From Sutcliffiella horikoshii (GTDB taxonomy: Bacteria; Bacillota; Bacilli; Bacillales; Bacillaceae_I): DNA of 64,000 nt. Below, in pieces: positions 1-64,000 of this stretch. Where the stretch lies: positions 2,372,666 to 2,436,665 of the forward strand of contig KV440964.1 of the NCBI GenBank assembly GCA_001636495.1. Reading direction: 5' to 3'. The stretch's first letter is position 1; each line of letters begins with the position of its first letter. Position numbers and translations under genes: made by a program. Below the pieces are notes generated by a model, which had not been told where the DNA came from, made no database searches, and worked only from the letters and a program-made list of their open reading frames with translations.

Positions 1-327
1 TGGTCCGTCATCGGTTTATTGAGTGGGGCTATCGGCATCTGGTTGAAGAAAATCCCTGTGTTTATACTTTCTTTGTACGCAGGCCTTTGTGGATTATTTT
101 TCGGTTTAGTATTTTCCATTCAAAACATGGTGATTGGGGGATTTCCTTTTCTCCCCTATTACCTGGCTGGCTTGCCGTTCGATATTAATCATGCTATTGG
201 AAATGTCGTATTTTTTATCGTGTTATATCCGATTCTTTCCAGACTTCTTAACGAAAAAGCTTCCTTTATTGTTAAAAGAAAGGATGCTCTACCTGAGTAT
301 CAGATGAGCAGTTCGTATAAGAAATGA
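1..327 (+). CDS. C-terminal part of a membrane protein, probably an ECF transporter S component (5' end outside window)
   Basis: The frame is open from base 1, so this is the 3' end of a gene that begins upstream; the TTG at base 19 need not be a real start. The visible part is hydrophobic, with about three membrane segments. A Gly/Phe/Pro-rich stretch is followed by PFDINHAIGN and a last helix ending in YPILSRLL, then a charged tail of about 30 residues. This pattern resembles the C-terminus of substrate-binding S components of energy-coupling-factor vitamin transporters, which work with a shared EcfT/EcfA module. The substrate cannot be told from this fragment, and the family call is tentative. 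A terminator follows directly. Confidence 0.45.
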   Translation, partial: WSVIGLLSGAIGIWLKKIPVFILSLYAGLCGLFFGLVFSIQNMVIGGFPFLPYYLAGLPFDINHAIGNVVFFIVLYPILSRLLNEKASFIVKRKDALPEYQMSSSYKK

Positions 328-334
328 AGGTCGA

Positions 335-368
335 GCGTCAGTACCCGATGGGTGGTGACGTTTTTTTC
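335..368 (+). terminator. Rho-independent terminator after the partial transporter gene
   Basis: CGTCA and TGACG arms enclose an inner TACCC/GGGT stem and are followed by seven T residues. It separates the upstream gene from the sigX promoter. The rest of the gap to sigX holds no recognisable gene. Confidence 0.75.
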
Positions 369-543
369 TGTTTTTAGGTAAGCATTAGGTCGAAATATGT
401 ATAAAGCAAAAGGGCAAATGCCTACAAAAATCCCTATAATCCCTAATGGACATCCAGTATACTTAAAAGGAGAAGCGAATCTTGCAAGAAAATAGCACCC
501 AAATACATCTAGTCAAATTGTAATTTTTTTAATATATTTGTAA

Positions 544-570
544 TGTAACTTTTTCACTATAATATGCGAC
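544..570 (+). promoter_or_regulatory. ECF sigma-X-type autoregulatory promoter of sigX-rsiX
   Basis: TGTAAC (544-549) is followed by a 17-bp spacer and CGAC (567-570), which fits the -35/-10 consensus for B. subtilis sigma-X and sigma-W. It lies 24 bp upstream of the sigX start codon. ECF sigma factors commonly drive their own operon, so autoregulation is the natural reading. Sigma-X and sigma-W specificity overlap and cannot be separated from these boxes alone. Confidence 0.8.
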
Positions 571-594
571 TAATGAAATGAACGGAGGGAAACT

Positions 595-1131
595 ATGAAT
601 ACCGTTTTTCAAGAGCTCTATGAAAAATATCACCAGGATGTTTATCAATTCTTATATTACATGGTGAACAATAAGGAGCAAGCGGAAGACCTCGTTCAAG
701 AAGTTTATATAAAAGTTTTGCGTTCTTATGACCGTTTCGAAGGAAAAAGCAGCGAGAAAACATGGCTCTTTTCCATAGCCAAACATGTTGCAATCGATTC
801 CTTCCGTAAACATAAAGGATGGAAAAACAAACTACTTGAAACATTTGACTGGAATAAACAGCAAGTGAGGGACCATGCTCCCCTGCCTGAAGAGATAGCT
901 CTTCAGAATGAACAGGTTCAACAAATGTACCGGTGCTTGGATAAATGTAAAGTCGACCACCGACTGGTCCTTGTCCTGCGGTACATACAGGCCTTATCTA
1001 TCCAGGAAACTGCCCAGATACTGGGGTGGACGGAAAGTAAGGTGAAAACAACTCAGCATAGAGCCTTAAAGGTCTTGAAGGCATATATGGAAGAACTTCA
1101 AGAGAAAGGAGGAAACAGCAATGCGTCATAA
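595..1131 (+). CDS. sigX: RNA polymerase ECF sigma factor SigX
   Basis: This is an extracytoplasmic-function sigma factor that directs RNA polymerase to cell-envelope genes. In B. subtilis, sigma-X controls envelope charge modification and resistance to cationic peptides. The 178 residues show region 2 (about 10-75, with DLVQEVY and the FEGKSSEKTWLFSIAKH segment) and the region 4 helix-turn-helix (about 115-165, SIQETAQILGWTESKVKTTQ). The match to B. subtilis SigX is close as remembered. The ATG has the Shine-Dalgarno ACGGAGGG. The 3' end overlaps rsiX by 11 bp, so sigma and anti-sigma are translationally coupled. Transcription is probably autogenous from the TGTAAC/CGAC promoter just upstream. 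Confidence 0.93.
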   Translation: MNTVFQELYEKYHQDVYQFLYYMVNNKEQAEDLVQEVYIKVLRSYDRFEGKSSEKTWLFSIAKHVAIDSFRKHKGWKNKLLETFDWNKQQVRDHAPLPEEIALQNEQVQQMYRCLDKCKVDHRLVLVLRYIQALSIQETAQILGWTESKVKTTQHRALKVLKAYMEELQEKGGNSNAS

Positions 1132-2395
1132 CGATGAAGACCAGTTAGAAAAACTTCTGAGGCAAATGCCTAAAATTAAAGATGATCGTGACCCGAAACA
1201 TATATATAAAGAAATTCAACCGAAGCTGACGAGTTCCACAAGGCGTCCGAAACTAGTGCCCGCAATCGCTTTAGTAGCTGCTGTGGTCATTTTGGCTGTA
1301 ATCGGACCGATGTTTGTCAATAACATGCAATTTGATATGAGCCTAAGCGGTTCTAATGCAAACAGTGGGGCGGAAGAGAGCATGGATATGGCAACAATGG
1401 ATGCGGATGAAACCGATGATGCTGGGATTGCAATGGAATCCACGAGGCAAAACGTAAGCGAGGGAGAAGAGTCTACAACAAAGGATGAAAAGGACGCAAG
1501 TGATTTTGCAACAGTTGAAATGATGACTGCAGATGGAAGAAGCTTTGTTTTGCCAACTTATAATGAGGCGGAAGAATATGCTGTGACGATCGGTGCGTCC
1601 TTGTCTAATGCGGATACTATTCCTTTTGGAGGATCAACTACTCCATTAACCGTGATTGTTCCGAAAGAGGAAGGGCAAACATATGTAGACGCATTAAACA
1701 AAGTCCGTGGCAACATAGCATTTGAAAGTTATGGTTTAGAAAAGCCATTCATTAATGATAATGGAGTTGTTACAGAAGAAATTGACGCTACGGGAAATCG
1801 AGTTCCGGTCGTAGACGTTACCAAGATGAATAAAGGTATTTCTTCTTTCCAGGACCCATTATTCAAAAAAGAACTAATAGATACATTCAGTCTTCATTAT
1901 TCTCAAGTACAATTGAGTGATAATGGCAATAAAGTGAATGTTGAGATAGGTAATACAGTATACGAAGGCCCAATTGAATTTGAACAAAATCAAAAACGTG
2001 CCTATTATAAATACTATACGGGATCCATTCTACTATTAGTTGCCGGTCATGAGCGATTTAAAACGATAGGGGACACATTTAAGGCTATGACAAGTGCCCC
2101 GGAACAGTATGACTATAGCATGCTTGAGCCATCCATCCCAGACACGGTGAAAGTGGATAGGGTAACGTTGGAAGATGATGGAGCGGTAGCCCGCATAAAG
2201 TTGGCTGACAATAGCGTGCTTGAAGATAACGACGAAACCATCTTTGCCCTTGAGGCAATGCTGATGGTAGCAAAAGAATTCGGCTTAAAGGGTGTGGTTT
2301 TCGAATCTTCCCAAACTGGAACGATTGGTACGATCACACTCAATGAAGAGGTAAGCGTCCCTTTTTCACCTAATCTTATTCCATATAATGAGTAA
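1121..2395 (+). CDS. rsiX: Anti-sigma-X factor RsiX
   Basis: A membrane-anchored anti-sigma factor that would hold SigX inactive until envelope stress. The N-terminal 40 residues are cytosolic and charged, one membrane helix lies at about 44-65, and an acidic Ser/Thr-rich linker (about 75-125) leads to a large extracytoplasmic domain. The C-terminal part appears to contain two similar beta/alpha modules like GerMN or sporulation-germination domains. The product has 424 residues, longer than the B. subtilis protein as I recall it, mainly because of the acidic linker. The start overlaps sigX. A strong terminator follows, so sigX-rsiX is a two-gene operon. Assignment rests on position and overall pattern, because this family diverges quickly. 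Confidence 0.85.
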   Translation: MRHNDEDQLEKLLRQMPKIKDDRDPKHIYKEIQPKLTSSTRRPKLVPAIALVAAVVILAVIGPMFVNNMQFDMSLSGSNANSGAEESMDMATMDADETDDAGIAMESTRQNVSEGEESTTKDEKDASDFATVEMMTADGRSFVLPTYNEAEEYAVTIGASLSNADTIPFGGSTTPLTVIVPKEEGQTYVDALNKVRGNIAFESYGLEKPFINDNGVVTEEIDATGNRVPVVDVTKMNKGISSFQDPLFKKELIDTFSLHYSQVQLSDNGNKVNVEIGNTVYEGPIEFEQNQKRAYYKYYTGSILLLVAGHERFKTIGDTFKAMTSAPEQYDYSMLEPSIPDTVKVDRVTLEDDGAVARIKLADNSVLEDNDETIFALEAMLMVAKEFGLKGVVFESSQTGTIGTITLNEEVSVPFSPNLIPYNE

Positions 2396-2397
2396 GT

Positions 2398-2427
2398 AAA
2401 AAAGCGTGCTGAGTGCACGCTTTTTTA
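2398..2427 (+). terminator. Rho-independent terminator after rsiX
   Basis: GCGTGC and GCACGC arms with a five-base loop, extended by flanking A/T runs, and ending in six T residues. Confidence 0.9.
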
Positions 2428-2528
2428 TGTACTTGTAACTCATCTTCCACATATTCCCATCCTAAAAAGTAAATACTACCTCCATATATAGGAAGAAATC
2501 CATTGCTCCCATATGAAGGAGGGTACAT

Positions 2529-3815
2529 ATGTTCAGTATTATCGTTGGATTGGTGCTTTTAATGTTACTAGCTTACCTTGGCTGGTCCATTATCTGGATA
2601 GCTCCACTCGTTTCTGCCGTTGTAGCGTTATTAAGCGGACTTGATCTCTTACCAGCCTATACTCAAACGTATATGACGGGATTTGTTGATTTTGCCAAAC
2701 AGTGGTTTCCTGTGTTTCTACTTGGCGCTATTTTTGGAAAGTTGATGGAAGATACAGGTGCTGCACAAGCGGTAGCTTTTAAAATCACCAAATTGATAGG
2801 AAAGGAAAAGGCTATACTTGGTGTGTTAATAGCGGCGGCGGTATTAACATACGGTGGTGTGAGTTTATTTGTTGTGGTGTTTGCTATCTATCCACTCGCC
2901 ATTGCCCTTTTCAGGGAAGCGAATATTTCAAGGAAATTACTTCCTGGAACCTTTGCGCTAGGTGCCTTTACTTTTACCATGACGGCATTGCCGGGCACAC
3001 CTCAAATTCAAAACCTGATTCCTATTCCCTACTTTAAAACCAACCCTTTATCCGCACCGATCATGGGAATCGTTGCTGCCGTGATAATGGCAGTTGGGGG
3101 GTATTTCTACCTGAAATGGAGAGAAGGCCGTTTAACTAAAGCGGACGAGTTGTTTGACGATCCAAAAGGTGGTCAGGAAGTGAAGCAGATTAAAGAAGAG
3201 GAACTGCCTAACTGGATTCTATCCTTCCTGCCATTAGTCATTGTAGTTATTACTCTTAATGGTTTTAAATGGGATATCATCCCTTCTTTGATTGTGGGGA
3301 CACTTGCTATCATGCTCTTTAATATTAAAAAATACAAATCATTTATTGGAGCAATTAATGGTGGGGCATCAGGTTCCGTGATGGCGATCATTAATACGAG
3401 CGCCGCAGTAGGTTTTGGCGCTGTTGTTACTGCTGCTCCGGGCTTTGATACATTGACTGATCTGCTTCTTGGAATAAAAGGAAATCCACTTATATCAGAA
3501 GCGTTATCGGTCCAATTAATGGCCATGATTACTGGTTCTGCTTCTGGGGGTATGGGTATTGCCTTGGAAGCTCTGGGAGATCAATATTATCAACTTGCCC
3601 AGTCCACCGGTATGAATCCAGACGCCTTTCACCGAATAGCGGCAATTGCATCTGGTGCCTCGATATTGCCGCATAACGGTGCCCTTCTTACGCTGTTTGC
3701 GGTAACGGGTCTTACACATAAAGATTCATATAAAGATATTGCGGTAGTTGCACTATTAATCCCAACCATTGCATTAGTGGTTGCAATAATCATGGCAAGC
3801 ATTGGAATTATATGA
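2529..3815 (+). CDS. GntP-family permease (gluconate/hydroxyacid:H+ symporter type)
   Basis: A polytopic inner-membrane transporter of 428 residues with about 12 hydrophobic segments. It shows the GntP-like pattern of a conserved VFLLGAIFGKLMEDTGAA block near residue 62 and the GALPGT/TALPGT-type loop (about 155) common in this family. It is followed after 23 bp by a 3-hydroxybutyrate dehydrogenase gene. In B. subtilis the GntP protein YxjC is likewise encoded with the 3-hydroxybutyrate dehydrogenase YxjF, so 3-hydroxybutyrate or a related hydroxyacid is a reasonable substrate, but that is inferred from context. The ATG is preceded by GAAGGAGGG. Unlike yxjCDEF, no CoA-transferase genes lie between them. 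Confidence 0.85.
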   Translation: MFSIIVGLVLLMLLAYLGWSIIWIAPLVSAVVALLSGLDLLPAYTQTYMTGFVDFAKQWFPVFLLGAIFGKLMEDTGAAQAVAFKITKLIGKEKAILGVLIAAAVLTYGGVSLFVVVFAIYPLAIALFREANISRKLLPGTFALGAFTFTMTALPGTPQIQNLIPIPYFKTNPLSAPIMGIVAAVIMAVGGYFYLKWREGRLTKADELFDDPKGGQEVKQIKEEELPNWILSFLPLVIVVITLNGFKWDIIPSLIVGTLAIMLFNIKKYKSFIGAINGGASGSVMAIINTSAAVGFGAVVTAAPGFDTLTDLLLGIKGNPLISEALSVQLMAMITGSASGGMGIALEALGDQYYQLAQSTGMNPDAFHRIAAIASGASILPHNGALLTLFAVTGLTHKDSYKDIAVVALLIPTIALVVAIIMASIGII

Positions 3816-3838
3816 AAAAATAGAATGGAGGAAATAAA

Positions 3839-4615
3839 ATGGTCGAGAATAAAGTGGTATTTATAACAGGGGCAGCCCAAGGAATTGGGTATGAAATAGG
3901 AGAAAGGTTTGCGGAACATGGGGCAAAGGTCGCTATATCTGATATCAATGAAGAAGGAATCGAAAAAGCGGTCAATCAATTAAAAGGTAAAGGACATGAC
4001 GTGTTCGGGGTGAAATGTGATGTAACAAATGAAGAAGAAGTAAAAAGTGCACTGGACCAGACATATGAACACTTCGGATCTCTGGATATCCTAATCAATA
4101 ATGCTGGGATGCAACATGTTGCACCTATTGAAGAGTTCTCAACAGAAAAATACGAGCTATTGCTTAAAATAATGCTCATCGCGCCTTTTATGGCTACAAA
4201 GCATGTGTTCCCGTTAATGAAAAAGAATGGTTTTGGACGTATCTTAAATATGGCGTCGATAAATGGTTTAATCGGGTTTGCCGGGAAAGCTGGCTATAAC
4301 AGTGCCAAGCATGGAGTAGTCGGACTAACGAAGGTTGCTGCGTTAGAAGGGGCTGAGCATGGCATAACAGTGAATGCTCTATGTCCAGGATATGTAGATA
4401 CCCCACTAGTCAGAAATCAATTACAAGACCTTGCCAACACAAGAAATATTCCGCTTGAAAAAGCATTGGAACTGGTCATCTACCCACTAGTCCCACAAAA
4501 ACGCCTTTTGTCAGTAGACGAAATAGCGGACTATGCACTCTTCTTAGCAAGTGACAAGGCCAAGGGTGTAACAGGACAGGCTGTAGTAATGGATGGTGGC
4601 TACACAGCACAATAA
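3839..4615 (+). CDS. 3-hydroxybutyrate dehydrogenase (short-chain dehydrogenase)
   Basis: Oxidises 3-hydroxybutyrate to acetoacetate with NAD+ in the cytosol. The 258-residue protein is a classical short-chain dehydrogenase: nucleotide-binding TGAAQGIG near residue 10, NNAG near 89, catalytic Ser in the NMASINGL block, YNSAK carrying the Tyr/Lys pair, and PGYVDTPLV after them. The PGYVDTPLVRNQ segment and the long helical insert before the final DEIADYALFLASD block are typical of the 3-hydroxybutyrate branch. It lies 23 bp after the permease gene with its own SD (GGAGG), so the two are probably co-transcribed for uptake and oxidation of the hydroxyacid. Another SDR substrate cannot be excluded. 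Confidence 0.85.
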   Translation: MVENKVVFITGAAQGIGYEIGERFAEHGAKVAISDINEEGIEKAVNQLKGKGHDVFGVKCDVTNEEEVKSALDQTYEHFGSLDILINNAGMQHVAPIEEFSTEKYELLLKIMLIAPFMATKHVFPLMKKNGFGRILNMASINGLIGFAGKAGYNSAKHGVVGLTKVAALEGAEHGITVNALCPGYVDTPLVRNQLQDLANTRNIPLEKALELVIYPLVPQKRLLSVDEIADYALFLASDKAKGVTGQAVVMDGGYTAQ

Positions 4616-4749
4616 CCATTAATATAAAGGGAAGGATGCGATAAGTGCATCCATCTTATTAAGTTTCCGTTAATTCTGAAAATACTCCCCAAACTCTCTT
4701 TAAATAATAGTATAATTAGCAAAAAAGAAGAGAGGGGACATATAAACAT

Positions 4750-5562
4750 ATGCTTACAGATTATCATAACCATCTTGAACGAGGTACCCTTACGCTGGAC
4801 TACCTGAAAGAGTTTACGACAGTTTCCAAGCAAAAAGGGATTCAAGAGTTTGGAATATCAGAACATGCTTACCATTTCTATCAGACTAAAGATATCCTCA
4901 GCAATCCATGGGTGGAAGAACGACGATACTATGATATGGCGGATTATTACCAGTTGTTTCAGCAGGCCTGGAACCAGGATATCAACGTGAAGATGTCGAT
5001 AGAAATGGATTACACACCAGGCAAGCATGCGGAAATGAAAAAGTTTATAGATACTTACCCGTTTGACTATGTGATCGGTTCCATCCACTGGGTAGAAGAC
5101 TTTGGAATCGATTTGGCCGAATTCAGAAAAGAGTGGGATCGCCGTGATACATATGAAGTCTACACCAAATACTTCGACCAAGTCGTCACACTTGCTCAAT
5201 CAGACATGTTCGACATAATCGGCCACCTGGATTTAGTGAAAATCTTTAAATATGTACCCCAGGATGAAGAATTTCTCTTAGAGCAGTATGATCGGGCGTC
5301 GACTGCACTTGCAAACTCCAAGACCTGTGTGGAGATCAGTACTGCTGGTTTAAGAAAACCAGTGGGTGAGCTTTACCCGGATAAACGTTTATTACAGATG
5401 TGCTATGACAAAAAGGTGCCGATTGTCCTATCATCTGATGCCCATGTTCCTGAACATGTAGGGGCTGCTTATGACCAGGCTATTGCACTTGCAAAAGCTG
5501 TTGGATATAGAACCCTTGTGACGTTTAATAAGGGAGAGCGGGTAGAAGTGGAGTTGGGGTGA
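4750..5562 (+). CDS. hisJ: PHP-family histidinol-phosphatase (HisJ/HisK type)
   Basis: A PHP-domain metal-dependent phosphatase, expected to remove phosphate from L-histidinol phosphate in histidine synthesis. Metal-ligand motifs are visible: DYHNHLE at residues 4-10, the EHAY segment near 38, the GSIHW block near 110, GHLDLVK near 158, and SSDAH near 232. The length of 270 residues fits the B. subtilis enzyme (about 268). The gene is alone, with a TATAAT at 4711-4716 upstream and a bidirectional terminator downstream. In B. subtilis hisJ lies elsewhere, so its position before serA is a local difference. Other PHP phosphoesterases look similar, so the substrate is a family-based inference. 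Confidence 0.82.
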   Translation: MLTDYHNHLERGTLTLDYLKEFTTVSKQKGIQEFGISEHAYHFYQTKDILSNPWVEERRYYDMADYYQLFQQAWNQDINVKMSIEMDYTPGKHAEMKKFIDTYPFDYVIGSIHWVEDFGIDLAEFRKEWDRRDTYEVYTKYFDQVVTLAQSDMFDIIGHLDLVKIFKYVPQDEEFLLEQYDRASTALANSKTCVEISTAGLRKPVGELYPDKRLLQMCYDKKVPIVLSSDAHVPEHVGAAYDQAIALAKAVGYRTLVTFNKGERVEVELG

Positions 5563-5566
5563 AAAA

Positions 5567-5612
5567 ATAAAAGCAAGCCAGAAAGATGATTCATTTTTCT
5601 GGCTTGCTTTTT
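5567..5612. terminator. Bidirectional terminator between hisJ and serA
   Basis: Arms of about 15 bp (AAAGCAAGCCAGAAA and its complement) are flanked by A-runs on the left and T-runs on the right. It can therefore end transcription from both converging genes. Confidence 0.9.
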
Positions 5613-5628
5613 ATATTGTGATAAAGTT

Positions 5629-7203
5629 TTACAACTCTAACATAATCGCGGAAGAGATGTCCGGTATGAGAAGGATTTCATCTACAAGGGACTTTTCCAA
5701 CGGCTGATCAAATGAGAGCATCATGATTGCCTTTCCACCTTGTAGCATTCGACCAACATGCATTGTTGCGATGTTCGTCTCGTGCTTGCCGAAAATGTTC
5801 CCGAGCTGTCCGATTACCCCCGGACGGTCCTTATGCTGAACATAAAGCAAATGTCCACTAGGAGAAAAGTCGATGTCAAAGCCATTCATATGAACAATTC
5901 TTGCGCCATATCCTTCAATAAATGTCGCTCTTACGACAAGGTGGACACCTTTTCCTTTCGCCTCCACTTGTATGATATTGGAGTATCCATAGCTTTCTGA
6001 GGTATGTTTCTCCCCATAGTTGATGCCTCTTTCTTTTGCAATAGTGGCTGCATTTACTTCGTTCACAGTTGTATCGACCCGGTTTCGTAAAAAGCCAGCT
6101 ATGACGCTTTTTGTAAGGATGGAAGTTTCCCACTCTGTAATCTTACCTGCATACGTTGCGACAATTTCCTCAATAGGCGTTTTGGCCGATTGAGAAAGGA
6201 TGGAACCGACCGTCTTTCCGAGTTGATAGAATGGCTGTATTTTCTTATATATCTCCTTAGGTATGGTTGGAAGATTGATGCTTGTGTTAACAGATTGCCC
6301 ATTTAAATAGTCCAGAACGTCTTTGGAAACTTGATAGGCTACGTTATATTGAGCCTCTTTTGTAGAGGCACCCAAATGTGGGGTTACAATTACATGTTCA
6401 TGCTCCACCAAGTCACGGTTGGTTGGTGGTTCCACTTCGAAAACATCAAGTGCGGCACCAGCTACATGGCCTGTGTTTAAATAATGCAAAAGGGCCTCTT
6501 CATCAATGATTCCACCACGGGCACAGTTAACAAGATAGACGCCCTTTTTCAGAGATAAAATGTTGTCTTTGTTGAAAAGTCCTTTCGTATCCTTGGTAAG
6601 AGGGGTATGTACCGTAATAATATCGGCCACCTTCATTACCTCATCCAACGGCAAGGAGGCAACGCTTAATTTTTCAGCACGTGTTTCTGTCAAGAAAGGA
6701 TCGTACACCACCACTTTCATCTGGAAAGCTTTCGCACGTTTGGCTATTTCGCTCCCTATTCGACCAAATCCTACAATACCAAGAGTCTTACTGAAAAGCT
6801 CCGTTCCGATATATTTCTTTCGATTCCATTGGGCACCTTTAACATTCATATTAGCTTGTGGAATGTGGCGCACCAAGGAGGAAATCATGGCAAAAGTATG
6901 CTCGGCCGTTGAAATGGTATTCCCATCTGGCGCATTAACTACCACAACGCCTCTTTTTGTAGCAGCCTGTATATCGATATTGTCCACCCCGACGCCTGCT
7001 CTTGCAACCACTTGCAGGTTTGGTAGTGAGGCAAGAAGTTCCTCATCCACCTGAGTTGCACTTCGCACTAGGAGTGCTTGAATGTCCTCAGGGTTATATG
7101 TATCCTCTTCCCGGTCCTTCCTATATACTTTGACATTCTCCGCTTCTAAAAGAGGAGTCAATCCGTCAGAACTAATTGAGTCTGCAACAAGCACGTGAAA
7201 CAT
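5629..7203 (-). CDS. serA: D-3-phosphoglycerate dehydrogenase
   Basis: Catalyses the first step of serine synthesis, oxidising 3-phosphoglycerate to 3-phosphohydroxypyruvate with NAD+. The 524 residues comprise an N-terminal substrate domain, a Rossmann NAD domain with GFGRIG (about 146), the catalytic Arg/Glu/His set of D-2-hydroxyacid dehydrogenases (VNCARGGIIDE, then HLGAST), an intervening ASB domain, and a C-terminal ACT domain starting near the HKDRPGVIGQLGNIF block. The ACT domain usually mediates serine feedback inhibition. The ATG has the SD GGAGGGA. It is transcribed alone on the minus strand, with its 3' end at the shared terminator. The gene order serA-ribU-fer matches B. subtilis. 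Confidence 0.96.
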   Translation of the reverse strand: MFHVLVADSISSDGLTPLLEAENVKVYRKDREEDTYNPEDIQALLVRSATQVDEELLASLPNLQVVARAGVGVDNIDIQAATKRGVVVVNAPDGNTISTAEHTFAMISSLVRHIPQANMNVKGAQWNRKKYIGTELFSKTLGIVGFGRIGSEIAKRAKAFQMKVVVYDPFLTETRAEKLSVASLPLDEVMKVADIITVHTPLTKDTKGLFNKDNILSLKKGVYLVNCARGGIIDEEALLHYLNTGHVAGAALDVFEVEPPTNRDLVEHEHVIVTPHLGASTKEAQYNVAYQVSKDVLDYLNGQSVNTSINLPTIPKEIYKKIQPFYQLGKTVGSILSQSAKTPIEEIVATYAGKITEWETSILTKSVIAGFLRNRVDTTVNEVNAATIAKERGINYGEKHTSESYGYSNIIQVEAKGKGVHLVVRATFIEGYGARIVHMNGFDIDFSPSGHLLYVQHKDRPGVIGQLGNIFGKHETNIATMHVGRMLQGGKAIMMLSFDQPLEKSLVDEILLIPDISSAIMLEL

Positions 7204-7372
7204 AAACGCTATCCCTCCAAAGTTTTATAAAATTTCTGATAACTTATCATCTACAGGGAGGACTGTCAATAACTTTGCGACAGGTCGAACCTTTGTAAGC
7301 GCTTATTGTTTCAAAACACCTATAAAAAATGAATGTTGATTCATTTCTCTTCCCTTTTTACTATTTTCCGAG

Positions 7373-7378
7373 TATAAT
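7373..7378 (+). promoter_or_regulatory. Probable -10 box of the ribU transcript
   Basis: A perfect TATAAT sits about 26 bp before the FMN aptamer. The matching -35 position is poor, so only the -10 element is reported. Confidence 0.55.
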
Positions 7379-7403
7379 AAATTCGTAACTAAATAATATG
7401 ATC

Positions 7404-7532
7404 TATCTTCGGGGCAGGGTGAAATTCCCGATCGGCGGTGATGAGATTTACTCTCTAAGCCCGCGAGCCTTTTGGGGCAGGATTTGGTGCGATTCCAAAG
7501 CCGACAGTATAGTCTGGATGGGAGAAGATGGA
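7404..7532 (+). ncRNA. FMN riboswitch (RFN element) controlling ribU
   Basis: The conserved RFN landmarks appear in order: TATCTTCGGGGCAGGGTGAA opens the aptamer, then CCCGATCGGCGGTGAT, AGCCCGCGAGC, the GGCAGGATTTGGTG block, CCGACAGT, and the closing GGATGGGAGAAGATG, which pairs with the opening stem. FMN binding is known to favour a downstream terminator, and one is present at 7594-7622. High flavin would therefore switch off the riboflavin importer. Confidence 0.96.
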
Positions 7533-7593
7533 GGTTCAAAGTAGTTGAAAATATCCTATTTTCAACGCTTATTTCCTGGTGCCTTCTAGACTC

Positions 7594-7622
7594 CCGTTTG
7601 TTAAACAACAAGCGGTTTTTTT
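7594..7622 (+). terminator. Riboswitch expression-platform terminator
   Basis: CCGTTTGTT pairs with AACAAGCGG (one G-U pair), followed by seven T residues. It lies between the FMN aptamer and ribU, as expected for transcriptional attenuation. Confidence 0.88.
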
Positions 7623-7710
7623 CGTGGCATGGCATCAAGAAGTAAACGAAAACTTTGAAATCTCTCTTTTCGTACGAGGTGGATCTCCATTTGAAAAGGA
7701 GAGAGAAGAA

Positions 7711-8295
7711 ATGAATCAATCAAAACGCATCAAAAAAATGGTAACAGTCGGGATGTTAAGCGGTATTTCTTATCTGCTTATGTGGTTAAGCTTCCCACTG
7801 CCTTTGTTGCCACCATTTTTATCCGTGGACTTCAGTGACGTCCCTGCATTGCTTGCCGCCATTATTTTTGGACCGGTTGCAGGTATTACCGTTGAGGCAA
7901 TCAAAAATATACTGCATTATATCGTACAAGGTAGCATGACTGGTGTTCCTGTCGGACAGTTGGCCAATTTTACAGCTGGAGTGCTCTTTATCTTGCCGAC
8001 ATACTTTATTTTCAATAAAATCCGTAGCACAAAAGGATTGGGACTTGGTCTAGTTGCTGGAACCCTATCCATGGCAGTGTTTATGAGCATTCTGAACTAT
8101 TATATTTTCTTGCCGGCATTCGCTTATTTCTTGAGTGTCCCGACAGGATCTTCTGCACAAATGATTGAAGGCATTGTAAAGGGTATTTTGCCTTTTAATA
8201 TTATGAAAGGGCTGATTGTCACGTTCTTGTTCTTGCTGCTATATAAGAAGCTGGCAATATGGCTTGACCGTCAGTTAGAAGTGAAAAACGTATAA
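7711..8295 (+). CDS. ribU: Riboflavin ECF transporter S component RibU
   Basis: The substrate-binding membrane subunit of the riboflavin importer, which works with a general EcfA/A'/T module encoded elsewhere. The 194 residues show about five or six membrane segments and the family-typical FLSVDFSDVPALLAAIIFGP block near residue 38. The ATG at 7711 is chosen because GGAGAGAAG precedes it; the open frame extends further upstream into the riboswitch terminator, which is not coding. Expression is controlled by the upstream FMN riboswitch. This is the locus known as ypaA in B. subtilis. Confidence 0.95.
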   Translation: MNQSKRIKKMVTVGMLSGISYLLMWLSFPLPLLPPFLSVDFSDVPALLAAIIFGPVAGITVEAIKNILHYIVQGSMTGVPVGQLANFTAGVLFILPTYFIFNKIRSTKGLGLGLVAGTLSMAVFMSILNYYIFLPAFAYFLSVPTGSSAQMIEGIVKGILPFNIMKGLIVTFLFLLLYKKLAIWLDRQLEVKNV

Positions 8296-8299
8296 GTAG

Positions 8300-8339
8300 A
8301 GGCCGCAGAACTCGGGTTATGAGTTTTGCGGCCTTTTTG
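8300..8339 (+). terminator. Rho-independent terminator after ribU
   Basis: AGGCCGCA-AACTC arm, seven-base loop, GAGTT-TGCGGCCT arm, then five T residues. Confidence 0.92.
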
Positions 8340-8362
8340 TTGTATATCTGTTGAACTCCTGT

Positions 8363-8481
8363 AGATTTCCGTTCCAGGTGTTCGCTTTCCACGGGGCGGT
8401 GCTTGAGCCTCCTCACTTCGTTGCGGGGTCTCAACCTACCGCTACCTCCCGTTGGAGTCTCACACCTTGCACTTCAATCAT
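8363..8481. repeat. Dispersed Bacillaceae intergenic repeat, copy 1
   Basis: A GC-richer block about 120 bp long carrying TTTCCACGGGGCGG, TTGAGCCTCCTC and GGGGTCTCA. The same motifs appear in reverse orientation at 27085-27207, and fragments lie near 33.0 and 41.2 kb. Repeats of this kind are familiar in Bacillus-group genomes between genes. It has no open frame. The termini (GATTTCC at one end, TTCAATCA at the other) resemble weak inverted ends. Confidence 0.7.
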
Positions 8482-8533
8482 CAGGTTAATCCCTTTATAG
8501 TCTTAACATTTCACAGCGATTATGCATTCAATA

Positions 8534-8568
8534 AAAGAACCACAATCCTCAATGGATTGTGGTTCGCG
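8534..8568 (-). terminator. Terminator of fer
   Basis: AACCACAATCC and GGATTGTGGTT form an 11-bp perfect stem. Read on the minus strand, it is followed by CTTTTATT just past the fer stop codon. Confidence 0.85.
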
Positions 8569-8572
8569 TGTA

Positions 8573-8845
<273 letters not shown>

Positions 8846-9076
8846 CTAGTCAATAGAATGAACATTTCCAATTATTAGTTGGAAACGAATTCCTCATATT
8901 TTATATTGTAAAGATGTTTTCCCGACTTTTCAATAGAAAAGTCAATGAGAATGCTTATCACATAAGGGTTCAATAAAGATATTATTAGATTACCCGAGTA
9001 AAAGATGCGATAAACATGTCGCATTTTACAAAATTTTGATAAAATGACTGTAGGGGAAGAAAGGTGTAGAATTTTG

Positions 9077-10168
9077 ATGAAATCATTCGAATTTTTGTGC
9101 TTGTTCTGTCTCCGTGCTTTTCGCGGAGACAGAAGCATCTCGGGCATTTTTCATTTATTTAGAGGGAAGAAATCCTCTCAAACAATACAAGATGCAAATA
9201 TTTTTTCATTAGGTATTCTTTATGGCCTTTTTCCAGGATTAAACCGGAATTTCCTTCAACAGAATATAGAATCTTTGGAAGCACGAGGTCTGATTGTAGA
9301 AATACAGCCAGAACATTATAAAATTACCGAAATAGGGCTGGGGAAATTAACTGAGTACGAAGAGATGTTTCCTTTCTCTCCATATTTGAACGGCTTCTTA
9401 TATAAAGATAAAAGTACTCATTTTTGGAAGAGATACTCCTTGCTTGTTCAAACCCTTTCCAATCTAGCGGCGAAGGATAATTCCTTCCTGCCTATCCAAT
9501 ATGAGGATGCCGTTCAACGATGGGTTAAAACTCATCTACTTCGACAAAAAGGTTGTTCCAAAGAACAGTGGCTAAATGATCTTTATGAAGAGACGAACCA
9601 TCTCTTACAACAGGTATCAACGGAACAAGCCACCATATTCACACTGATGTTGACGGGGCATCGACAGGTAGGAAGAACAGCCGAACAAATTGCCAGGTTG
9701 TTGCAGACAGACCCTTGTTGGATTCAAATGGAATTCCAAGCTGTTCTGCATTTCTTCATTGAAAACCTCGAAAAAGAAGAGGGGGCAGGGTATTACCCAT
9801 CTCTTCATTCTGTTAGCCGTGATTTGTTGGCGCGACCGCAACTAACGGAAACGACACAGAAAACTTTGAAACTTCTTAACCAAGGTCTAAACCTACATGA
9901 CATCGCAAAGATAAGGCGTCTCAAGGTAAGCACAATCGAGGACCATATTGTTGAGATTGCCTTGCATTCCAACCACTTCTCTATAAAACCTTATGTTGAT
10001 AAGGAGAAAATAGAAGAGATCGAGGGAGTCATCCGCGACTTACATACGCAACAACTTCGAAAAATCAAAGAGAGATTGACCAATCAAGAAATCAGCTATT
10101 TTCAAATAAGATTAGTACTGACAAGGATGGGGGATGGCGATGAGTCTAGAATATCTGTTAAAAGCTAA
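9077..10168 (+). CDS. ypbB: YpbB, helix-turn-helix domain protein encoded with RecQ
   Basis: A cytosolic protein of 363 residues of unknown biochemical role. The C-terminal part (about 265-355) carries an HTH_40-type helix-turn-helix with NQGLNLHDIAKIRRLKVSTI followed by HIVEIAL, a module normally found at the C-terminus of RecQ helicases. The next gene encodes a RecQ-like helicase without that region, so YpbB probably supplies the missing module in trans; that is inference. The ATG at 9077 is preferred over the upstream in-frame ATG at 9044 because AAAGGTG lies 10 bp before it. The gene overlaps recQ, which indicates translational coupling. Confidence 0.85.
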   Translation: MKSFEFLCLFCLRAFRGDRSISGIFHLFRGKKSSQTIQDANIFSLGILYGLFPGLNRNFLQQNIESLEARGLIVEIQPEHYKITEIGLGKLTEYEEMFPFSPYLNGFLYKDKSTHFWKRYSLLVQTLSNLAAKDNSFLPIQYEDAVQRWVKTHLLRQKGCSKEQWLNDLYEETNHLLQQVSTEQATIFTLMLTGHRQVGRTAEQIARLLQTDPCWIQMEFQAVLHFFIENLEKEEGAGYYPSLHSVSRDLLARPQLTETTQKTLKLLNQGLNLHDIAKIRRLKVSTIEDHIVEIALHSNHFSIKPYVDKEKIEEIEGVIRDLHTQQLRKIKERLTNQEISYFQIRLVLTRMGDGDESRISVKS

Positions 10169-11669
10169 AACCGGTTTTTCATCCTTCAAGTCTGGTCAAA
10201 AAGAAATACTAGAAGATGTACTTGCACGCAAGGACGTCATTGCGTTACTTCCTACCGGAGGAGGGAAATCTCTTTGTTATCAGTTACCTGGCTATGTTTT
10301 AGAAGGTGCCGTCCTGATAGTTTCCCCCCTGTTATCATTAATGGAAGACCAAGTACAACAGTTAAGGGCAAGTGGAGAAAAGAGCGTGATTGCGCTTAAT
10401 TCCTTCCTTTCTTATTCAGAAAGAGAAAGACTTTTGTCCCTTGACCTGCATTCGTATAAATACATTTTCATTTCGCCTGAAATGCTTCAGGTGGAAAAGT
10501 GGGTAAAAAAACTGCAGTCCCTTCAAATAGATCTGTTTGTAGTCGATGAGGCGCATTGTGTTTCTCAATGGGGCCACGATTTCCGGACGGATTATCTGAA
10601 ATTGGGGAGGGTGAAGGAATCATTGGGAAGACCACCTAGCTTGGCACTCACAGCTACAGCAACCAGAAACGTCATCCACGATATTCATGCATATTTGAAT
10701 ATGACGTCACCTGCCCTTCATATCAATTCAGTGGATAGGCCTAATATCGCGCTAAAGGTGGAGCATTTGCATAGTAATCAGGAAAAAAAAGAGAGATTGC
10801 TTGAACTGGTGCAATCCCTCAGGACTCCGGGGATTGTTTATTTCTCTAGCAGAGCAAAAACAGAAGAAATCTGTGACTATCTACAAGAGAACGGAATAAC
10901 GCGAGTTGCCTATTATCACGCAGGAATTACTCAAGAGCAACGGATTTTGATTCAACAGCAGTTCCTGGTGGATCAGCTAGATATTATTTGTTGTACCAGT
11001 GCATTTGGAATGGGAATCAATAAAAGCAATGTAAGGTTTGTAATTCATTATCATCAACCAACGCAGCTTGAGTCCTATGTGCAGGAAATAGGACGTGCGG
11101 GCAGGGGTGGCAATAGTAGTATTGCGATTTTATTAAAAAGCTTGGAAGATACCATGCTACCAGAATTCATAATCGAAAATGAGCTTCCTGATCCAAATTG
11201 GGTGTCTTACATTATCCATGAATTGGTCGCTGTTTATGGGGAAGTATCCGATCTTTCCAAAGTCCCATTGAAGGATTGGATGGAGAAGGCACCAGAGCAG
11301 GAATCCCATTGGAGGTATCTTTCCTATAAGGTGAATCAGTTCATAAAAGAGCATGGAAGGTTATCAACGGAAACGACCAATGATTGTATTGCCTCCATTC
11401 AAACACATATGGAAGAACGAACGACTGTTAAACGAAGGAAACTTGAAGAGTTCAACCGCTGGACGAATTCTCCCATCTGTAGAAGAAAAGAAATCCTTCA
11501 ATATTTTGATGAAGAACTAATTTCATCTCCATTACACTGCTGTGATGTATGTGGCTTAGATTTGGATGATTTTAGCGAGAAAGAAAAGGACTTGTCGGAG
11601 GAAATGGAGACATCGCTTTCCTGGCAGCGTCTTTTGAAAAATATTTTTTGGCAGGAAGTTGAAAAGTGA
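10134..11669 (+). CDS. recS: ATP-dependent DNA helicase RecQ family (RecS)
   Basis: A superfamily 2 3'-5' DNA helicase acting in recombination and fork repair. The 511 residues show Walker A LLPTGGGKSLCYQLP near residue 38, DEAH in VVDEAHCVSQWGHDFR, motif III ALTATAT, and motif VI QEIGRAGRGG. A C-terminal zinc-binding part has one Cys in ICRRKEILQYFDEE and the others in CCDVC. There is no winged-helix or HRDC extension, making it shorter than E. coli RecQ. It may start at 10134 or at the ATG at 10140; both are near the same G-rich SD. It overlaps ypbB upstream and the protease gene downstream by 4 bp, so the ypb cluster is one operon. Confidence 0.93.
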   Translation: MAMSLEYLLKAKTGFSSFKSGQKEILEDVLARKDVIALLPTGGGKSLCYQLPGYVLEGAVLIVSPLLSLMEDQVQQLRASGEKSVIALNSFLSYSERERLLSLDLHSYKYIFISPEMLQVEKWVKKLQSLQIDLFVVDEAHCVSQWGHDFRTDYLKLGRVKESLGRPPSLALTATATRNVIHDIHAYLNMTSPALHINSVDRPNIALKVEHLHSNQEKKERLLELVQSLRTPGIVYFSSRAKTEEICDYLQENGITRVAYYHAGITQEQRILIQQQFLVDQLDIICCTSAFGMGINKSNVRFVIHYHQPTQLESYVQEIGRAGRGGNSSIAILLKSLEDTMLPEFIIENELPDPNWVSYIIHELVAVYGEVSDLSKVPLKDWMEKAPEQESHWRYLSYKVNQFIKEHGRLSTETTNDCIASIQTHMEERTTVKRRKLEEFNRWTNSPICRRKEILQYFDEELISSPLHCCDVCGLDLDDFSEKEKDLSEEMETSLSWQRLLKNIFWQEVEK

Positions 11670-12280
11670 AAAACAGACAAGCAGAATTGATAAAAGATAT
11701 GAGTCCAAAAGAGCTTGTTTACCACCTCTACCTTTCCCAACTTGCATTTATTGTTATAGGGGTGGTCCTTGCAGTTATACTATTCGATAATCTCGCATCC
11801 TTCCTGAAGATTCTGGAATGGAAGCCGGTGGATATCTTTATAATCGGAACAGTAGTGGGGATAGGTGTTGTTGGTGTTGACTTGCTTTTGATGAAGTGGG
11901 TCCCGAGAAATCTTTTCGACGATGGCGGAATCAACGAAAAAATGTTCCAGACGAGAAGTATCCCTCATATTTTTTTGCTGGCATTTATCATTTCTACAGC
12001 AGAGGAATTTTTGTTCCGAGGGGTCATTCAAACACATTTTGGCATCTGGATCGCGAGTGTACTATTTGCGTTATTACATATCAGGTATTTGCACAAATGG
12101 CTACTATTCCTATCAGTCGTGCTGGTGAGCTTCCTCCTCGGATACCTCTATGAAGCGACAGGAAGCCTGTTTGTCACAATTTGGGCGCATTTTCTGATTG
12201 ATGTATTACTTGCATTAAAGATTAGACATGATTATGTGAAAATTAAAGACCATGAAAAAGGGCAGGAGTGGGGAACATGA
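11666..12280 (+). CDS. ypbD: CPBP-family intramembrane metalloprotease (YpbD)
   Basis: A 204-residue membrane protein with about six hydrophobic segments. The CPBP/Abi (Rce1-like) signature is present: AEEFLFRG near residue 112, a second motif FALLHIRYL, and WAHFLIDVLL near the C-terminus, which supply the Glu and His ligands of the membrane-embedded active site. Substrates are unknown; family members process prenylated proteins or bacteriocin-related peptides. The GTG start overlaps the recS stop codon (GTGA), which is typical of translational coupling. The gene corresponds to B. subtilis ypbD by order. Confidence 0.9.
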   Translation: MKNRQAELIKDMSPKELVYHLYLSQLAFIVIGVVLAVILFDNLASFLKILEWKPVDIFIIGTVVGIGVVGVDLLLMKWVPRNLFDDGGINEKMFQTRSIPHIFLLAFIISTAEEFLFRGVIQTHFGIWIASVLFALLHIRYLHKWLLFLSVVLVSFLLGYLYEATGSLFVTIWAHFLIDVLLALKIRHDYVKIKDHEKGQEWGT

Positions 12281-12972
12281 ATAATAACAAAGGCTTGGAT
12301 CAGGCAGACGGTTTACGGGAAGAAGTGCAAAAAGAATCAAATAAGCTCCCTTCTAGAAGTGAGCTTCATGCACACAAACGAAACACGAAAACTAAATGGA
12401 AGCTAAACTTTCCGTTTGTGCGACTCGTAGGTGTGCTGTTTCTTCTTATTCCAATAAGCATTTTGGCCATCCATTTTAATGACAAAGATTCCAGCTTCCT
12501 GGACAAGTTTTTCACACCACCGGTGAAAAATGTAGAACCAATCTCCATACCGAGAAATGTTTCAGCCAATACTGTAGAAAATAAAGCGGATAAGGAAGAA
12601 ACATCTGCTGCAGAGCAAGTTTCTTCTAAAGAGGTTGAACAAAAGGAAATAGCGGACGAGGAAAACGGTAAGGTATCGAGCGGGCCTGGTAAGACAGAAG
12701 AGGCGAAAGAAGTGACAGAAGCTAGTGTCCCTGTAGAAACAAGCTCTTCTGGAAGTGCTGAAACGGAAGAAGTTACCGAAGAGGCTGTAGTGGAAGAACA
12801 GTCTAATGTGCAATATGTGGAGCACGTTGTACAGGAAAGTGAAAATCTATTCCGGATTTCAATGAAGTATTTCAGTAGCAGAGAAGGAGAAAAAATCATC
12901 AGCGATTATAATAACCTTATTAATGATCAGGTTAAAGTAGGTCAGAAACTGGTTATTCCGATTAATAGATAG
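12277..12972 (+). CDS. ypbE: LysM-domain membrane-anchored protein YpbE
   Basis: A 231-residue bitopic protein: a charged cytosolic N-terminus of about 45 residues, a membrane helix near 47-66, a long Glu/Val/Ser-rich linker (about 90-175), and one C-terminal LysM domain starting at VEHVVQESENLFRISMKYF. LysM domains bind peptidoglycan, so it should tether membrane to cell wall. The ATG at 12277 has AGGAG nine bases upstream and is preferred over the GTG at 12268. It overlaps ypbD by 4 bp. The strongly acidic low-complexity linker looks like a spacer through the wall. The precise role is unknown. Confidence 0.87.
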   Translation: MNNNKGLDQADGLREEVQKESNKLPSRSELHAHKRNTKTKWKLNFPFVRLVGVLFLLIPISILAIHFNDKDSSFLDKFFTPPVKNVEPISIPRNVSANTVENKADKEETSAAEQVSSKEVEQKEIADEENGKVSSGPGKTEEAKEVTEASVPVETSSSGSAETEEVTEEAVVEEQSNVQYVEHVVQESENLFRISMKYFSSREGEKIISDYNNLINDQVKVGQKLVIPINR

Positions 12973-13043
12973 GCATGCGAATCATACTGTCCCCTTCCAT
13001 TGCATAATTTGTAATAGGACAGGTTATGAAAGAGGGGATATCT

Positions 13044-13499
13044 ATGGAACCGGAAATAAAAATGCTGAACCATCATACTGATGAAGCTACAAAACAGACA
13101 TTGCAGCTGCTGGTTAATAAAAAGCGGAAGCAGGACACTTTCAAGAAACGGGAGTGGAGATGGAGAATATCCTGCTGTGTAACGGTAGGATTATTCCTGG
13201 CATATGTTTACTTTTTTATATTCCATCAATCTCCTTCCTATTCAGCAAGTTTCTCGTATTTCTTTGATCGGACTGTGCACTTTTGGATTGTCATGTTCAT
13301 CGCATTTCAGCTTGGAATGATTAAATATCTCCTTTACAAGAAGGATAAGGCGGAGAAAGAATATCATGAACTACGTAAAGAAATGGTGAAGAGAAGTGAT
13401 GATTACTGGTCTAAGCCTACGGATTGGAAACAAAGACATCACGTTTTTGATATGATGAAAAGGGAATTTGATATTAATTTATATCATGAGACGAAATAA
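13044..13499 (+). CDS. ypbF: YpbF-like membrane protein of unknown function
   Basis: A 151-residue protein. About 45 N-terminal residues are soluble and Lys/Arg-rich, two membrane helices lie at about 46-64 and 78-98, and the C-terminal tail is charged with a probable coiled coil (KKDKAEKEYHELRKEMVK). The ATG at 13044 is chosen because AAAGAGGGGA precedes it at proper spacing; the ATG at 13026 lacks an SD. Position in the cluster matches B. subtilis ypbF. The gene ends at a strong terminator, which closes the ypbB-recS-ypbD-ypbE-ypbF operon. No function can be assigned. Confidence 0.8.
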   Translation: MEPEIKMLNHHTDEATKQTLQLLVNKKRKQDTFKKREWRWRISCCVTVGLFLAYVYFFIFHQSPSYSASFSYFFDRTVHFWIVMFIAFQLGMIKYLLYKKDKAEKEYHELRKEMVKRSDDYWSKPTDWKQRHHVFDMMKREFDINLYHETK

Positions 13500-13533
13500 T
13501 CATACTTGGTACAATTCTAGGGCTTTATGGTAT

Positions 13534-13566
13534 AGTTGCGAGAGTAAGTGGTCGCAACTTTTTTTA
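13534..13566 (+). terminator. Rho-independent terminator after ypbF
   Basis: AGTTGCGA and TCGCAACT pair across a 10-base loop, followed by eight T residues. Confidence 0.92.
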
Positions 13567-13644
13567 TGCCGTAGAAAATACGAAAAAGAGATCATGGTAC
13601 ATATATATTATATATTATATATTTTCCAAGAGGGGAAGTTTTAT

Positions 13645-14424
13645 ATGGTTTGGGTCCTGGTCTTATTGGGAGTTGTTGCTCTTGCAGGGGGAATGCTTCT
13701 TTTTTATATGTTCAATCAGGCTAAGCAAGAAAATATAGTGGAGCAGACACTTGCTTTTCCTGAATTCCCAAGTAGCTTTGGGGAAGTTAGGATCTTCTTC
13801 ATTTCTGACATTCATAGGCGGAAAATTGATCCGAGTTTTATAAAAAAAATAAAAAACATAGATTTGGTTGTAATCGGTGGTGACCTAACAGAAAAGAAGG
13901 TGCCGTTTGAACAGGTAGAGGAGAATATCCAACAACTGAAAAAGCTGGGCCTTATCTTTTTTGTGTGGGGAAACAATGATTATGAAGTGGAGCATCATGA
14001 ACTGGATTCGCTGCTTTTGCACCATGGAGTCAAGATATTGGATAACAAAAGTTATCTGTTTGAAAGTGATACAGGAGATAAGCTGGAGGTCTTAGGGGTG
14101 GACGATCTGGTGCATGAAAGGGACCGTCTCGATGTGGCTTTGGAGGAAACTACTGGGGAGAGCTTCAAAATATTGGTCAGTCATGAACCTGAAATTGTGG
14201 AAAAATTCACTGAAAAAGAAGGTATCAGTCTCGTATTGAGTGGACATACACATGGGGGGCAGATCCGAATCTTTGGTTTTGGTCCCCACGAGAAAGGTAG
14301 AATCACACATTTGCCATATACAACACAATTAATTAGTAATGGATTTGGAACGTCGTTGGTTCCTTTCCGTTTAGGCGCACCTCCAGAAACACACATACTG
14401 ACCATTACAACAAGAGCACGGTAA
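13645..14424 (+). CDS. ypbG: Membrane-anchored calcineurin-like metallophosphoesterase (YpbG)
   Basis: A 259-residue protein with an N-terminal membrane anchor (about 2-24) and a metallophosphoesterase domain. The metal-site motifs are DIHRR near residue 53, GGDLTEK near 77, WGNNDYE near 111 (Asn where the classical GNHD has His), SHEPE, and SGHTHGGQ near 203. It resembles YaeI/YkuE-type membrane phosphoesterases. The substrate is unknown. The ATG at 13645 has GAGGGGAAG upstream; the frame stays open through the ypbF terminator upstream, which rules out the longer version. A very AT-rich stretch at 13600-13625 probably holds its promoter. Confidence 0.87.
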   Translation: MVWVLVLLGVVALAGGMLLFYMFNQAKQENIVEQTLAFPEFPSSFGEVRIFFISDIHRRKIDPSFIKKIKNIDLVVIGGDLTEKKVPFEQVEENIQQLKKLGLIFFVWGNNDYEVEHHELDSLLLHHGVKILDNKSYLFESDTGDKLEVLGVDDLVHERDRLDVALEETTGESFKILVSHEPEIVEKFTEKEGISLVLSGHTHGGQIRIFGFGPHEKGRITHLPYTTQLISNGFGTSLVPFRLGAPPETHILTITTRAR

Positions 14425-14467
14425 TGCAAATACTTACTTTTCGAAAGTAAATCATAATCTGTAGTAT

Positions 14468-14500
14468 ACCTATTCAAAACCTATACAAAGTTTACACAAC
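14468..14500 (+). promoter_or_regulatory. Three tandem 11-bp direct repeats: candidate CarH/LitR operator
   Basis: Three contiguous 11-bp units lie end to end: ACCTATTCAAA (14468-14478), ACCTATACAAA (14479-14489) and GTTTACACAAC (14490-14500). Units 2 and 3 fit the pattern nnTnnACAnn, and unit 1 has TCA for ACA. Published work on Thermus CarH describes 11-bp repeats of this kind bound by successive MerR-type domains. The third unit overlaps the -35 box of the downstream regulator gene. The match was found by eye. Confidence 0.65.
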
Positions 14501-14519
14501 TGATTTCGTACTATATAAT
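14491..14519 (+). promoter_or_regulatory. Sigma-A promoter of the MerR/B12 regulator gene
   Basis: TTTACA (14491-14496), a 17-bp spacer and TATAAT (14514-14519). The -35 box lies inside the third 11-bp repeat, so a protein bound there would block transcription. A small hairpin (TTACTTT/AAAGTAA, 14434-14450) lies upstream after the ypbG stop. Confidence 0.8.
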
Positions 14520-14556
14520 TCAAGTATGGATTTTGTTAGGAGAGAAAGGGATCTGT

Positions 14557-15471
14557 ATGTCAAATAATGAAGGTAAATACAATATTAAAGCAGCATCTAA
14601 AATGCTGGGAATTCAGCCGGGAACATTAAGAGCGTGGGAGAGAAGATATCAAATTATCGCTCCTGTCAGAAATGATTCTGGTCACCGCTTGTACACGGAA
14701 GAGCATATCAGGATACTCAAGTGGTTAATGCAGAAGGTGAACAAGGGCTTTACAATTAGTCAAGCCGTATCACTATTCGAAAAGAACAATCAAGCTCTTT
14801 TGGAAACGGATCACCACGCACATACGGATCAAGAAGATATGTCCACTGACTTACTTAATCAATTGCTGGAAGCTCTTTTGGAGTTCAATGAAGGGCAAGC
14901 GCATGAATTGATGGATAAGATTTTTAGTTTATATTCGGTTGAGAAGGTACTTATTGATATTCTGGGAACATTGCTCGTTAAGATTGGTGATATGTGGGAG
15001 AATAATGAAATTTCAAGTGCCCATGAACATTTTGCTTCTGCATTTTTACGTTCTCGTATCGGGATGATTCTTCACGGATTACCGGTAAACGGCTTCCTCC
15101 CAAAAACGGTCTCCGTATGTGGACCTGGGGAGTGGCATGAACTCGGATTACTTATATATACGCTTTTTGTAAGAAGAAAAGGTTTTGAAACCATCTATCT
15201 TGGTACTAGTATCGCAGATGACGATATCCATGTCGTCTTAAAAGAGATTCAGCCAAAATTTTTATTCCTGTCTTGTACACTGTCCATTAACCTGCCTAAA
15301 ACGTTGGAAATGGTGTCAGAGCTTAAACGACAATATCCAGACCTGATAATCGGAATAGGCGGTACTGCTGTGGATAAAATGCCTGAAAACAAGAAACAGG
15401 AATATCATGATCATCTGATCGGCAATACGATGAAAGATTGGGAAGAATGGCTGAGAGTAAGGATGAATTAA
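14557..15471 (+). CDS. MerR-family regulator with cobalamin-binding domain, CarH/LitR-like
   Basis: A predicted B12-dependent transcriptional repressor of 304 residues. Domains in order: MerR winged helix-turn-helix (about 7-75, with LGIQPGTLRAWERRY and the SGHRLY wing), a four-helix bundle (about 95-175), and a Rossmann-like B12-binding domain (about 185-300). The bundle carries Trp147 and Glu157-His158, the Wx9EH signature of adenosylcobalamin photoreceptors such as CarH. The lower ligand is His194 in EWHELG (ExHxxG). SD AGGAGAG precedes the ATG at 14557. The gene is monocistronic behind a promoter overlapped by three 11-bp repeats, suggesting autorepression. B. subtilis lacks it at this site as I recall. 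Light sensing is inferred from residues, not shown. Confidence 0.87.
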   Translation: MSNNEGKYNIKAASKMLGIQPGTLRAWERRYQIIAPVRNDSGHRLYTEEHIRILKWLMQKVNKGFTISQAVSLFEKNNQALLETDHHAHTDQEDMSTDLLNQLLEALLEFNEGQAHELMDKIFSLYSVEKVLIDILGTLLVKIGDMWENNEISSAHEHFASAFLRSRIGMILHGLPVNGFLPKTVSVCGPGEWHELGLLIYTLFVRRKGFETIYLGTSIADDDIHVVLKEIQPKFLFLSCTLSINLPKTLEMVSELKRQYPDLIIGIGGTAVDKMPENKKQEYHDHLIGNTMKDWEEWLRVRMN

Positions 15472-15504
15472 ATTTCCTTTCCAACAATGGAAATTCGCCA
15501 CGAA

Positions 15505-15567
15505 CCAACTTACACCTTTTATCATAAAATGTAAGAAGTTTAAGGAGTTAAAGGGTGTAAAGGTTGG
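15505..15567 (+). other. Long imperfect inverted repeat in the mecB leader
   Basis: CCAAC-TT-ACACC-TTT (15505-15519) is complementary, with three single-base bulges, to AAAGGGTGTAAAGGTTGG (15550-15567). The right arm ends at the first bases of the mecB Shine-Dalgarno (GGGAGGAG, 15566-15573). If transcribed, it could fold next to the ribosome site. Whether it acts in RNA or as a DNA operator cannot be told. Confidence 0.5.
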
Positions 15568-15579
15568 GAGGAGTCTTTC

Positions 15580-16170
15580 GTGCGGCTGGAACGGTTAAAC
15601 TACAATAAGATAAAGATATTTCTCACATTTGATGACTTGGAAGACCGCGGGTTGACAAAAGAGGATTTATGGAAGGATTCGCAAAAGGTTCATCAGCTGT
15701 TTCGAGACATGATTGATGAGGCTAGTGCGGAATTGGGATTTGAAGTGAGCGGTTCGTTGAATGTAGAAGTCTATGCTCTTCAGGCGCAAGGGATGGTTGT
15801 CATTGTGACTTCAACCGAGCAGGAAGAATTGGAAGAAGAGTTCAACGACGATTATATAGAAATGCAAGTAACAGTGGATGAAAGTCAGGAATTATTTTAC
15901 GTATTCCAGTCCTTTGATCACCTTATTGATATGGCAAAAAGGCTTAAAGCATTTCATATTCACGGCGGTACCATCTATTCCCATGATCAGATGTTTTACT
16001 TGCTGCTATCGGAAGAAGATGTGGATATAAGGATGGACATGGACACATTGATTGCTTTGTTATCTGAATATGGCACGCCGTCCACCATGACCACTCACCG
16101 CGTAGAGGAATATGGCAAGAAATTGATGGACCATCATGCAATGGACCAATTGAATAAGTATTTCAACTAA
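15580..16170 (+). CDS. mecB: Adaptor protein MecB (YpbH), MecA paralogue
   Basis: An adaptor that brings substrates to the ClpC/ClpP protease. The 196-residue sequence starts MRLERLNYNKIKIFLTFDDL, almost the same as B. subtilis YpbH. It has the N-terminal substrate-recognition part (about 1-80), an acidic linker (EQEELEEEFNDDYIEM), and a C-terminal ClpC-binding domain. The GTG start is supported by GGGAGGAG seven bases before it. It stands alone between a long inverted repeat and a terminator. In B. subtilis MecB affects competence and sporulation; the same role is inferred here. Confidence 0.93.
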   Translation: MRLERLNYNKIKIFLTFDDLEDRGLTKEDLWKDSQKVHQLFRDMIDEASAELGFEVSGSLNVEVYALQAQGMVVIVTSTEQEELEEEFNDDYIEMQVTVDESQELFYVFQSFDHLIDMAKRLKAFHIHGGTIYSHDQMFYLLLSEEDVDIRMDMDTLIALLSEYGTPSTMTTHRVEEYGKKLMDHHAMDQLNKYFN

Positions 16171-16173
16171 TAT

Positions 16174-16220
16174 ACAGCCTATTCTACATATAGTTTTTGT
16201 AGTATAGGCTGTTTGTATTT
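16174..16220 (+). terminator. Rho-independent terminator after mecB
   Basis: ACAGCCTAT-CTAC and GTAG-ATAGGCTGT arms with a short T-rich tail. Confidence 0.8.
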
Positions 16221-16281
16221 TCTGACAATTCTTACGTTTTGAAATCGGTTACATTTTTTTAATAAAAGTTTATTTACCATC

Positions 16282-16310
16282 TTTGCATAGTTGTACGGAA
16301 GGTGTATACT
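16282..16310 (+). promoter_or_regulatory. Probable promoter of gudB
   Basis: TTTGCA (16282-16287), 17-bp spacer, TATACT (16305-16310), 60 bp before the start codon. Confidence 0.6.
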
Positions 16311-16369
16311 ATGTCATGAAGATGGACTATTTTAATCTTATTATGTGAGACAATCTAGGAGGTTTACTT

Positions 16370-17650
16370 ATGGTAGCCGAAAAAAGCAATGAAAAAAAGA
16401 ATTCTAATGAAGACAAGTTGGATGTATTAAAATCAACACAAGTTGTTATACATAAAGCCTTGGAGAGATTAGGCTATCCTGAAGAAGTATATGAATTGCT
16501 AAAAGAACCGATGCGCATGTTAACGGTGAAAATCCCGGTAAGAATGGATGACGGATCTGTAAAAATCTACACTGGTTATCGCGCCCAACATAATGATGCT
16601 GTAGGACCGACCAAAGGGGGAATTCGTTTTCACCCCAACGTTTCGGAAAAAGAAGTAAAAGCACTCTCCATCTGGATGAGTTTAAAATGTGGAATTGTAG
16701 ACCTACCTTATGGTGGTGGTAAAGGCGGTATCGTCTGTGACCCACGTGAAATGTCCTTTAGAGAGTTGGAAAGATTAAGCCGTGGTTATGTTCGCGCAAT
16801 CAGTCAGATTGTTGGACCGACCAAGGATATCCCGGCTCCTGACGTATTTACCAACTCACAGATCATGGCTTGGATGATGGATGAATATAGCAGAATTGAT
16901 GAATTCAATTCTCCTGGATTTATTACCGGGAAGCCATTGGTATTGGGCGGATCCCATGGGAGAGAATCAGCAACAGCAAAAGGGGTTACCATTTGTATCC
17001 GTGAAGCGGCCAAGAAGAAAGGCATTAATATAGAAGGTGCACGAGTAGTTGTACAAGGTTTCGGTAATGCCGGAAGCTACCTATCCAAATTCATGCATGA
17101 TGCAGGAGCAAAAGTAGTGGGTATTTCTGATGCTTATGGCGGATTATATGATCCGAATGGTTTGGACATCGATTATCTATTGGACCGTCGTGACAGCTTC
17201 GGAACCGTAACAAAGCTATTCAACAACACGATTTCCAATAAAGAATTGTTGGAACTTGAGTGTGACATTCTTGTACCGGCAGCCATTGAAAATCAGATTA
17301 CAGAAGAGAACGCTCATAACATTCGTGCGAAAATTGTGGTAGAAGCGGCAAACGGGCCAACTACCATTGAAGGTACACAAATATTAACCGACCGCGGTAT
17401 CCTTCTTGTTCCTGATGTGCTTGCAAGTGCAGGGGGAGTGACAGTATCCTACTTTGAGTGGGTACAAAACAACCAAGGCTACTACTGGACGGAAGAGGAA
17501 GTAGAAGAGAAGCTAGAGAAAGTGATGGTCAAATCGTTCAACAATGTGTACGATACATCACAAAGCCGCCGTGTGGACATGAGGCTTTCCGCTTACATGG
17601 TTGGAGCACGTAAAATGGCCGAAGCATCACGCTTCAGAGGCTGGATATAA
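16370..17650 (+). CDS. gudB: NAD-specific glutamate dehydrogenase GudB
   Basis: Catabolic glutamate dehydrogenase converting glutamate to 2-oxoglutarate and ammonia. The 426 residues show the substrate-binding GPTKGGIRFHP (about 80), the catalytic-Lys PYGGGKGGI, and the NAD-binding VQGFGNAGSYL (about 226). The known B. subtilis laboratory-strain lesion, a 9-bp duplication repeating VKA before LSIWMSLK, is absent: the sequence reads SEKEVKALSIWMSLKCGI, so this copy should be active. SD AGGAGG precedes the ATG. It is a single-gene unit with a promoter at 16282 and a terminator at 17671. Order gudB-ypdA matches B. subtilis. Confidence 0.96.
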   Translation: MVAEKSNEKKNSNEDKLDVLKSTQVVIHKALERLGYPEEVYELLKEPMRMLTVKIPVRMDDGSVKIYTGYRAQHNDAVGPTKGGIRFHPNVSEKEVKALSIWMSLKCGIVDLPYGGGKGGIVCDPREMSFRELERLSRGYVRAISQIVGPTKDIPAPDVFTNSQIMAWMMDEYSRIDEFNSPGFITGKPLVLGGSHGRESATAKGVTICIREAAKKKGINIEGARVVVQGFGNAGSYLSKFMHDAGAKVVGISDAYGGLYDPNGLDIDYLLDRRDSFGTVTKLFNNTISNKELLELECDILVPAAIENQITEENAHNIRAKIVVEAANGPTTIEGTQILTDRGILLVPDVLASAGGVTVSYFEWVQNNQGYYWTEEEVEEKLEKVMVKSFNNVYDTSQSRRVDMRLSAYMVGARKMAEASRFRGWI

Positions 17651-17670
17651 TATTTGCTTAAGCTTTCACA

Positions 17671-17702
17671 ATCCCCTATCATATAGTGATAGGGGATTTT
17701 TG
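17671..17702 (+). terminator. Rho-independent terminator after gudB
   Basis: ATCCCCTATCA and TGATAGGGGAT arms, five-base loop, and a T-run. Confidence 0.93.
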
Positions 17703-17725
17703 AAGTGTATGAAAACCAGATATCT

Positions 17726-17764
17726 TGTTGTTGGTCGAAGAGCCTGCAACGGAGACCAACAACA
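17726..17764. other. Perfect 11-bp inverted repeat between gudB and ypdA
   Basis: TGTTGTTGGTC (17726-17736) and GACCAACAACA (17754-17764) with a 17-base spacer. No T-run follows, so it is not a terminator. It sits about 40 bp before the ypdA start, where an operator or leader hairpin could act. Confidence 0.7.
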
Positions 17765-17806
17765 TGCTAGTAGGAAATTAAATATATATTACGGAGTTGA
17801 ACAACG

Positions 17807-18775
17807 GTGATAAACAGAGATGCCATAATAGTCGGAGGTGGCCCATGCGGCCTGTCAGCAGCCATTGCACTACAGGAAGCCGGTCTATCTCCGCTTGTCA
17901 TAGAAAAAGGAAATATCGTAAATGCAATATATAACTACCCAACTCACCAAACCTTCTTTAGTTCAAGCGAAAAGCTTGAAATTGGGGAAGTCCCTTTTAT
18001 TACGGAAAATAGGAAGCCAGTCAGAATGCAGGCCATGACCTATTACAGGGAAGTAGTGAAAAGAAAGAAAATTGAAGTGAACGCTTTTGAACTGGTGGAG
18101 CGGGTGGAAAAGCTGGAGGACGGCTCATTTGTAGTGCATACTTCTAAACAAAAGTATGCAACTAAACATGTTGTCATTGCTACAGGTTATTATGATAATC
18201 ACAATAAGCTTGAAGTTCCGGGTGCGGATTTGGATAAAGTGTCCCATTACTTCAAGGAAGGTCATCCGTATTTCGATAAGCACGTAGCGGTGATTGGAGG
18301 TAAAAACTCCAGTGTGGATGCAGCTTTGGAGCTGGTAAATGCAGACGCACATGTTACCGTGATCTATAGAGGGGAAACTTACTCACCTAGCGTTAAACCT
18401 TGGATTCTTCCGGAATTTGAAGCCCTGGTTCGTAACGGTACCATCCGAATGGAATTTGAATCACACTTGACCAAGATTACCGAAAAGGACATTTCATTTA
18501 TGAACAAAGACGGTGAAGAGCAAACTATTTATAATGATCATGTGTTTGCTATGATCGGGTATCATCCAGATCATTCCTTTTTGACTAAAATGGGGATTGG
18601 AATCGATAAAGAAACCGGCCGTCCAACCTTCAACGAAGAAACGATGGAAACCAATGTGAAGGGAATCTTTATTGCTGGTGTTATTGCAGCCGGAAACAAT
18701 GCAAATGAAATATTTATCGAAAATGGCCGTTTTCATGGTGGCATGATTGCGAAATGTATCCAAGAGCGAGAATGA
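17807..18775 (+). CDS. ypdA: YpdA-family bacillithiol disulfide reductase
   Basis: An FAD/NAD(P)H flavoprotein reductase of 322 residues, proposed and later shown in Firmicutes to reduce oxidised bacillithiol. It has an N-terminal FAD-binding GGGPCGLSAAIALQEAG near residue 9 (with the family's Cys after GGGP), a second nucleotide-binding VIGGKNSSVDAALELV near 164, and a C-terminal FIAGVIAAGNNANEIFIENG block. It lacks the CxxC of thioredoxin reductase. The GTG start has CGGAG upstream. It follows gudB after a terminator and is ended by a terminator shared with ansA. Confidence 0.92.
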   Translation: MINRDAIIVGGGPCGLSAAIALQEAGLSPLVIEKGNIVNAIYNYPTHQTFFSSSEKLEIGEVPFITENRKPVRMQAMTYYREVVKRKKIEVNAFELVERVEKLEDGSFVVHTSKQKYATKHVVIATGYYDNHNKLEVPGADLDKVSHYFKEGHPYFDKHVAVIGGKNSSVDAALELVNADAHVTVIYRGETYSPSVKPWILPEFEALVRNGTIRMEFESHLTKITEKDISFMNKDGEEQTIYNDHVFAMIGYHPDHSFLTKMGIGIDKETGRPTFNEETMETNVKGIFIAGVIAAGNNANEIFIENGRFHGGMIAKCIQERE

Positions 18776-18832
18776 TTTGGGGCTGAAGATAAAGTAAGCT
18801 TGATCCACAAGCGAGAATTCAAAGCGGCACCA

Positions 18833-18874
18833 ATAAAGGAGTGCTCACAAATGTGTGAGCACTCCTTTGTTTTT
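18833..18874. terminator. Bidirectional terminator between ypdA and ansA
   Basis: A perfect 15-bp stem (AAAGGAGTGCTCACA and complement) with a four-base loop, T-run to the right and A residues to the left. Confidence 0.93.
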
Positions 18875-18878
18875 ACAA

Positions 18879-19856
18879 TCATTTTAAAAACAGCATCTGC
18901 AAATCCGTCGTATTTCTCGTGCTCTCAAGGGCTACCATCAGCTTGATTCGTGCTTTCTGTCCATTTAGCCCGTTGGAGAAGATGACACCCAACTCTTTCA
19001 ATTTCCGGCCGCCTCCATCATAGCCGTAGATATCTTGTACAATTCCGTTGAAGCATCGGGATACCATCACTATCGGGATATCCGCATTTCTGAGTGCCTT
19101 GACCCCGTCCACAGCAGTGGGAGGTATGTTCCCTTGTCCAAGTGCCTCTAAGATGACTCCATCGACCTTCATGTCTTTCAAGGCGAGGAAAATACTTGAA
19201 TCCATCCCAGCATATGCTTTCAATAACATGACATTTTTGGTTAGAGCCTCTACATCGTACTTGTCCTCTGAGACAGGGGAATGATGGAAGAAGGCTCCGC
19301 GTTTTGTCACAATTCCAATCGGCCCATACTGTGGGCTCTGGAACGTGGCAATATTTGAAGTGTGTGTTTTGGTCACGTTTTTGGCAGTGTGTACCTCATC
19401 GTTAAGAACAACAAGGACTCCTTTATTTTTAGCTTCCTCACTTGCAGCAACTTTTACAGACGAAAGGAGATTATAAGGTCCGTCTGAACCAATTTCATTA
19501 CTGGAACGCATCGCGCCGGTCAAAACCACAGGAACTCTTGTCTGGACTGTTAAATCAAGGAAAAAAGCCGTTTCTTCCAAAGTATCTGTCCCATGGGTTA
19601 CAACAAAACCCTCTATAGCATTTTCAACAACTTGGAGATCGATGAACTTCGATAGCTCCAGCATATGTTGAGTCGTCATATGTGGAGAAGGAAGGTTGAA
19701 TAATTCATGACTGTGGATATCAATTTTTGAATCAACTATCAATGGAATGGTTGTCAAAGGGTTTCTTTCCCCTGGTGATACAGCCCCGGTTTGTTCATCC
19801 TCAGACATTGAAATTGTCCCACCGGTGTGGATAATCATTATTTTCTTTTTCTTCAT
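18879..19856 (-). CDS. ansA: Type I L-asparaginase
   Basis: Hydrolyses asparagine to aspartate and ammonia in the cytosol. The 325 residues carry both catalytic threonine motifs: HTGGTISM near residue 10 and VTHGTDTLEETAFF near 86. No signal peptide is seen, consistent with a cytosolic type I enzyme. The minus-strand SD AGGTGA precedes the ATG. The gene converges with ypdA and diverges from prsW. In B. subtilis an asparaginase gene (ansA) is elsewhere with ansB; here ansB is not adjacent. Confidence 0.9.
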   Translation of the reverse strand: MKKKKIMIIHTGGTISMSEDEQTGAVSPGERNPLTTIPLIVDSKIDIHSHELFNLPSPHMTTQHMLELSKFIDLQVVENAIEGFVVTHGTDTLEETAFFLDLTVQTRVPVVLTGAMRSSNEIGSDGPYNLLSSVKVAASEEAKNKGVLVVLNDEVHTAKNVTKTHTSNIATFQSPQYGPIGIVTKRGAFFHHSPVSEDKYDVEALTKNVMLLKAYAGMDSSIFLALKDMKVDGVILEALGQGNIPPTAVDGVKALRNADIPIVMVSRCFNGIVQDIYGYDGGGRKLKELGVIFSNGLNGQKARIKLMVALESTRNTTDLQMLFLK

Positions 19857-19971
19857 GTTTGAATGTCACCTCATCTATTTACAAACAATTTCCAAAAGTT
19901 TAGACATCTTATTTCATTAATTACGATAACATGTTACGATTAAAAAAAACAGATTGAAACGAGGCTTTTTT

Positions 19972-20622
19972 ATGCTGGCAGTTGTATCCGCCGGGATTGC
20001 TCCAGGCTTAGCATTGTTGTCATACTTTTATTTAAAAGATACTTTCAAGAAAGAACCTATAGCGTATGTATTTAAAATCTTCCTTTTTGGTGCCTTGCTG
20101 GTGTTTCCGCTCATGTTTATTCAATATGTGATTCAACTTGAACTAGGTGTCACCTCTCACTTTGTAAAGGCATTTTTACTTTCAGGTCTGCTTGAAGAGT
20201 TTTTTAAATGGTTTATTCTTATCTATCTTGTGTACCAGAACCTCCACTTTGATCAGCACTATGATGGAATCGTATATGGTGTTGCTGTCTCCCTTGGCTT
20301 CGCGACAGCAGAAAATATTCTTTTTCTCCTTGCCAATGGAGTGGAGCTTGCTTTAGGAAGGGCGGTATTACCTGTTTCCAGTCATGCTTTATTCGGTGTG
20401 ATTATGGGATACTATCTTGGAAAAGGGAAATTTTCCTTTAACAACAGGAAAAAAAGATTATGCATATTCCTGTCGCTGATCGCCCCTATTTTCTTGCATG
20501 GTATGTATGACATGATTATTCTCTCCCAAAAATATTGGGGGTTGTATATGGTGCCATTCATGGTGTTTTTATGGTGGCTCGGTCTAAGGAAAGTAAAGCT
20601 TGCAAATACAGTGGAAATATAG
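19972..20622 (+). CDS. prsW: Intramembrane protease PrsW
   Basis: Makes the first (site-1) cut of anti-sigma factor RsiW in B. subtilis, which activates sigma-W. The 216 residues have several membrane helices and the active-site Glu pair in LLEEFFKWF near residue 70, with later conserved SHALFGVIMGYYLGK and FLHGMYD motifs supplying His residues. The ATG at 19972 matches the B. subtilis N-terminus (AVVSAGIAPGLALLSYF); the upstream TTG lacks an SD. No rsiW or sigW lies in this window; the sigX/rsiX pair is 18 kb away, and whether PrsW acts on RsiX is unknown. Confidence 0.94.
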   Translation: MLAVVSAGIAPGLALLSYFYLKDTFKKEPIAYVFKIFLFGALLVFPLMFIQYVIQLELGVTSHFVKAFLLSGLLEEFFKWFILIYLVYQNLHFDQHYDGIVYGVAVSLGFATAENILFLLANGVELALGRAVLPVSSHALFGVIMGYYLGKGKFSFNNRKKRLCIFLSLIAPIFLHGMYDMIILSQKYWGLYMVPFMVFLWWLGLRKVKLANTVEI

Positions 20623-20669
20623 CTCGCAAAAAAGTGGTTACGAACTAACTTTTTTGTGGGCTTTTTTTA
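20622..20669 (+). terminator. Rho-independent terminator after prsW
   Basis: GCTCGCAAAAAAGT and ACTTTTTTGTGGGC arms followed by seven T residues; the stem begins at the stop codon. Confidence 0.85.
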
Positions 20670-20719
20670 ATGTGACCTTCATCCATTTTATGGAATACCT
20701 CTTTTCTCCATATGACCCT

Positions 20720-20748
20720 GCATAAAATACCAATATCTACGGAAAATA
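20720..20748 (+). promoter_or_regulatory. Candidate forespore (sigma-G/F-like) promoter of sleB-ypeB
   Basis: GCATA (20720-20724), 16 bp, then GGAAAATA (20741-20748), partly matching forespore promoters. The sleB operon is sigma-G dependent in B. subtilis. The -10 match is imperfect. Confidence 0.4.
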
Positions 20749-20790
20749 CATGTAACAATTGTTTAAAGAAGTCAAAGGAGGAAATGTAAG

Positions 20791-21855
20791 GTGAAAAGGT
20801 TACTATTAATTTCATGTATGTTTCTTTTTAGCACATGTATGTTATTTTCGATAAATCAAACCTCAGTAGATGCCTTTTCGGAGCAGATAATCCAGAAAGG
20901 CGCCACAGGGAATGATGTCGTCGAATTGCAAGCACGCCTCCAATATAATGGGTATTACCATGCAAGAATTGATGGAGTATACGGTTGGACTACGTATTGG
21001 GCTGTTAAGAATTTTCAGCAGGAATTCGGACTAGATGATGTGGATGGGCTTGTTGGTCCTAAAACAAAAGATATGCTGAACAAATCGACTAAATTCTATA
21101 AGGATTGGGTTCATCAGCAGCTCAAGTCCGGAAAACGCTTCACCCACTACGGTGGGATGGAACTGAAATATCAGGTTGAGCCATCTCCTGCAACCGTGGA
21201 AAAAGCGAAGCAGGGTGCAAGCAACCAATGGCAACAACAAAAGACACAGTATCAGAAACCAGAAGCGGCACCACAAAAGGGAACAGGCAAACCGGCACCA
21301 CAGCAACAACCGGCACCAGAGCAGCAGCCTACCCCTGGACAAGAAGAGCCAGCGCCACCACAAGAGCAGCCCGCTCCTGAGCAAGAACAGCCGGCACCAC
21401 AAGAGCAAGAACCAGCTCCTCAGGAAGAGCCTGCACCTGAAGATCAGCCTGCAGAGGATGAAGGAGAAGCGCAAAGTGCGACCAATATGCCAGGAGGCTT
21501 CTCGGAGAACGACATTCAACTCATGGCAAATGCGGTTTACGGAGAAGCTCGTGGAGAACCTTATGAGGGTCAGATAGCAGTAGCTGCGGTTATTTTGAAT
21601 CGGATCAACTCGCCAACATTCCCGAACACTGTATCAGGAGTGATATTTGAACCACTTGCATTTACAGCGGTGGCAGACGGACAGATCTGGTTGACTCCGA
21701 ATGACACGGCAAAGAGAGCGGTAGTCGACGCGATTAATGGAATGGATCCATCAGAAGGGGCGACATATTACTTTAATCCTGATACAGCGACAAGTGGCTG
21801 GATATGGGGACGTCCACAAATTAAAAGAATAGGAAAACACATTTTCTGTGACTAA
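20791..21855 (+). CDS. sleB: Spore cortex-lytic enzyme SleB
   Basis: A lytic transglycosylase that degrades spore cortex muramic-delta-lactam peptidoglycan during germination. Layout of 354 residues: secretion signal (about 1-30), a peptidoglycan-binding domain (about 33-95, GATGNDVVELQARLQYNGYY), a Pro/Gln/Glu-rich linker of PAPEQQP-like units (about 155-230), and the catalytic Hydrolase_2 domain (about 236-354, with NAVYGEARGEPYEGQIAV). It is longer than B. subtilis SleB (about 305) because of the linker. The GTG start has AAAGGAGG upstream. It is followed after 18 bp by ypeB, the usual two-gene germination operon. Confidence 0.95.
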   Translation: MKRLLLISCMFLFSTCMLFSINQTSVDAFSEQIIQKGATGNDVVELQARLQYNGYYHARIDGVYGWTTYWAVKNFQQEFGLDDVDGLVGPKTKDMLNKSTKFYKDWVHQQLKSGKRFTHYGGMELKYQVEPSPATVEKAKQGASNQWQQQKTQYQKPEAAPQKGTGKPAPQQQPAPEQQPTPGQEEPAPPQEQPAPEQEQPAPQEQEPAPQEEPAPEDQPAEDEGEAQSATNMPGGFSENDIQLMANAVYGEARGEPYEGQIAVAAVILNRINSPTFPNTVSGVIFEPLAFTAVADGQIWLTPNDTAKRAVVDAINGMDPSEGATYYFNPDTATSGWIWGRPQIKRIGKHIFCD

Positions 21856-21873
21856 TGAAGAGGGTGAAAAATT

Positions 21874-23214
21874 ATGTTGAGACTTGTTATCATCGCTGTT
21901 TTAGCAATTGCGGTAGCAGGAACAGGGTATTGGGGTTATCAAGAGCATCAAGATAAAAACGCAGTCCTCATTAATGCGGAAAATAACTACCAACGTGCTT
22001 TCCATGACCTGGTTTACCACGTGGACCTGCTGCATGATAAGATAGGAACGACTCTAGCAATGAGTTCAAGAGAACAGCTGTCCCCATCCTTTGCTGAGGT
22101 TTGGAGGATTACATCGGAAGCCCAGAATGATGTTGGGCAGTTGCCATTGACACTGCTTCCTTTTAATAAGACAGAAGAATTCTTGACCAATACTGGGGAT
22201 TACACTTATCAAGTTGCTGTAAGGGACCTGGATAAAAACCCTTTATCAGATGAAGAGTACGGAACGCTTCAGGCTCTGTACCAGAAGTCAGATGAAATCA
22301 AGCAAGAATTAAGAAAAGTTCAGAGTATGGTCATGAGCAATAACCTGCGTTGGATGGATGTGGAGCTTGCGTTATCCGCTAAAGACCAACCACAAGATAA
22401 TACCATAATCAATGGATTTAAAACGGTGGAAAAGAACGTAGAAGGCTATGATGAAGCAGATTTCGGACCGACATTCACATCGATGAACCAGAAGGATAAG
22501 AACTTCAGTAAACTTTCTGGTAAGACCATAACAGAAGAAGATGCTAAGAAGATTGCGGATAAATACTTAGAGCTTGAAGGCAATGAAAAGATTGTCATCA
22601 CCGAAAACGGTGAAGGATCCGAATTTGGATTTTATAGTTTGAAAATAGTGGATAAAAATCAGCAGGACACCTATATGGATATAGCGAAAAAAGGTGGAAT
22701 CCCTATTTATCTGGTCCAGGATAAAGAGGCCAAAACGAAGAATATAAGCCTCAATGAAGCGACGGAAAAAGCGAGAAACTTTTTAAAGCAGAATAAATTC
22801 GATACCCTGGATTTATACGAAAGCGTTGAATACAATAAGCTTGGAATCTTCACTTTCGTTTCCAATGTCAATGGAGTGAGGGTTTACCCTGATGCCGTCA
22901 AGATGAAAGTAAGTCTGGAAACAGGGGAGATTGTTGGTTTCTCTGCGAAGGAATACTTGATGTCACACCATTTGCGCGATATTCCGGAACCGGGAATTTC
23001 GGTCGAAGAGGCAACAGATAAGATCAATGACAAAGTAATGATTATGGAAGACTATCTGGCCATCATTAATAACGATCTCGGGGAAGAGGTCCTATGCTAT
23101 GAGTTCTTGGGTACGATAGATAATGACACATATCAGATCTTTATCAATGCGAACGATGGACGCGAAGAAAAAGTGGCAAAGCTTAAAAATCCGGAATTGC
23201 TTTATGATTTGTAA
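21874..23214 (+). CDS. ypeB: Germination protein YpeB
   Basis: Needed to localise and stabilise SleB in dormant spores; it inhibits SleB and is cleaved during germination. The 446 residues have an N-terminal membrane anchor (about 3-22), a helical region to about 200, and two or three PepSY-like repeats in the C-terminal half (for example TEEDAKKIADKYLEL near 210, LNEATEKARNFLKQ near 290, VEEATDKINDKV near 370). It has an SD (GAGGGTG) and is coupled to sleB. A terminator follows at once. Confidence 0.95.
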   Translation: MLRLVIIAVLAIAVAGTGYWGYQEHQDKNAVLINAENNYQRAFHDLVYHVDLLHDKIGTTLAMSSREQLSPSFAEVWRITSEAQNDVGQLPLTLLPFNKTEEFLTNTGDYTYQVAVRDLDKNPLSDEEYGTLQALYQKSDEIKQELRKVQSMVMSNNLRWMDVELALSAKDQPQDNTIINGFKTVEKNVEGYDEADFGPTFTSMNQKDKNFSKLSGKTITEEDAKKIADKYLELEGNEKIVITENGEGSEFGFYSLKIVDKNQQDTYMDIAKKGGIPIYLVQDKEAKTKNISLNEATEKARNFLKQNKFDTLDLYESVEYNKLGIFTFVSNVNGVRVYPDAVKMKVSLETGEIVGFSAKEYLMSHHLRDIPEPGISVEEATDKINDKVMIMEDYLAIINNDLGEEVLCYEFLGTIDNDTYQIFINANDGREEKVAKLKNPELLYDL

Positions 23215-23223
23215 TAAAATGGA

Positions 23224-23254
23224 GGAAAAGCCAAAAATGGCTTTTCCTTTTTTT
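23224..23254 (+). terminator. Rho-independent terminator after ypeB
   Basis: GGAAAAGCC/GGCTTTTCC stem, six-base loop and a run of T residues. Confidence 0.93.
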
Positions 23255-23331
23255 CGTAAAATGGTTTAATAGGAATAAATAGAAAATAATAGCAAGTTAA
23301 AGGTACAACGGGGTGCAAGGGAGGCAGTTTT

Positions 23332-23985
23332 TTGATAAAGCCAGGGGTCGTATTAACACTGCAAGTGCGAAATGATGATAAAGTGGAAAAATATAGATGT
23401 AAAGTACAGGAAGTAAAGGATAGGGAATTTTACGTGGACTATCCCTCACATTACGAAAATGGCAGAACTACATATATTTTAAATGGAACCCAATTACTTA
23501 TTTCTTATGTGACAGAAGAGAGTGTTGCCTATACTTTTGAAAGTGAAGTGTTAGGAAGGATTAAACAGGCAATACCGATGATGCAATTATCTTTTCCCGG
23601 TTATGATCAGGTTGCAAAAATTCAACGGAGACAATATGTAAGGGTGGAAAGTAATATGGATGTATCGGTCCATCCGCTTTCAAGGCATTTCACCCCTTTC
23701 ATAACAATCACACATGATATTAGTGCAGGGGGGGCTGCGGTAATTTTGCCTGACAATGCCACATTACCGGAAAAAGAACATATTCTTACAACATTTGTCC
23801 TTCACCTCAATAATGGAGAAACGCATTATTTAAAGCTGAAGAGCAAAGTGATAAGGCTAGTGGAAGCTGGAAATAAAAGAGTAAGGGCCTCCCTGCAATT
23901 TGATACTATTAAGGAAATCGAAAGGCAAATCATCATAAAGTACTGCTTTGAACAACAATTGTTATTACGAAAGACACATATATAA
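23332..23985 (+). CDS. ypfA: PilZ-domain cyclic-di-GMP receptor YpfA
   Basis: A YcgR-like c-di-GMP receptor; in B. subtilis YpfA (DgrA/MotI) binds c-di-GMP and slows the flagellar motor. The 217 residues have an N-terminal YcgR_2-like barrel (about 1-95) and a C-terminal PilZ domain with both ligand motifs visible: RRQYVR (RxxxR class) near residue 100 and DISAGGAAV ([D/N]xSxxG) near 127. The start is TTG at 23332, supported by GGGAGG eight bases upstream. The adjacent ypfB-cmk order is conserved with B. subtilis. Confidence 0.93.
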   Translation: MIKPGVVLTLQVRNDDKVEKYRCKVQEVKDREFYVDYPSHYENGRTTYILNGTQLLISYVTEESVAYTFESEVLGRIKQAIPMMQLSFPGYDQVAKIQRRQYVRVESNMDVSVHPLSRHFTPFITITHDISAGGAAVILPDNATLPEKEHILTTFVLHLNNGETHYLKLKSKVIRLVEAGNKRVRASLQFDTIKEIERQIIIKYCFEQQLLLRKTHI

Positions 23986-24055
23986 GCATATTTCTTTCCA
24001 TAATCATCCATACTAGGAATAAAAACTAAGTCAGGATGAATGGGAGAAAAGATAG

Positions 24056-24238
24056 ATGAAAAGAGTGGAAAGAATCATCATAAAACTAATAGTCATCCAA
24101 CTGATCTGCATGATATGTGCCCAAGGGTTGCTTCTATACACTGAGGCTGCTCCTTTTATAAGCAAAGTAATTCAATATGAAGGGGTAGGCGGTATGAAGA
24201 TTATGGAACATATAGAAACATTCGACCAAAGTAGATGA
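24056..24238 (+). CDS. ypfB: Small membrane protein YpfB (DUF5359 family)
   Basis: A 60-residue protein with one membrane helix (about 8-28) after a basic N-terminus, MKRVERIIIKLIVIQLICM, and a short outer tail. Family members of unknown function sit between ypfA and cmk in many Bacillus genomes. SD GGGAGAA precedes the ATG. A short terminator follows. Confidence 0.8.
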   Translation: MKRVERIIIKLIVIQLICMICAQGLLLYTEAAPFISKVIQYEGVGGMKIMEHIETFDQSR

Positions 24239-24274
24239 TTATGATAAAATATAGGTGTGTGAAAACAGTGGAAA

Positions 24275-24297
24275 TGCAGGGATAACCTGCTTTTTTC
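24275..24297 (+). terminator. Short terminator between ypfB and cmk
   Basis: GCAGG/CCTGC stem, five-base loop, six T residues. The stem is short, so some read-through into cmk is likely. Confidence 0.7.
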
Positions 24298-24334
24298 ATG
24301 TAAAAAAAGATTAAAGGTGAATTCAGGAGGAACT

Positions 24335-25027
24335 ATGAAACATAAATTATCAGTAGCCATCGACGGCCCTGCAGCGGCAGGGAAAAGTACAGTAGCAAAA
24401 ATCGTTGCAGACAAATTGGAATATTTATATATTGATACAGGTGCAATGTACAGAGCAATTACCTTCCAGGCGATCAGACATGATGTCAATTTAGAGGATG
24501 AGACGTCTTTGCAGAAATTGGTAGAAAAGATGGAGATAGATTTGCGTGCCACTAACAACAAAACACAGCACGTATACATAAATGATGAAGATGTAACAGA
24601 ACAGATTCGTACACATGATGTGACAAATAATGTATCAATCGTCGCAAAACATAAAAGCGTTCGTGAGGAAATGGTGGCAAGGCAACGAATTCTTGCCAAA
24701 AGAGGTGGGGTAGTAATGGATGGAAGAGACATTGGTACTCATGTTCTACCTGATGCTGAAGTAAAAGTGTTCCTTCTTGCATCCGTTGACGAAAGAGCGC
24801 ACAGAAGGCATGCAGAAAACCTTTCTAAGGGCTTCGACTCTGATCTGGAAAAGCTGAAACTTGAAATTGCAAGACGGGACAAACTCGATTCTGAAAGGGA
24901 AATTGCCCCTCTTCAAAAAGCAGAAGATGCAAAAGAAATTGATACGACCTCATTATCTATTGATCAAGTCGTAGGAAAGATTATGGAGTTGGTTGTCCTG
25001 CAGACGGAAAGGACAGGGCGACCATGA
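24335..25027 (+). CDS. cmk: Cytidylate kinase
   Basis: Phosphorylates CMP and dCMP using ATP in pyrimidine salvage. The 230 residues have the P-loop [13 protein letters not shown] (about 8-21), the IDTGAMYRA nucleoside-binding block (about 34), the GRDIGTHV motif (about 135), and the lid Arg cluster ERAHRRHAE. The ATG at 24335 is chosen because AGGAGG lies just before it. The stop overlaps the start of plsC, so the two are translationally coupled. Confidence 0.96.
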
Positions 25028-25605
25028 CTTTCTACTCATTCGCCAAATTCATTGTTTCAGTGGTGCTAAAGCCTATATACCGCATAAAAGTGATTGGGAG
25101 CGAAAATATACCTAGTGAAGGATCTGTTCTGATATGCTCTAATCATATCGATAATCTAGATCCTCCTGTTGTAGGAATTACCTCTCCACGGACTGTACAT
25201 TTCATGGCAAAAGAAGAGATTTTTCATGTGCCTATCCTGAAAAGCCTCCTGCCTAAACTTCATGCTTTTCCTGTTAAAAGAGGGATGAGTGACAGAGAAG
25301 CGTTAAGAAAAGCGTTAAAAGTTTTAAAGGAGGGCCACGTGCTGGGGTTATTTCCGGAAGGGACCAGAAGTAAAACAGGAGAACTTGGAAAAGGGTTGGC
25401 AGGTGCTGGGTTTTTCGCTCTTCGATCAGATGCTGCAATCGTACCGTGTGCCATAATTGGCCCTTATAAGAAGTTTCAGCCATTGAAAGTGGTATATGGA
25501 AAGCCGATTGATTTTACCCATCACCGAATGGAAAAGATTTCTGCAGAGGAAGCGACGATACTGGTAATGAATTCCATTCAGGAACTTATCGAAAAAAACA
25601 GATAG
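25024..25605 (+). CDS. plsC: 1-acyl-sn-glycerol-3-phosphate acyltransferase
   Basis: Acylates lysophosphatidic acid to phosphatidic acid at the membrane. The 193 residues show the catalytic NHIDNLD (HxxxxD, near residue 39) and FPEGTRS (near 115) motifs of the LPLAT family, with one N-terminal hydrophobic segment. The ATG overlaps the cmk stop by 4 bp. In B. subtilis the cmk neighbour differs in detail; B. anthracis-type genomes keep a plsC homologue here, as recalled. The family is certain; the exact acyl substrate is inferred. Confidence 0.9.
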
Positions 25606-25834
25606 TTTAAGAGTTTTGACTTGACAAAATGTCCTATTTATTAGAAGTTAGTAGAAGGAAGCTAAATTTGTAGGATTTTGTTTAGATGCATCTCTACAAA
25701 TCAAAACTCGGCAGTTCTAATTGATCTGTCCAATCAATCAAGTAAGTTAACATCCGTTAATTTATGAATTATTACACGAAACAAATGCTACTTTTGTTAA
25801 GTTCGTATGTCTAGGCTTTTGCCTGCATACTTAC

Positions 25835-25851
25835 GTAACGTATACCGTTAC
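25835..25851. other. Inverted repeat in the gap before the S1-like gene
   Basis: GTAACG-tatac-CGTTAC, 45 bp upstream of the ypfD start codon. The rest of the 290-bp gap between plsC and ypfD shows no gene. The symmetry could be a protein-binding site; no known factor is recognised. Confidence 0.5.
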
Positions 25852-25895
25852 TTACATAAATAATGGATTAGCTGGTTTGTATGGAGGAGGTAATA

Positions 25896-27041
25896 ATGAT
25901 GGTGGAAGACATGAATCAAGTAGAAGTTAACAATTTAGAGGTTGGCGACAAAGTAACTGGAACAGTTACAAAAGTAGAAGAAAAGCAGGTCCTCGTATCA
26001 ATTGAGGGCAGTAAGTTAGATGGAATCATTCCGATAAGCGAACTTTCCAGCCTTCACGTGGAAAAAGCAACAGATGTGGTGGCAGAAGGTCAGGAGCTTC
26101 AACTTAAAGTGACAAAAGTGGAAGAGGAATTACTTGTTCTATCCAAAAAAGCGGTAGACGCTGATCTTGCGTGGGAAGATCTTCAAAAGAAATTTGAATC
26201 AAAGGAAGTATTCGAGGCTGAGATCAAGGATGTCGTAAAAGGTGGACTTGTGGTAGACCTTGGAGTGCGCGGATTTGTTCCCGCTTCTTTGGTAGAAAAC
26301 TATTTTGTTGATGATTTCTCTGACTACAAAGGAAAAACATTAACATTTAAAGTGGTAGAACTTGAAAAAGAGAAAAACCGTGTCATTCTTTCACACCGTG
26401 CAGTGGTGGAGGAAGAGATGCAGAATAAAAAGCTTCAATTGCTTGATACCATTGAAACTGGTCAAGTACTAGAAGGTACTGTGCAACGCATCACAGATTT
26501 CGGTGCATTTGTTGACATTGGTGGTGTGGATGGTTTGGTCCACATTTCACAACTATCCTATGAGCATGTAGGAAAGCCGTCCGATGTAGTGACAGAGGGG
26601 CAAAAAGTCAATGTTAAAGTCCTTTCCGTCGATCGTGACAATGAACGAATTTCTTTATCTATTAAAGAGACATTGCCTGGACCTTGGTCTCAAGTTTCAG
26701 AAAAGCTATCCTCTGGCAGTGTGACAGAGGGTATTGTAAAACGCCTGGTATCCTTCGGAGCTTTTGTTGAAGTACTCCCTGGAGTGGAAGGGTTGGTTCA
26801 TATTTCCCAGATTTCCAACAAACATATCGGTACTCCACATGAAGTATTGTCGGAAGGTGACAAAGTCCAAGTGAAAGTGCTGGACGTCAATGAAGCCGAC
26901 CAAAGAATTTCATTGAGTATTCGTGAGTTAGAAAAGCCTGAAGAAGAAGAGGATTACAGCCAATATAATCAATCGGAAGAGTCCGGTGGCTTCCAATTGG
27001 GTGAAATGATCGGGGATAAACTAAGCAAATTAAAGAAATAA
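25896..27041 (+). CDS. ypfD: Ribosomal protein S1-like RNA-binding protein YpfD
   Basis: An RNA-binding protein of 381 residues with four S1 (OB-fold) repeats, at about 14-80, 98-165, 185-255 and 270-340. The last two carry clear GxVxxxxxFGAFVxxxxGVxGLVHISQ signatures. The product is shorter than the six-repeat E. coli S1. B. subtilis YpfD has about 382 residues; it is not essential there. The strong SD GGAGGAGG at 25883 supports ATG 25896 (or 25899). Usually annotated rpsA-like; its role in translation initiation in low-GC Gram-positives is doubtful. Confidence 0.94.
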
Positions 27042-27084
27042 TAGATGTTAAATTAATTTTATAGATAGATGGAATATCAAACTT

Positions 27085-27207
27085 TTGATTGCAGCACAAG
27101 GCGAAGACTCCAGCGGGGGAGTAGCGACAATGTTGAGACCCCGCAGGGCGTAGCCCGAGGAGGCTCAAGGTCGCCCCGCGGAAAGCGAAGCCCAGTGCGG
27201 AAATCAA
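27085..27207. repeat. Dispersed Bacillaceae intergenic repeat, copy 2
   Basis: Opposite orientation to the copy at 8363-8481. It contains AGACTCCAGCGGG, TGAGACCCCGC, GAGGAGGCTCA and CGCCCCGCGGAAAGCGAAG, bounded by TTGATT and AATCAA ends. It fills the gap between ypfD and fni. Confidence 0.75.
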
Positions 27208-27271
27208 AAGTAGTCTAAAGGGAACCATTGATCATAAAAGCAGTCAAAATAACTATGTCTAGGTGATAACG

Positions 27272-28333
27272 GTGAGCAGAGCACAAAGGAAAATGGACCA
27301 TATTCAACATGCATTAACAACAGGGCAGTTAAGACAGACCGGTTTTGACGATGTCATGTTCGTTCATCAAAGCTTGCCTGACCGTGCCGTTACTGACATA
27401 AAATTGAATACAAAAATAGGCGAACTTACATTAAGTTCGCCTATTTTTATCAATGCTATGACAGGCGGAGGCGGAAAAGATACATTAGAGATTAATAAAG
27501 GGTTGGCTGAGGTTGCAAAAGCATGTAACATCGGCTTGGCTGTTGGATCTCAAATGTCGGCAATAAAAGATAGCAATGAGGCAGCCACCTATGAAGTGGT
27601 AAGAGAGATAAACAAAGATGGCGTCATCTTTGCGAATTTGGGCAGTGAGGCAACTGTTGATCAAGCCAAGCGTGCCGTTGACATGCTTGAAGCAAATGCC
27701 ATGCAGATTCATTTAAATGTCATACAGGAGTTAGTCATGCCGGAAGGAGATCGAGATTTTACCGGAGCACTTCGCAGGATTGAGCGTATGGTAAGTTCCT
27801 TGCAGGTTCCGGTTATTGTGAAAGAGACGGGATTTGGCATCAGTAGGGAAACCGCGAAGAAACTATTCGATGTGGGGGTTTCGGTTGTGGATGTCAGTGG
27901 TTTCGGAGGCACTAACTTCTCTAAAATCGAAAATGAACGACGTACGAGTAGGTTAGAATTTTTTGATAACTGGGGGATCTCTACAGCCGTATCCATAGCC
28001 GAAGTGAAAAATGCTGTGCCCCAAAAGGCTATTATTGGTTCCGGTGGCATCCAAAGTCCAATGGACATTGCTAAAGCCATAGCTTTGGGAGCCTCGGGTG
28101 TAGGAATGGCGGGTTATTTTCTCAAAGTATATATGGAAGAGGGGCAAGAAGCACTCGTAAAGCTAATTCATCAAACGCATGATGAATTAAAGTGGGTGAT
28201 GACGGCACTTGGCGCTTCTACTATTGATCAACTTCAGCAAGTTCCGTTGATTATAAGTGGTGAAACTTATCATTGGTTAAATCAGCGCAGAGTGGATTGT
28301 GCTGTCTATAGCAATAGGTCCCTAGAAGAATAG
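27272..28333 (+). CDS. fni: Type 2 isopentenyl-diphosphate delta-isomerase
   Basis: Interconverts isopentenyl and dimethylallyl diphosphate with FMN and NADPH. The 353 residues have the family's [14 protein letters not shown] start, NAMTGGGGK (about 67), the [15 protein letters not shown] block with FMN contacts, and [13 protein letters not shown]. The GTG at 27272 is preferred because AGGTGAT precedes it and the N-terminus then matches the B. subtilis enzyme. The product would feed hepS/hepT. Odd feature: codons 47-59 contain a perfect 17-bp hairpin with a T-run, listed separately. A terminator ends the gene. Confidence 0.95.
27412..27448 (+). other. Perfect 17-bp inverted repeat with T-run inside fni
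   Basis: AAAAATAGGCGAACTTA (27412-27428), a three-base loop CAT, and TAAGTTCGCCTATTTTT (27432-27448). It encodes the conserved [12 protein letters not shown] segment in frame, yet has the shape of an intrinsic terminator: GC-containing stem ending in five T residues. Confidence 0.85.
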
Positions 28334-28342
28334 ATTGCATAT

Positions 28343-28393
28343 AAAAACATCGTCTTTATCCTAGTTATAGGATGGAAGGCGATGTTTTTTTGT
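28343..28393 (+). terminator. Rho-independent terminator after fni
   Basis: AAAACATCG-CTT-ATCCTA arm, short loop, TAGGAT-AAG-CGATGTTTT arm and a T-run. Confidence 0.88.
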
Positions 28394-28413
28394 TAGCATT
28401 TATATATTGGTTT

Positions 28414-28545
28414 TTACTTATTTCTTTCTCGTGCTTCATTTGGACCTTCCATACTTGTCGCTCCAGGGTACTTTAGAGATTGATCTCGATCCGACTCCGT
28501 TCTCTTTTGGGCTTTGAGTTTTCTTTCTTGTCTATCTTTTCCCAT
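28414..28545 (-). CDS. ypzI: Small basic protein YpzI family
   Basis: A 43-residue hydrophilic protein on the minus strand starting MGKDRQERKLKAQKRTESD and ending with a GPNEARERNK tail. It resembles the short YpzI family of Bacillus found at this site. The start at 28545 is supported by the SD GAGGTGAT seven bases upstream; the longer open frame upstream has no SD. Function is unknown. It overlaps no other gene and is convergent with fni. Confidence 0.7.
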   Translation of the reverse strand: MGKDRQERKLKAQKRTESDRDQSLKYPGATSMEGPNEARERNK

Positions 28546-28669
28546 GTGATCACCTCTTTTCGGTTGGTTGAGGATTATTATTCTCTTTTTCAACGAAAAC
28601 ATACTGTCAAACATGATTAGTATTCCTTGTTTTTAGGCATAATGATTTGGTGAAAGGAGGGATGGGGAA

Positions 28670-29275
28670 ATGGAAACGGCAGGGCTTTATTTTTATTTTC
28701 TTGGGTGGATAGGTTGGATTATCATAACATTTTTCTTTCCAAAGTCATCTGTTCGTACATTTCTGTCTATTTTGTTGCTTCTAGTAATGGCGGGATCGGC
28801 AACTTACATGAACTTATTTGGATTTAACGTGAATATTGCTTTTATTTTTCTAGTGTTTACAGCAATCATCTTATTAGCAAAAACAATGAAACAAAAATAC
28901 TTTCTTCATTATTTCTCCATCTGTACATTGTCCCTGGCATATGTATGCTTCGTCATTTTTGAAATATACGATCCGGTGTGGATTATTCTTGACAGGATGT
29001 GGATGCTTTCCTTCATTCTTCTATATTTATCCTTACTATTGTTCAAAACAAAGTGGGAAAGGTTCGTCTTTATGCTTACAGGAGTTTTGCAAGGGGAGAT
29101 TTTGAATAGCATGGTCTTAAATAGTGTTTTTTCCTATTCTGTGATAGGTTCTTATGAATTTTTGGCCGTTCTCTTCTTAACGTCTGCGGGTCTTGGCACA
29201 TGGATGATTTTTGAAACGGTTACAATCTATCTAGATTCGGTCATACAAAAACGTGTAAGGGAGAGACAAGGATGA
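28670..29275 (+). CDS. yphA: Membrane protein YphA
   Basis: A 201-residue polytopic protein with six or seven hydrophobic helices and a basic C-terminal tail (QKRVRERQG). No enzyme motif is visible. Gene order matches B. subtilis yphA. The ATG has a strong SD (AAAGGAGGG). The stop codon overlaps the ATG of the next gene (ATGA), and that gene overlaps the third, giving a tightly coupled three-gene operon. B. subtilis yphA/yphB are linked to spore formation by expression and mutant data as I recall, so a spore-envelope role is inferred. Confidence 0.8.
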   Translation: METAGLYFYFLGWIGWIIITFFFPKSSVRTFLSILLLLVMAGSATYMNLFGFNVNIAFIFLVFTAIILLAKTMKQKYFLHYFSICTLSLAYVCFVIFEIYDPVWIILDRMWMLSFILLYLSLLLFKTKWERFVFMLTGVLQGEILNSMVLNSVFSYSVIGSYEFLAVLFLTSAGLGTWMIFETVTIYLDSVIQKRVRERQG

Positions 29276-30168
29276 ACGAATATACCTATCCGATTCTTTT
29301 CGGAGTATTAATAGGTCTTGCGACAAGAATGTATATGCTGGTGACAGATTATCGACAGTATCCTACCTATTTACATGGGAAAATCATTCATCTATCCCTT
29401 GCTTTCATTGCCTCCGGGCTTGGGACAATCGCCGTTCCAGCTATTATGGAACAAGAATTTGCTGCAATTACCTTTTTGGCTCTGGCGGCCTCCCAATTCC
29501 GAGATGTTCGGAACATGGAAAGAAATACGCTTACAGAATTGGATGCCTATGAACTGGTACCGAGGGGGAACACCTATATAGAGGGAATTGCCATTGCGTT
29601 TGAGGGGAGAAACTATTTGGTCATGATTACAGCTTTTCTCGCCACCCTTGCGTATCTTGCGGCTAATGTATGGGTTGGATTGATTGTCGGGATATCAGCC
29701 GCTTTGCTTTCTCATAAGCTGATGACAGGCGGGCAATTGAAGGATATCGTGGATATTGAATATGTGAAGCCTCACTTTGAAGGGGCGGGTTTATATGTGG
29801 ATAACATATATATCATGAATATAGGTTTGCCTGATCGGCAAAAAGAGGTGCTGAAATATGGAATGGGGTTTATATTGAAGCCTAAGAACTTCAATGCCCG
29901 GACAACTATTGCGAATCTTGGTCAAAGACAAGCGATACTTCATGACATGTCCACTGCATTAGGTGTTTATCGTGACTCCGGGACCCCTGCCCTCGTTCCG
30001 TTGGCAAAGAGGGATCTAGATGATGGACGTGTAGGGGTATTCCTTTTACCGCAAGAACAGGACCTTGAAATAGGGATGGCAATCCTCGAACAGGTCCCAA
30101 CATTGGAAAATGCGATTAGAATGCCTACGAAGAACCTGAAAAAGAAGGTGAAGAAGGATGGAAATTGA
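29272..30168 (+). CDS. yphB: YIEGIA family membrane protein (YphB)
   Basis: A 298-residue protein with about five membrane helices in the first 150 residues and a soluble C-terminal domain (about 160-298). It contains the name-giving YIEGIA at about residue 102, in NTYIEGIAIAFEGRNY. Members are restricted to spore formers, and the B. subtilis relative is associated with spore envelope assembly (seaA, recalled). The start ATG overlaps the yphA stop by 4 bp, and the 3' end overlaps the small cap-subunit gene by 11 bp, which argues for a multi-protein complex. Confidence 0.85.
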   Translation: MNEYTYPILFGVLIGLATRMYMLVTDYRQYPTYLHGKIIHLSLAFIASGLGTIAVPAIMEQEFAAITFLALAASQFRDVRNMERNTLTELDAYELVPRGNTYIEGIAIAFEGRNYLVMITAFLATLAYLAANVWVGLIVGISAALLSHKLMTGGQLKDIVDIEYVKPHFEGAGLYVDNIYIMNIGLPDRQKEVLKYGMGFILKPKNFNARTTIANLGQRQAILHDMSTALGVYRDSGTPALVPLAKRDLDDGRVGVFLLPQEQDLEIGMAILEQVPTLENAIRMPTKNLKKKVKKDGN

Positions 30169-30349
30169 AATCGGAAAGTATATTCTTGCTGTAATTACCA
30201 CCAATACTTCTAAAATAGCTGGAGGAGCACCCATTTTCACCTGTGAGACGAAAGAGGAAATGGAATTTATCGCTGCCAACTTGGAAGCGATTCTCGATGG
30301 AATTGCGCATGGGCTAGGTGAAGAATTGTATGTCATCGTCAAACATTAA
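30158..30349 (+). CDS. Capping complex subunit for YIEGIA
   Basis: A 63-residue soluble protein, MEIEIGKYILAVITTNTSKI..., with alternating hydrophobic residues suggesting a small alpha/beta fold. Proteins of this size next to YIEGIA genes carry this family name. It begins inside the end of yphB (11-bp overlap) with the SD GAAGAAGG, so production is coupled to yphB. Function is known only by association. Confidence 0.8.
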   Translation: MEIEIGKYILAVITTNTSKIAGGAPIFTCETKEEMEFIAANLEAILDGIAHGLGEELYVIVKH

Positions 30350-30422
30350 GACATAGAATGCTACTTGTGAAAAAAGTCAGACTTCCTTATTGGACTGAAT
30401 AATGTTAAACTATTCAAGTTAG

Positions 30423-30450
30423 ACCTTCCTTTTGCAGGAGGGTTTCTTTT
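30423..30450 (+). terminator. Terminator after the yphA-yphB-cap operon
   Basis: ACCTTCCT and AGGAGGGT arms (one G-U pair), five-base loop and a T-rich tail. The remaining 150 bp to der is AT-rich with no gene. Confidence 0.65.
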
Positions 30451-30607
30451 ATTAGCTCACTGGAGATTGAAACTCGTTGTAGCAACAAAGTATCCGAAAA
30501 CAACCTTTAGTAAAGACTAAGATTATCACAAAATTATAAGTAGAATTTCTTGTTTTTATGAATGAGAATATTTACATATACATTAGAAAAATGGGAGGGT
30601 GGTCACC

Positions 30608-31918
30608 ATGCCAAAACCAACCGTAGCGATCGTTGGAAGACCAAACGTGGGAAAATCCACTATATTTAACCGAATTGTTGGAGAGAGAATCTCCATTGTA
30701 GAAGATGTACCTGGAGTGACAAGAGATAGAATTTACAGCTCTGGAGAATGGCTAAACCAATATTTTAATGTCATTGATACTGGTGGAATAGAGATAAGTG
30801 ACGCTCCATTTATGACACAAATCCGTGAGCAAGCGGAGATTGCCATTGATGAAGCGGATGTTATCATCTTCATGACAAATGGCCGCGAAGGGTTGACGAC
30901 AGCGGATGAAGAGGTAGCTAAAATACTTTACCGTTCTAAAAAGCCTGTAGTAGTTGCTGTAAACAAAGTGGACAATCCTGATATGAGAGATACCTTATAT
31001 GACTTTTATGCACTAGGTTTCGGGGAGCCGATTCCTATTTCAGGTTCTCATGGCTTGGGTCTGGGAGACCTGCTGGACTTCGTAATTGATAATTTTCCTA
31101 AAAATCAAGAGGAAGACTATGATGACGATATTATCAAATTCTCTCTGATTGGGCGTCCGAACGTTGGTAAATCTTCTTTGGTCAACGCGCTACTTGGAGA
31201 GGATCGAGTTATTGTAAGTGACATTGCCGGAACCACTAGAGATGCAATTGACACCCCCTATACGTATGACGGAAAAGATTACGTTATCATTGATACAGCA
31301 GGAATGCGTAAAAAAGGGAAAGTGTATGAGACTACCGAAAAGTATAGTGTACTACGTGCGTTAAGAGCGATTGAACGCTCAGATGTTGCTCTTATCGTAA
31401 TTGATGGAGAAGAGGGCATCATCGAGCAGGATAAAAAGATTGCAGGTTACGCGCATGAAGCTGGTAGAGCGATTGTGATCGTAGTAAACAAATGGGATGC
31501 AGTTGAAAAAGACGAGAAGACAATGAAAGAGTTTGAACAGAAAATCAGAGATCATTTCTTATTCCTTGATTATGCTCCGATTGTTTTCTTGTCTGCAAAA
31601 ACAAAAAAACGCATTCATACTCTGATACCGAAGATTGAAATGGCGAGTGAAAATCATTCCATGCGTGTGGTGACAACTGTGTTGAATGATGTCATCATGG
31701 ATGCAGTTGCCATGAACCCAACACCAACAGACAAAGGGCAACGTTTGAAAATCTACTATGCGACTCAGGTTGCCATTAAACCGCCTACCTTTGTCATTTT
31801 CGTAAATGATCCAGAACTACTGCATTTCTCTTACAAGCGATTCCTTGAGAACCGTATAAGAGATGCATTCGGATTTGAAGGAACACCTATTAAACTTATC
31901 GCACGTCCACGTAAATAA
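30608..31918 (+). CDS. der: Ribosome biogenesis GTPase Der (EngA)
   Basis: An essential GTPase with tandem G domains needed for 50S subunit assembly. The 436 residues have [13 protein letters not shown] (about 9) and [13 protein letters not shown] (about 181), DTGG and DTAG switch motifs, NKVD and NKWD specificity motifs, and a C-terminal KH-like domain. The ATG at 30608 gives the standard [12 protein letters not shown] start with GGGAGGG upstream; the in-frame GTG/ATG three codons earlier overlaps the SD. It is probably co-transcribed with gpsA, 17 bp downstream. Confidence 0.97.
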
Positions 31919-31935
31919 CAGGGAGGAGTGAGTTA

Positions 31936-32970
31936 GTGAAAAAGGTAGCTGTTTTAGGAGCAGGAAGCTGGGGGACAGCCCTTGCAATCGTTCTTGCAGA
32001 TAATAACCATGAAGTTCGTCTTTGGGGGCATAAAGAGGCTCAAATAGATGAAATCAACAAGTTTCATAAAAATGAAAAATATTTAAAAAACATTATCCTA
32101 TCAGATCGGATCGTTGGATACACCTCCATGGAAGAGGCTGTTAGCGGGGTAGAAGCCGTTGTGCTTGCCGTACCGACAAAAGCGATGAGGGAAGTATGTC
32201 AGCAAGTGAAAGGCTACTTGTCCTCTCCTACCTTGTTTGTCCATGTCAGTAAGGGAATCGAGCCAGATACTCACCTGCGTGTATCTGAGGTGATTGAAGA
32301 GGAGTTGCCGGAGTCTGTCCGCAAAGCGGTGGTCGTTCTATCTGGCCCGAGTCATGCCGAAGAGGTGAGCCTCAGACAGCCTACAACAGTAACTGCTGCT
32401 TCACTGGATGTGGAAGCGGCTGAGAAAGTGCAAGACCTTTTCATCAATCAGCATTTCCGCGTTTATACAAATACAGATGTGGTAGGCGTTGAAATCGGTG
32501 GCTCACTAAAAAACATCATTGCTTTGGCAGCGGGTATTACAGATGGCCTTGGCTATGGTGATAACGCAAAGGCCGCATTGATAACAAGGGGCCTTGCCGA
32601 GATAGCTCGCCTTGGCAGCTGCTTGGGTGCAAACCCACTTACATTCCTCGGCCTTACAGGCATGGGGGACCTTATCGTAACATGCACAAGTGTCCACAGC
32701 AGAAACTGGCGTGCGGGTAATATGTTAGGAAAAGGGATGAAACTTGAAGAGGTATTGGAAAATATGGGAATGGTAGTGGAAGGTGTACGTACGACAAAGG
32801 CCGCTTACCAACTCTCCCAAAAACTCCAAGTCAAAATGCCTTTGACTTCCGCTCTATACCATGTACTTTTTGACGGGGTGGACCCAAAAGACGCGGTAGA
32901 CGAGCTCATGAGCCGAACCAAAACTACAGAACTGGATGATCTTGCACAGCTTCTTGGTGATAGAGTCTAA
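31936..32970 (+). CDS. gpsA: Glycerol-3-phosphate dehydrogenase [NAD(P)+]
   Basis: Reduces dihydroxyacetone phosphate to sn-glycerol 3-phosphate for phospholipid synthesis. The 344 residues have the N-terminal Rossmann motif [10 protein letters not shown] (about 8), [17 protein letters not shown] and the catalytic-Lys block [21 protein letters not shown] (about 187). The start is GTG with GGGAGGAG upstream. It follows der closely, as in B. subtilis. The product joins the plsC pathway encoded 6 kb upstream. A terminator follows. Confidence 0.96.
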
Positions 32971-32982
32971 ATCTAATTTCAA

Positions 32983-33017
32983 AGCGCCACTCCCCTTAAA
33001 AGGAGGCGGCGTTTTTT
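32983..33017 (+). terminator. Rho-independent terminator after gpsA
   Basis: CGCC-CTCC and GGAGGCGGCG arms around TTAAAA, then six T residues. Confidence 0.8.
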
Positions 33018-33020
33018 AAA

Positions 33021-33050
33021 AGGTCCGCGGAAAGCGAAGCCATTTGCGGA
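33021..33050. repeat. Fragment of the dispersed intergenic repeat
   Basis: Matches only the end of the repeat at 27085-27207 (CCGCGGAAAGCGAAGCC ... GCGGAAATCA). The rest of that element is missing, so this is a decayed copy. Confidence 0.6.
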
Positions 33051-33074
33051 AATCACTAGCGGTGTAAAAAACAA

Positions 33075-33114
33075 TAAAAAAAGCTGAAGTAAAAGGGGCC
33101 ATTTTTACTTCAGC
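33075..33114 (-). terminator. Minus-strand terminator without an annotated gene
   Basis: A perfect 12-bp stem GCTGAAGTAAAA/TTTTACTTCAGC with an eight-base loop. The T-run exists only on the minus strand (seven A residues at 33076-33082), so it would end a leftward transcript. No minus-strand protein gene lies upstream of it in the 33115-33440 gap. A 24-codon minus-strand frame (33128-33202) has no SD and is not reported as a gene. Confidence 0.7.
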
Positions 33115-33407
33115 ATGATATATAAGACTAAATAATCCAATCCCACAGCTCAACCAGTGATATCCTCATACACATCTTATGCGGCAATTTACATACATGC
33201 ATCGCCAAATGCCTATTTATTGCAAAAAAGCTTGTAAAAATTATGGATTACTACCTAAGCGCACCCTCCTATCGTTTCTTCTTTATAAGTTATGCGCTTG
33301 TTAGATATGGGTGTTTGTTTATTTTTCATAATTTTGTCCAATTTATGACCCCTGCCAAAATGCCCCGTTCTTATACGATGAATGGTGTTTTTTTCATGTA
33401 TATCTTA

Positions 33408-33416
33408 TGCTATAAT
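33408..33416 (+). promoter_or_regulatory. Extended -10 promoter of yphE
   Basis: TGCTATAAT, an extended -10 element, 26 bp before the yphE start codon. The -35 position is T-rich and weak. Confidence 0.6.
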
Positions 33417-33441
33417 GTTTCACGGAAAAGGAGAGATGAGG

Positions 33442-33648
33442 ATGTCACCTGCATTGATGAAGATGTGGATTTCATTTGTAGCAATGGGATTCATGTTTAT
33501 ATCCGTTATGACCGTTTATTTTACTAGATTTAAGATTAAAAATACCATTGTAAGAGGGATTCTGAACACCATTGCTTTTTTATTGATCGTTCTTGCTGGA
33601 CTTATTATTTTCTATGTAGTATTCAGCGGTCCGGTCCCGGAACAATAA
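33442..33648 (+). CDS. yphE: DUF2768 membrane protein YphE
   Basis: A 68-residue protein with two membrane helices (about 4-26 and 38-60) and a short GPVPEQ tail. The ATG at 33442 is best placed for the SD AAAGGAG (33427-33433); the ATG at 33436 is too close. Family and position correspond to B. subtilis yphE. Function is unknown. It lies 22 bp before yphF and is likely co-transcribed with it. Confidence 0.82.
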   Translation: MSPALMKMWISFVAMGFMFISVMTVYFTRFKIKNTIVRGILNTIAFLLIVLAGLIIFYVVFSGPVPEQ

Positions 33649-33670
33649 GAGATGAAGGAAGGAATAATGT

Positions 33671-34402
33671 ATGACATTAAATAAGTTCTTCCTCTTAGTA
33701 GGAATGATGGTGGTTAGTACCTTGCTCTCAGGCTGTTTATACCCGCAAGACCGCATGAAGCAAAACCAGGTGCCGTATTTGGATCAGTTGGAAGCCGTTC
33801 AGTCCTCAGTGAATCAATATCGGGAAGCGAATGGTGGTTTATTGCCAATTAAAGATAGAGATATGGAAACCCCAATCTATCAGAAGTACCCAATTGATTT
33901 CAATAAGCTTTCACCAAGATACATACAAGAGCCTCCCGGGACAGCTTACGAGAGTGGGGGAGTCTATCTATATGTATTAGTGGATGTAGAGGAAAATCCA
34001 TCGGTCAAACTGATTGATTTGAGGGTTGCTGAGCAAATAAGAGATATCAATCTAAGGATTGATATGTACAAACGTTCAAATAATGGATATGCACCAATTA
34101 AAGAAGTGATTAATGATCAAGCATTCAAGATAGATTGGGAAAAGCTGGGCTATTCGACCGAACCTTTTGCAGAAAGCCCGATTTCCGGAAAGAACCTGCC
34201 GTTCATCCTTAATAGTGCCGGACAAGCGCAATTGGACTATTCCATTGACTTATATGACTTTTTACAAAAATACGAACATGATTATGAACAAGGTGATGAC
34301 ATCCGTGACATCATTGTGGACAACTCTGTTTTTGTACCCGCATATTCCCTGCCATATACCTTAGATGAGAATAATGAACCAGTGATTTCAAAACCTGAAT
34401 AG
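33671..34402 (+). CDS. yphF: Lipoprotein YphF
   Basis: A 243-residue exported lipoprotein: signal helix (about 6-20) ending in the lipobox LSGC with the lipidated Cys at about 22. The mature part contains two related modules of about 60 residues: VNQYREANGGLLPIKD...IDFNKLS and IDMYKRSNNGYAPIKE...IDWEKLG. This indicates an internal duplication. Function is unknown. It sits between yphE and spoIVA as in B. subtilis. A T-rich terminator follows. Confidence 0.85.
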   Translation: MTLNKFFLLVGMMVVSTLLSGCLYPQDRMKQNQVPYLDQLEAVQSSVNQYREANGGLLPIKDRDMETPIYQKYPIDFNKLSPRYIQEPPGTAYESGGVYLYVLVDVEENPSVKLIDLRVAEQIRDINLRIDMYKRSNNGYAPIKEVINDQAFKIDWEKLGYSTEPFAESPISGKNLPFILNSAGQAQLDYSIDLYDFLQKYEHDYEQGDDIRDIIVDNSVFVPAYSLPYTLDENNEPVISKPE

Positions 34403-34415
34403 AAAAATTGTCATG

Positions 34416-34468
34416 AACCCTTTTTTAGAGAATACATTCTAAAGAAGGGTTTTTTGTTTTTTTTTTTT
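34416..34468 (+). terminator. Rho-independent terminator after yphF
   Basis: AACCCTT-TTTAGA and TCTAAA-AAGGGTT arms, then a long T-run. Confidence 0.9.
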
Positions 34469-34565
34469 TAATGTAAACGAATTTCAATAACAACTGAAAA
34501 TATGCAGGTCATATTCAATGTAAATAAAAAAAGAAAGCCCGGGATGAATTTTCTTATAAATAGTA

Positions 34566-34596
34566 GTCATATTTAATTAGGACAACATCATACACA
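34566..34596 (+). promoter_or_regulatory. Sigma-E promoter of spoIVA
   Basis: GTCATATT (34566-34573), 15 bp, then CATACACA (34589-34596), close to the mother-cell sigma-E consensus. spoIVA is a classical sigma-E gene in B. subtilis. Confidence 0.75.
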
Positions 34597-34664
34597 TATA
34601 GTGTCATAGATTATATCCTTACTAGAAAATGTAAATCCCAAGATAAATGTCGGGAGGGAATCAC

Positions 34665-36143
34665 TTGGAAAAAGTAGATATTTTCAAAGATATCGCTGAA
34701 CGTACTGGCGGCGATATATATTTAGGGGTCGTAGGAGCTGTTCGTACAGGGAAATCAACGTTCATCAAAAGGTTCATGGAGCTAGTGGTTCTGCCGAATA
34801 TAGGAAACGAGTCCGATAAAGCTCGTGCACAAGATGAGCTGCCGCAAAGTGCAGCAGGAAAAACGATCATGACAACAGAGCCTAAGTTTGTTCCTAACCA
34901 GGCAGTAAAGGTTAAAGTGGATGAGGGCCTTGATGTGAATATTCGTCTCGTAGACTGTGTGGGCTATACCGTTCCAGGTGCAAAAGGGTATGAAGATGAG
35001 AACGGTCCAAGAATGATCAATACTCCTTGGTATGAGGAGCCAATTCCGTTCCATGAAGCAGCGGAGATTGGCACAAGAAAAGTGATTCAGGAGCATTCCA
35101 CAATCGGTGTAGTCATTGCAACAGATGGTTCCATCGGGGAAATTCCCCGAAGAGATTACATCGAAGCTGAGGAAAGAGTTGTGGAGGAGTTAAAAGAAGT
35201 TGGTAAACCATTTATCATGGTAATCAATACTGTTCAGCCACATCATCCGGAAACGGAAGCGCTGAAACGAGAACTATGCGAAAAATATGATATCCCTGTT
35301 ATTGCAATGAGTGTGGAGAGCATGAGGGAATCTGATGTGTACAATGTGCTGAGAGAGGCATTATTCGAATTCCCAGTTCTTGAAGTGAATGTGAACCTTC
35401 CTAGCTGGGTGATGGTACTAAAAGACAACCACTGGTTGCGAGAAAGCTATCAGGAGGCTGTGAAGGACACGGTGAAGGATATTAAGCGTCTTCGTGACGT
35501 GGACCGAGTGGTGGGTCATTTCAGCGAATACGAGTTCATTGACCGTGCCGGGCTCGCCGGAATAGAAATGGGGCAGGGAATTGCAGAGATTGACCTATAT
35601 GCTCCAGACGACCTGTATGATCACATCCTGAAAGAAGTGGTAGGGGTGGAGATCAGAGGGAAGGATCATTTATTGCAATTGATGCAGGATTTCGCTTATG
35701 CCAAAGCGGAATACGATCAAGTTTCTGATGCCCTGAAGATGGTGAAACAGACTGGTTATGGCATTGCCTCACCGGCATTAACCGATATGAGTCTGGAGGA
35801 GCCGGAAATCATTCGACAAGGATCAAGGTTCGGGGTCAGATTAAAAGCTGTGGCGCCTTCCATCCATATGATTAAAGTGGATGTGGAGTCTGAGTTCGCC
35901 CCAATCATTGGAACGGAAAAGCAAAGTGAGGAGCTTGTCCGCTATCTGATGCAGGACTTTGAAGATGATCCACTGTCCATCTGGAATTCTGATATCTTCG
36001 GACGCTCCTTGAGTTCCATTGTAAGAGAAGGAATCCATGCGAAAATCTCACTTATGCCTGAGAATGCAAGATATAAGCTGAAAGAGACGTTAGAGCGAAT
36101 CATTAATGAAGGCTCTGGCGGTCTGATTGCGATAATCTTATAA
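34665..36143 (+). CDS. spoIVA: Stage IV sporulation protein A (coat basement ATPase)
   Basis: An ATP-hydrolysing protein that polymerises on the forespore surface as the base of the spore coat. The 492 residues begin with LEKVDIFKDIAERTGGDIYL and the P-loop GAVRTGKSTFIK (about 24); the Walker B-like LVDCVGYTVPGA follows near 97. The C-terminal end GSGGLIAIIL, which contacts SpoVM and the membrane, is intact. The start is TTG at 34665, giving exactly the 492 residues of the B. subtilis protein; SD GGGAGGG precedes it. It is expressed from a sigma-E promoter and ends at a terminator. Confidence 0.97.
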   Translation: MEKVDIFKDIAERTGGDIYLGVVGAVRTGKSTFIKRFMELVVLPNIGNESDKARAQDELPQSAAGKTIMTTEPKFVPNQAVKVKVDEGLDVNIRLVDCVGYTVPGAKGYEDENGPRMINTPWYEEPIPFHEAAEIGTRKVIQEHSTIGVVIATDGSIGEIPRRDYIEAEERVVEELKEVGKPFIMVINTVQPHHPETEALKRELCEKYDIPVIAMSVESMRESDVYNVLREALFEFPVLEVNVNLPSWVMVLKDNHWLRESYQEAVKDTVKDIKRLRDVDRVVGHFSEYEFIDRAGLAGIEMGQGIAEIDLYAPDDLYDHILKEVVGVEIRGKDHLLQLMQDFAYAKAEYDQVSDALKMVKQTGYGIASPALTDMSLEEPEIIRQGSRFGVRLKAVAPSIHMIKVDVESEFAPIIGTEKQSEELVRYLMQDFEDDPLSIWNSDIFGRSLSSIVREGIHAKISLMPENARYKLKETLERIINEGSGGLIAIIL

Positions 36144-36164
36144 AGAATTTATGGTGAGTATGTT

Positions 36165-36217
36165 TAAGAGCTTCTCGACTGTGGTATAAACACACAGACG
36201 GGGAGCTTATTTTTGTA
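36165..36217 (+). terminator. Rho-independent terminator after spoIVA
   Basis: GAGCTTCTCGACTGTG pairs with CACAG-CGGGGAGCTT, including G-U pairs, followed by a T-run. Confidence 0.8.
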
Positions 36218-36331
36218 GTAAAGATGGAGAATCACTTGATATAACAATATTCATATGTTAATCTACAATCAGAAAATCTTCTCTGAAATGGCGAATTATT
36301 CCTGTAAACACAGTTTTTTGCGAGAAATTTG

Positions 36332-36360
36332 TTGAAATCTAGTGTTTTATGGGTTAATAT
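36332..36360 (+). promoter_or_regulatory. Candidate promoter of hbs
   Basis: TTGAAA (36332-36337), 17 bp, TAATAT (36355-36360). The gap from the spoIVA terminator to hbs (about 290 bp) is AT-rich and holds only regulatory sequence; B. subtilis hbs has more than one promoter. Confidence 0.55.
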
Positions 36361-36506
36361 AAGCCTAGTTACAAGATTAAGCGATTCTATCATGTATAGA
36401 ATCAATCAAAATTGTGAACAAATGTTAATACTAAAGGCTTTTACTAGACTAAAACTAAGTTTTGGTTTAGAATAGCGATTAACTCCTTTGGGAGGAGGTG
36501 AATGGC

Positions 36507-36779
36507 ATGAACAAGACAGACTTAATCAATGCAGTTGCTGAAGCTAGTGAACTTTCCAAAAAAGATGCTACTAAAGCAGTTGATGCTGTTTTCGATACAA
36601 TTCTTGACGCACTTAAAAACGGTGACAAAGTACAATTAATCGGATTTGGTAACTTTGAAGTACGTGAGCGTGCTGCGCGTAAAGGTCGCAACCCACAAAC
36701 TGGGGAAGAGATCGAAATCGCTGCAAGCAAAGTACCAGCTTTCAAACCTGGTAAAGCACTTAAAGATGCTGTGAAATAA
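36507..36779 (+). CDS. hbs: Nucleoid protein HU (HBsu)
   Basis: The major histone-like DNA-binding protein; a homodimer that bends DNA without sequence preference. The 90 residues [20 protein letters not shown]... show the HU signature [21 protein letters not shown] with the Pro at the arm tip. The ATG at 36507 has the very strong SD GGAGGAGGTG, as expected for an abundant protein. It is flanked by its own terminator. Confidence 0.98.
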
Positions 36780-36812
36780 TTGACAGCTACATAGTCAAAT
36801 GAATGTCAGCAT

Positions 36813-36845
36813 AAAGAGGCGCACAGTTTGCGCCTCTTTATTTTT
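36813..36845 (+). terminator. Rho-independent terminator after hbs
   Basis: AAAGAGGCGCA/TGCGCCTCTTT perfect 11-bp stem, five-base loop, T-run. Confidence 0.95.
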
Positions 36846-36873
36846 GCTTTTTTAAAAAAACTTATGCTAGAAT
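36844..36873 (+). promoter_or_regulatory. Candidate promoter of folE-mtrB
   Basis: TTGCTT (36844-36849), 18 bp, TAGAAT (36868-36873) with an upstream TG (extended -10). Confidence 0.55.
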
Positions 36874-36916
36874 AACATTACAGCTATTTATGGGGTAATG
36901 TAGGAGGATAAATGAC

Positions 36917-37483
36917 ATGACAGAAGTAAATAAATCTCAGATAGAACAGGCAGTACGAATGATTTTGGAAGCAATCGGGGAAGATCCTGATCGTGAAGGT
37001 CTACTAGATACACCTAAACGAGTGGCTAAAATGTACACAGAAGTATTCTCGGGACTAAATGAAGATCCTAAAGAACACTTCAAAACAGTATTCGGAGAAG
37101 CGCATGAAGAGCTTGTGCTCGTTAAGGATATTTCCTTCTTTTCCATGTGTGAGCACCATCTTGTGCCATTCTTTGGGAAGGCGCATGTAGCATACATACC
37201 TAAAGGCGGAAAAGTGACTGGATTAAGTAAACTTGCCCGTGCAGTGGAGGCGGTTGCAAAGCGTCCTCAGCTACAAGAACGAATCACATCAACCATTGCC
37301 GAGTCCATTGTAGAATCGTTAGATCCTCATGGTGTGATGGTAGTCGTGGAAGCTGAACATATGTGTATGACGATGCGTGGCGTAAAGAAACCTGGTGCCA
37401 TGACCATCACTTCTGCAGTTCGTGGTGTCCTCGAGAATGATGCAGCAGCAAGAGCGGAAGTATTATCACTAATCAAAGGCTAA
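36917..37483 (+). CDS. folE: GTP cyclohydrolase I
   Basis: Converts GTP to dihydroneopterin triphosphate, the first step of folate synthesis. The 188 residues have the zinc and catalytic motifs: [20 protein letters not shown] (Cys and His ligands, about 75-95), [10 protein letters not shown], and [16 protein letters not shown] with the second zinc Cys. SD AGGAGG precedes the ATG. It lies 38 bp before mtrB; in B. subtilis folE (mtrA) and mtrB form one operon that links folate synthesis and trp control. Confidence 0.97.
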
Positions 37484-37521
37484 AACTTAAATTTAGCGAT
37501 TTATAAACAAGGAGGATGGTC

Positions 37522-37743
37522 ATGGGTCAAACAAACTCGAACGATTTCATTGTAATCAAAGCGAAGGAAGATGGAGTAAGTGTAATTGGTCTAACACGCG
37601 GAACGGACACTCGTTTCCATCATTCTGAAAAACTTGATAGTGGAGAAGTGATGATTGCCCAATTCACGGAGCACACGTCCGCCATCAAGATTAGAGGAAA
37701 AGCACTCATCCAATCTTCCCATGGAGAAATGGAAACAGACTGA
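37522..37743 (+). CDS. mtrB: Tryptophan RNA-binding attenuation protein (TRAP)
   Basis: Forms an 11-subunit ring that, with bound tryptophan, wraps RNA carrying about eleven GAG/UAG triplets and causes termination in the trp leader. The 73 residues match the family closely: [20 protein letters not shown] and [20 protein letters not shown], including the KKR-type RNA-contact Lys and Arg (IKIRGKALI). The ATG at 37522 has GGAGGA upstream. Its target lies in this window at 45708-45761, before trpE. Confidence 0.97.
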
Positions 37744-37797
37744 TTCATCAGCTAGGAAATTAACAGCAGTAGGAAACTTGGCAACAATAACGCTATG

Positions 37798-37833
37798 AAA
37801 GCAGATGAAAATTTATTTCTCTGCTTTTCTTAT
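37798..37833 (+). terminator. Rho-independent terminator after mtrB
   Basis: AAAGCAGA-GAAA and TTTC-TCTGCTTT arms, then a T-rich tail. Confidence 0.8.
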
Positions 37834-37898
37834 TATCTACTCTCAACAGGGTTAAACTAAAGAAAGATAGCCCATTCTAACAATATGCTTCACTAATG

Positions 37899-37907
37899 TG
37901 CTATAAT
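37899..37907 (+). promoter_or_regulatory. Extended -10 promoter of hepS-menG-hepT
   Basis: TGCTATAAT, an extended -10, about 80 bp before hepS; no good -35 is seen. Confidence 0.55.
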
Positions 37908-37989
37908 TAACTTTGTCTATTTAAGTTAGGCTTTGTTCGCCTACGCGAAACGGCCGTCAGTCAAGTAAAGGGAACAAGGGTGGTCTTTA

Positions 37990-38808
37990 GTGAGTCATAT
38001 ACATATATCGTTAATCAAAGAAAAATTACATAATCTGATTACACATCCATATTTAATAAAACATATTGAATACCCTATCATAGATGAGGATAAGCTGTTG
38101 CTCCTCTATTCAGTCCTGGAATCCATCGAGATGTCCGAGGAAAAAAAAGAACAATACATATTATCGACCATGCTTGTTCAAATCGCCCTAGATACCCATG
38201 ATATGGTTACAAACGCGAAAGCGGATCAGTTGGAAGAGGACGATGCAAAAAGCCGTCAACTAACTGTACTTGCTGGAGATTATTATAGTGGGTTATATTA
38301 CAGCCTTCTGGCAGAAGTTAATGACATCTCTATGATCAGAACACTAGCCCACTCAATCAAACAGATAAATGAACATAAAATTGCCTATTATCAAAAAGAA
38401 CTTGAAGGCATTGAAAATTTGATGGATAGTTTGGGGAAGATTGAATCCTCTCTTATCCAATCCGTTTCGAGCTATTTTTCCGACTCAGTACTTAAAGAAT
38501 TGAGTCTCAACTTCTTATTATTAAAGCGCTTAATTAATGAGCGGAAAAGCTTCTGTCAAGAAAAGTCCTCCTTCCTTTTTGAAACATTAAGACGAATCGC
38601 CTTTTCTAAAGGGGAGAAGAATGATCCATCCAAGGACCAGGAAACATATATGTTATACCTGATGGATAGATACATTGATCACGTGAAACGGACGATCGAG
38701 CAATTGACTCATTCCATTCCCAAGATGAATAATTTATTAGAAACAAGAATACAAGAACTTTTCTATGAAATACCATTTTCATCGAAAAGATACGCGGAAG
38801 AAGGGTAA
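37990..38808 (+). CDS. hepS: Heptaprenyl diphosphate synthase component I
   Basis: The non-catalytic subunit of the enzyme making the C35 side chain of menaquinone-7; it partners HepT. The 272 residues are largely alpha-helical and lack the DDxxD motifs, as usual for component I. The AGDYYSGLYYSLLAE block (near residue 94) is a hallmark. The start is GTG with AAGGGTGG upstream. It forms a tight cluster with menG (3-bp gap) and hepT, all in menaquinone synthesis. Confidence 0.9.
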   Translation: MSHIHISLIKEKLHNLITHPYLIKHIEYPIIDEDKLLLLYSVLESIEMSEEKKEQYILSTMLVQIALDTHDMVTNAKADQLEEDDAKSRQLTVLAGDYYSGLYYSLLAEVNDISMIRTLAHSIKQINEHKIAYYQKELEGIENLMDSLGKIESSLIQSVSSYFSDSVLKELSLNFLLLKRLINERKSFCQEKSSFLFETLRRIAFSKGEKNDPSKDQETYMLYLMDRYIDHVKRTIEQLTHSIPKMNNLLETRIQELFYEIPFSSKRYAEEG

Positions 38809-38811
38809 GCC

Positions 38812-39525
38812 ATGCAACATCCATCCAAAGAAGAGCGAGTGCACAACGTTTTTGAAAAAATATATAAAAACTACGATAAGATGAATTCTGTCATTAGTTT
38901 TCAACGACATGTAGCATGGCGGAAGGATACGATGAAAAGGATGAATGTAAAGTCAGGCTCCAAAGCATTGGACGTATGTTGCGGTACTGCTGACTGGACC
39001 ATCTCTATGGCGGAAGCTGTCGGTAAAAATGGCAAAGTGGTGGGGCTGGACTTCAGTGAAAATATGCTTTCCATTGGAAAAGAAAAAGTCAAAGAATTAG
39101 GCGCCGACAACATAGAACTGATTCATGGTAATGCCATGTCACTTCCTTTTGAGGATAACACCTTTGACTATGTAACCATCGGCTTTGGGTTGCGAAATGT
39201 ACCTGACTATTTTCAAGTCCTGAAAGAAATGTACAGAGTGGTCAAGCCAGGAGGGAAAGTGGTCTGTTTGGAAACGTCTCAGCCTACCATGCCCGGCTTC
39301 CGCCAAATGTACTTTCTTTATTTCCAATATGTCATGCCGATGCTCGGGAAAGTATTCGCCAAAAGCTATAATGAATACGCATGGTTACACGAATCGGCAA
39401 AAGACTTTCCGGGAATGAAAGAGCTAAAAGAAATGTATGAAAAAGTAGGTTTCCAACCAGTAGAGGTAAAGGCTTATACCGGTGGAGTCGCTGCCATGCA
39501 TTTAGGAGTTAAACCTAGAAAATAG
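38812..39525 (+). CDS. menG: Demethylmenaquinone methyltransferase
   Basis: SAM-dependent C-methylation of demethylmenaquinone, the last step of menaquinone synthesis (also called ubiE/menH). The 237 residues have SAM motif [12 protein letters not shown] (about 46), GLDFSENML, and the UbiE signature GFGLRNVPD (about 123). It starts 3 bp after hepS, with SD AAGAAGGG. The C-terminus [12 protein letters not shown] is typical. Confidence 0.96.
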
Positions 39526-39543
39526 TTTGTAAAGGTGACCTAC

Positions 39544-40506
39544 ATGAAATTAAAGATGATGTATTCCTTTTTAAATAATGATTTGCAAATAATTGAAGAT
39601 GAATTGGAAGCGACTATCCAGACGGAGAGGGCCTTGCTTCAAGAGGCTTCCTTGCATCTGCTGCAGGCAGGCGGGAAAAGGATCCGCCCTGTCTTTGTTC
39701 TGTTGGCGGCCAAGCTTGGCGAGTACGATATTCATAAAATAAAGAATGTCGCTGTAGCACTTGAACTTATACATATGGCTTCTCTTGTACACGATGATGT
39801 TATTGATGATGCAGAGTTGAGACGCGGGAAAGCGACCATCAAAGCAAAATGGGATAATCGTATTGCCATGTACACGGGCGATTATATTTTTGCCAGATCT
39901 CTAGAACTGATGACTAAGGTGGATGACATAGAGGCTCACCGTATCCTCTCCAACACCATTGTTGAACTCTGTAAAGGCGAAATCGAACAGATTCGAGATA
40001 AATATAATTATGATCAAAACTTGCGGACCTACCTGCGAAGAATCAAAAGGAAAACAGCCATTCTTATCGCAGTCAGCTGTCAGCTTGGGGCCATCACAGC
40101 TGGTGTCCCTGCTTCTGTCCATCAGAGCCTCTTTTGGTTCGGCTATTATGTCGGTATGTCCTTCCAAATTACCGATGATATACTCGATTTCACCTCCACT
40201 GAAGAGCAACTTGGCAAACCTGCCGGAAGCGATCTTCTACAGGGGAATATAACGCTTCCAGTTCTCTATGCAATGGAATCGCCCGTATTGAATGAAAAGA
40301 TACGGAGAATCGATGAACATAGTGATGCGAAGGAAATAAAGGATATCATTGAGTTGATCAAAGGGTCGGATGCTATCGACCGTTCTTTTGCGTTAAGTGA
40401 CCGCTATTTGGAGAGAGCATTCAAGGAGCTAGAGAAACTCCCGAACGGAATCGCCAAACGGACGTTTAACAATGTGGCAAAATATATCGGAAAACGGAAA
40501 TATTAG
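39544..40506 (+). CDS. hepT: Heptaprenyl diphosphate synthase component II
   Basis: The catalytic trans-prenyltransferase subunit that adds isopentenyl diphosphate units to make heptaprenyl diphosphate. The 320 residues have the first Asp-rich motif HDDVIDDAELRRG (about 80), GGKRIRP (about 42), and the second Asp-rich motif ITDDILDF (about 208). The ATG at 39544 follows AAAGGTGA and is preferred over the GTG at 39535 inside that SD. It acts with HepS, the first gene of the cluster. Confidence 0.96.
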   Translation: MKLKMMYSFLNNDLQIIEDELEATIQTERALLQEASLHLLQAGGKRIRPVFVLLAAKLGEYDIHKIKNVAVALELIHMASLVHDDVIDDAELRRGKATIKAKWDNRIAMYTGDYIFARSLELMTKVDDIEAHRILSNTIVELCKGEIEQIRDKYNYDQNLRTYLRRIKRKTAILIAVSCQLGAITAGVPASVHQSLFWFGYYVGMSFQITDDILDFTSTEEQLGKPAGSDLLQGNITLPVLYAMESPVLNEKIRRIDEHSDAKEIKDIIELIKGSDAIDRSFALSDRYLERAFKELEKLPNGIAKRTFNNVAKYIGKRKY

Positions 40507-40591
40507 GCCCAATTTCATGAACTTTGTAAAATATTACGATAATTCTCCATCTTCTGTTGCGAAACTGCAAAAACCGTGATATATTTTGGTA

Positions 40592-40610
40592 GGTTAGGGT
40601 TTGCCTAACC
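40592..40610. other. Inverted repeat upstream of ndk
   Basis: GGTTAGG-gtttg-CCTAACC, 32 bp before the ndk start. No T-run, so not a terminator. It would be an RNA hairpin near the 5' end of the ndk message, or a DNA operator. Confidence 0.6.
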
Positions 40611-40642
40611 TTACATAATCGTAATGGGGTGGAGAAATTATT

Positions 40643-41089
40643 ATGGAAAAAACATTTTTGATGGTTAAGCCTGATGGCGTACAACGTAACCTTGTTGGTG
40701 AAATCGTTTCTCGTTTTGAAAAAAAAGGTTTCCAACTTGTTGGTGCTAAATTAATGCAAATTCCAACTGAATTGGCAGAAGAGCACTACGGTGAACATAA
40801 AGAGCGTCCATTCTTCGGAGAGCTTGTAGACTTCATCACTTCCGGTCCTGTATTCGCAATGGTTTGGCAGGGTGAAAATGTAATCGCTACCGCGCGCCAC
40901 ATGATGGGTGCAACAAACCCTAAAGATGCGGCTCCTGGAACTATCCGTGGCGAGTACGGAGTTATCGTTGGCAAGAACATCATTCACGGTTCTGATTCTT
41001 CCGAGAGTGCAGAGCGCGAAATAGGTCTATTTTTCAAAGGTGAAGGCCTAGTGGAATATAAAAGAGACGTGAACAACTGGATTTATTAA
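40643..41089 (+). CDS. ndk: Nucleoside diphosphate kinase
   Basis: Transfers the gamma phosphate between nucleoside triphosphates and diphosphates through a phospho-His. The 148 residues show [13 protein letters not shown] (about 9), the [12 protein letters not shown] block, and the active-site [13 protein letters not shown] with His near 115. SD GGGGTGGAG. It follows the menaquinone cluster, as in B. subtilis, with its own 5' hairpin and terminator. Confidence 0.97.
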
Positions 41090-41115
41090 TACCACAAATT
41101 GAAAACGCTTTATCT

Positions 41116-41153
41116 AAGACACCTTTCTCATTTTGAGAGAGGTGTTTTCTTAT
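41116..41153 (+). terminator. Rho-independent terminator after ndk
   Basis: ACACCTTTCTC/GAGAGAGGTGT stem (11 bp with one mismatch or wobble), five-base loop, T-rich tail. Confidence 0.9.
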
Positions 41154-41180
41154 TGAAGAATAAGAAAGTAAATAATTCTG

Positions 41181-41227
41181 TTGATTTTCGTTCCAGGCGC
41201 TTCGCTCTTGTCCGTCGGGCGAGTAGC
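41181..41227. repeat. Fragment of the dispersed intergenic repeat
   Basis: TTGATTTTCGTTCCAGGCGC followed by TTCGCT matches the left end of the copy at 8363-8481. The rest is missing or diverged. Confidence 0.5.
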
Positions 41228-41245
41228 AATATCTTTATCCTGGTT

Positions 41246-41557
41246 ATGAAGACCTTCTTAACATGAAACCCGAAGTGAAGAGATCTTCATCTGAGTTATG
41301 AAGACCTCTCTGGCGTGCAACCCGAAGTGGAGAGGTCTTCATCTGAGTTATGAAGACCTCCGTGGCGTGAAAAGCGAAGTGAAGAGGTCTTCATTTGAGT
41401 TATGAAGACCTCTCTGGCATGAAACCCAAAGCGGAAAGGTCTTCATCAGAGTTATAAAGACCTCCGTGGCGTGAAACCCGAAGTGGAGAGGTCTTCATCA
41501 GAGTTATGAAGACCTCTCTGCCATAAAAATCGAAGTGGAAAGGTCTTTATCCTGTTT
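41246..41557. repeat. Tandem array of six 52-bp palindromic units
   Basis: Units start at 41246, 41298, 41350, 41402, 41454 and 41506, so the period is exactly 52 bp. Each has a left arm like GAAGACCTCTC, a middle TGGCGTGAAACCCGAAGTG, a right arm GAGAGGTCTTC, and a linker ATCTGAGTTAT. Arms also pair between neighbouring units (GGTCTTCAT with ATGAAGACC). No open frame runs through it, and spacers are not unique, so it is not CRISPR. The last copy ends in a T-run. Confidence 0.93.
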
Positions 41558-41940
41558 TTTTTCATTTTGAAGGAGGTAGGGAATCGGTGCTCAGCGACCG
41601 AGGTCGTCGCAAATCCCACTCCTCTAGGAAGAGTGCAAAAACTTAAGTAGAATTGCAATTACCTAATCTAAAAATAGGTAGTTGGAGAGCGAAGAGGTAG
41701 AACTTGGAATCTAAGATGTAGAAGAACGTTTGGGAAATGTAGAAGCACATTGCTGAACGGTAGAAGTTAAAGGGTATATGGTCTAACGTCCAGAACGAGC
41801 GTAAAATCCCACAGCTAAACGTTAAAAGTTAAAGATTGAACTCGTAGAATGTCTAAAGCTAGCAGTTGTTCTAAAAAAATCTCTCTCCTCTCCAATCCCA
41901 AATCAGCTATACTGTAGTTATAGATATAGAGAGAAAGTAG
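41558..41940. other. Gene-free stretch between the 52-bp array and cheR
   Basis: About 380 bp with no convincing gene. It contains loosely repeated GTAGAAG elements near 41708, 41739 and 41761 and a TATACT near 41909 that could serve cheR. Nothing else is recognised. Confidence 0.5.
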
Positions 41941-42723
<783 letters not shown>

Positions 42724-42735
42724 TATGAAAACCCA

Positions 42736-42761
42736 AACCCCTATAGCAGGGGTTTTTTCTA
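42736..42761 (+). terminator. Rho-independent terminator after cheR
   Basis: AACCCCT/AGGGGTT stem, five-base loop, six T residues. Confidence 0.88.
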
Positions 42762-42933
42762 TAGAAGGAAGTGTAACATTTCGGCTATTTTCAAGTCGGT
42801 CGAAAGTTCATTTAACCCCACAACCTGCTTTTTTTTACTAGAACAATCCGCTACACTTATGATATAGTATTAAATAATTAATTTTACTTACACGCTTAAA
42901 AGCTTTAAAGAGATAAAGGAGAGGCTGATGACG

Positions 42934-44106
42934 ATGAGATATTTGACTGCTGGCGAGTCGCATGGACCGCAACTAACAACCATATTGGAAGGTGTCCCAG
43001 CTGGGCTGCCACTGACTGTCGAGGATATAAATGATGATCTGGCAAGAAGACAGAAAGGGCATGGCCGTGGCAGAAGAATGCAGATTGAAAAGGATACCGT
43101 TGATATACTGAGCGGAGTTCGTCATGGTCAAACGTTAGGTTCTCCCATTACCCTGGCGGTAACAAATGATGATTGGAAGCATTGGACGAAAATAATGGGG
43201 TTAGAGCCCCTTTCACAGGAAGACCAGGAAGAGGTCAAACGCAAAGTGACGAAACCGCGTCCTGGACACGCAGATTTAAATGGTGCGATTAAATATGGTC
43301 ACCGTGATATGAGAAATGTTCTGGAACGTTCATCTGCGCGAGAAACGACGGTAAGGGTTGCTGCTGGAGCGGTTGCTAGAAAGTTCCTCGCAGAGCTCGG
43401 TATCAAGGTTGCCGGTCACGTAACGGAAATTGGCGGTGTGAAAGCCGACCCGAAAGAAGTCATCAGCCTGGATGACCTAAAAGCGAAAACGGAAGCTTCT
43501 CCTGTTCGCTGTTATGATGAAAATGTGGAGCAGGCGATGATGGACGCGATTGATACAGCTAAAGAGAATGGTGATTCTATTGGAGGTATCGTGGAAGTGA
43601 TCGTAGAGGGAGTGCCTGCAGGCGTAGGAAGCTACGTTCATTATGACCGTAAATTGGATGCCAAGGTTGCTGCTTCCATCATGAGCATCAATGCCTTCAA
43701 AGGTGTAGAGTTTGGTGTAGGATTCCAAGCTGCAAGCCTTCCGGGGAGCAAGGTACATGATGAAATTGCCTGGAGTGAGGAGCGTGGTTACTACCGCCTA
43801 TCCAATAACCTGGGAGGATTTGAAGGTGGTATGACAACGGGGATGCCGATTGTGGTCAGAGGTGTCATGAAGCCGATTCCAACACTTTATAAGCCGCTGC
43901 AAAGTGTAGATATTGATACAAAAAAGCCTTTCCAGGCAAGTATTGAACGGTCGGACAGCTGTGCAGTCCCGGCAGCGAGTGTAGTGGCGGAAGCAGTAGT
44001 CGCTTGGGAAATCGCTCAGGCCATTGTGGAACAGTTCGGACAGGATCGGATGGATCTGATTAAGGAAAATGTTCAAAGGATGCGAGACCATGCCGCAAAA
44101 TTCTAA
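42934..44106 (+). CDS. aroC: Chorismate synthase
   Basis: Makes chorismate from EPSP with reduced FMN. The 390 residues (equal to B. subtilis AroF) start [14 protein letters not shown] with the first signature GESHG, then [12 protein letters not shown], the [28 protein letters not shown] block, and [13 protein letters not shown]. The ATG at 42934 is preferred to 42928 by family length and SD spacing (AAGGAGAGG). First gene of the aromatic supraoperon; overlaps aroB by 17 bp. Confidence 0.97.
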
Positions 44107-45187
44107 GTGGAAAGAGGTAGGCATTCAGACCCCTTCAAAAGAATATCCCGTATTTTTGGGTAAAGGGACCGTTGAGCAGCTCCCAAACCTCCTGCGTTCT
44201 TTTGAAAACACTCCAACAAAAGTGTTGATTGTGACAGACGATTGTGTGGCAAAACTTTATCTGGCAAAAGTGAAATCAAGTTTGGAGCAACAATCCTTTA
44301 CCGTTCACTCGTTTGAACTTCCAAACGGTGAAGGTGCGAAGTCGTTTGAGAACTATTATGCCATTCAGACTTTTGCGTTAGAGAATGGGTTGGACCGTCG
44401 TTCTGCTATCATTGCCCTTGGTGGTGGAGTGGTTGGGGATATTGCAGGGTTTGTTGCATCAACATACATGAGGGGCATAAAATTCATTCAGATTCCAACC
44501 ACGCTTCTTGCCCATGACAGTGCAGTGGGTGGAAAGGTGGCCATTAATCATTCTTTAGGGAAAAATATGATTGGCTCCTTTTATCAACCCGAAGCCGTCA
44601 TCTATGATGTGGACTTCCTCAAGAGCTTGCCTGAAAAAGAAATGCGTTCAGGCTTTGCGGAAGTGGTGAAGCATTCCCTCATATGGGACAAAGATTTTTA
44701 TCATTGGATTAAGGGAAGTATCAACAATATAAACGACTTGACAGAGGATAGGCTTCTTGTTTGCCTGGAAAATGGAATCAAAATTAAGGCGGAGGTCGTT
44801 TCAAGTGATGAGAAAGAAACGGGTCTTCGCGCCATTTTGAACTTTGGTCACACGCTTGGACATGCCCTTGAGGCTGCATATGGGTATGGCAAGATGACAC
44901 ATGGTGACGCAGTGGCGCTCGGCATGCTTTTTGCCACAAGGTTGAGCGAAAAACTGAATCCAGATTTGCTTTTGGCAGACGAGCTGAAAGCGGCCTGGGA
45001 GCATTACGGTTTTCCAACCCAAATTCAGCCATCGGTAACTCCGGAGAATCTTCTAGGTTGGATGAAAAAGGACAAAAAAACACAGGACAATCATATACAT
45101 ATGGTATTGATCCGTTCAGTCGGAAACGTGGAACTGCACTCGGTGTCTGATGAGCTAATATTAGAAACATTGAAGGAGTTCTATTGA
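44090..45187 (+). CDS. aroB: 3-dehydroquinate synthase
   Basis: Converts DAHP to 3-dehydroquinate with NAD+ and a divalent metal. The 365 residues have the NAD-binding region ([20 protein letters not shown], about 95), the [20 protein letters not shown] block, and metal ligands in [10 protein letters not shown] and [11 protein letters not shown]. The ATG at 44090 lies inside the end of aroC with AAAGGA nine bases upstream; the longer frame from 44069 has no SD. Coupled translation with aroC is likely. Confidence 0.96.
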
Positions 45188-45220
45188 AATGTTGGAATTA
45201 ACACGCGAAGGGGGAATTCG

Positions 45221-45601
45221 GTGATCAGAGGTGTAAGAGGCGCCACAACCATACTGGAGAATTCGGAACAAGAGATAATTGGAAAAACCGAGGAATTGTT
45301 ACGGTCCATGATCAAGGCGAACAACATAGTGGCAGAAGATGTTGCACAAGTATTGATATCTGTTACCGCAGATATAACGGCATGCTTCCCGGCCAAAGCG
45401 CTTCGCAGCTTGGAAGGGTGGGATTATGTGCCTGTAATGTGCACAAAAGAAATAGCAGTACCAAACTCCCTACCTTCCTGTATCAGGGTTATGATGACCG
45501 TGAATACGGAAATAGCACAGCGCGACATCCAGCATATCTATTTGCATGAGGCGGTGAACCTGCGACCTGATCTTGCAAAAACATTAACGGTTGACAATTA
45601 G
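45221..45601 (+). CDS. aroH: Chorismate mutase (AroH type)
   Basis: Rearranges chorismate to prephenate; a monofunctional trimeric enzyme of the AroH class. The 126 residues MIRGVRGATTILENSEQEII keep the active-site Arg7 and Glu78-type residues (RGVRGAT; VPVMCTKEIAVPNSLPSCIR with Cys and Arg90-type residues). The start is GTG with GAAGGGGGA. Its 3' end contains the -35 box of the trp promoter. Confidence 0.95.
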   Translation: MIRGVRGATTILENSEQEIIGKTEELLRSMIKANNIVAEDVAQVLISVTADITACFPAKALRSLEGWDYVPVMCTKEIAVPNSLPSCIRVMMTVNTEIAQRDIQHIYLHEAVNLRPDLAKTLTVDN

Positions 45602-45620
45602 GAATCTTCTATCATATAGT
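45591..45620 (+). promoter_or_regulatory. trp operon promoter
   Basis: TTGACA (45591-45596), 18 bp, TATAGT (45615-45620). The -35 box lies in the last codons of aroH, as in the B. subtilis supraoperon. A small GGCT/AGCC hairpin at 45672-45683 would be in the 5' part of the leader RNA. Confidence 0.8.
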
Positions 45621-45707
45621 ACTTACAAGCAATAAAACAGTTTAGAGTTTAGTTTAGAGAATCAAGTTGAGGGCTAAAGAGCCAAAATAGCAATAGTGAA
45701 TTTTTAC

Positions 45708-45761
45708 GAGTCGAGTTGAGAAGAGAATAGCTGAGAATGAGTTGAGATTAGCTGAGGTTAG
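45708..45761 (+). promoter_or_regulatory. TRAP-binding site in the trp leader: eleven GAG/TAG triplets
   Basis: Eleven triplets (GAG except three TAG) are separated by two or three bases: GAGTCGAGTTGAGAAGAG opens the series and GCTGAGGTTAG closes it. Eleven equals the number of TRAP subunits. With tryptophan-bound TRAP the RNA would be wrapped, leaving the downstream terminator free to form. mtrB is at 37522. Confidence 0.95.
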
Positions 45762-45779
45762 AATGTATGTCTATAAATC

Positions 45780-45818
45780 TACCCAAAGACTATCCTCTGT
45801 CTTTGGGTTTTTGTTTTT
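45780..45818 (+). terminator. trp leader attenuator terminator
   Basis: ACCCAAAGAC/GTCTTTGGGT perfect 10-bp stem, eight-base loop, then TTTTTGTTTTT. It lies 19 bp after the last TRAP triplet and 65 bp before trpE. Confidence 0.94.
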
Positions 45819-45882
45819 CCCCCATTCTGTAACACCTCGTTACAAGCTCATTCTCCATTTGGTGAAAATGGAGGAGATCAAC

Positions 45883-47397
45883 ATGCAACAGTTTGCGAAG
45901 TTTTTGCATGCAAGCAAACAATACAAGACCATTCCCATTATCGAAAGTTTTTTTGAAGACACATTAACACCTGTATCCATTTTTCAGGCATTAAGAAAAG
46001 AAGCGGTCTATCTTTTGGAAAGTAAAGAGCCGAATTCAGCATGGGCGAGATATTCCTTTATCGGATTGAATCCATTCTGGAAAATATCGGCCAAAGATAC
46101 CACCATTTCACTACAGGAAGAAAAGACCAACAAAACGCTCTACCAATCCAAACAGTTGAATCAGGTCATTCAAAAAGCCAATGAAATGTTACAGGTAAAG
46201 CATCTGGAGAAAAAGATCGGATTTACAGGAGGGGTGGTTGGCTATTTAAGCTATGATTTCATTCCGACAATAGAGAAGGTTCCTATGCACCCCTCCTACA
46301 GTGGAGAACATACAGCCAACCTATTGTATTGCGAGGACATAGTGGTTTGTGACCATAAGGAGAATGAATTGCATTTCATTCATTATGTACGACTGGATGG
46401 AACAGAGAATATGGAAGAGAAACGTGAGAAATTTGAACAGGCGAAACAGTCAATTTCCACAAAAGTATTCCAGATTAGGAAACGAGAAGAATTGGATGCG
46501 CTGATTGAAGTCGACGAAAAGAAGCAAGATCTGCCTGTCCATTCTAACTATACGAAAGAGCGATTCATCGAGCACGTGGAAAAAATCAAGAACCTTATCA
46601 AAACTGGAGATATTTTTCAATGTGTGCTGTCACAACGATTCGAGCTGGAATCAAACATAGAGGGATTTGATGTCTATCGTGTATTGCGGAGGCAAAATCC
46701 ATCACCCTATCTATTCTATTTAAAGTATGACGATATGGAGCTGATCGGAAGCTCTCCCGAGAGGCTGATACAGATCGAGGATAAAAAACTTGAAATCCAT
46801 CCCATTGCCGGTACAAGGAAGAGAGGCAAAACGGAGCAGGAAGACCAAGAATTGGCTGAGGATCTGATGCAGGATGAAAAGGAACAGGCGGAGCACTACA
46901 TGCTTGTAGACCTGGCAAGAAATGATTTGGGAAGGGTGGCCACTTACGGTTCCGTACACACTCCGGTCATAAAAGAGCTTGTTTATTTTTCTAGAGTCAT
47001 GCATCTGATTTCCATTGTAAAAGGGGAACTATCCCCGAACTTCACACCTGTGGATGCCTTGCTTGCTGCATTCCCTGCCGGTACGGTTTCAGGGGCACCA
47101 AAGGTAAGGGCGATGCAGATCCTGCAGGAGCTAGAGCCGACCGTTCGAAATACGTACGCCGGGGCCATCTGTTATATCGGGTTTGATGGCAATATTGATT
47201 CCTGCATCACTATCCGAACTATCCAAAAACGTGGAAATTCCTTCTTTGTTCAAGCAGGGGCAGGTGTGGTGGCTGATTCCGTCCCAGAGCTAGAGTATAA
47301 GGAAACGATAAATAAAGCGTCCGCCTTGATTGAGACCATTCAAATAGCCAATAAATATTTTGCAAAAAAGACGGGAGGGTCATGCAGTTATGTTTAA
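45883..47397 (+). CDS. trpE: Anthranilate synthase component I
   Basis: Converts chorismate to anthranilate using ammonia or the glutaminase subunit. The 504 residues have an N-terminal regulatory part with the LLESKEPNSAWARYSFIG tryptophan-binding motif (about 47) and a chorismate-binding domain ending in IHPIAGTRKRG, AEHYMLVDLARNDLG, and AGAGVVADSVPELEY. The ATG at 45883 follows ATGGAGGAG; the frame upstream runs through the attenuator and is not coding. No trpG follows; in Bacillus the glutaminase (pabA/trpG) lies elsewhere. Overlaps trpD by 8 bp. Confidence 0.96.
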   Translation: MQQFAKFLHASKQYKTIPIIESFFEDTLTPVSIFQALRKEAVYLLESKEPNSAWARYSFIGLNPFWKISAKDTTISLQEEKTNKTLYQSKQLNQVIQKANEMLQVKHLEKKIGFTGGVVGYLSYDFIPTIEKVPMHPSYSGEHTANLLYCEDIVVCDHKENELHFIHYVRLDGTENMEEKREKFEQAKQSISTKVFQIRKREELDALIEVDEKKQDLPVHSNYTKERFIEHVEKIKNLIKTGDIFQCVLSQRFELESNIEGFDVYRVLRRQNPSPYLFYLKYDDMELIGSSPERLIQIEDKKLEIHPIAGTRKRGKTEQEDQELAEDLMQDEKEQAEHYMLVDLARNDLGRVATYGSVHTPVIKELVYFSRVMHLISIVKGELSPNFTPVDALLAAFPAGTVSGAPKVRAMQILQELEPTVRNTYAGAICYIGFDGNIDSCITIRTIQKRGNSFFVQAGAGVVADSVPELEYKETINKASALIETIQIANKYFAKKTGGSCSYV

Positions 47398-48415
47398 AGC
47401 CTATTTAACAAAGTTGATTGATGGAGCCCACCTTTCAGCGGAAGAAGCAGAAAAAGCAATGGACCTAATGATGAATGGACAGGTGACCTCTAGTCAAATT
47501 GCAAGCTTTATTTCCATTTTGAGGTTCAGGGGCGAGACGTCTGATGAGATGCTTGGGTTCACAAAAGCGATGCGAGGACATATGAAACCGATAACTTATG
47601 AACATCCTCATCTAATAGATACATGTGGAACAGGAGGAGATGGAGCCTCCACTTTTAATATTTCCACTGCTTCTGCAATAGTCGCTGCAAGCGGAGGAGC
47701 AAAAGTCGCCAAACACGGAAATCGGGCGGTATCTTCTTCAAGTGGTAGTGCAGATGTGTTGGAACAACTGCACCTTCCTGTCCAGCAAACCTTGGAAGAA
47801 GCAACAGAAAACCTTCAAAGTAAAGGAATGAGCTTCCTGTTTGCCCCAATATACCATGAGGCAATGAAGCATGCGGTTGCCCCGAGGAAGGAAATCGGAT
47901 TCAGGACCATCTTCAATCTTCTCGGGCCACTTGCCAATCCTGTTCGTTGCAAGAAGCAGGTGATAGGTGTTTTTTCATCGGATTATGCATTTAAAATGGC
48001 AGAAGTACTAAATGAACTTGGATCAGAGCATGTACTGATTGTATCGGGATATGATGGGTTGGATGAAATAACCATCACTGGAAAAACACATGTAGTGGAG
48101 GTGAAGAAGGGGATGATAACCTCCTACACCATCGCTCCAGAGGACTTCGGATTGGAAAGTGGTGGGTTGGAAGACATTCAAGTATCCAACAGTATACAGA
48201 GTGCTCAACTGATTAAGCAGATTTTTCAAAACAGAGCTACTGGAAGCGCGAAAAATATTGTCTGCTTGAATGCAGGTGCTGCGCTTTATGTTTCGGGAAT
48301 TGCGGATACGATTTATAAAGGGGTAGAGCTTGCCACGCAATTGATAGAAACCAACAAGCCATATGAGCTTTTGCAGCTAATGAAGAAAGTGGGGATGAGT
48401 GAACATGTTAACTAA
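47390..48415 (+). CDS. trpD: Anthranilate phosphoribosyltransferase
   Basis: Transfers phosphoribosyl from PRPP to anthranilate. The 341 residues show the KAMRGHMKPI segment (about 64), the PRPP-binding DTCGTGGDGASTFNIST (about 80), GNRAVSSSSGSADVLE, and RTIFNLLGPLANP. The ATG at 47390 overlaps trpE and has GGGAGGG upstream. Overlaps trpC by 11 bp. Confidence 0.96.
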   Translation: MFKAYLTKLIDGAHLSAEEAEKAMDLMMNGQVTSSQIASFISILRFRGETSDEMLGFTKAMRGHMKPITYEHPHLIDTCGTGGDGASTFNISTASAIVAASGGAKVAKHGNRAVSSSSGSADVLEQLHLPVQQTLEEATENLQSKGMSFLFAPIYHEAMKHAVAPRKEIGFRTIFNLLGPLANPVRCKKQVIGVFSSDYAFKMAEVLNELGSEHVLIVSGYDGLDEITITGKTHVVEVKKGMITSYTIAPEDFGLESGGLEDIQVSNSIQSAQLIKQIFQNRATGSAKNIVCLNAGAALYVSGIADTIYKGVELATQLIETNKPYELLQLMKKVGMSEHVN

Positions 48416-49169
48416 AATTGTCGAAACAAAAAAGGTGGAAGTGGCTAATCTAACGCTTCCTCCCCAAAAACAGGTGCAACACTATTCCTTTTATGAAGCA
48501 CTGGCCACCCCGAAACGTCCATTGGGTGTCATAGCGGAAATGAAAAAGGCCTCCCCGTCCAAAGGGATTTTGAAAGAAAGCTTTGCCCCCATTGATATCG
48601 GAGCGGAATACGAAAGGGTTGGAGTGGATGCTATCTCGGTGCTTACAGATCAGACCTACTTCAAGGGATCCAAACATGATTTGATGATGGTGAAGGAGAC
48701 AACAAGCCTACCGGTGCTGAGAAAAGATTTTATCATTGACTCCCTTCAGGTGGAGGAAAGTGCTCGTATTGGTGCAGATGCGATTTTATTAATAGCTGAG
48801 ATTTTGACAGATGAAAAGTTAAAAGAGCTATATAAACAAGCAACCGATTCCGGGTTGGATGTGCTGGTGGAGGTCCATAGTTTAGAGAGGCTCTCCCAAC
48901 TTCTCCAAACGATTGTGCCTAAGATAATCGGAGTGAATAACCGGAACCTTGCAACTTTTGAAACGGATATTCAATCCACCAGGGAACTGGCAGCGCATAT
49001 TCCAAGCTCTTCCTTACTTGTCAGCGAAAGCGGGATTCTTACTGCAGACGACCTTCTTCAAGTAAAGGGCTTTGGTGCGAATGCAGTACTTGTTGGGGAA
49101 GCGTTCATGAGGGATCTTTCCCCGGGTACGGGAGTGAAAAGGCTATTCGGTGAGCTGGAGCATGTCTAG
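48405..49169 (+). CDS. trpC: Indole-3-glycerol phosphate synthase
   Basis: Ring closure of CdRP to indole-3-glycerol phosphate. A (beta/alpha)8 barrel of 254 residues with the catalytic Lys in VIAEMKKASPSKG (about 50), LTDQTYFKGS, VLRKDFIID, and the phosphate-site VSESGI near the end. The ATG at 48405 lies inside the end of trpD. Ends 8 bp into trpF. Confidence 0.96.
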   Translation: MLTKIVETKKVEVANLTLPPQKQVQHYSFYEALATPKRPLGVIAEMKKASPSKGILKESFAPIDIGAEYERVGVDAISVLTDQTYFKGSKHDLMMVKETTSLPVLRKDFIIDSLQVEESARIGADAILLIAEILTDEKLKELYKQATDSGLDVLVEVHSLERLSQLLQTIVPKIIGVNNRNLATFETDIQSTRELAAHIPSSSLLVSESGILTADDLLQVKGFGANAVLVGEAFMRDLSPGTGVKRLFGELEHV

Positions 49170-49827
49170 GACGAAAATAAAATTCTGCGGCAATAAGAGC
49201 TTGCAAGACTATGAGACCACAATAGCATCAGGTGTGGACTATATAGGCTTTGTTTTTGCAGAGAGCAAGCGTCAGGTTAAACCTGAGCAGGTGGAAAAAT
49301 GGATTAGGCATACTTCACCTGGAAATAAGCGTCTCGTTGGCATTTTCGTCAACCAATCCAAGGAGGAAATCATGCATGCCGTTCAAACCGTTCCACTTGA
49401 TATCGTCCAATGTCATGGAGAGGAAAGCCCTGAATTTATTAGAGATCTGAAGGCAGAGTGTGATGCAGAGATATGGAAGGTGATGCATCACGAGAATGAA
49501 ACAAGCGTAGGTAAAATGGAAGGCTTTATGGGCCTGATTGATGGCTTTGTGATTGATAGAAAACACGGAAATCAATACGGAGGAACAGGGACAAGATTTG
49601 ATTGGGCGCATATTCCGCTTTACTCCGATCTGTCTGTTAGGTATGGGATTCCATACTTCATTGCAGGAGGAATTAATGTAGATACTTTGGGGGACCTGTT
49701 GCCATATGCACCACCTGGCATCGATCTCTCTAGTGGAATAGAAGAGAACTTCATTAAAAGTAGAAAAAAAATGAACCTGATAGAAAGTATGGTGATGGAA
49801 CATGACAAACGTGCAAACGCCAGATAG
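49162..49827 (+). CDS. trpF: Phosphoribosylanthranilate isomerase
   Basis: Amadori rearrangement of PRA to CdRP. A barrel of 221 residues with [10 protein letters not shown] (catalytic Cys, about 8), [11 protein letters not shown] (about 30), QCHGEESPE, and the C-terminal phosphate-binding FIAGGI and GIDLSSGIE. The family motif KICG reads KFCG here. The ATG at 49162 has GAGCTGGAG before it. Overlaps trpC and trpB. Confidence 0.93.
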
Positions 49828-51001
49828 TTTCGGAAGATATGGCGAATTTGGGGGAAAGTATGTACCTGAAACATTGATGCTCCCTTTGGAAGAGCTTGAG
49901 CAAGGCTTACAGGAAGCCATGAAGGATCCAGGCTTTCTAGAAGACTATCATTACTATTTGAAGGAGTATTCTGGCAGGCCAACTGCCATGACATATGCGG
50001 AGAAGCTTACAGACCGTATTGGCGGTGCGAAAATTTATCTAAAAAGAGAGGACCTTAATCATACAGGTGCTCATAAAATAAATAATGCTATCGGGCAAGC
50101 ATTGCTTGCCAAACGGTTGGGGAAAAAGAAAATCATTGCAGAAACTGGAGCGGGGCAGCATGGAGTGGCGGCCGCAACGGTTGCCGCAAAATTCGGACTG
50201 GAATGCAAGGTGTTCATGGGAGAAGAGGATATTGAGCGGCAAGCACTCAATGTATTTCGGATGAAGCTTCTTGGAGCGGAAGTCGTGCCAGCTACAAGCG
50301 GTAATAAAACATTGAAAGATGCGACCAATGAGGCCATCCGGTATTGGGTGCAACACTGTGAAGACCATTTCTATATGATTGGTTCTGTTGTCGGGCCCCA
50401 TCCTTACCCGTACATGGTGCGAGAATTTCAACGTGTGATCGGAGAGGAATCGAAGAGGCAGTTCCAGGAAAGAGAGGGTGGACTGCCTGATACGGTTATT
50501 GCCTGTGTAGGAGGCGGTTCAAATGCCATTGGAATGTTTGCTCCGTTTGTAGAAGATGATGTGAAGCTGATCGGAGTGGAGGCAGCCGGTAAAGGGATTG
50601 ATACACCGCTTCATGCCGCAACGTTGACGAAAGGGACGAAGGGGGTCATTCACGGTTCCCTTACTTATTTGATTCAGGATGAGCATGGACAGATTGTGGA
50701 GCCGTACTCCATCTCTGCAGGTCTGGACTATCCAGGAATTGGTCCGGAGCATGCCTATTTAAAAGATAGCAGAAGAGTTGAATACCAAAGCGTGACGGAT
50801 GAAGAAGCGCTGGAAGCACTTGATATTCTTGCAAAAGAAGAGGGAATCATTCCTGCAATCGAGTCCGCCCATGCGCTAGCAGCTGCTTATAGAGAGGCTG
50901 CAAAAATGCAAAAGTCTGAGACCATCCTTATCTGCCTGTCCGGTCGAGGCGATAAAGATGTGCATACTTTAATGAAGCGAATGGAGGGGACGGAGGAATG
51001 A
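49802..51001 (+). CDS. trpB: Tryptophan synthase beta chain
   Basis: PLP-dependent condensation of indole and serine. The 399 residues have the PLP Lys in [20 protein letters not shown] (about 85), [10 protein letters not shown] (about 114), the phosphate-binding [10 protein letters not shown] (about 236), and the C-terminal LSGRGDKD with the Ser that contacts PLP. The ATG lies 26 bp inside trpF. Ends 4 bp into trpA. Confidence 0.97.
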
Positions 51002-51804
51002 CAACGTATCTTGAGAGATTACCGCAGCATGACAAACTTTTTATTCCGTTTATCATGTCAGGAGACCCTACACCAGAACTGACGATTAAGCTAGCACTCT
51101 TACTAGAGGAAGCGGGTGCATCCGTGCTGGAGCTAGGTGTGCCATACTCGGACCCCCTTGCAGATGGACCGGTCATCCAACGTGCCTCCAAACGGGCTCT
51201 GGCACATAAAATGACCATTACTGGCACCATGAAACTGGCAGGGGAAATGAGAAGAAGAGGACTGAAAATTCCGATCATCCTCTTTACGTACTATAATCCT
51301 GTGTTACAATTAGGGGAAGAGTCCTTTTTCGCTTTAGCGAAAGAAAATCAGGTGGATGGACTTCTCGTCCCTGATCTTCCATTTGAAGAAAGCGGACGAA
51401 TACGGGAGAAATGTAGCGAACATGCTATAACATATATTTCATTGGTTGCTCCGACCTCCAAAAAGCGGATGAACACCATTACGGAGCATGCACAAGGATT
51501 TCTTTACTGTATCTCCTCGCTTGGAGTGACTGGAGTTCGCAAGGAATTTTCAAAAGAGTTATATTCTTTTCTTGAAGAAGTCAAACAAAAAAGTAAAGTT
51601 CCCACTGCAGTAGGATTTGGAATTTCAGAGAGTGATCACATAAAGACCTTAAAGCCGTATTGTGATGGTTTCGTGGTAGGAAGTGCACTCATTAAAATGA
51701 TAGAAAAACGAGAAAAACTGTTTAAAGTTGATGAAGAAAATACCTTAAAGGAATTAAAACAAGAAATAGAGGAGCTTATTTCTCCACTTTTAGCAGAAAG
51801 GTGA
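50998..51804 (+). CDS. trpA: Tryptophan synthase alpha chain
   Basis: Cleaves indole-3-glycerol phosphate to indole, channelled to TrpB. The 268 residues have the catalytic Glu in [16 protein letters not shown] (about 42), the catalytic Asp in the [12 protein letters not shown] loop (about 120), and [10 protein letters not shown] near the phosphate site. The ATG overlaps the trpB stop (ATGA). Confidence 0.96.
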
Positions 51805-51813
51805 TTGTCGACA

Positions 51814-52908
51814 ATGGATGTAAAAAAACAACTGCTTAACCTGACACCATATCAGCCAGGTAAAACGATGGATGAAGTGAAAAGGGAGTTAGGCTTAGAG
51901 AAAATAGTCAAACTTGCTTCCAATGAGAACCCTTATGGTTGCTCTCCTAGTGTAAAACAGGCGCTAGTAGAACAACTTGGAAAGGCTGCCACTTATCCGG
52001 ATGGATACGCAAGAGAACTGAGAGAAACGCTTGCTTCTCATTCCGGCGTAAGCGAAAAGGAGCTCATTTTTGGTAATGGTTCCGATGAAATCATCCAGAT
52101 TCTATGCCGTGCTATGTTGGAGCCAGGGAAGAATACGGTGATGCCCACCCCTTCATTCCCCCAATATAAGCACAATGCCATCATTGAAGGTGCCGAAATC
52201 AGGGAGGTTCCCCTGGAGGATGGATATCACCAGCTAGATGAAATGCTAAGGTCAATCGATGAGAATACAGCGATTGTGTGGTTGTGCAGCCCTAACAATC
52301 CGACAGGAACCTATATTAAAGAAGAACTATTGCTTTCATTCCTTGAAAAAGTACCTAGTAGTACGCTTGTTGTAGTTGATGAAGCGTATAAGGAATATGT
52401 AACCGCAGAAGACTACCCAGAAACCGTGAACCTGTTAAAGACTTATCCAAACCTTTTAATTACGCGTACGTTCTCAAAGGCTTACGGGCTTGCGAGCTTC
52501 CGTATCGGCTACGGAATAGCCAATGAAAAACTGATCAGCTTGGTTGAACCGGCAAGAGAGCCTTTTAACACAAGTTCCATGGCTCAAGCTGCTGCTAAAG
52601 TTGCGGTAGGAGATCAGGCATTTATAGAGGAATGCGTATCCAAGAATAAAGAAGGCCTTGAGCAGTATTATTCTTTTTGCCAGGAAATGAAACTTGCCTA
52701 TTACCCATCTGAGGGTAATTTCATCTTGATTGATTTCCAGACAGATGCCGATGTACTGTTTCAGTACCTCATGAAAAAAGGATATATTGTCAGGTCAGGT
52801 AAGGCTTTGGGCTTTCCGACATGTCTCCGCATTACAGTAGGGACTCGGGAACAAAATGCAGAAATCATTTCCTTCTTGAAGGAATATAAAATGAAGCAAG
52901 CCATCTAA
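51814..52908 (+). CDS. hisC: Histidinol-phosphate/aromatic aminotransferase
   Basis: PLP-dependent transaminase used in histidine synthesis and, in Bacillus, in phenylalanine/tyrosine synthesis, which explains its place in the trp supraoperon. The 364 residues have [10 protein letters not shown] (about 33), [17 protein letters not shown] (about 155), and the PLP Lys in [12 protein letters not shown] (about 215). The ATG at 51814 is preferred because GAAAGGTGA lies just upstream; the TTG at 51805 is directly after the trpA stop. Confidence 0.94.
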
Positions 52909-52930
52909 TAGAGAGGAGATATCCTCTCTA
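52909..52930. other. Perfect 9-bp hairpin between hisC and tyrA
   Basis: TAGAGAGGA-gata-TCCTCTCTA followed by TTTAC. The T-run is short, so it may only slow polymerase or protect the upstream mRNA end. Confidence 0.7.
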
Positions 52931-52960
52931 TTTACATATAGACATCAGGCGGTGAAGCGA

Positions 52961-54073
52961 ATGAAGGGGAAAGTGATGATAATCGGGCTTGGGCTGATCG
53001 GCGGTTCCATAGCCCTTGCAATTAAAAAAGAGCATCCACTAGCACAGATAGTGGGATTTGATATCAATGAACAGCAGGCAAAGCTTGCGAAATCTTTGAA
53101 GGTCGTGGATGACTATTGTTCGTCCTATGAAGAGGAAGTGGCCGACGCTGACTTTATTGTCATTTCTGTACCGGTCATGCAGGCCAACGAAGTGTTAAAG
53201 CTTTTAAGTAGAATTGATTTTGTAAAACCACAGGTGCTCATTACGGACGTAGGAAGCACGAAAGGGAGTATCACATCACTTGCTGCTACTCTTTTTCCTC
53301 AGAAAAATGTTACCTTTATTGGAGGGCACCCGATGGCAGGCTCCCACAAAAGCGGGGTGATCGCTGCCAGGAGTCATTTGTTTGAAAATGCATTCTATGT
53401 CCTGACTCCATTTGATCAGGACGCGAACCCTAAGGAAATCGCCCTTACAAAAATGTGGCTGGCAGGAACGAAAGCCAACTTTATTACGATGTCTGCTACA
53501 GAGCATGACCTAGCGGCAGGCGTGATCAGTCATTTTCCACATGTAGTGGCTGCCGGGCTAGTCCATCAAGCGGAGGATATGCAAGGGAGCAATCCGTTTG
53601 TTTCAAGACTTGCGGCTGGAGGGTTCCGGGACATAACGAGGATAGCCTCCAGTAATCCAACAATGTGGAAAGACATCCTCATACATAACAAAGAAACCAT
53701 TCTAACGCTCTTAGATCAATGGATGGAGCAAATGACGATGGTAAAAGATAACCTGACACAAAATAATGAAGACTTCTTGCTCGATTTTTTTAGAAAGGCA
53801 AAGGAGTTCCGTGACGGTCTGCCTGTTAAGGCGAAGGGCGCAATTCCTTCTTTTTACGATCTATATGTGGATGTACCGGATTATCCTGGTATCATTTCGG
53901 AAATCACCGGTATCCTCGCCAAAGAAAAAATCAGCATCACCAATATTCGCATCATGGAAACAAGAGAAGAAATCTATGGGGTGCTGAGGTTAAGTTTTCA
54001 ATCCGAAGATGATCGTCAATCTGCAGAGGATTGCTTACGCAAATATACGATGTATGAAACCTATATTGTCTAG
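52961..54073 (+). CDS. tyrA: Prephenate dehydrogenase
   Basis: Oxidative decarboxylation of prephenate to 4-hydroxyphenylpyruvate with NAD+. The 370 residues have GLGLIGGSIALAIKK (about 8), TDVGSTKGSI, GGHPMAGSHKSGV (about 124), the catalytic His in ISHFPHVVAA (about 190), and a C-terminal ACT domain (VDVPDYPGIISEITGILA, about 297) for feedback control. Start taken at ATG 52961; an in-frame GTG lies three codons upstream. Confidence 0.95.
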   Translation: MKGKVMIIGLGLIGGSIALAIKKEHPLAQIVGFDINEQQAKLAKSLKVVDDYCSSYEEEVADADFIVISVPVMQANEVLKLLSRIDFVKPQVLITDVGSTKGSITSLAATLFPQKNVTFIGGHPMAGSHKSGVIAARSHLFENAFYVLTPFDQDANPKEIALTKMWLAGTKANFITMSATEHDLAAGVISHFPHVVAAGLVHQAEDMQGSNPFVSRLAAGGFRDITRIASSNPTMWKDILIHNKETILTLLDQWMEQMTMVKDNLTQNNEDFLLDFFRKAKEFRDGLPVKAKGAIPSFYDLYVDVPDYPGIISEITGILAKEKISITNIRIMETREEIYGVLRLSFQSEDDRQSAEDCLRKYTMYETYIV

Positions 54074-54089
54074 ATAGGAGAGAAGAAAG

Positions 54090-55382
54090 ATGAAGAAGCT
54101 TACAAACACAGCAAGCGGGTTGAAAGGGACTATCCAAATACCCGGCGACAAATCTATTTCCCACCGTTCGGTCATGTTCGGTTCCATGGCAAAAGGAAAA
54201 ACGACCGTGGAGAATTTCCTTCCGGGTGATGACTGCCTAAGCACCATCAGCTGCTTCTCAAAGCTTGGAGTGACAATTGAACAGGATGGCACCAATGTAA
54301 CGGTGTATGGAAAAGGCTTAGAGGGATTAAGTGAATCATCAGAAGTCCTGGACGTCGGGAACTCAGGTACGACAGCCCGCTTAATGATGGGGATATTGTC
54401 CGGCTTGCCTTTTCACTCGGTTTTGATTGGGGACGAGTCCATCGCCAAGAGGCCGATGAAGAGGGTGACAGGTCCACTGAGGGATATGGGTGCCAGAATT
54501 CAAGGTAATCAGGATGGAAACTTCACGCCAATCTCCATACAGGGTGGCGGATTAAGCGGACTTGACTACGTCTCACCTGTTGCAAGTGCACAGGTGAAGT
54601 CTGCCATCCTCTTGGCCGGATTACAGGCAAAAGGGGTAACAAGTGTGACCGAGCCTTTCAAATCACGTGACCATACCGAAAGGATGCTGCGGGCATTTGG
54701 AGTGGAAGTGAAAGAGGAGGAGGCAGGTAAGGTAAGTGTGGCAGGCGGTCAAGAACTCGTTTCCGACCTTCATATTGTAGTACCTGGAGATATTTCCTCT
54801 GCAGCGTTCTTCCTGGTTGCCGGAGCCATTGTACCTAATAGCAACGTGACCTTGCAAAGGGTTGGTCTCAATCTTACGCGTACTGGAATTCTCGAAGTGC
54901 TGAAAAACATGGGAGCAAGCCTTTCCTATTCAAATGTGGTAGAAGATGGACCTGAGCCTTATGCTGATATTACTGTGGAAACCTCCAGCCTTAAAGGGGT
55001 GGAAATTGGCGGTGATATCATCCCTCGCCTGATAGATGAAGTGCCGATCATCGCCCTGATGGCAACACAGGCGCAAGGAACAACAGTAATCAAGGGTGCT
55101 GAAGAGCTGAAGGTAAAAGAAACGAACCGAATTGACACAGTTGTGACCGAACTGAAAAAGCTCGGAGCGGATATCGAGGCAACAGAGGATGGCATGATCA
55201 TCAAAGGGAAGACAAGGTTGCATGGTGGCACTCTTGATAGCTATGGCGATCACCGGATAGGCATGATGGGAGCCATCGCAAGTTTGATAGCCGAAGGGGA
55301 GACAGTGCTGGAAAATGATAAAGCAATTAATGTGTCCTACCCGATTTTCTTTGAGCATATGGAAAGTTTGAGAAGAGGTTAA
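54090..55382 (+). CDS. aroA: 3-phosphoshikimate 1-carboxyvinyltransferase (EPSP synthase)
   Basis: Adds enolpyruvate from PEP to shikimate-3-phosphate. The 430 residues have [19 protein letters not shown] (about 17), the [12 protein letters not shown] block (about 90), [25 protein letters not shown] (about 310), and KETNRI with DHRIGMM near the end. Called aroE in B. subtilis nomenclature. SD AGGAGAG. The motif around residue 95 (GNSGTTARL) is of the class II, Gram-positive type. Ends the supraoperon at a terminator. Confidence 0.96.
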
Positions 55383-55406
55383 GGTAAGTAAGAGTTTTGT
55401 TTGATT

Positions 55407-55430
55407 GAGGTCCACTTTGGGCCTCTTTTT
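55407..55430 (+). terminator. Rho-independent terminator after aroA
   Basis: GAGGTCC/GGGCCTC stem and five T residues. Confidence 0.82.
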
Positions 55431-55535
55431 ATTGGTGAGATGGTAAGTTTTAGAGTCTGCCGAATCTATGGGTTTGGGAGGGAGTTGGAGATAAGGGGGT
55501 ATATGGAGAGTTGGGGATGCTTAATGATACCTGTT

Positions 55536-55655
55536 CGCCCGTAAAATCGTATTATCGCCCGCATTTTCTAAAAGTCGCCCGGTAAATGTGGAAATCGCCC
55601 GTATTTTCTAAAAACCGCCCGTAAATCCTGATTTTCGCCCGTAAGCAACCGAGCA
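55536..55655. repeat. Six CGCCCG units at an exact 20-bp period
   Basis: CGCCCG occurs at 55536, 55556, 55576, 55596, 55616 and 55636. Units 1, 3 and 5 continue with (G)TAAA and a variable end; units 2 and 4 continue with ATTTTCTAAAA. The repeat therefore alternates with a 40-bp higher period. It lies in the 400-bp gap between aroA and the next gene, which holds no other feature. Confidence 0.92.
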
Positions 55656-55787
55656 TACCTATTTGGGGTATGCGTAACTCCCGCCCTCCCCTCATTCTAG
55701 TTTCCATCCCATCCCCATCAAGTAAGAAGCATATATCCTTATCCTTCCGCATAGCTTGTCTTAAGACGAATGTTAGAGGGGGATGCT

Positions 55788-56714
55788 ATGGAATATATTA
55801 TGGAAGCTGCAAATATGGTCAAGAATAAGAACACACTCCTCAAAAGCAACATACTCGTGAAAAACAATAAAATCCATTATATGAAAGAGGGACCCTTTAC
55901 TAGTTCGCGGTCCATGAGAATGGATATTTCCCCCTATGTGCTGACACCAGGTCATGTCATGCTGGCAGATAACATTGAGCAAATGCCTTTTCAGGAATTT
56001 AAGCGATTCATTACAGAGAACTATTTGAAAAAAGGCTGTACAACCCTTCTCTCTTTAATTACCATCCAACGGGAACAAGATCTTTTATCTTCACTGAAAA
56101 AAGCTAAAACTATATTACTCAATAGCCCAATAGATTATTATTTTGCAGTAAGGATTCCCTTTCATAAGCTTACTGCTTCCTTTGTCCGACAATGCAGGCG
56201 GCTCAAGGTTTCGGCTGTCTTTCTGCAAATGGAGGATCATAGTGAACTTTCCTCTATACCTTGGGGATGGATTAAGGATGCCCTCTATCAATTCCCAATC
56301 ACATTTCTTCCGTGTTGGCAGAACATCTCTCCAACTAAGAATGCGAAGAAGAAAAAAGAATGGAAAGCAATTATGAAAGAAGAGAGGTTGTCACACTCTG
56401 TCCATTGTCCTGAAGCAGGAAAGCCTCTTGATTTAGACCTTTTGATGAAAATTGGGATCTATCCAACAAAAGGAGATTTAAGGGTTGGTGGAGAATTAGA
56501 CTATAATCTCTATTTGTCACCAGAAGGCCATATTATTGAAACAATTGAAAATCTGGATTATGATAGTCATATTCCAGAAGTTACAGTTCATAAAGGTACC
56601 ATTATTAGAGTGGGTGAGAATGTATTGTTCCGACCCGGTTTCGGTAATGAATGTACGGTGACTATTCCTGGGCATTTCTTTTTAAATGAAAGCTCCCATA
56701 ATGCCCAACTCTAG
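55788..56714 (+). CDS. Amidohydrolase-like protein lacking metal ligands
   Basis: A 308-residue protein of unknown function. The N-terminal part has the small beta-sandwich and barrel entry seen in NagA/dihydroorotase-type amidohydrolases: SNILVKNNKIHYM, then ISPYVLTPGHVMLADNIEQ where PGxxDxHxH is expected, and KKGCTTLLSL as in the GVTT block. The HxH is absent, and no clear later metal-binding His/Asp set is seen. The C-terminus returns to a sandwich-like segment (VTVHKGTIIRVGENVLF). It may be a structural or regulatory relative of amidohydrolases. The ATG at 55788 follows GAGGGGG. B. subtilis has no such gene here as I recall. Confidence 0.6.
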   Translation: MEYIMEAANMVKNKNTLLKSNILVKNNKIHYMKEGPFTSSRSMRMDISPYVLTPGHVMLADNIEQMPFQEFKRFITENYLKKGCTTLLSLITIQREQDLLSSLKKAKTILLNSPIDYYFAVRIPFHKLTASFVRQCRRLKVSAVFLQMEDHSELSSIPWGWIKDALYQFPITFLPCWQNISPTKNAKKKKEWKAIMKEERLSHSVHCPEAGKPLDLDLLMKIGIYPTKGDLRVGGELDYNLYLSPEGHIIETIENLDYDSHIPEVTVHKGTIIRVGENVLFRPGFGNECTVTIPGHFFLNESSHNAQL

Positions 56715-56761
56715 CGCCAGCTCCGGAGTACACTCTGGATTTTAAAACGAAGGGAAGTAGA

Positions 56762-58024
56762 ATGTTGACTTACACAGTAATTGATCAAGCTCTAGAACTA
56801 ATAGATAATGGAGAAATCGAAAAAGGACTTTCCTTGTTGAAAGAAAATGAAAAACTGTTCGGTGAAGAGGACCTCTTCCAGGCTGCACAAATCTATCAGC
56901 AACTCGGTATGCTTGAAGATGCGAAGGAACTTTTCAAGAATTTACTTTATCAGTTCCCGAATGAATCGGACCTGATCATTTCCTTGGCTGAAGTGCATAT
57001 TGACCTTGATGAAGAGGATGAAGCAATGGCCTTGCTTGAAAATATCCAGGAAGAGGACGAGGTTTATGTCCAGTCCCTGCTCCTTTTGGCAGATCTTTAT
57101 CAGGCACAAGGTCTTTTTGAAGTAAGTGAGCAAAAGCTTCTTGCTGCGAAAATGCTTGCCCCGAATGAACCTATCATTAGTTTGGCTCTAGGAGAATTGA
57201 ATCTCTCCCAAGGGGATTATAAAAAAGCAATCCCTTATTATGAAGCTGTCATTTCCCATGAAGGGGACATGGACTTTTCCTTGGAAGAAAGGTTGGCAGA
57301 ATGCTACAGTGCTACAGGTCAATTTGAGGAGGCAATGCCTTATTTCGACCAGGCCCTGCAGAAAGAGTTGAAAATTGACGTATTATTTCAATACGGATTT
57401 ACCGCTTTTCAGGCAGGATTTTTCAAGACAAGTATCGAAAAACTTAATCAGGTAAAAGAATTGGATTACGAATACTCCTCTCTTTATCTGTATCTTGCAA
57501 AAGCATATGAGCACGAAGGATTATTGGAAGACAGCCTGCGCGTTGCAAAAGAAGGGTTAGCGGTGAATGAATATAACAAAGAGCTGCAGGTTTATGGAGC
57601 AAAGGTGGCAATGAAGCAGCAGAATGTTCAAGAGGCTGAAAGATTGTTGAGGGAAGCCATTGCCATTGACCCAGGTTATGTAGAAGCAGCTTTAACTCTA
57701 ACGAAAATCTTCTTGCAGGAAGAACGCTATGAAGATGTTATAGACTGCCTTCAAGAGCTCATCAACTTTGGTGAAACGGATCCTCAATACGATTGGGACC
57801 TAGCTGTCGCATACCAGAAAACGGAAAAATATTCTGATGCATTAAACCATTACCGTCATGCATATACTTCTTTTAAAGATGACAGCAGCTTCCTTTATGA
57901 TTATGCACACTTTTTATTAGAGGAAGGAAAACGTGAAGAAGCAAAGCCGCTTTTTGAGAAACTAATACAACTAGATCCAACCAACATAGAGTTGCAGGAC
58001 CTGTATTTAAATTTACAAGAGTAG
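56762..58024 (+). CDS. ypiA: TPR-repeat protein YpiA
   Basis: A 420-residue soluble protein made of about ten tetratricopeptide-like repeats (for example [58 protein letters not shown]). Such scaffolds mediate protein-protein contacts; the partner is unknown. The gene corresponds to B. subtilis ypiA by order. SD GAAGGGAAG. It lies 32 bp before ypiB, probably in the same transcript. Confidence 0.9.
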
Positions 58025-58056
58025 GGAATATTCTACGCAGAGGAGGGACGATAGTT

Positions 58057-58593
58057 GTGGCTACCCCTGTATCTGTCAACGAGAAGAAGGACTTTATAAG
58101 GTGGTTCTTGGGAAACTATCAGTTAAAAAGACGTGAATGTGTATGGATCTTAAACTATTTGATGAGTCATGACCAGTTGATGAAGAAAGTTCACTTTGTC
58201 GAGCAAGCCCAATTTTGCCCACGCGGTATTATCATGTCAACCCATTGTGTAGAAGAAGTGCCGTTCCGGTTCTATAAAGAAAATGTGATGACGACAGACG
58301 CCGAAAAATCCTTTCATGACATAAGACTTAATCGAGATGAGGATATTTACATCCAATTGAATTTCCGTTCTGTCTATCACTCGCCGCAATATGCTGCGGT
58401 TCTCGAAGATAACCCTTTCATGCCAAAGCAGTCCCAATTCAATGAGAAGGACCGGATCCTCGCAGAACGGATGCTAGAGGAGTCCATCTACACCTTCCAA
58501 AAAGAAAAGCTGCTTAAAATGATTGACGATGCCCTTGATCGCCAGGACGAAGAAGCGTTCCGAAAATTAACAAGTCAACTGAAGAGGTTATAG
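58057..58593 (+). CDS. ypiB: YpiB (UPF0302) family protein
   Basis: A 178-residue soluble protein with the family blocks [20 protein letters not shown] near the N-terminus and [28 protein letters not shown] in the middle. The function is not established; family members are conserved across Bacillus next to ypiA. The GTG start has GAGGAGGGA. A terminator follows. Confidence 0.88.
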
Positions 58594-58606
58594 GTATTCT
58601 TAGCTG

Positions 58607-58637
58607 ACCCCAACCATCCAGGTTGGGGTATTTATTA
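58607..58637 (+). terminator. Rho-independent terminator after ypiB
   Basis: ACCCCAACC/GGTTGGGGT stem, five-base loop, T-rich tail. Confidence 0.88.
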
Positions 58638-58738
58638 TGTCATCAGGTATACACATTAAAATATTTGACCTCTACCTAGATAAAATCTATATTAAAAGGA
58701 CGAGCAAAAATCCAAAAAGAAAGAGCTGAAAATCACTC

Positions 58739-59197
58739 ATGAAATGGACAAGCAAAGATATCTCACAGTACGTACAATCTAAAGAATATATTGATACCGT
58801 TATCATTCCTCTAATTCCAATCAGCTTCAGCGACAACATCAAATCAATCGCATCCCATGGAGAATACATAAACATACTAAGTTATGAATTAGAAAGACAG
58901 TTTAAAGGGAGAGTAATATTATTACCGTCTTACACCTATGTTGAATCCGATCTACCGGAGAACAAAGTGAACCACCTTAATAACTTAACTCTACATATTA
59001 AAAAAGATAACATTAAACATGTCTTTCTTATGACATCTGATTCATCCTGGAGCCAGTTTGAAAAAGAATTAGAAGGAAAACTAGTCTGGTTGCCTGCCAT
59101 TCCGCTTGAGGATATGGAAGAAAAGTACAAGCAAAAAATCATTCAAGATCAAATGAACCAACTTTTGCCGATGTTCATTCAAAAATGGCAGGATTAA
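58739..59197 (+). CDS. ypiF: DUF2487 family protein YpiF
   Basis: A 152-residue soluble protein, MKWTSKDISQYVQSKEYIDT..., of unknown function. The family is recognised by gene position before qcrA and by the block VIIPLIPISFSDNIKSIAS. No catalytic motif is evident. The SD is weak. A 245-bp gap with the qcr promoter follows. Confidence 0.8.
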   Translation: MKWTSKDISQYVQSKEYIDTVIIPLIPISFSDNIKSIASHGEYINILSYELERQFKGRVILLPSYTYVESDLPENKVNHLNNLTLHIKKDNIKHVFLMTSDSSWSQFEKELEGKLVWLPAIPLEDMEEKYKQKIIQDQMNQLLPMFIQKWQD

Positions 59198-59337
59198 AAG
59201 TACCAAAAATTGCACAAAATACCCCCAAAGGGACCCTTAAAGCAAAATGATATTAAAAAAGCAATAGAAATCAGAAAATATTTTTAGAGTATCTAAAATA
59301 AGTCACAACCTTGCCATTTTTTCGGGGCAGGAGATTA

Positions 59338-59366
59338 TTGACCTTGGGACAAGATTGATATATCAT
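59338..59366 (+). promoter_or_regulatory. Promoter of qcrABC
   Basis: TTGACC (59338-59343), 17 bp, TATCAT (59361-59366), 78 bp before qcrA. Confidence 0.65.
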
Positions 59367-59443
59367 GAGAATGTCCTAGTTTTCTATGTGTTATCATCTA
59401 CTGTCCGTATGGACATAGTTCTTTCTATAGAGGGGGGAAAACA

Positions 59444-59953
59444 ATGAGCGAGAAAAACCATCGCGTGTCTAGACGTCAATTTTTGAACTATACTCTTACT
59501 GGTGTAGGCGGTTTCATGGCAGCAGGTATGCTGATGCCAATGGTCCGTTTTGCGATTGATCCGGTACTAAAAGCGGGTGCAGACCAAGATATGGTCGCTG
59601 TTTGTGATGAAAGCGAACTAACTACAGAGCCGCAACGTTTTGACTTTAAAATCGATCAAGTTGATGCTTGGTACGAATCTGAAGAACCAAGATCTGCATG
59701 GATTTTCAAATCCGAAAAAGGTGATGTGATTGCACTATCACCTGTGTGTAAACATCTTGGCTGTACGGTGAACTGGGCTTCTGATCCTAACAACCCAGAA
59801 ATGTTCTTCTGTCCGTGCCACTATGGTTTGTACTACAAAAATGGTGACAACGTACCTAATACTCCACCACTTGCTCCACTTGATGTGTATCAACACAAAG
59901 TGGAAGATGGTAAAGTATATCTAGGTAGCGCGAAACCTAAAGGGGAGGCGTAA
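59444..59953 (+). CDS. qcrA: Menaquinol:cytochrome c reductase Rieske subunit
   Basis: Carries the 2Fe-2S cluster that accepts electrons from menaquinol in the bc complex. The 169 residues have a twin-arginine-type N-terminus (SRRQFLNYTLTGVGG) leading into the membrane helix, and both Rieske boxes: CKHLGCTVNW (about 105) and CPCHYGLYY (about 125). SD GAGGGGG. First of the three-gene qcr operon. Confidence 0.96.
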   Translation: MSEKNHRVSRRQFLNYTLTGVGGFMAAGMLMPMVRFAIDPVLKAGADQDMVAVCDESELTTEPQRFDFKIDQVDAWYESEEPRSAWIFKSEKGDVIALSPVCKHLGCTVNWASDPNNPEMFFCPCHYGLYYKNGDNVPNTPPLAPLDVYQHKVEDGKVYLGSAKPKGEA

Positions 59954-59956
59954 TAA

Positions 59957-60631
59957 TTGTTAAATAAGATTTATGACTGGGTTGACGAACGATTAGATAT
60001 TACGCCGATGTGGCGCGATATCGCTGACCACGAGGTTCCTGAGCACGTAAACCCAGCACATCACTTCTCCGCATTTGTTTATTGTTTCGGTGGATTGACG
60101 TTCTTCGTAACAGTTATCCAAGTATTATCGGGAATGTTCCTGACCATGTACTATGTTCCGGATATTAAAAATGCGTGGGAATCCGTTTATTATCTTCAAA
60201 ATGAAGTAGCGTTCGGTCAAATCGTCCGCGGTATGCATCACTGGGGAGCTAGTTTGGTTATCGTAATGATGTTCTTACATACACTACGTGTTTTCTTCCA
60301 AGGTGCATATAAAAAACCTCGTGAGCTTAACTGGGTTGTAGGAGTACTAATCTTCTTTGTCATGTTAGGCCTTGGTTTCACAGGTTACCTATTACCTTGG
60401 GATATGAAAGCGTTATTCGCTACAAAAGTAGGTCTTGAGATTGCTGCAGCAACACCGATCATCGGGGATGCAGTGAAGACATTACTTGCCGGACACCCTG
60501 AAATTGTCGGTGCACAGACTTTGACTCGTTTCTTTGCGATTCATGTATTCTTCTTGCCGGCTGCCCTTTTCGGATTAATGGGAGCTCACTTCGTCATGAT
60601 CCGTAAGCAAGGTATTTCTGGACCGCTATAA
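59957..60631 (+). CDS. qcrB: Menaquinol:cytochrome c reductase cytochrome b subunit
   Basis: A b6-type cytochrome of 224 residues with four membrane helices and the haem-binding His residues in GMHHWGASLVIVMMFLHTLRV (about 92-112) and the ARFFAIHVFF-type block (TRFFAIHVFFLPA, about 194). Start is TTG at 59957, with GGGGAGG before it. Only the b6-like half is encoded here; the subunit-IV half is fused to QcrC. Confidence 0.95.
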   Translation: MLNKIYDWVDERLDITPMWRDIADHEVPEHVNPAHHFSAFVYCFGGLTFFVTVIQVLSGMFLTMYYVPDIKNAWESVYYLQNEVAFGQIVRGMHHWGASLVIVMMFLHTLRVFFQGAYKKPRELNWVVGVLIFFVMLGLGFTGYLLPWDMKALFATKVGLEIAAATPIIGDAVKTLLAGHPEIVGAQTLTRFFAIHVFFLPAALFGLMGAHFVMIRKQGISGPL

Positions 60632-60668
60632 GATTCATTATTTTTGATAACAAAGGAGGGGAACCTAT

Positions 60669-61463
60669 ATGCATAGAGGAAAAGGTATGAAGTTTGTTGG
60701 CGACTCCCGTGTCCCAGCAGTACGAAAACCTAATATCCCAAAAGACTACTCAGAGTTTCCTGGTAAAACGGAAGCATTCTGGCCAAACTTCTTGTTGAAA
60801 GAATGGATGGTTGGTGCGGTTTTCTTAATCGCATTCCTATGCTTGACTGTCGCTCATGAGCCGCCTCTAGAGCGTATCGCAGATCCAACTGACACTGCGT
60901 ATATCCCATTACCAGACTGGTACTTTTTATTCTTATATGAATTACTTAAATATCGTTATGCAGCTGGACCATACACTGTAATCGGTGCTATGATCATGCC
61001 TGGTCTTGCGTTTGGTGCATTATTACTTGCTCCATTCCTAGATCGCGGACCAGAACGTCGCCCAAGTAAGCGTCCAATTGCAACTGGTTTAATGCTACTA
61101 GGTATCGCATCTATCTTCTTCTTAACTTGGCAGTCTGTAGATTCTCATGACTGGGAAGCTGCTGCAGAGCAAGGGGAAATCACAGATGAGCTAGACATTG
61201 AAATTGACATGGAGGCAGAAGGATATACAATCCTTCAGGAAAATACATGTCTATCATGTCACGGAGACAACCTGCAGGGTAACCCTGGAATGGGTCCGAA
61301 CTTACTAGATAACCCGGATAGAACTGCTGAAGAGTATGCTGATATCGCGGTTAATGGTATTGGTGCAATGGGAGCTGGTATCTTTAAAGGTACAGATGAA
61401 GAGCTTCAAGTTCTTGCTGACTACCTAGTTGAAATGAATGAACTTGCTGCGGAAGCAGAATAA
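60669..61463 (+). CDS. qcrC: Menaquinol:cytochrome c reductase cytochrome b/c subunit
   Basis: A 264-residue fusion typical of Bacillus: an N-terminal subunit-IV-like part with three membrane helices (about 40-160; PDWYFLFLYELLKY marks the PDWY quinol loop) joined to a C-terminal c-type cytochrome domain with CLSCH (haem-binding CxxCH, about 196) and a methionine ligand likely in GAMGAG. SD GGAGGGG. Ends at a strong terminator. Confidence 0.96.
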   Translation: MHRGKGMKFVGDSRVPAVRKPNIPKDYSEFPGKTEAFWPNFLLKEWMVGAVFLIAFLCLTVAHEPPLERIADPTDTAYIPLPDWYFLFLYELLKYRYAAGPYTVIGAMIMPGLAFGALLLAPFLDRGPERRPSKRPIATGLMLLGIASIFFLTWQSVDSHDWEAAAEQGEITDELDIEIDMEAEGYTILQENTCLSCHGDNLQGNPGMGPNLLDNPDRTAEEYADIAVNGIGAMGAGIFKGTDEELQVLADYLVEMNELAAEAE

Positions 61464-61470
61464 TGAGAAA

Positions 61471-61497
61471 GCTGGCTAATTTAGCCAGCTTTTTTGT
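61471..61497 (+). terminator. Rho-independent terminator after qcrC
   Basis: AGCTGGCT/AGCCAGCT stem, five-base loop, six T residues. A TATAAT at 61498-61503 directly after it may be the -10 of ypjA. Confidence 0.92.
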
Positions 61498-61536
61498 ATA
61501 ATGGAAACATCTACTGATGAAAAGTGAGGATATAGC

Positions 61537-62133
61537 ATGTTAACTTGGTTTATACACCTACTTAAAACACCAGTGATGTTATGGCTGGTATTGATAATCA
61601 ACGCATTAGGTACAATCTATGGTTACATCTGGTATGGGTATCAACTGGAACAAACACCTGCCATCTTTCTTATTTTCGTTCCGGACAGTCCCACCGCAAG
61701 TCTGTTTTTCTGCTTTGTGCTTGTGGGGTTTATTTTAAAAAAGAATTTCAGGCTTTTTGAAGCATTGGCGATTATAACACTTGTGAAATATGGAATCTGG
61801 GCGGTAGTAATGAATATTTTAACGCTCTTTGAGACGGGCTACTTGCCGATAGAAGGCTATATGCTGATTGTTTCCCATGGTGCGATGGCTGTCCAAGGTG
61901 TATTATATAGCCCATACTATCGTTTTAAGTTATGGCATCTTGTTGTAGCCGGGGTTTGGACTTTACATAACGATGTTATCGACTACGTATTCAAAATGAT
62001 GCCTTGGTATGGCAGTCTCATGAAATATTTACCACAAATCGGCTATTTTACGTTCTGGCTTAGCATATTTTCCATTGCGGTCGCGTATTATTTCTCGTTA
62101 AGGCAAAACAGAATGAAGATATCGTTTGATTAA
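61537..62133 (+). CDS. ypjA: DUF1405 membrane protein YpjA
   Basis: A 198-residue protein with five or six membrane helices. It has the family pattern PDSPTASLFF (about 49) and LHNDVIDYVF (about 142). Function is unknown. Order qcrC-ypjA-ypjB matches B. subtilis. Confidence 0.88.
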   Translation: MLTWFIHLLKTPVMLWLVLIINALGTIYGYIWYGYQLEQTPAIFLIFVPDSPTASLFFCFVLVGFILKKNFRLFEALAIITLVKYGIWAVVMNILTLFETGYLPIEGYMLIVSHGAMAVQGVLYSPYYRFKLWHLVVAGVWTLHNDVIDYVFKMMPWYGSLMKYLPQIGYFTFWLSIFSIAVAYYFSLRQNRMKISFD

Positions 62134-62192
62134 TGTTCTAACCTTGTCCACTCTCTCATAACATTTAGTAGAGAATATGGGAGGGACAAGCG

Positions 62193-62990
62193 ATGAAAGC
62201 AAAAAAACTTATAATTGCCATACTACTAATACTACTTATATTTCCTACTGGAATAAAGGCGCACTCTCATGAACCACTGCAGCCTTTTGCGCTTAACTTC
62301 ATCATGGATGATGCCCTTCAACTTGTAAAAACGGAGAGATACGTGGAGGCCCATAATCTGCTCGATATATTTTCCGATGAATTTACAAAACTCATGGTTG
62401 CCAATCAGCAGATTCCGATGTCAGAAGTGCGAATCATTTCGGTTGCACATCAGCAATCACTTAGTTCTTTAAGTGATGTGACCCTTCCTCATGAGGAGAA
62501 GGTGAGGGCTGTCATCAGATTACGTCTTGCAATGGATGCGATGACATCTGAGCATCAACCAATGTGGGTGGAGATGGAAGACACCATAGTGATGACGTTT
62601 CAACAACTAAAGGACTCTGTTGACACTCGTGACAGCGATTCATATGAACAGTTATATAGACGTTTGCTGCTTGAATACGATATGATCCATCCAAGCATTA
62701 GACTCGATGTCAAGCCTGAACATATCCAGAAGGTTGATGCTCACATCGACTATTTGGATAAAAATAGACAAGCATTACTTTCCCATACTGAGGAATTCGA
62801 TGATATGGAAGTGATTGAAGCGGACTTGAAAGCACTCTTTCGAGAGTTGAAAGAGGATGAAACAGATCCGTCGCTATTGTGGGTAATGATATCCACAGGA
62901 AGCTTTATTTTGCTGACGCTGTCCTATGTAGGCTTCCGTAAGTACTTAGGTGCGAAGAAGCTGGAGATGCGCAAAAAGCTTAAAGATTGA
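62193..62990 (+). CDS. ypjB: Sporulation protein YpjB
   Basis: A 265-residue exported protein: signal helix (about 5-22), a helical outer domain, and one C-terminal membrane helix (about 228-248) followed by a basic tail. It is annotated as a sporulation protein in B. subtilis; molecular function is unknown. SD GGGAGGG. The topology suggests a single-pass membrane protein with its main domain outside. Confidence 0.88.
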   Translation: MKAKKLIIAILLILLIFPTGIKAHSHEPLQPFALNFIMDDALQLVKTERYVEAHNLLDIFSDEFTKLMVANQQIPMSEVRIISVAHQQSLSSLSDVTLPHEEKVRAVIRLRLAMDAMTSEHQPMWVEMEDTIVMTFQQLKDSVDTRDSDSYEQLYRRLLLEYDMIHPSIRLDVKPEHIQKVDAHIDYLDKNRQALLSHTEEFDDMEVIEADLKALFRELKEDETDPSLLWVMISTGSFILLTLSYVGFRKYLGAKKLEMRKKLKD

Positions 62991-63071
62991 CAGGGATAAA
63001 AAAGAACAAATAAAATAATCCTAATAGGAAGACTATATTTAGCGGATTTAAAGCTAAGGAGGGACTTACTA

Positions 63072-63752
63072 ATGGGATTAGGAATGTATCTGATCTATTT
63101 CGCTGTCTTACTGATTGTCCCGTTGTGGGCACAGTCTAGAGTAAAGAGCTCTTATAAAAAGTACTCCAAAGTTGCTTCCTCTTCAGGAATGCCTGGAGCA
63201 GAGGTCGCACGAAAAATATTACATGATAATGGGATTTACGATGTGAATGTTGAGGAAACAAGAGGACATTTGACCGATCACTATGATCCAAGGTCGAAAA
63301 CTATCCGGTTGTCCTCCCATAACTATCATGGCAATTCCATCGCTGGTGCAGCGATTGCAGCGCATGAAGTTGGTCATGCGATCCAGGACAACCAGGATTA
63401 CGCCTTTCTACGCTTCCGCCATTCGCTTGTGCCTGTAGCAAGTCTGGGTTCGAATATGTCATTTTTCCTTATATTCGCGGGACTCATTTTTGGAGCAAGC
63501 AACCTGATTCTTGTCGGAATCATTTTCATGGCAGCTGCGGTATTGTTCCAGCTAGTCACACTGCCGGTGGAGTTTGATGCTTCCAACCGGGCGATGGATC
63601 AGGTAGTATCACTTGGTATCATCAATAACTACGAGGAACGTGAAACCAAGAAAGTATTGAATGCTGCCGCATTGACCTATGTTGCAGCAGCTGCTGTGGC
63701 AGTGGCCGAGTTGACGAGGTTTATATTGATATATTTGGGAAGTCGGGAATAG
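63072..63752 (+). CDS. Zinc metallopeptidase, YugP family
   Basis: A 226-residue membrane-associated peptidase of the DUF2268/YugP type. The zinc motif HEVGH lies in AAHEVGHAIQD (about 97), flanked by a single N-terminal helix and three C-terminal helices; the third ligand is probably in the LPVEFDASNRAM block (about 166). Substrates are unknown. SD AAGGAGGG. In B. subtilis the yugP gene is elsewhere, so this is a local addition after ypjB. A terminator follows. Confidence 0.85.
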   Translation: MGLGMYLIYFAVLLIVPLWAQSRVKSSYKKYSKVASSSGMPGAEVARKILHDNGIYDVNVEETRGHLTDHYDPRSKTIRLSSHNYHGNSIAGAAIAAHEVGHAIQDNQDYAFLRFRHSLVPVASLGSNMSFFLIFAGLIFGASNLILVGIIFMAAAVLFQLVTLPVEFDASNRAMDQVVSLGIINNYEERETKKVLNAAALTYVAAAAVAVAELTRFILIYLGSRE

Positions 63753-63776
63753 AATAGGTAGATGATTTTGTAGATG

Positions 63777-63805
63777 GAGCAGCCCTTTTTTGGGCTGCTT
63801 TTTGG
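63777..63805 (+). terminator. Rho-independent terminator after the YugP gene
   Basis: AGCAGCCC/GGGCTGCT stem with a T-rich loop and a T-run. Ends are approximate by one or two bases. Confidence 0.88.
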
Positions 63806-63839
63806 CTATTAAGTGGAATAATTGATGTTGATGGTTGAA

Positions 63840-63999
63840 GACAATCTCGAGTGGATTTTGCGGATGAGATTGTCATTACAAGGGTCATAAAGACAATCTC
63901 GAGAGTATTTTCCGATTGGAATTGTCATTATAACAATCACGAAGAAAACTGAAGTGATTTTCCAAGAAATAAGGCCTTCATCGCCTCGATGAAGACCTT
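63840..63999. repeat. Second hairpin array, 52-bp period, at the right edge of the window
   Basis: Two units start at 63840 and 63892 (52 bp apart) with arms GACAATCTC and GAGATTGTC (GGAATTGTC in the second). A shorter ATCAC/GTGAT hairpin follows (63936-63957), then AAGGCCTTCATC/GATGAAGACCTT (63971-63999). The last shares ATGAAGACCT with the array at 41246-41557. The array probably continues past the window. Confidence 0.8.
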
Positions 64000-64000
64000 T

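Follow-up and report, generated by a model that had tools for sequence, protein, structure and literature searches.

A CarH/LitR-type regulator with a predicted operator in its own promoter in Sutcliffiella horikoshii and its relatives

Introduction

CarH-type regulators bound to adenosylcobalamin (AdoCbl) are described as repressors in the dark, whose cofactor loses its Co-C bond in the light (PMC8156234, PMC10442372). A review gives two sequence motifs as defining CarH homologues: Wx9EH, which caps the adenosyl group, and the cobalamin motif ExHx2Gx41SxV/Tx22-27GG (PMC8156234). Published CarH operators are reported as three or four 11-bp repeats placed over the −35 or the −10 element of a promoter (PMC9304148). 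The two systems closest to the one presented here are CarH of Thermus thermophilus (TTH_RS10490; PDB 5c8d) and CarHBm, the CarH/LitR protein of Bacillus megaterium, which we could liken to ours by description and which is given as an AdoCbl-dependent repressor of carotenoid genes from the same bacterial order; its operators are described as four repeats, or three and an imperfect one, again over the −35 or the −10 (PMC9304148, PMC8156234).

Here we analyze a gene of this type, called carH in the following, on a stretch of 64,000 nucleotides of Sutcliffiella horikoshii (the window). We think it probable that its product is an AdoCbl-dependent repressor of the CarH/LitR type, which is released by light and whose regulon comprises carH itself, two carotenoid (crt) operons and an mgsR-type gene. 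What would be new to the field is a regulon that, by prediction, includes mgsR, as well as a group of proteins differing from Thermus CarH in two residues that have been linked to light switching.

Results and Discussion

The protein and its ligand residues

The gene extends from the ATG at 14557 to 15471 on the forward strand and encodes 304 residues with a MerR-type DNA-binding domain and a cobalamin-binding domain, the combination that characterizes CarH/LitR proteins. Three Pfam families scored above their cut-offs: MerR_1 (PF13411) at residues 8-73, B12-binding_2 (PF02607) at residues 99-170 and B12-binding (PF02310) at residues 183-282. The best matches among proteins of solved structure, over residues 4-270, were 3whp (E 1.2e-27) and Thermus CarH (5c8d, E 1.5e-27). 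The latter shares the domain order and is about 30% identical to the window protein; as alignment partner we took the CarH sequence from plasmid pTT27, and among the best 30 of 216 records the plasmid matches were all from Thermus.

In the alignment to Thermus CarH, Trp147 (codon 14995..14997, forward strand as for all features given here) corresponds to W131, the cap over the adenosyl group, Glu157 and His158 (codons 15025..15030) correspond to E141 and H142, and His194 (codon 15136..15138) corresponds to H177, the lower cobalt ligand. Trp147, Glu157 and His158 form the Wx9EH motif, and the cobalamin motif is also complete, starting at residue 192 with spacings of 41 to SCT and of 26 to GG. 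The preliminary description of this stretch had recognized a MerR/B12 protein with CarH/LitR residues, a reading with which the Pfam domains, the full motif and the alignment to Thermus CarH agree; in particular, Trp147 and His158, whose loss on realignment would have spoken against it, are both retained. W131, E141, H142 and H177 are furthermore invariant in all 46 sequences of a set composed of the window protein and 45 relatives, which are 52-93% identical and come from Sutcliffiella, Metabacillus, Rossellomorea, Robertmurraya, Halobacillus, Domibacillus and other genera.

The NCBIfam CarH model NF052513 was the best family match, its 138.9 bits (E 1.8e-40) lying under the 400-bit cut-off of what is an equivalog model for one narrow group and no definition of the whole CarH/LitR family. 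Judged by its defining motifs, the gene product is a CarH-type regulator.

The locus

Two neighbors give the context of carH: a gene for a ypbG-like phosphodiesterase (13645..14424), which lies outside the switch and is found upstream in 38 of the 45 related loci, and a mecB/ypbH-type gene (15580..16170; NF002781, 293.2 bits against a cut-off of 224), found downstream in 43 of them. Matches to both together flank the gene in 36 of the 45 loci, so that the place of carH is kept; as the 46 rows are related by descent, neither these counts nor those for the operator below represent independent events. In B. subtilis, we assume, no gene stands between ypbG and mecB.

The operator and promoter of carH

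Directly upstream of carH lie three contiguous 11-bp units: ACCTATTCAAA (14468..14478), which departs from the TnnACA pattern by one mismatch, ACCTATACAAA (14479..14489) and GTTTACACAAC (14490..14500), which both fit it perfectly. The third unit holds the −35 box of a sigma-A-type promoter (14491..14519) with TTTACA at 14491-14496, a spacer of 17 bp and TATAAT at 14514-14519, which agrees with the consensus in 11 of 12 positions and has the top score of the 11 promoter-like matches in 13400-16500, where 10.1 were expected. Tandem TnnACA repeats of 11 bp over a promoter element are a mark of CarH/LitR systems, and the repeats at 14468-14500 can be regarded as a predicted operator. Thermus CarH shares both the repeats and the position of the −35 within one unit. 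The preliminary description had noted the three repeats, the mismatch in unit 1 and the overlap of unit 3 with the −35 of a well-formed promoter, all of which the sequence bears out, and its comparison to the geometry of published CarH operators is in line with what PMC9304148 reports of them.

Taken by itself, the window provides weak evidence for the operator: its 64 kb contain two triple repeats with no more than one mismatch against 0.49 expected, and at least two occurrences were obtained in 9 of 100 shuffles, so that it is not significant in one sequence. It becomes strong through the comparison across genera. Upstream of 39 of the 46 carH orthologues there is a triple with one mismatch or fewer, although one of the 39 (L043) matches on the reverse strand, probably by chance; for other ORFs at the same loci the figure is 1 of 754 upstream regions. 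With at most two mismatches the counts were 44/46 and 22/754. Among those control regions that are intergenic, the triple was present in 1 of 369 cases at one mismatch or fewer and in 16 of 369 at two or fewer. The concern that the repeat pattern might be equally common at unrelated promoters, which the preliminary description had raised against its own reading, is allayed by these frequencies.

In the place of unit 1, most of the 46 promoters have TATTCA or a similar unit with one mismatch, and in the place of unit 2, TATACA occurs in 43 of them. A fourth, perfect unit further upstream is present in 19 of the 46, which agrees with the operators of three and four repeats reported for Thermus and B. 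megaterium (PMC9304148). At the own promoters of three of the 46 genes (L039, L043, L046), all with intact ligand residues, we did not find the core pair of units. Motifs, alignment and the conservation of the operator across genera together support a CarH/LitR-type regulator with a predicted operator in its own promoter. Such operators could become light-controlled promoters in Gram-positive laboratory hosts.

Carotenoid operons as predicted targets

The genome has a single phytoene synthase homologue (PF00494). It lies about 1.16 Mb from carH, outside the window, and the statement of the preliminary description that no carotenoid gene is near is accordingly true for phytoene synthase. Here the system differs from Thermus, where carH adjoins genes for phytoene synthase and photolyase. 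The distant crt cluster consists of two converging operons, one running from a crtI-family desaturase (here called crtN) through another desaturase to the phytoene synthase, and the other with a carotenoid-biosynthesis protein (PF04240), an acyltransferase-like protein, a glycosyltransferase and a desaturase.

When the own genome was scanned with three operator patterns, matches came up at both crt promoters (3552857, 3544566), at carH (2387136) and at an mgsR-type gene (1987432). One of these pattern scans produced 8 matches against 2 in the reversed control: four were at the predicted targets, one repeated the crtN match in a shifted register, and the remaining three, with two mismatches (2263857, 2765362, 3166832), were taken as chance. 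We likewise took the match at 554794, which came from another of the scans, as chance.

By eye, the crtN operator of the own genome covers the −10. Among the 28 CarH-bearing genomes searched (28 of the 45 relatives), 23 have crtN, its absence from the other five resting on a strict threshold of 1e-120. All 23 have an operator with at most one mismatch near the crtN start, which is perfect in 14 and in every case runs against the direction of the gene. At the second operon, the own genome and four relatives share an operator with one mismatch at −52; since these four were fetched via the operator pattern, the five of five is no independent count.

As regards control of carotenoid genes, a trait of CarH/LitR proteins, the observation here is a predicted operator at each of the two crt promoters. 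The preliminary description had left the targets of the regulator open on the ground that no carotenoid gene was nearby; the observation stands, but the cluster elsewhere in the genome carries the operator twice, and the main role of the carH product is therefore probably the usual one, carotenoid control.

An mgsR-type gene as predicted target

The fourth predicted operator in the own genome, at 1987432, lies at the promoter of a stress-regulator gene of the Spx/MgsR family, where by eye units 1 and 3 sit in the places of a −35 and a −10. Its product (P0003) matches PF03960, scores 120.5 bits with TIGR01617 (cut-off 75.05), carries a CxxC motif (CTSC), and falls under the SpxA cut-off (113.7 against 159), which a separate SpxA-type paralogue in the relative examined exceeds (182.6 against 159). 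Family and CxxC motif are what the predicted target shares with MgsR of B. subtilis, which we take to be its counterpart from the protein and the gene order in that species.

An mgsR orthologue with at least 55% identity is present in 26 of the 28 CarH-bearing genomes searched, and in 25 of these 26 an operator with at most one mismatch precedes it, perfect in 21; one of the 25 (L101) is on the other strand and has a different sequence. Four Spx-like paralogues, scanned in the same way, showed 3-5 mismatches to the operator. Of the five CarH-bearing genomes in which no close crtN was found, three have an mgsR operator with at most one mismatch and one has an mgsR operator with two; no mgsR orthologue was found in the fifth.

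In B. subtilis, MgsR is described as a protein that guides RNA polymerase to a subset of the sigma-B regulon, and the mgsR gene is said to depend exclusively on sigma B, which is itself activated by blue light (PMC7235348). In contrast, the mgsR-type promoter found here lies in a predicted operator of the CarH type. The accounts of CarHBm on which we draw from PMC9304148 and PMC8156234 mention no mgsR target, and we found no report of MgsR together with CarH or LitR in the open-access collection searched, which does not extend to the primary B. megaterium papers.

That the regulator might control other functions, as suggested in the preliminary description, is thus only partly borne out, by the conserved operator at mgsR and, in relatives, by operators at a gene pair of a different kind. 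At six loci of relatives (L197, L198, L199, L201, L202, L203), perfect TnnACA triples, some of them extended to four units in a row, precede two genes, the first of DUF4397 type and the second of sortase type, an assignment that was tested with HMMs in L199 only. None of the three operator scans gave a match to this pair in the own genome; in the relatives it is possibly a further CarH target.

The proposed switch

In the mechanism we propose, AdoCbl would in the dark be held between Trp147, Glu157 and His158 on one side and His194 on the other, and would assemble the protein into an oligomer. The MerR-type domains of the oligomer would occupy the tandem 11-bp repeats that overlap the −35 or the −10 of the targets and thereby repress them. 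Light would break the Co-C bond, upon which the oligomer would fall apart or loosen and transcription could start, at the regulator's own gene, at the two converging carotenoid operons and at the mgsR-type gene for a stress regulator of the Spx/MgsR family.

Light may in this manner switch on pigment and stress protection together. For a broader version of this proposal, covering a wide range of Bacillaceae, we see about even chances: a B12 photoreceptor that reaches its light state without the His132 ligand (see below) would directly gate an MgsR-type redox-stress regulator that binds RNA polymerase, such that light or the loss of AdoCbl would induce carotenoids and a stress subregulon jointly, with the mgsR operator present even in some CarH-bearing genomes in which no close crtN was found. 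If the operator works, pigment and a stress subregulon would be coupled through one B12 photoreceptor. This would provide a concrete regulon for such a photoreceptor in spore formers, composed of pigment synthesis and of a stress regulator that in B. subtilis is a member of the sigma-B regulon.

Departures from Thermus CarH at the light step

The window protein differs from Thermus CarH at two positions that have been connected to light: His132 is replaced by Glu and Pro203 by Ala. In light-exposed Thermus CarH, His132 serves as the upper cobalt ligand. At the corresponding position, 45 of the 46 proteins have Glu (Glu148 in the window protein) and one has Gly; His was not found there in these 46, nor in four further orthologues with intact ligand residues, nor in six distant proteins. 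The window protein hence lacks the His next to the capping Trp on which the bis-His light state of the Thermus type depends. The second position belongs to the photoreceptor signature proposed with SignatureFinder, which is composed of GxxW, EH, GxxH and GxxxP (PMC11796333). The window protein contains the first three elements, as GDMW, EH and GEWH, and has GTSIA in place of GxxxP, so that the full four-element signature is incomplete. All 46 proteins lack the proline, but Thermus CarH has it, as do the six distant proteins and the four additional orthologues whose ligand residues are intact.

The sequence speaks for AdoCbl binding, for the operators and for the set of targets; because of these two departures, the light step is uncertain. 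The regulator could act through AdoCbl and the same operators and yet be mainly a sensor of coenzyme-B12 supply, with light playing little part since the bis-His light state cannot form. Besides the pattern of missing His132 and proline just described, such a sensor would suit a study in which most of the H132A variant of Thermus CarH remained a tetramer on illumination; the same paper also notes that disassembly had been reported earlier (PMC10442372). Against it stand the invariance of the three residues that form the cap over the light-labile adenosyl group (Trp131, Glu141, His142) and the fact that the best-conserved targets are carotenoid genes, whose control is sensible for a response to light. 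In addition, CarH of B. megaterium, to which our protein is likened by description, is reported to end up dimeric, not monomeric, in light (PMC8156234), which indicates that another light path exists in the order. We therefore regard the supply sensor as unlikely, albeit the most serious competitor of the light-released repressor.

Elsewhere in the own genome (C1:3417238-3417918; L058:9239-9919), we observed a gene for a standalone cobalamin protein of 226 residues without a MerR domain. Its sequence contains Wx9EH and ExHxxG as well as the complete set of four SignatureFinder elements, GSNLP among them; its best solved match is 8jbs, followed by 8j2w, and its gene overlaps one for a 180-residue protein that has no Pfam or NCBIfam match. 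The 226-residue protein is possibly a second B12 photoreceptor.

Similar repeats and genomes without a close CarH

The scans also led to four tandem 11-bp units upstream of a VTC-domain gene (C1:1021922-1021960 in the own genome; L057:7930-7970). We do not count this gene among the CarH targets, since the units there, TTTACA and TTAACA, belong to a TT[AT]ACA class that occurs at loci in at least 12 of 28 genomes. These units fit what we take to be the PhoP consensus, and the repeats of this gene are probably PhoP boxes.

Since repeats of the TT[AT]ACA class mimic our loose pattern in many genomes, the repeats at the predicted targets might themselves belong to another regulator with 11-bp direct repeats, such as PhoP. 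We consider this very improbable: the units at carH, crtN and mgsR have the form T[AG][TA]ACAA, unlike the PhoP-like class, and they stand at the regulator's own gene in most orthologues. What this explanation has in its favor, beyond the mimicry, is the existence of operator-like sequences in two genomes without a close CarH, G091 and G086.

In a sample of 120 genomes across the order, 79 had a CarH match at 1e-30, a count that includes distant paralogues and decayed copies. We searched 29 genomes without a close orthologue, of which 21 had no match (20 of the 41 without one, and G038 from the genus of the window) and 8 had only matches of 28-38% identity. Among these 29, crtN was found in five and an mgsR orthologue in one, and one of the five crtN genes retained the operator. 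The latter belongs to G091, where a near-perfect operator (L211:2727-2754) lies upstream of crtN in a genome without a CarH match at 1e-30. This is a counter-example to a strict link between CarH and operator, possibly caused by a recent loss of CarH, by another regulator or by an assembly gap. The one mgsR orthologue is that of G086, whose upstream region fits the loose pattern perfectly, with units (TTGACA, TGAACA, TTTACA) unlike those of the other genomes. Evidence in favor of the link comes from G038, where crtN is kept and its operator is gone; no mgsR orthologue above 47% identity was found in this genome.

Decayed orthologues at the carH locus

At the carH locus of further genomes we examined seven additional orthologues. 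Three of them, in G031 (from the genus of the window), G136 and G092, lack Trp131, and two of these lack His142 and His177 as well; none of the three has an operator with at most one mismatch. The other four have intact ligand residues, and an operator with at most one mismatch is present in G112 and G071 and absent from G143 and G147. The latter two, like L039, L043 and L046 above, speak against a strict link between CarH and operator. The decayed orthologues hint, weakly, at a coupled loss of ligand residues and operator. They branch in different places of the tree, two of them on long branches whose placement is unsure, and are possibly B12-independent descendants (L221 in G031, L219 in G136, L220 in G092).

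The three orthologues show that the cobalamin site can decay in this family, and by extension the window protein might be a CarA-like repressor that works without B12 and whose cobalamin site is vestigial. As the four key residues are kept in the window protein and all 45 relatives, we give this explanation even less credence than a PhoP-like origin of the repeats, and retain the AdoCbl-dependent, light-released repressor as the preferred reading. At this locus, CarH proteins that lack His132 occur with both intact and decayed ligand sites, a natural series from which it could be learned which residues the light switch needs.

The distant CarH-like class with 28-38% identity was set aside as a source of the operators, the members we read being at other loci. 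In this class (L204, L206, L207, L208, L209, L212, L222), the ligand residues and the proline of GxxxP are kept, the genes adjoin those for transporters or other proteins, and operator-like repeats with one mismatch lie near several members.
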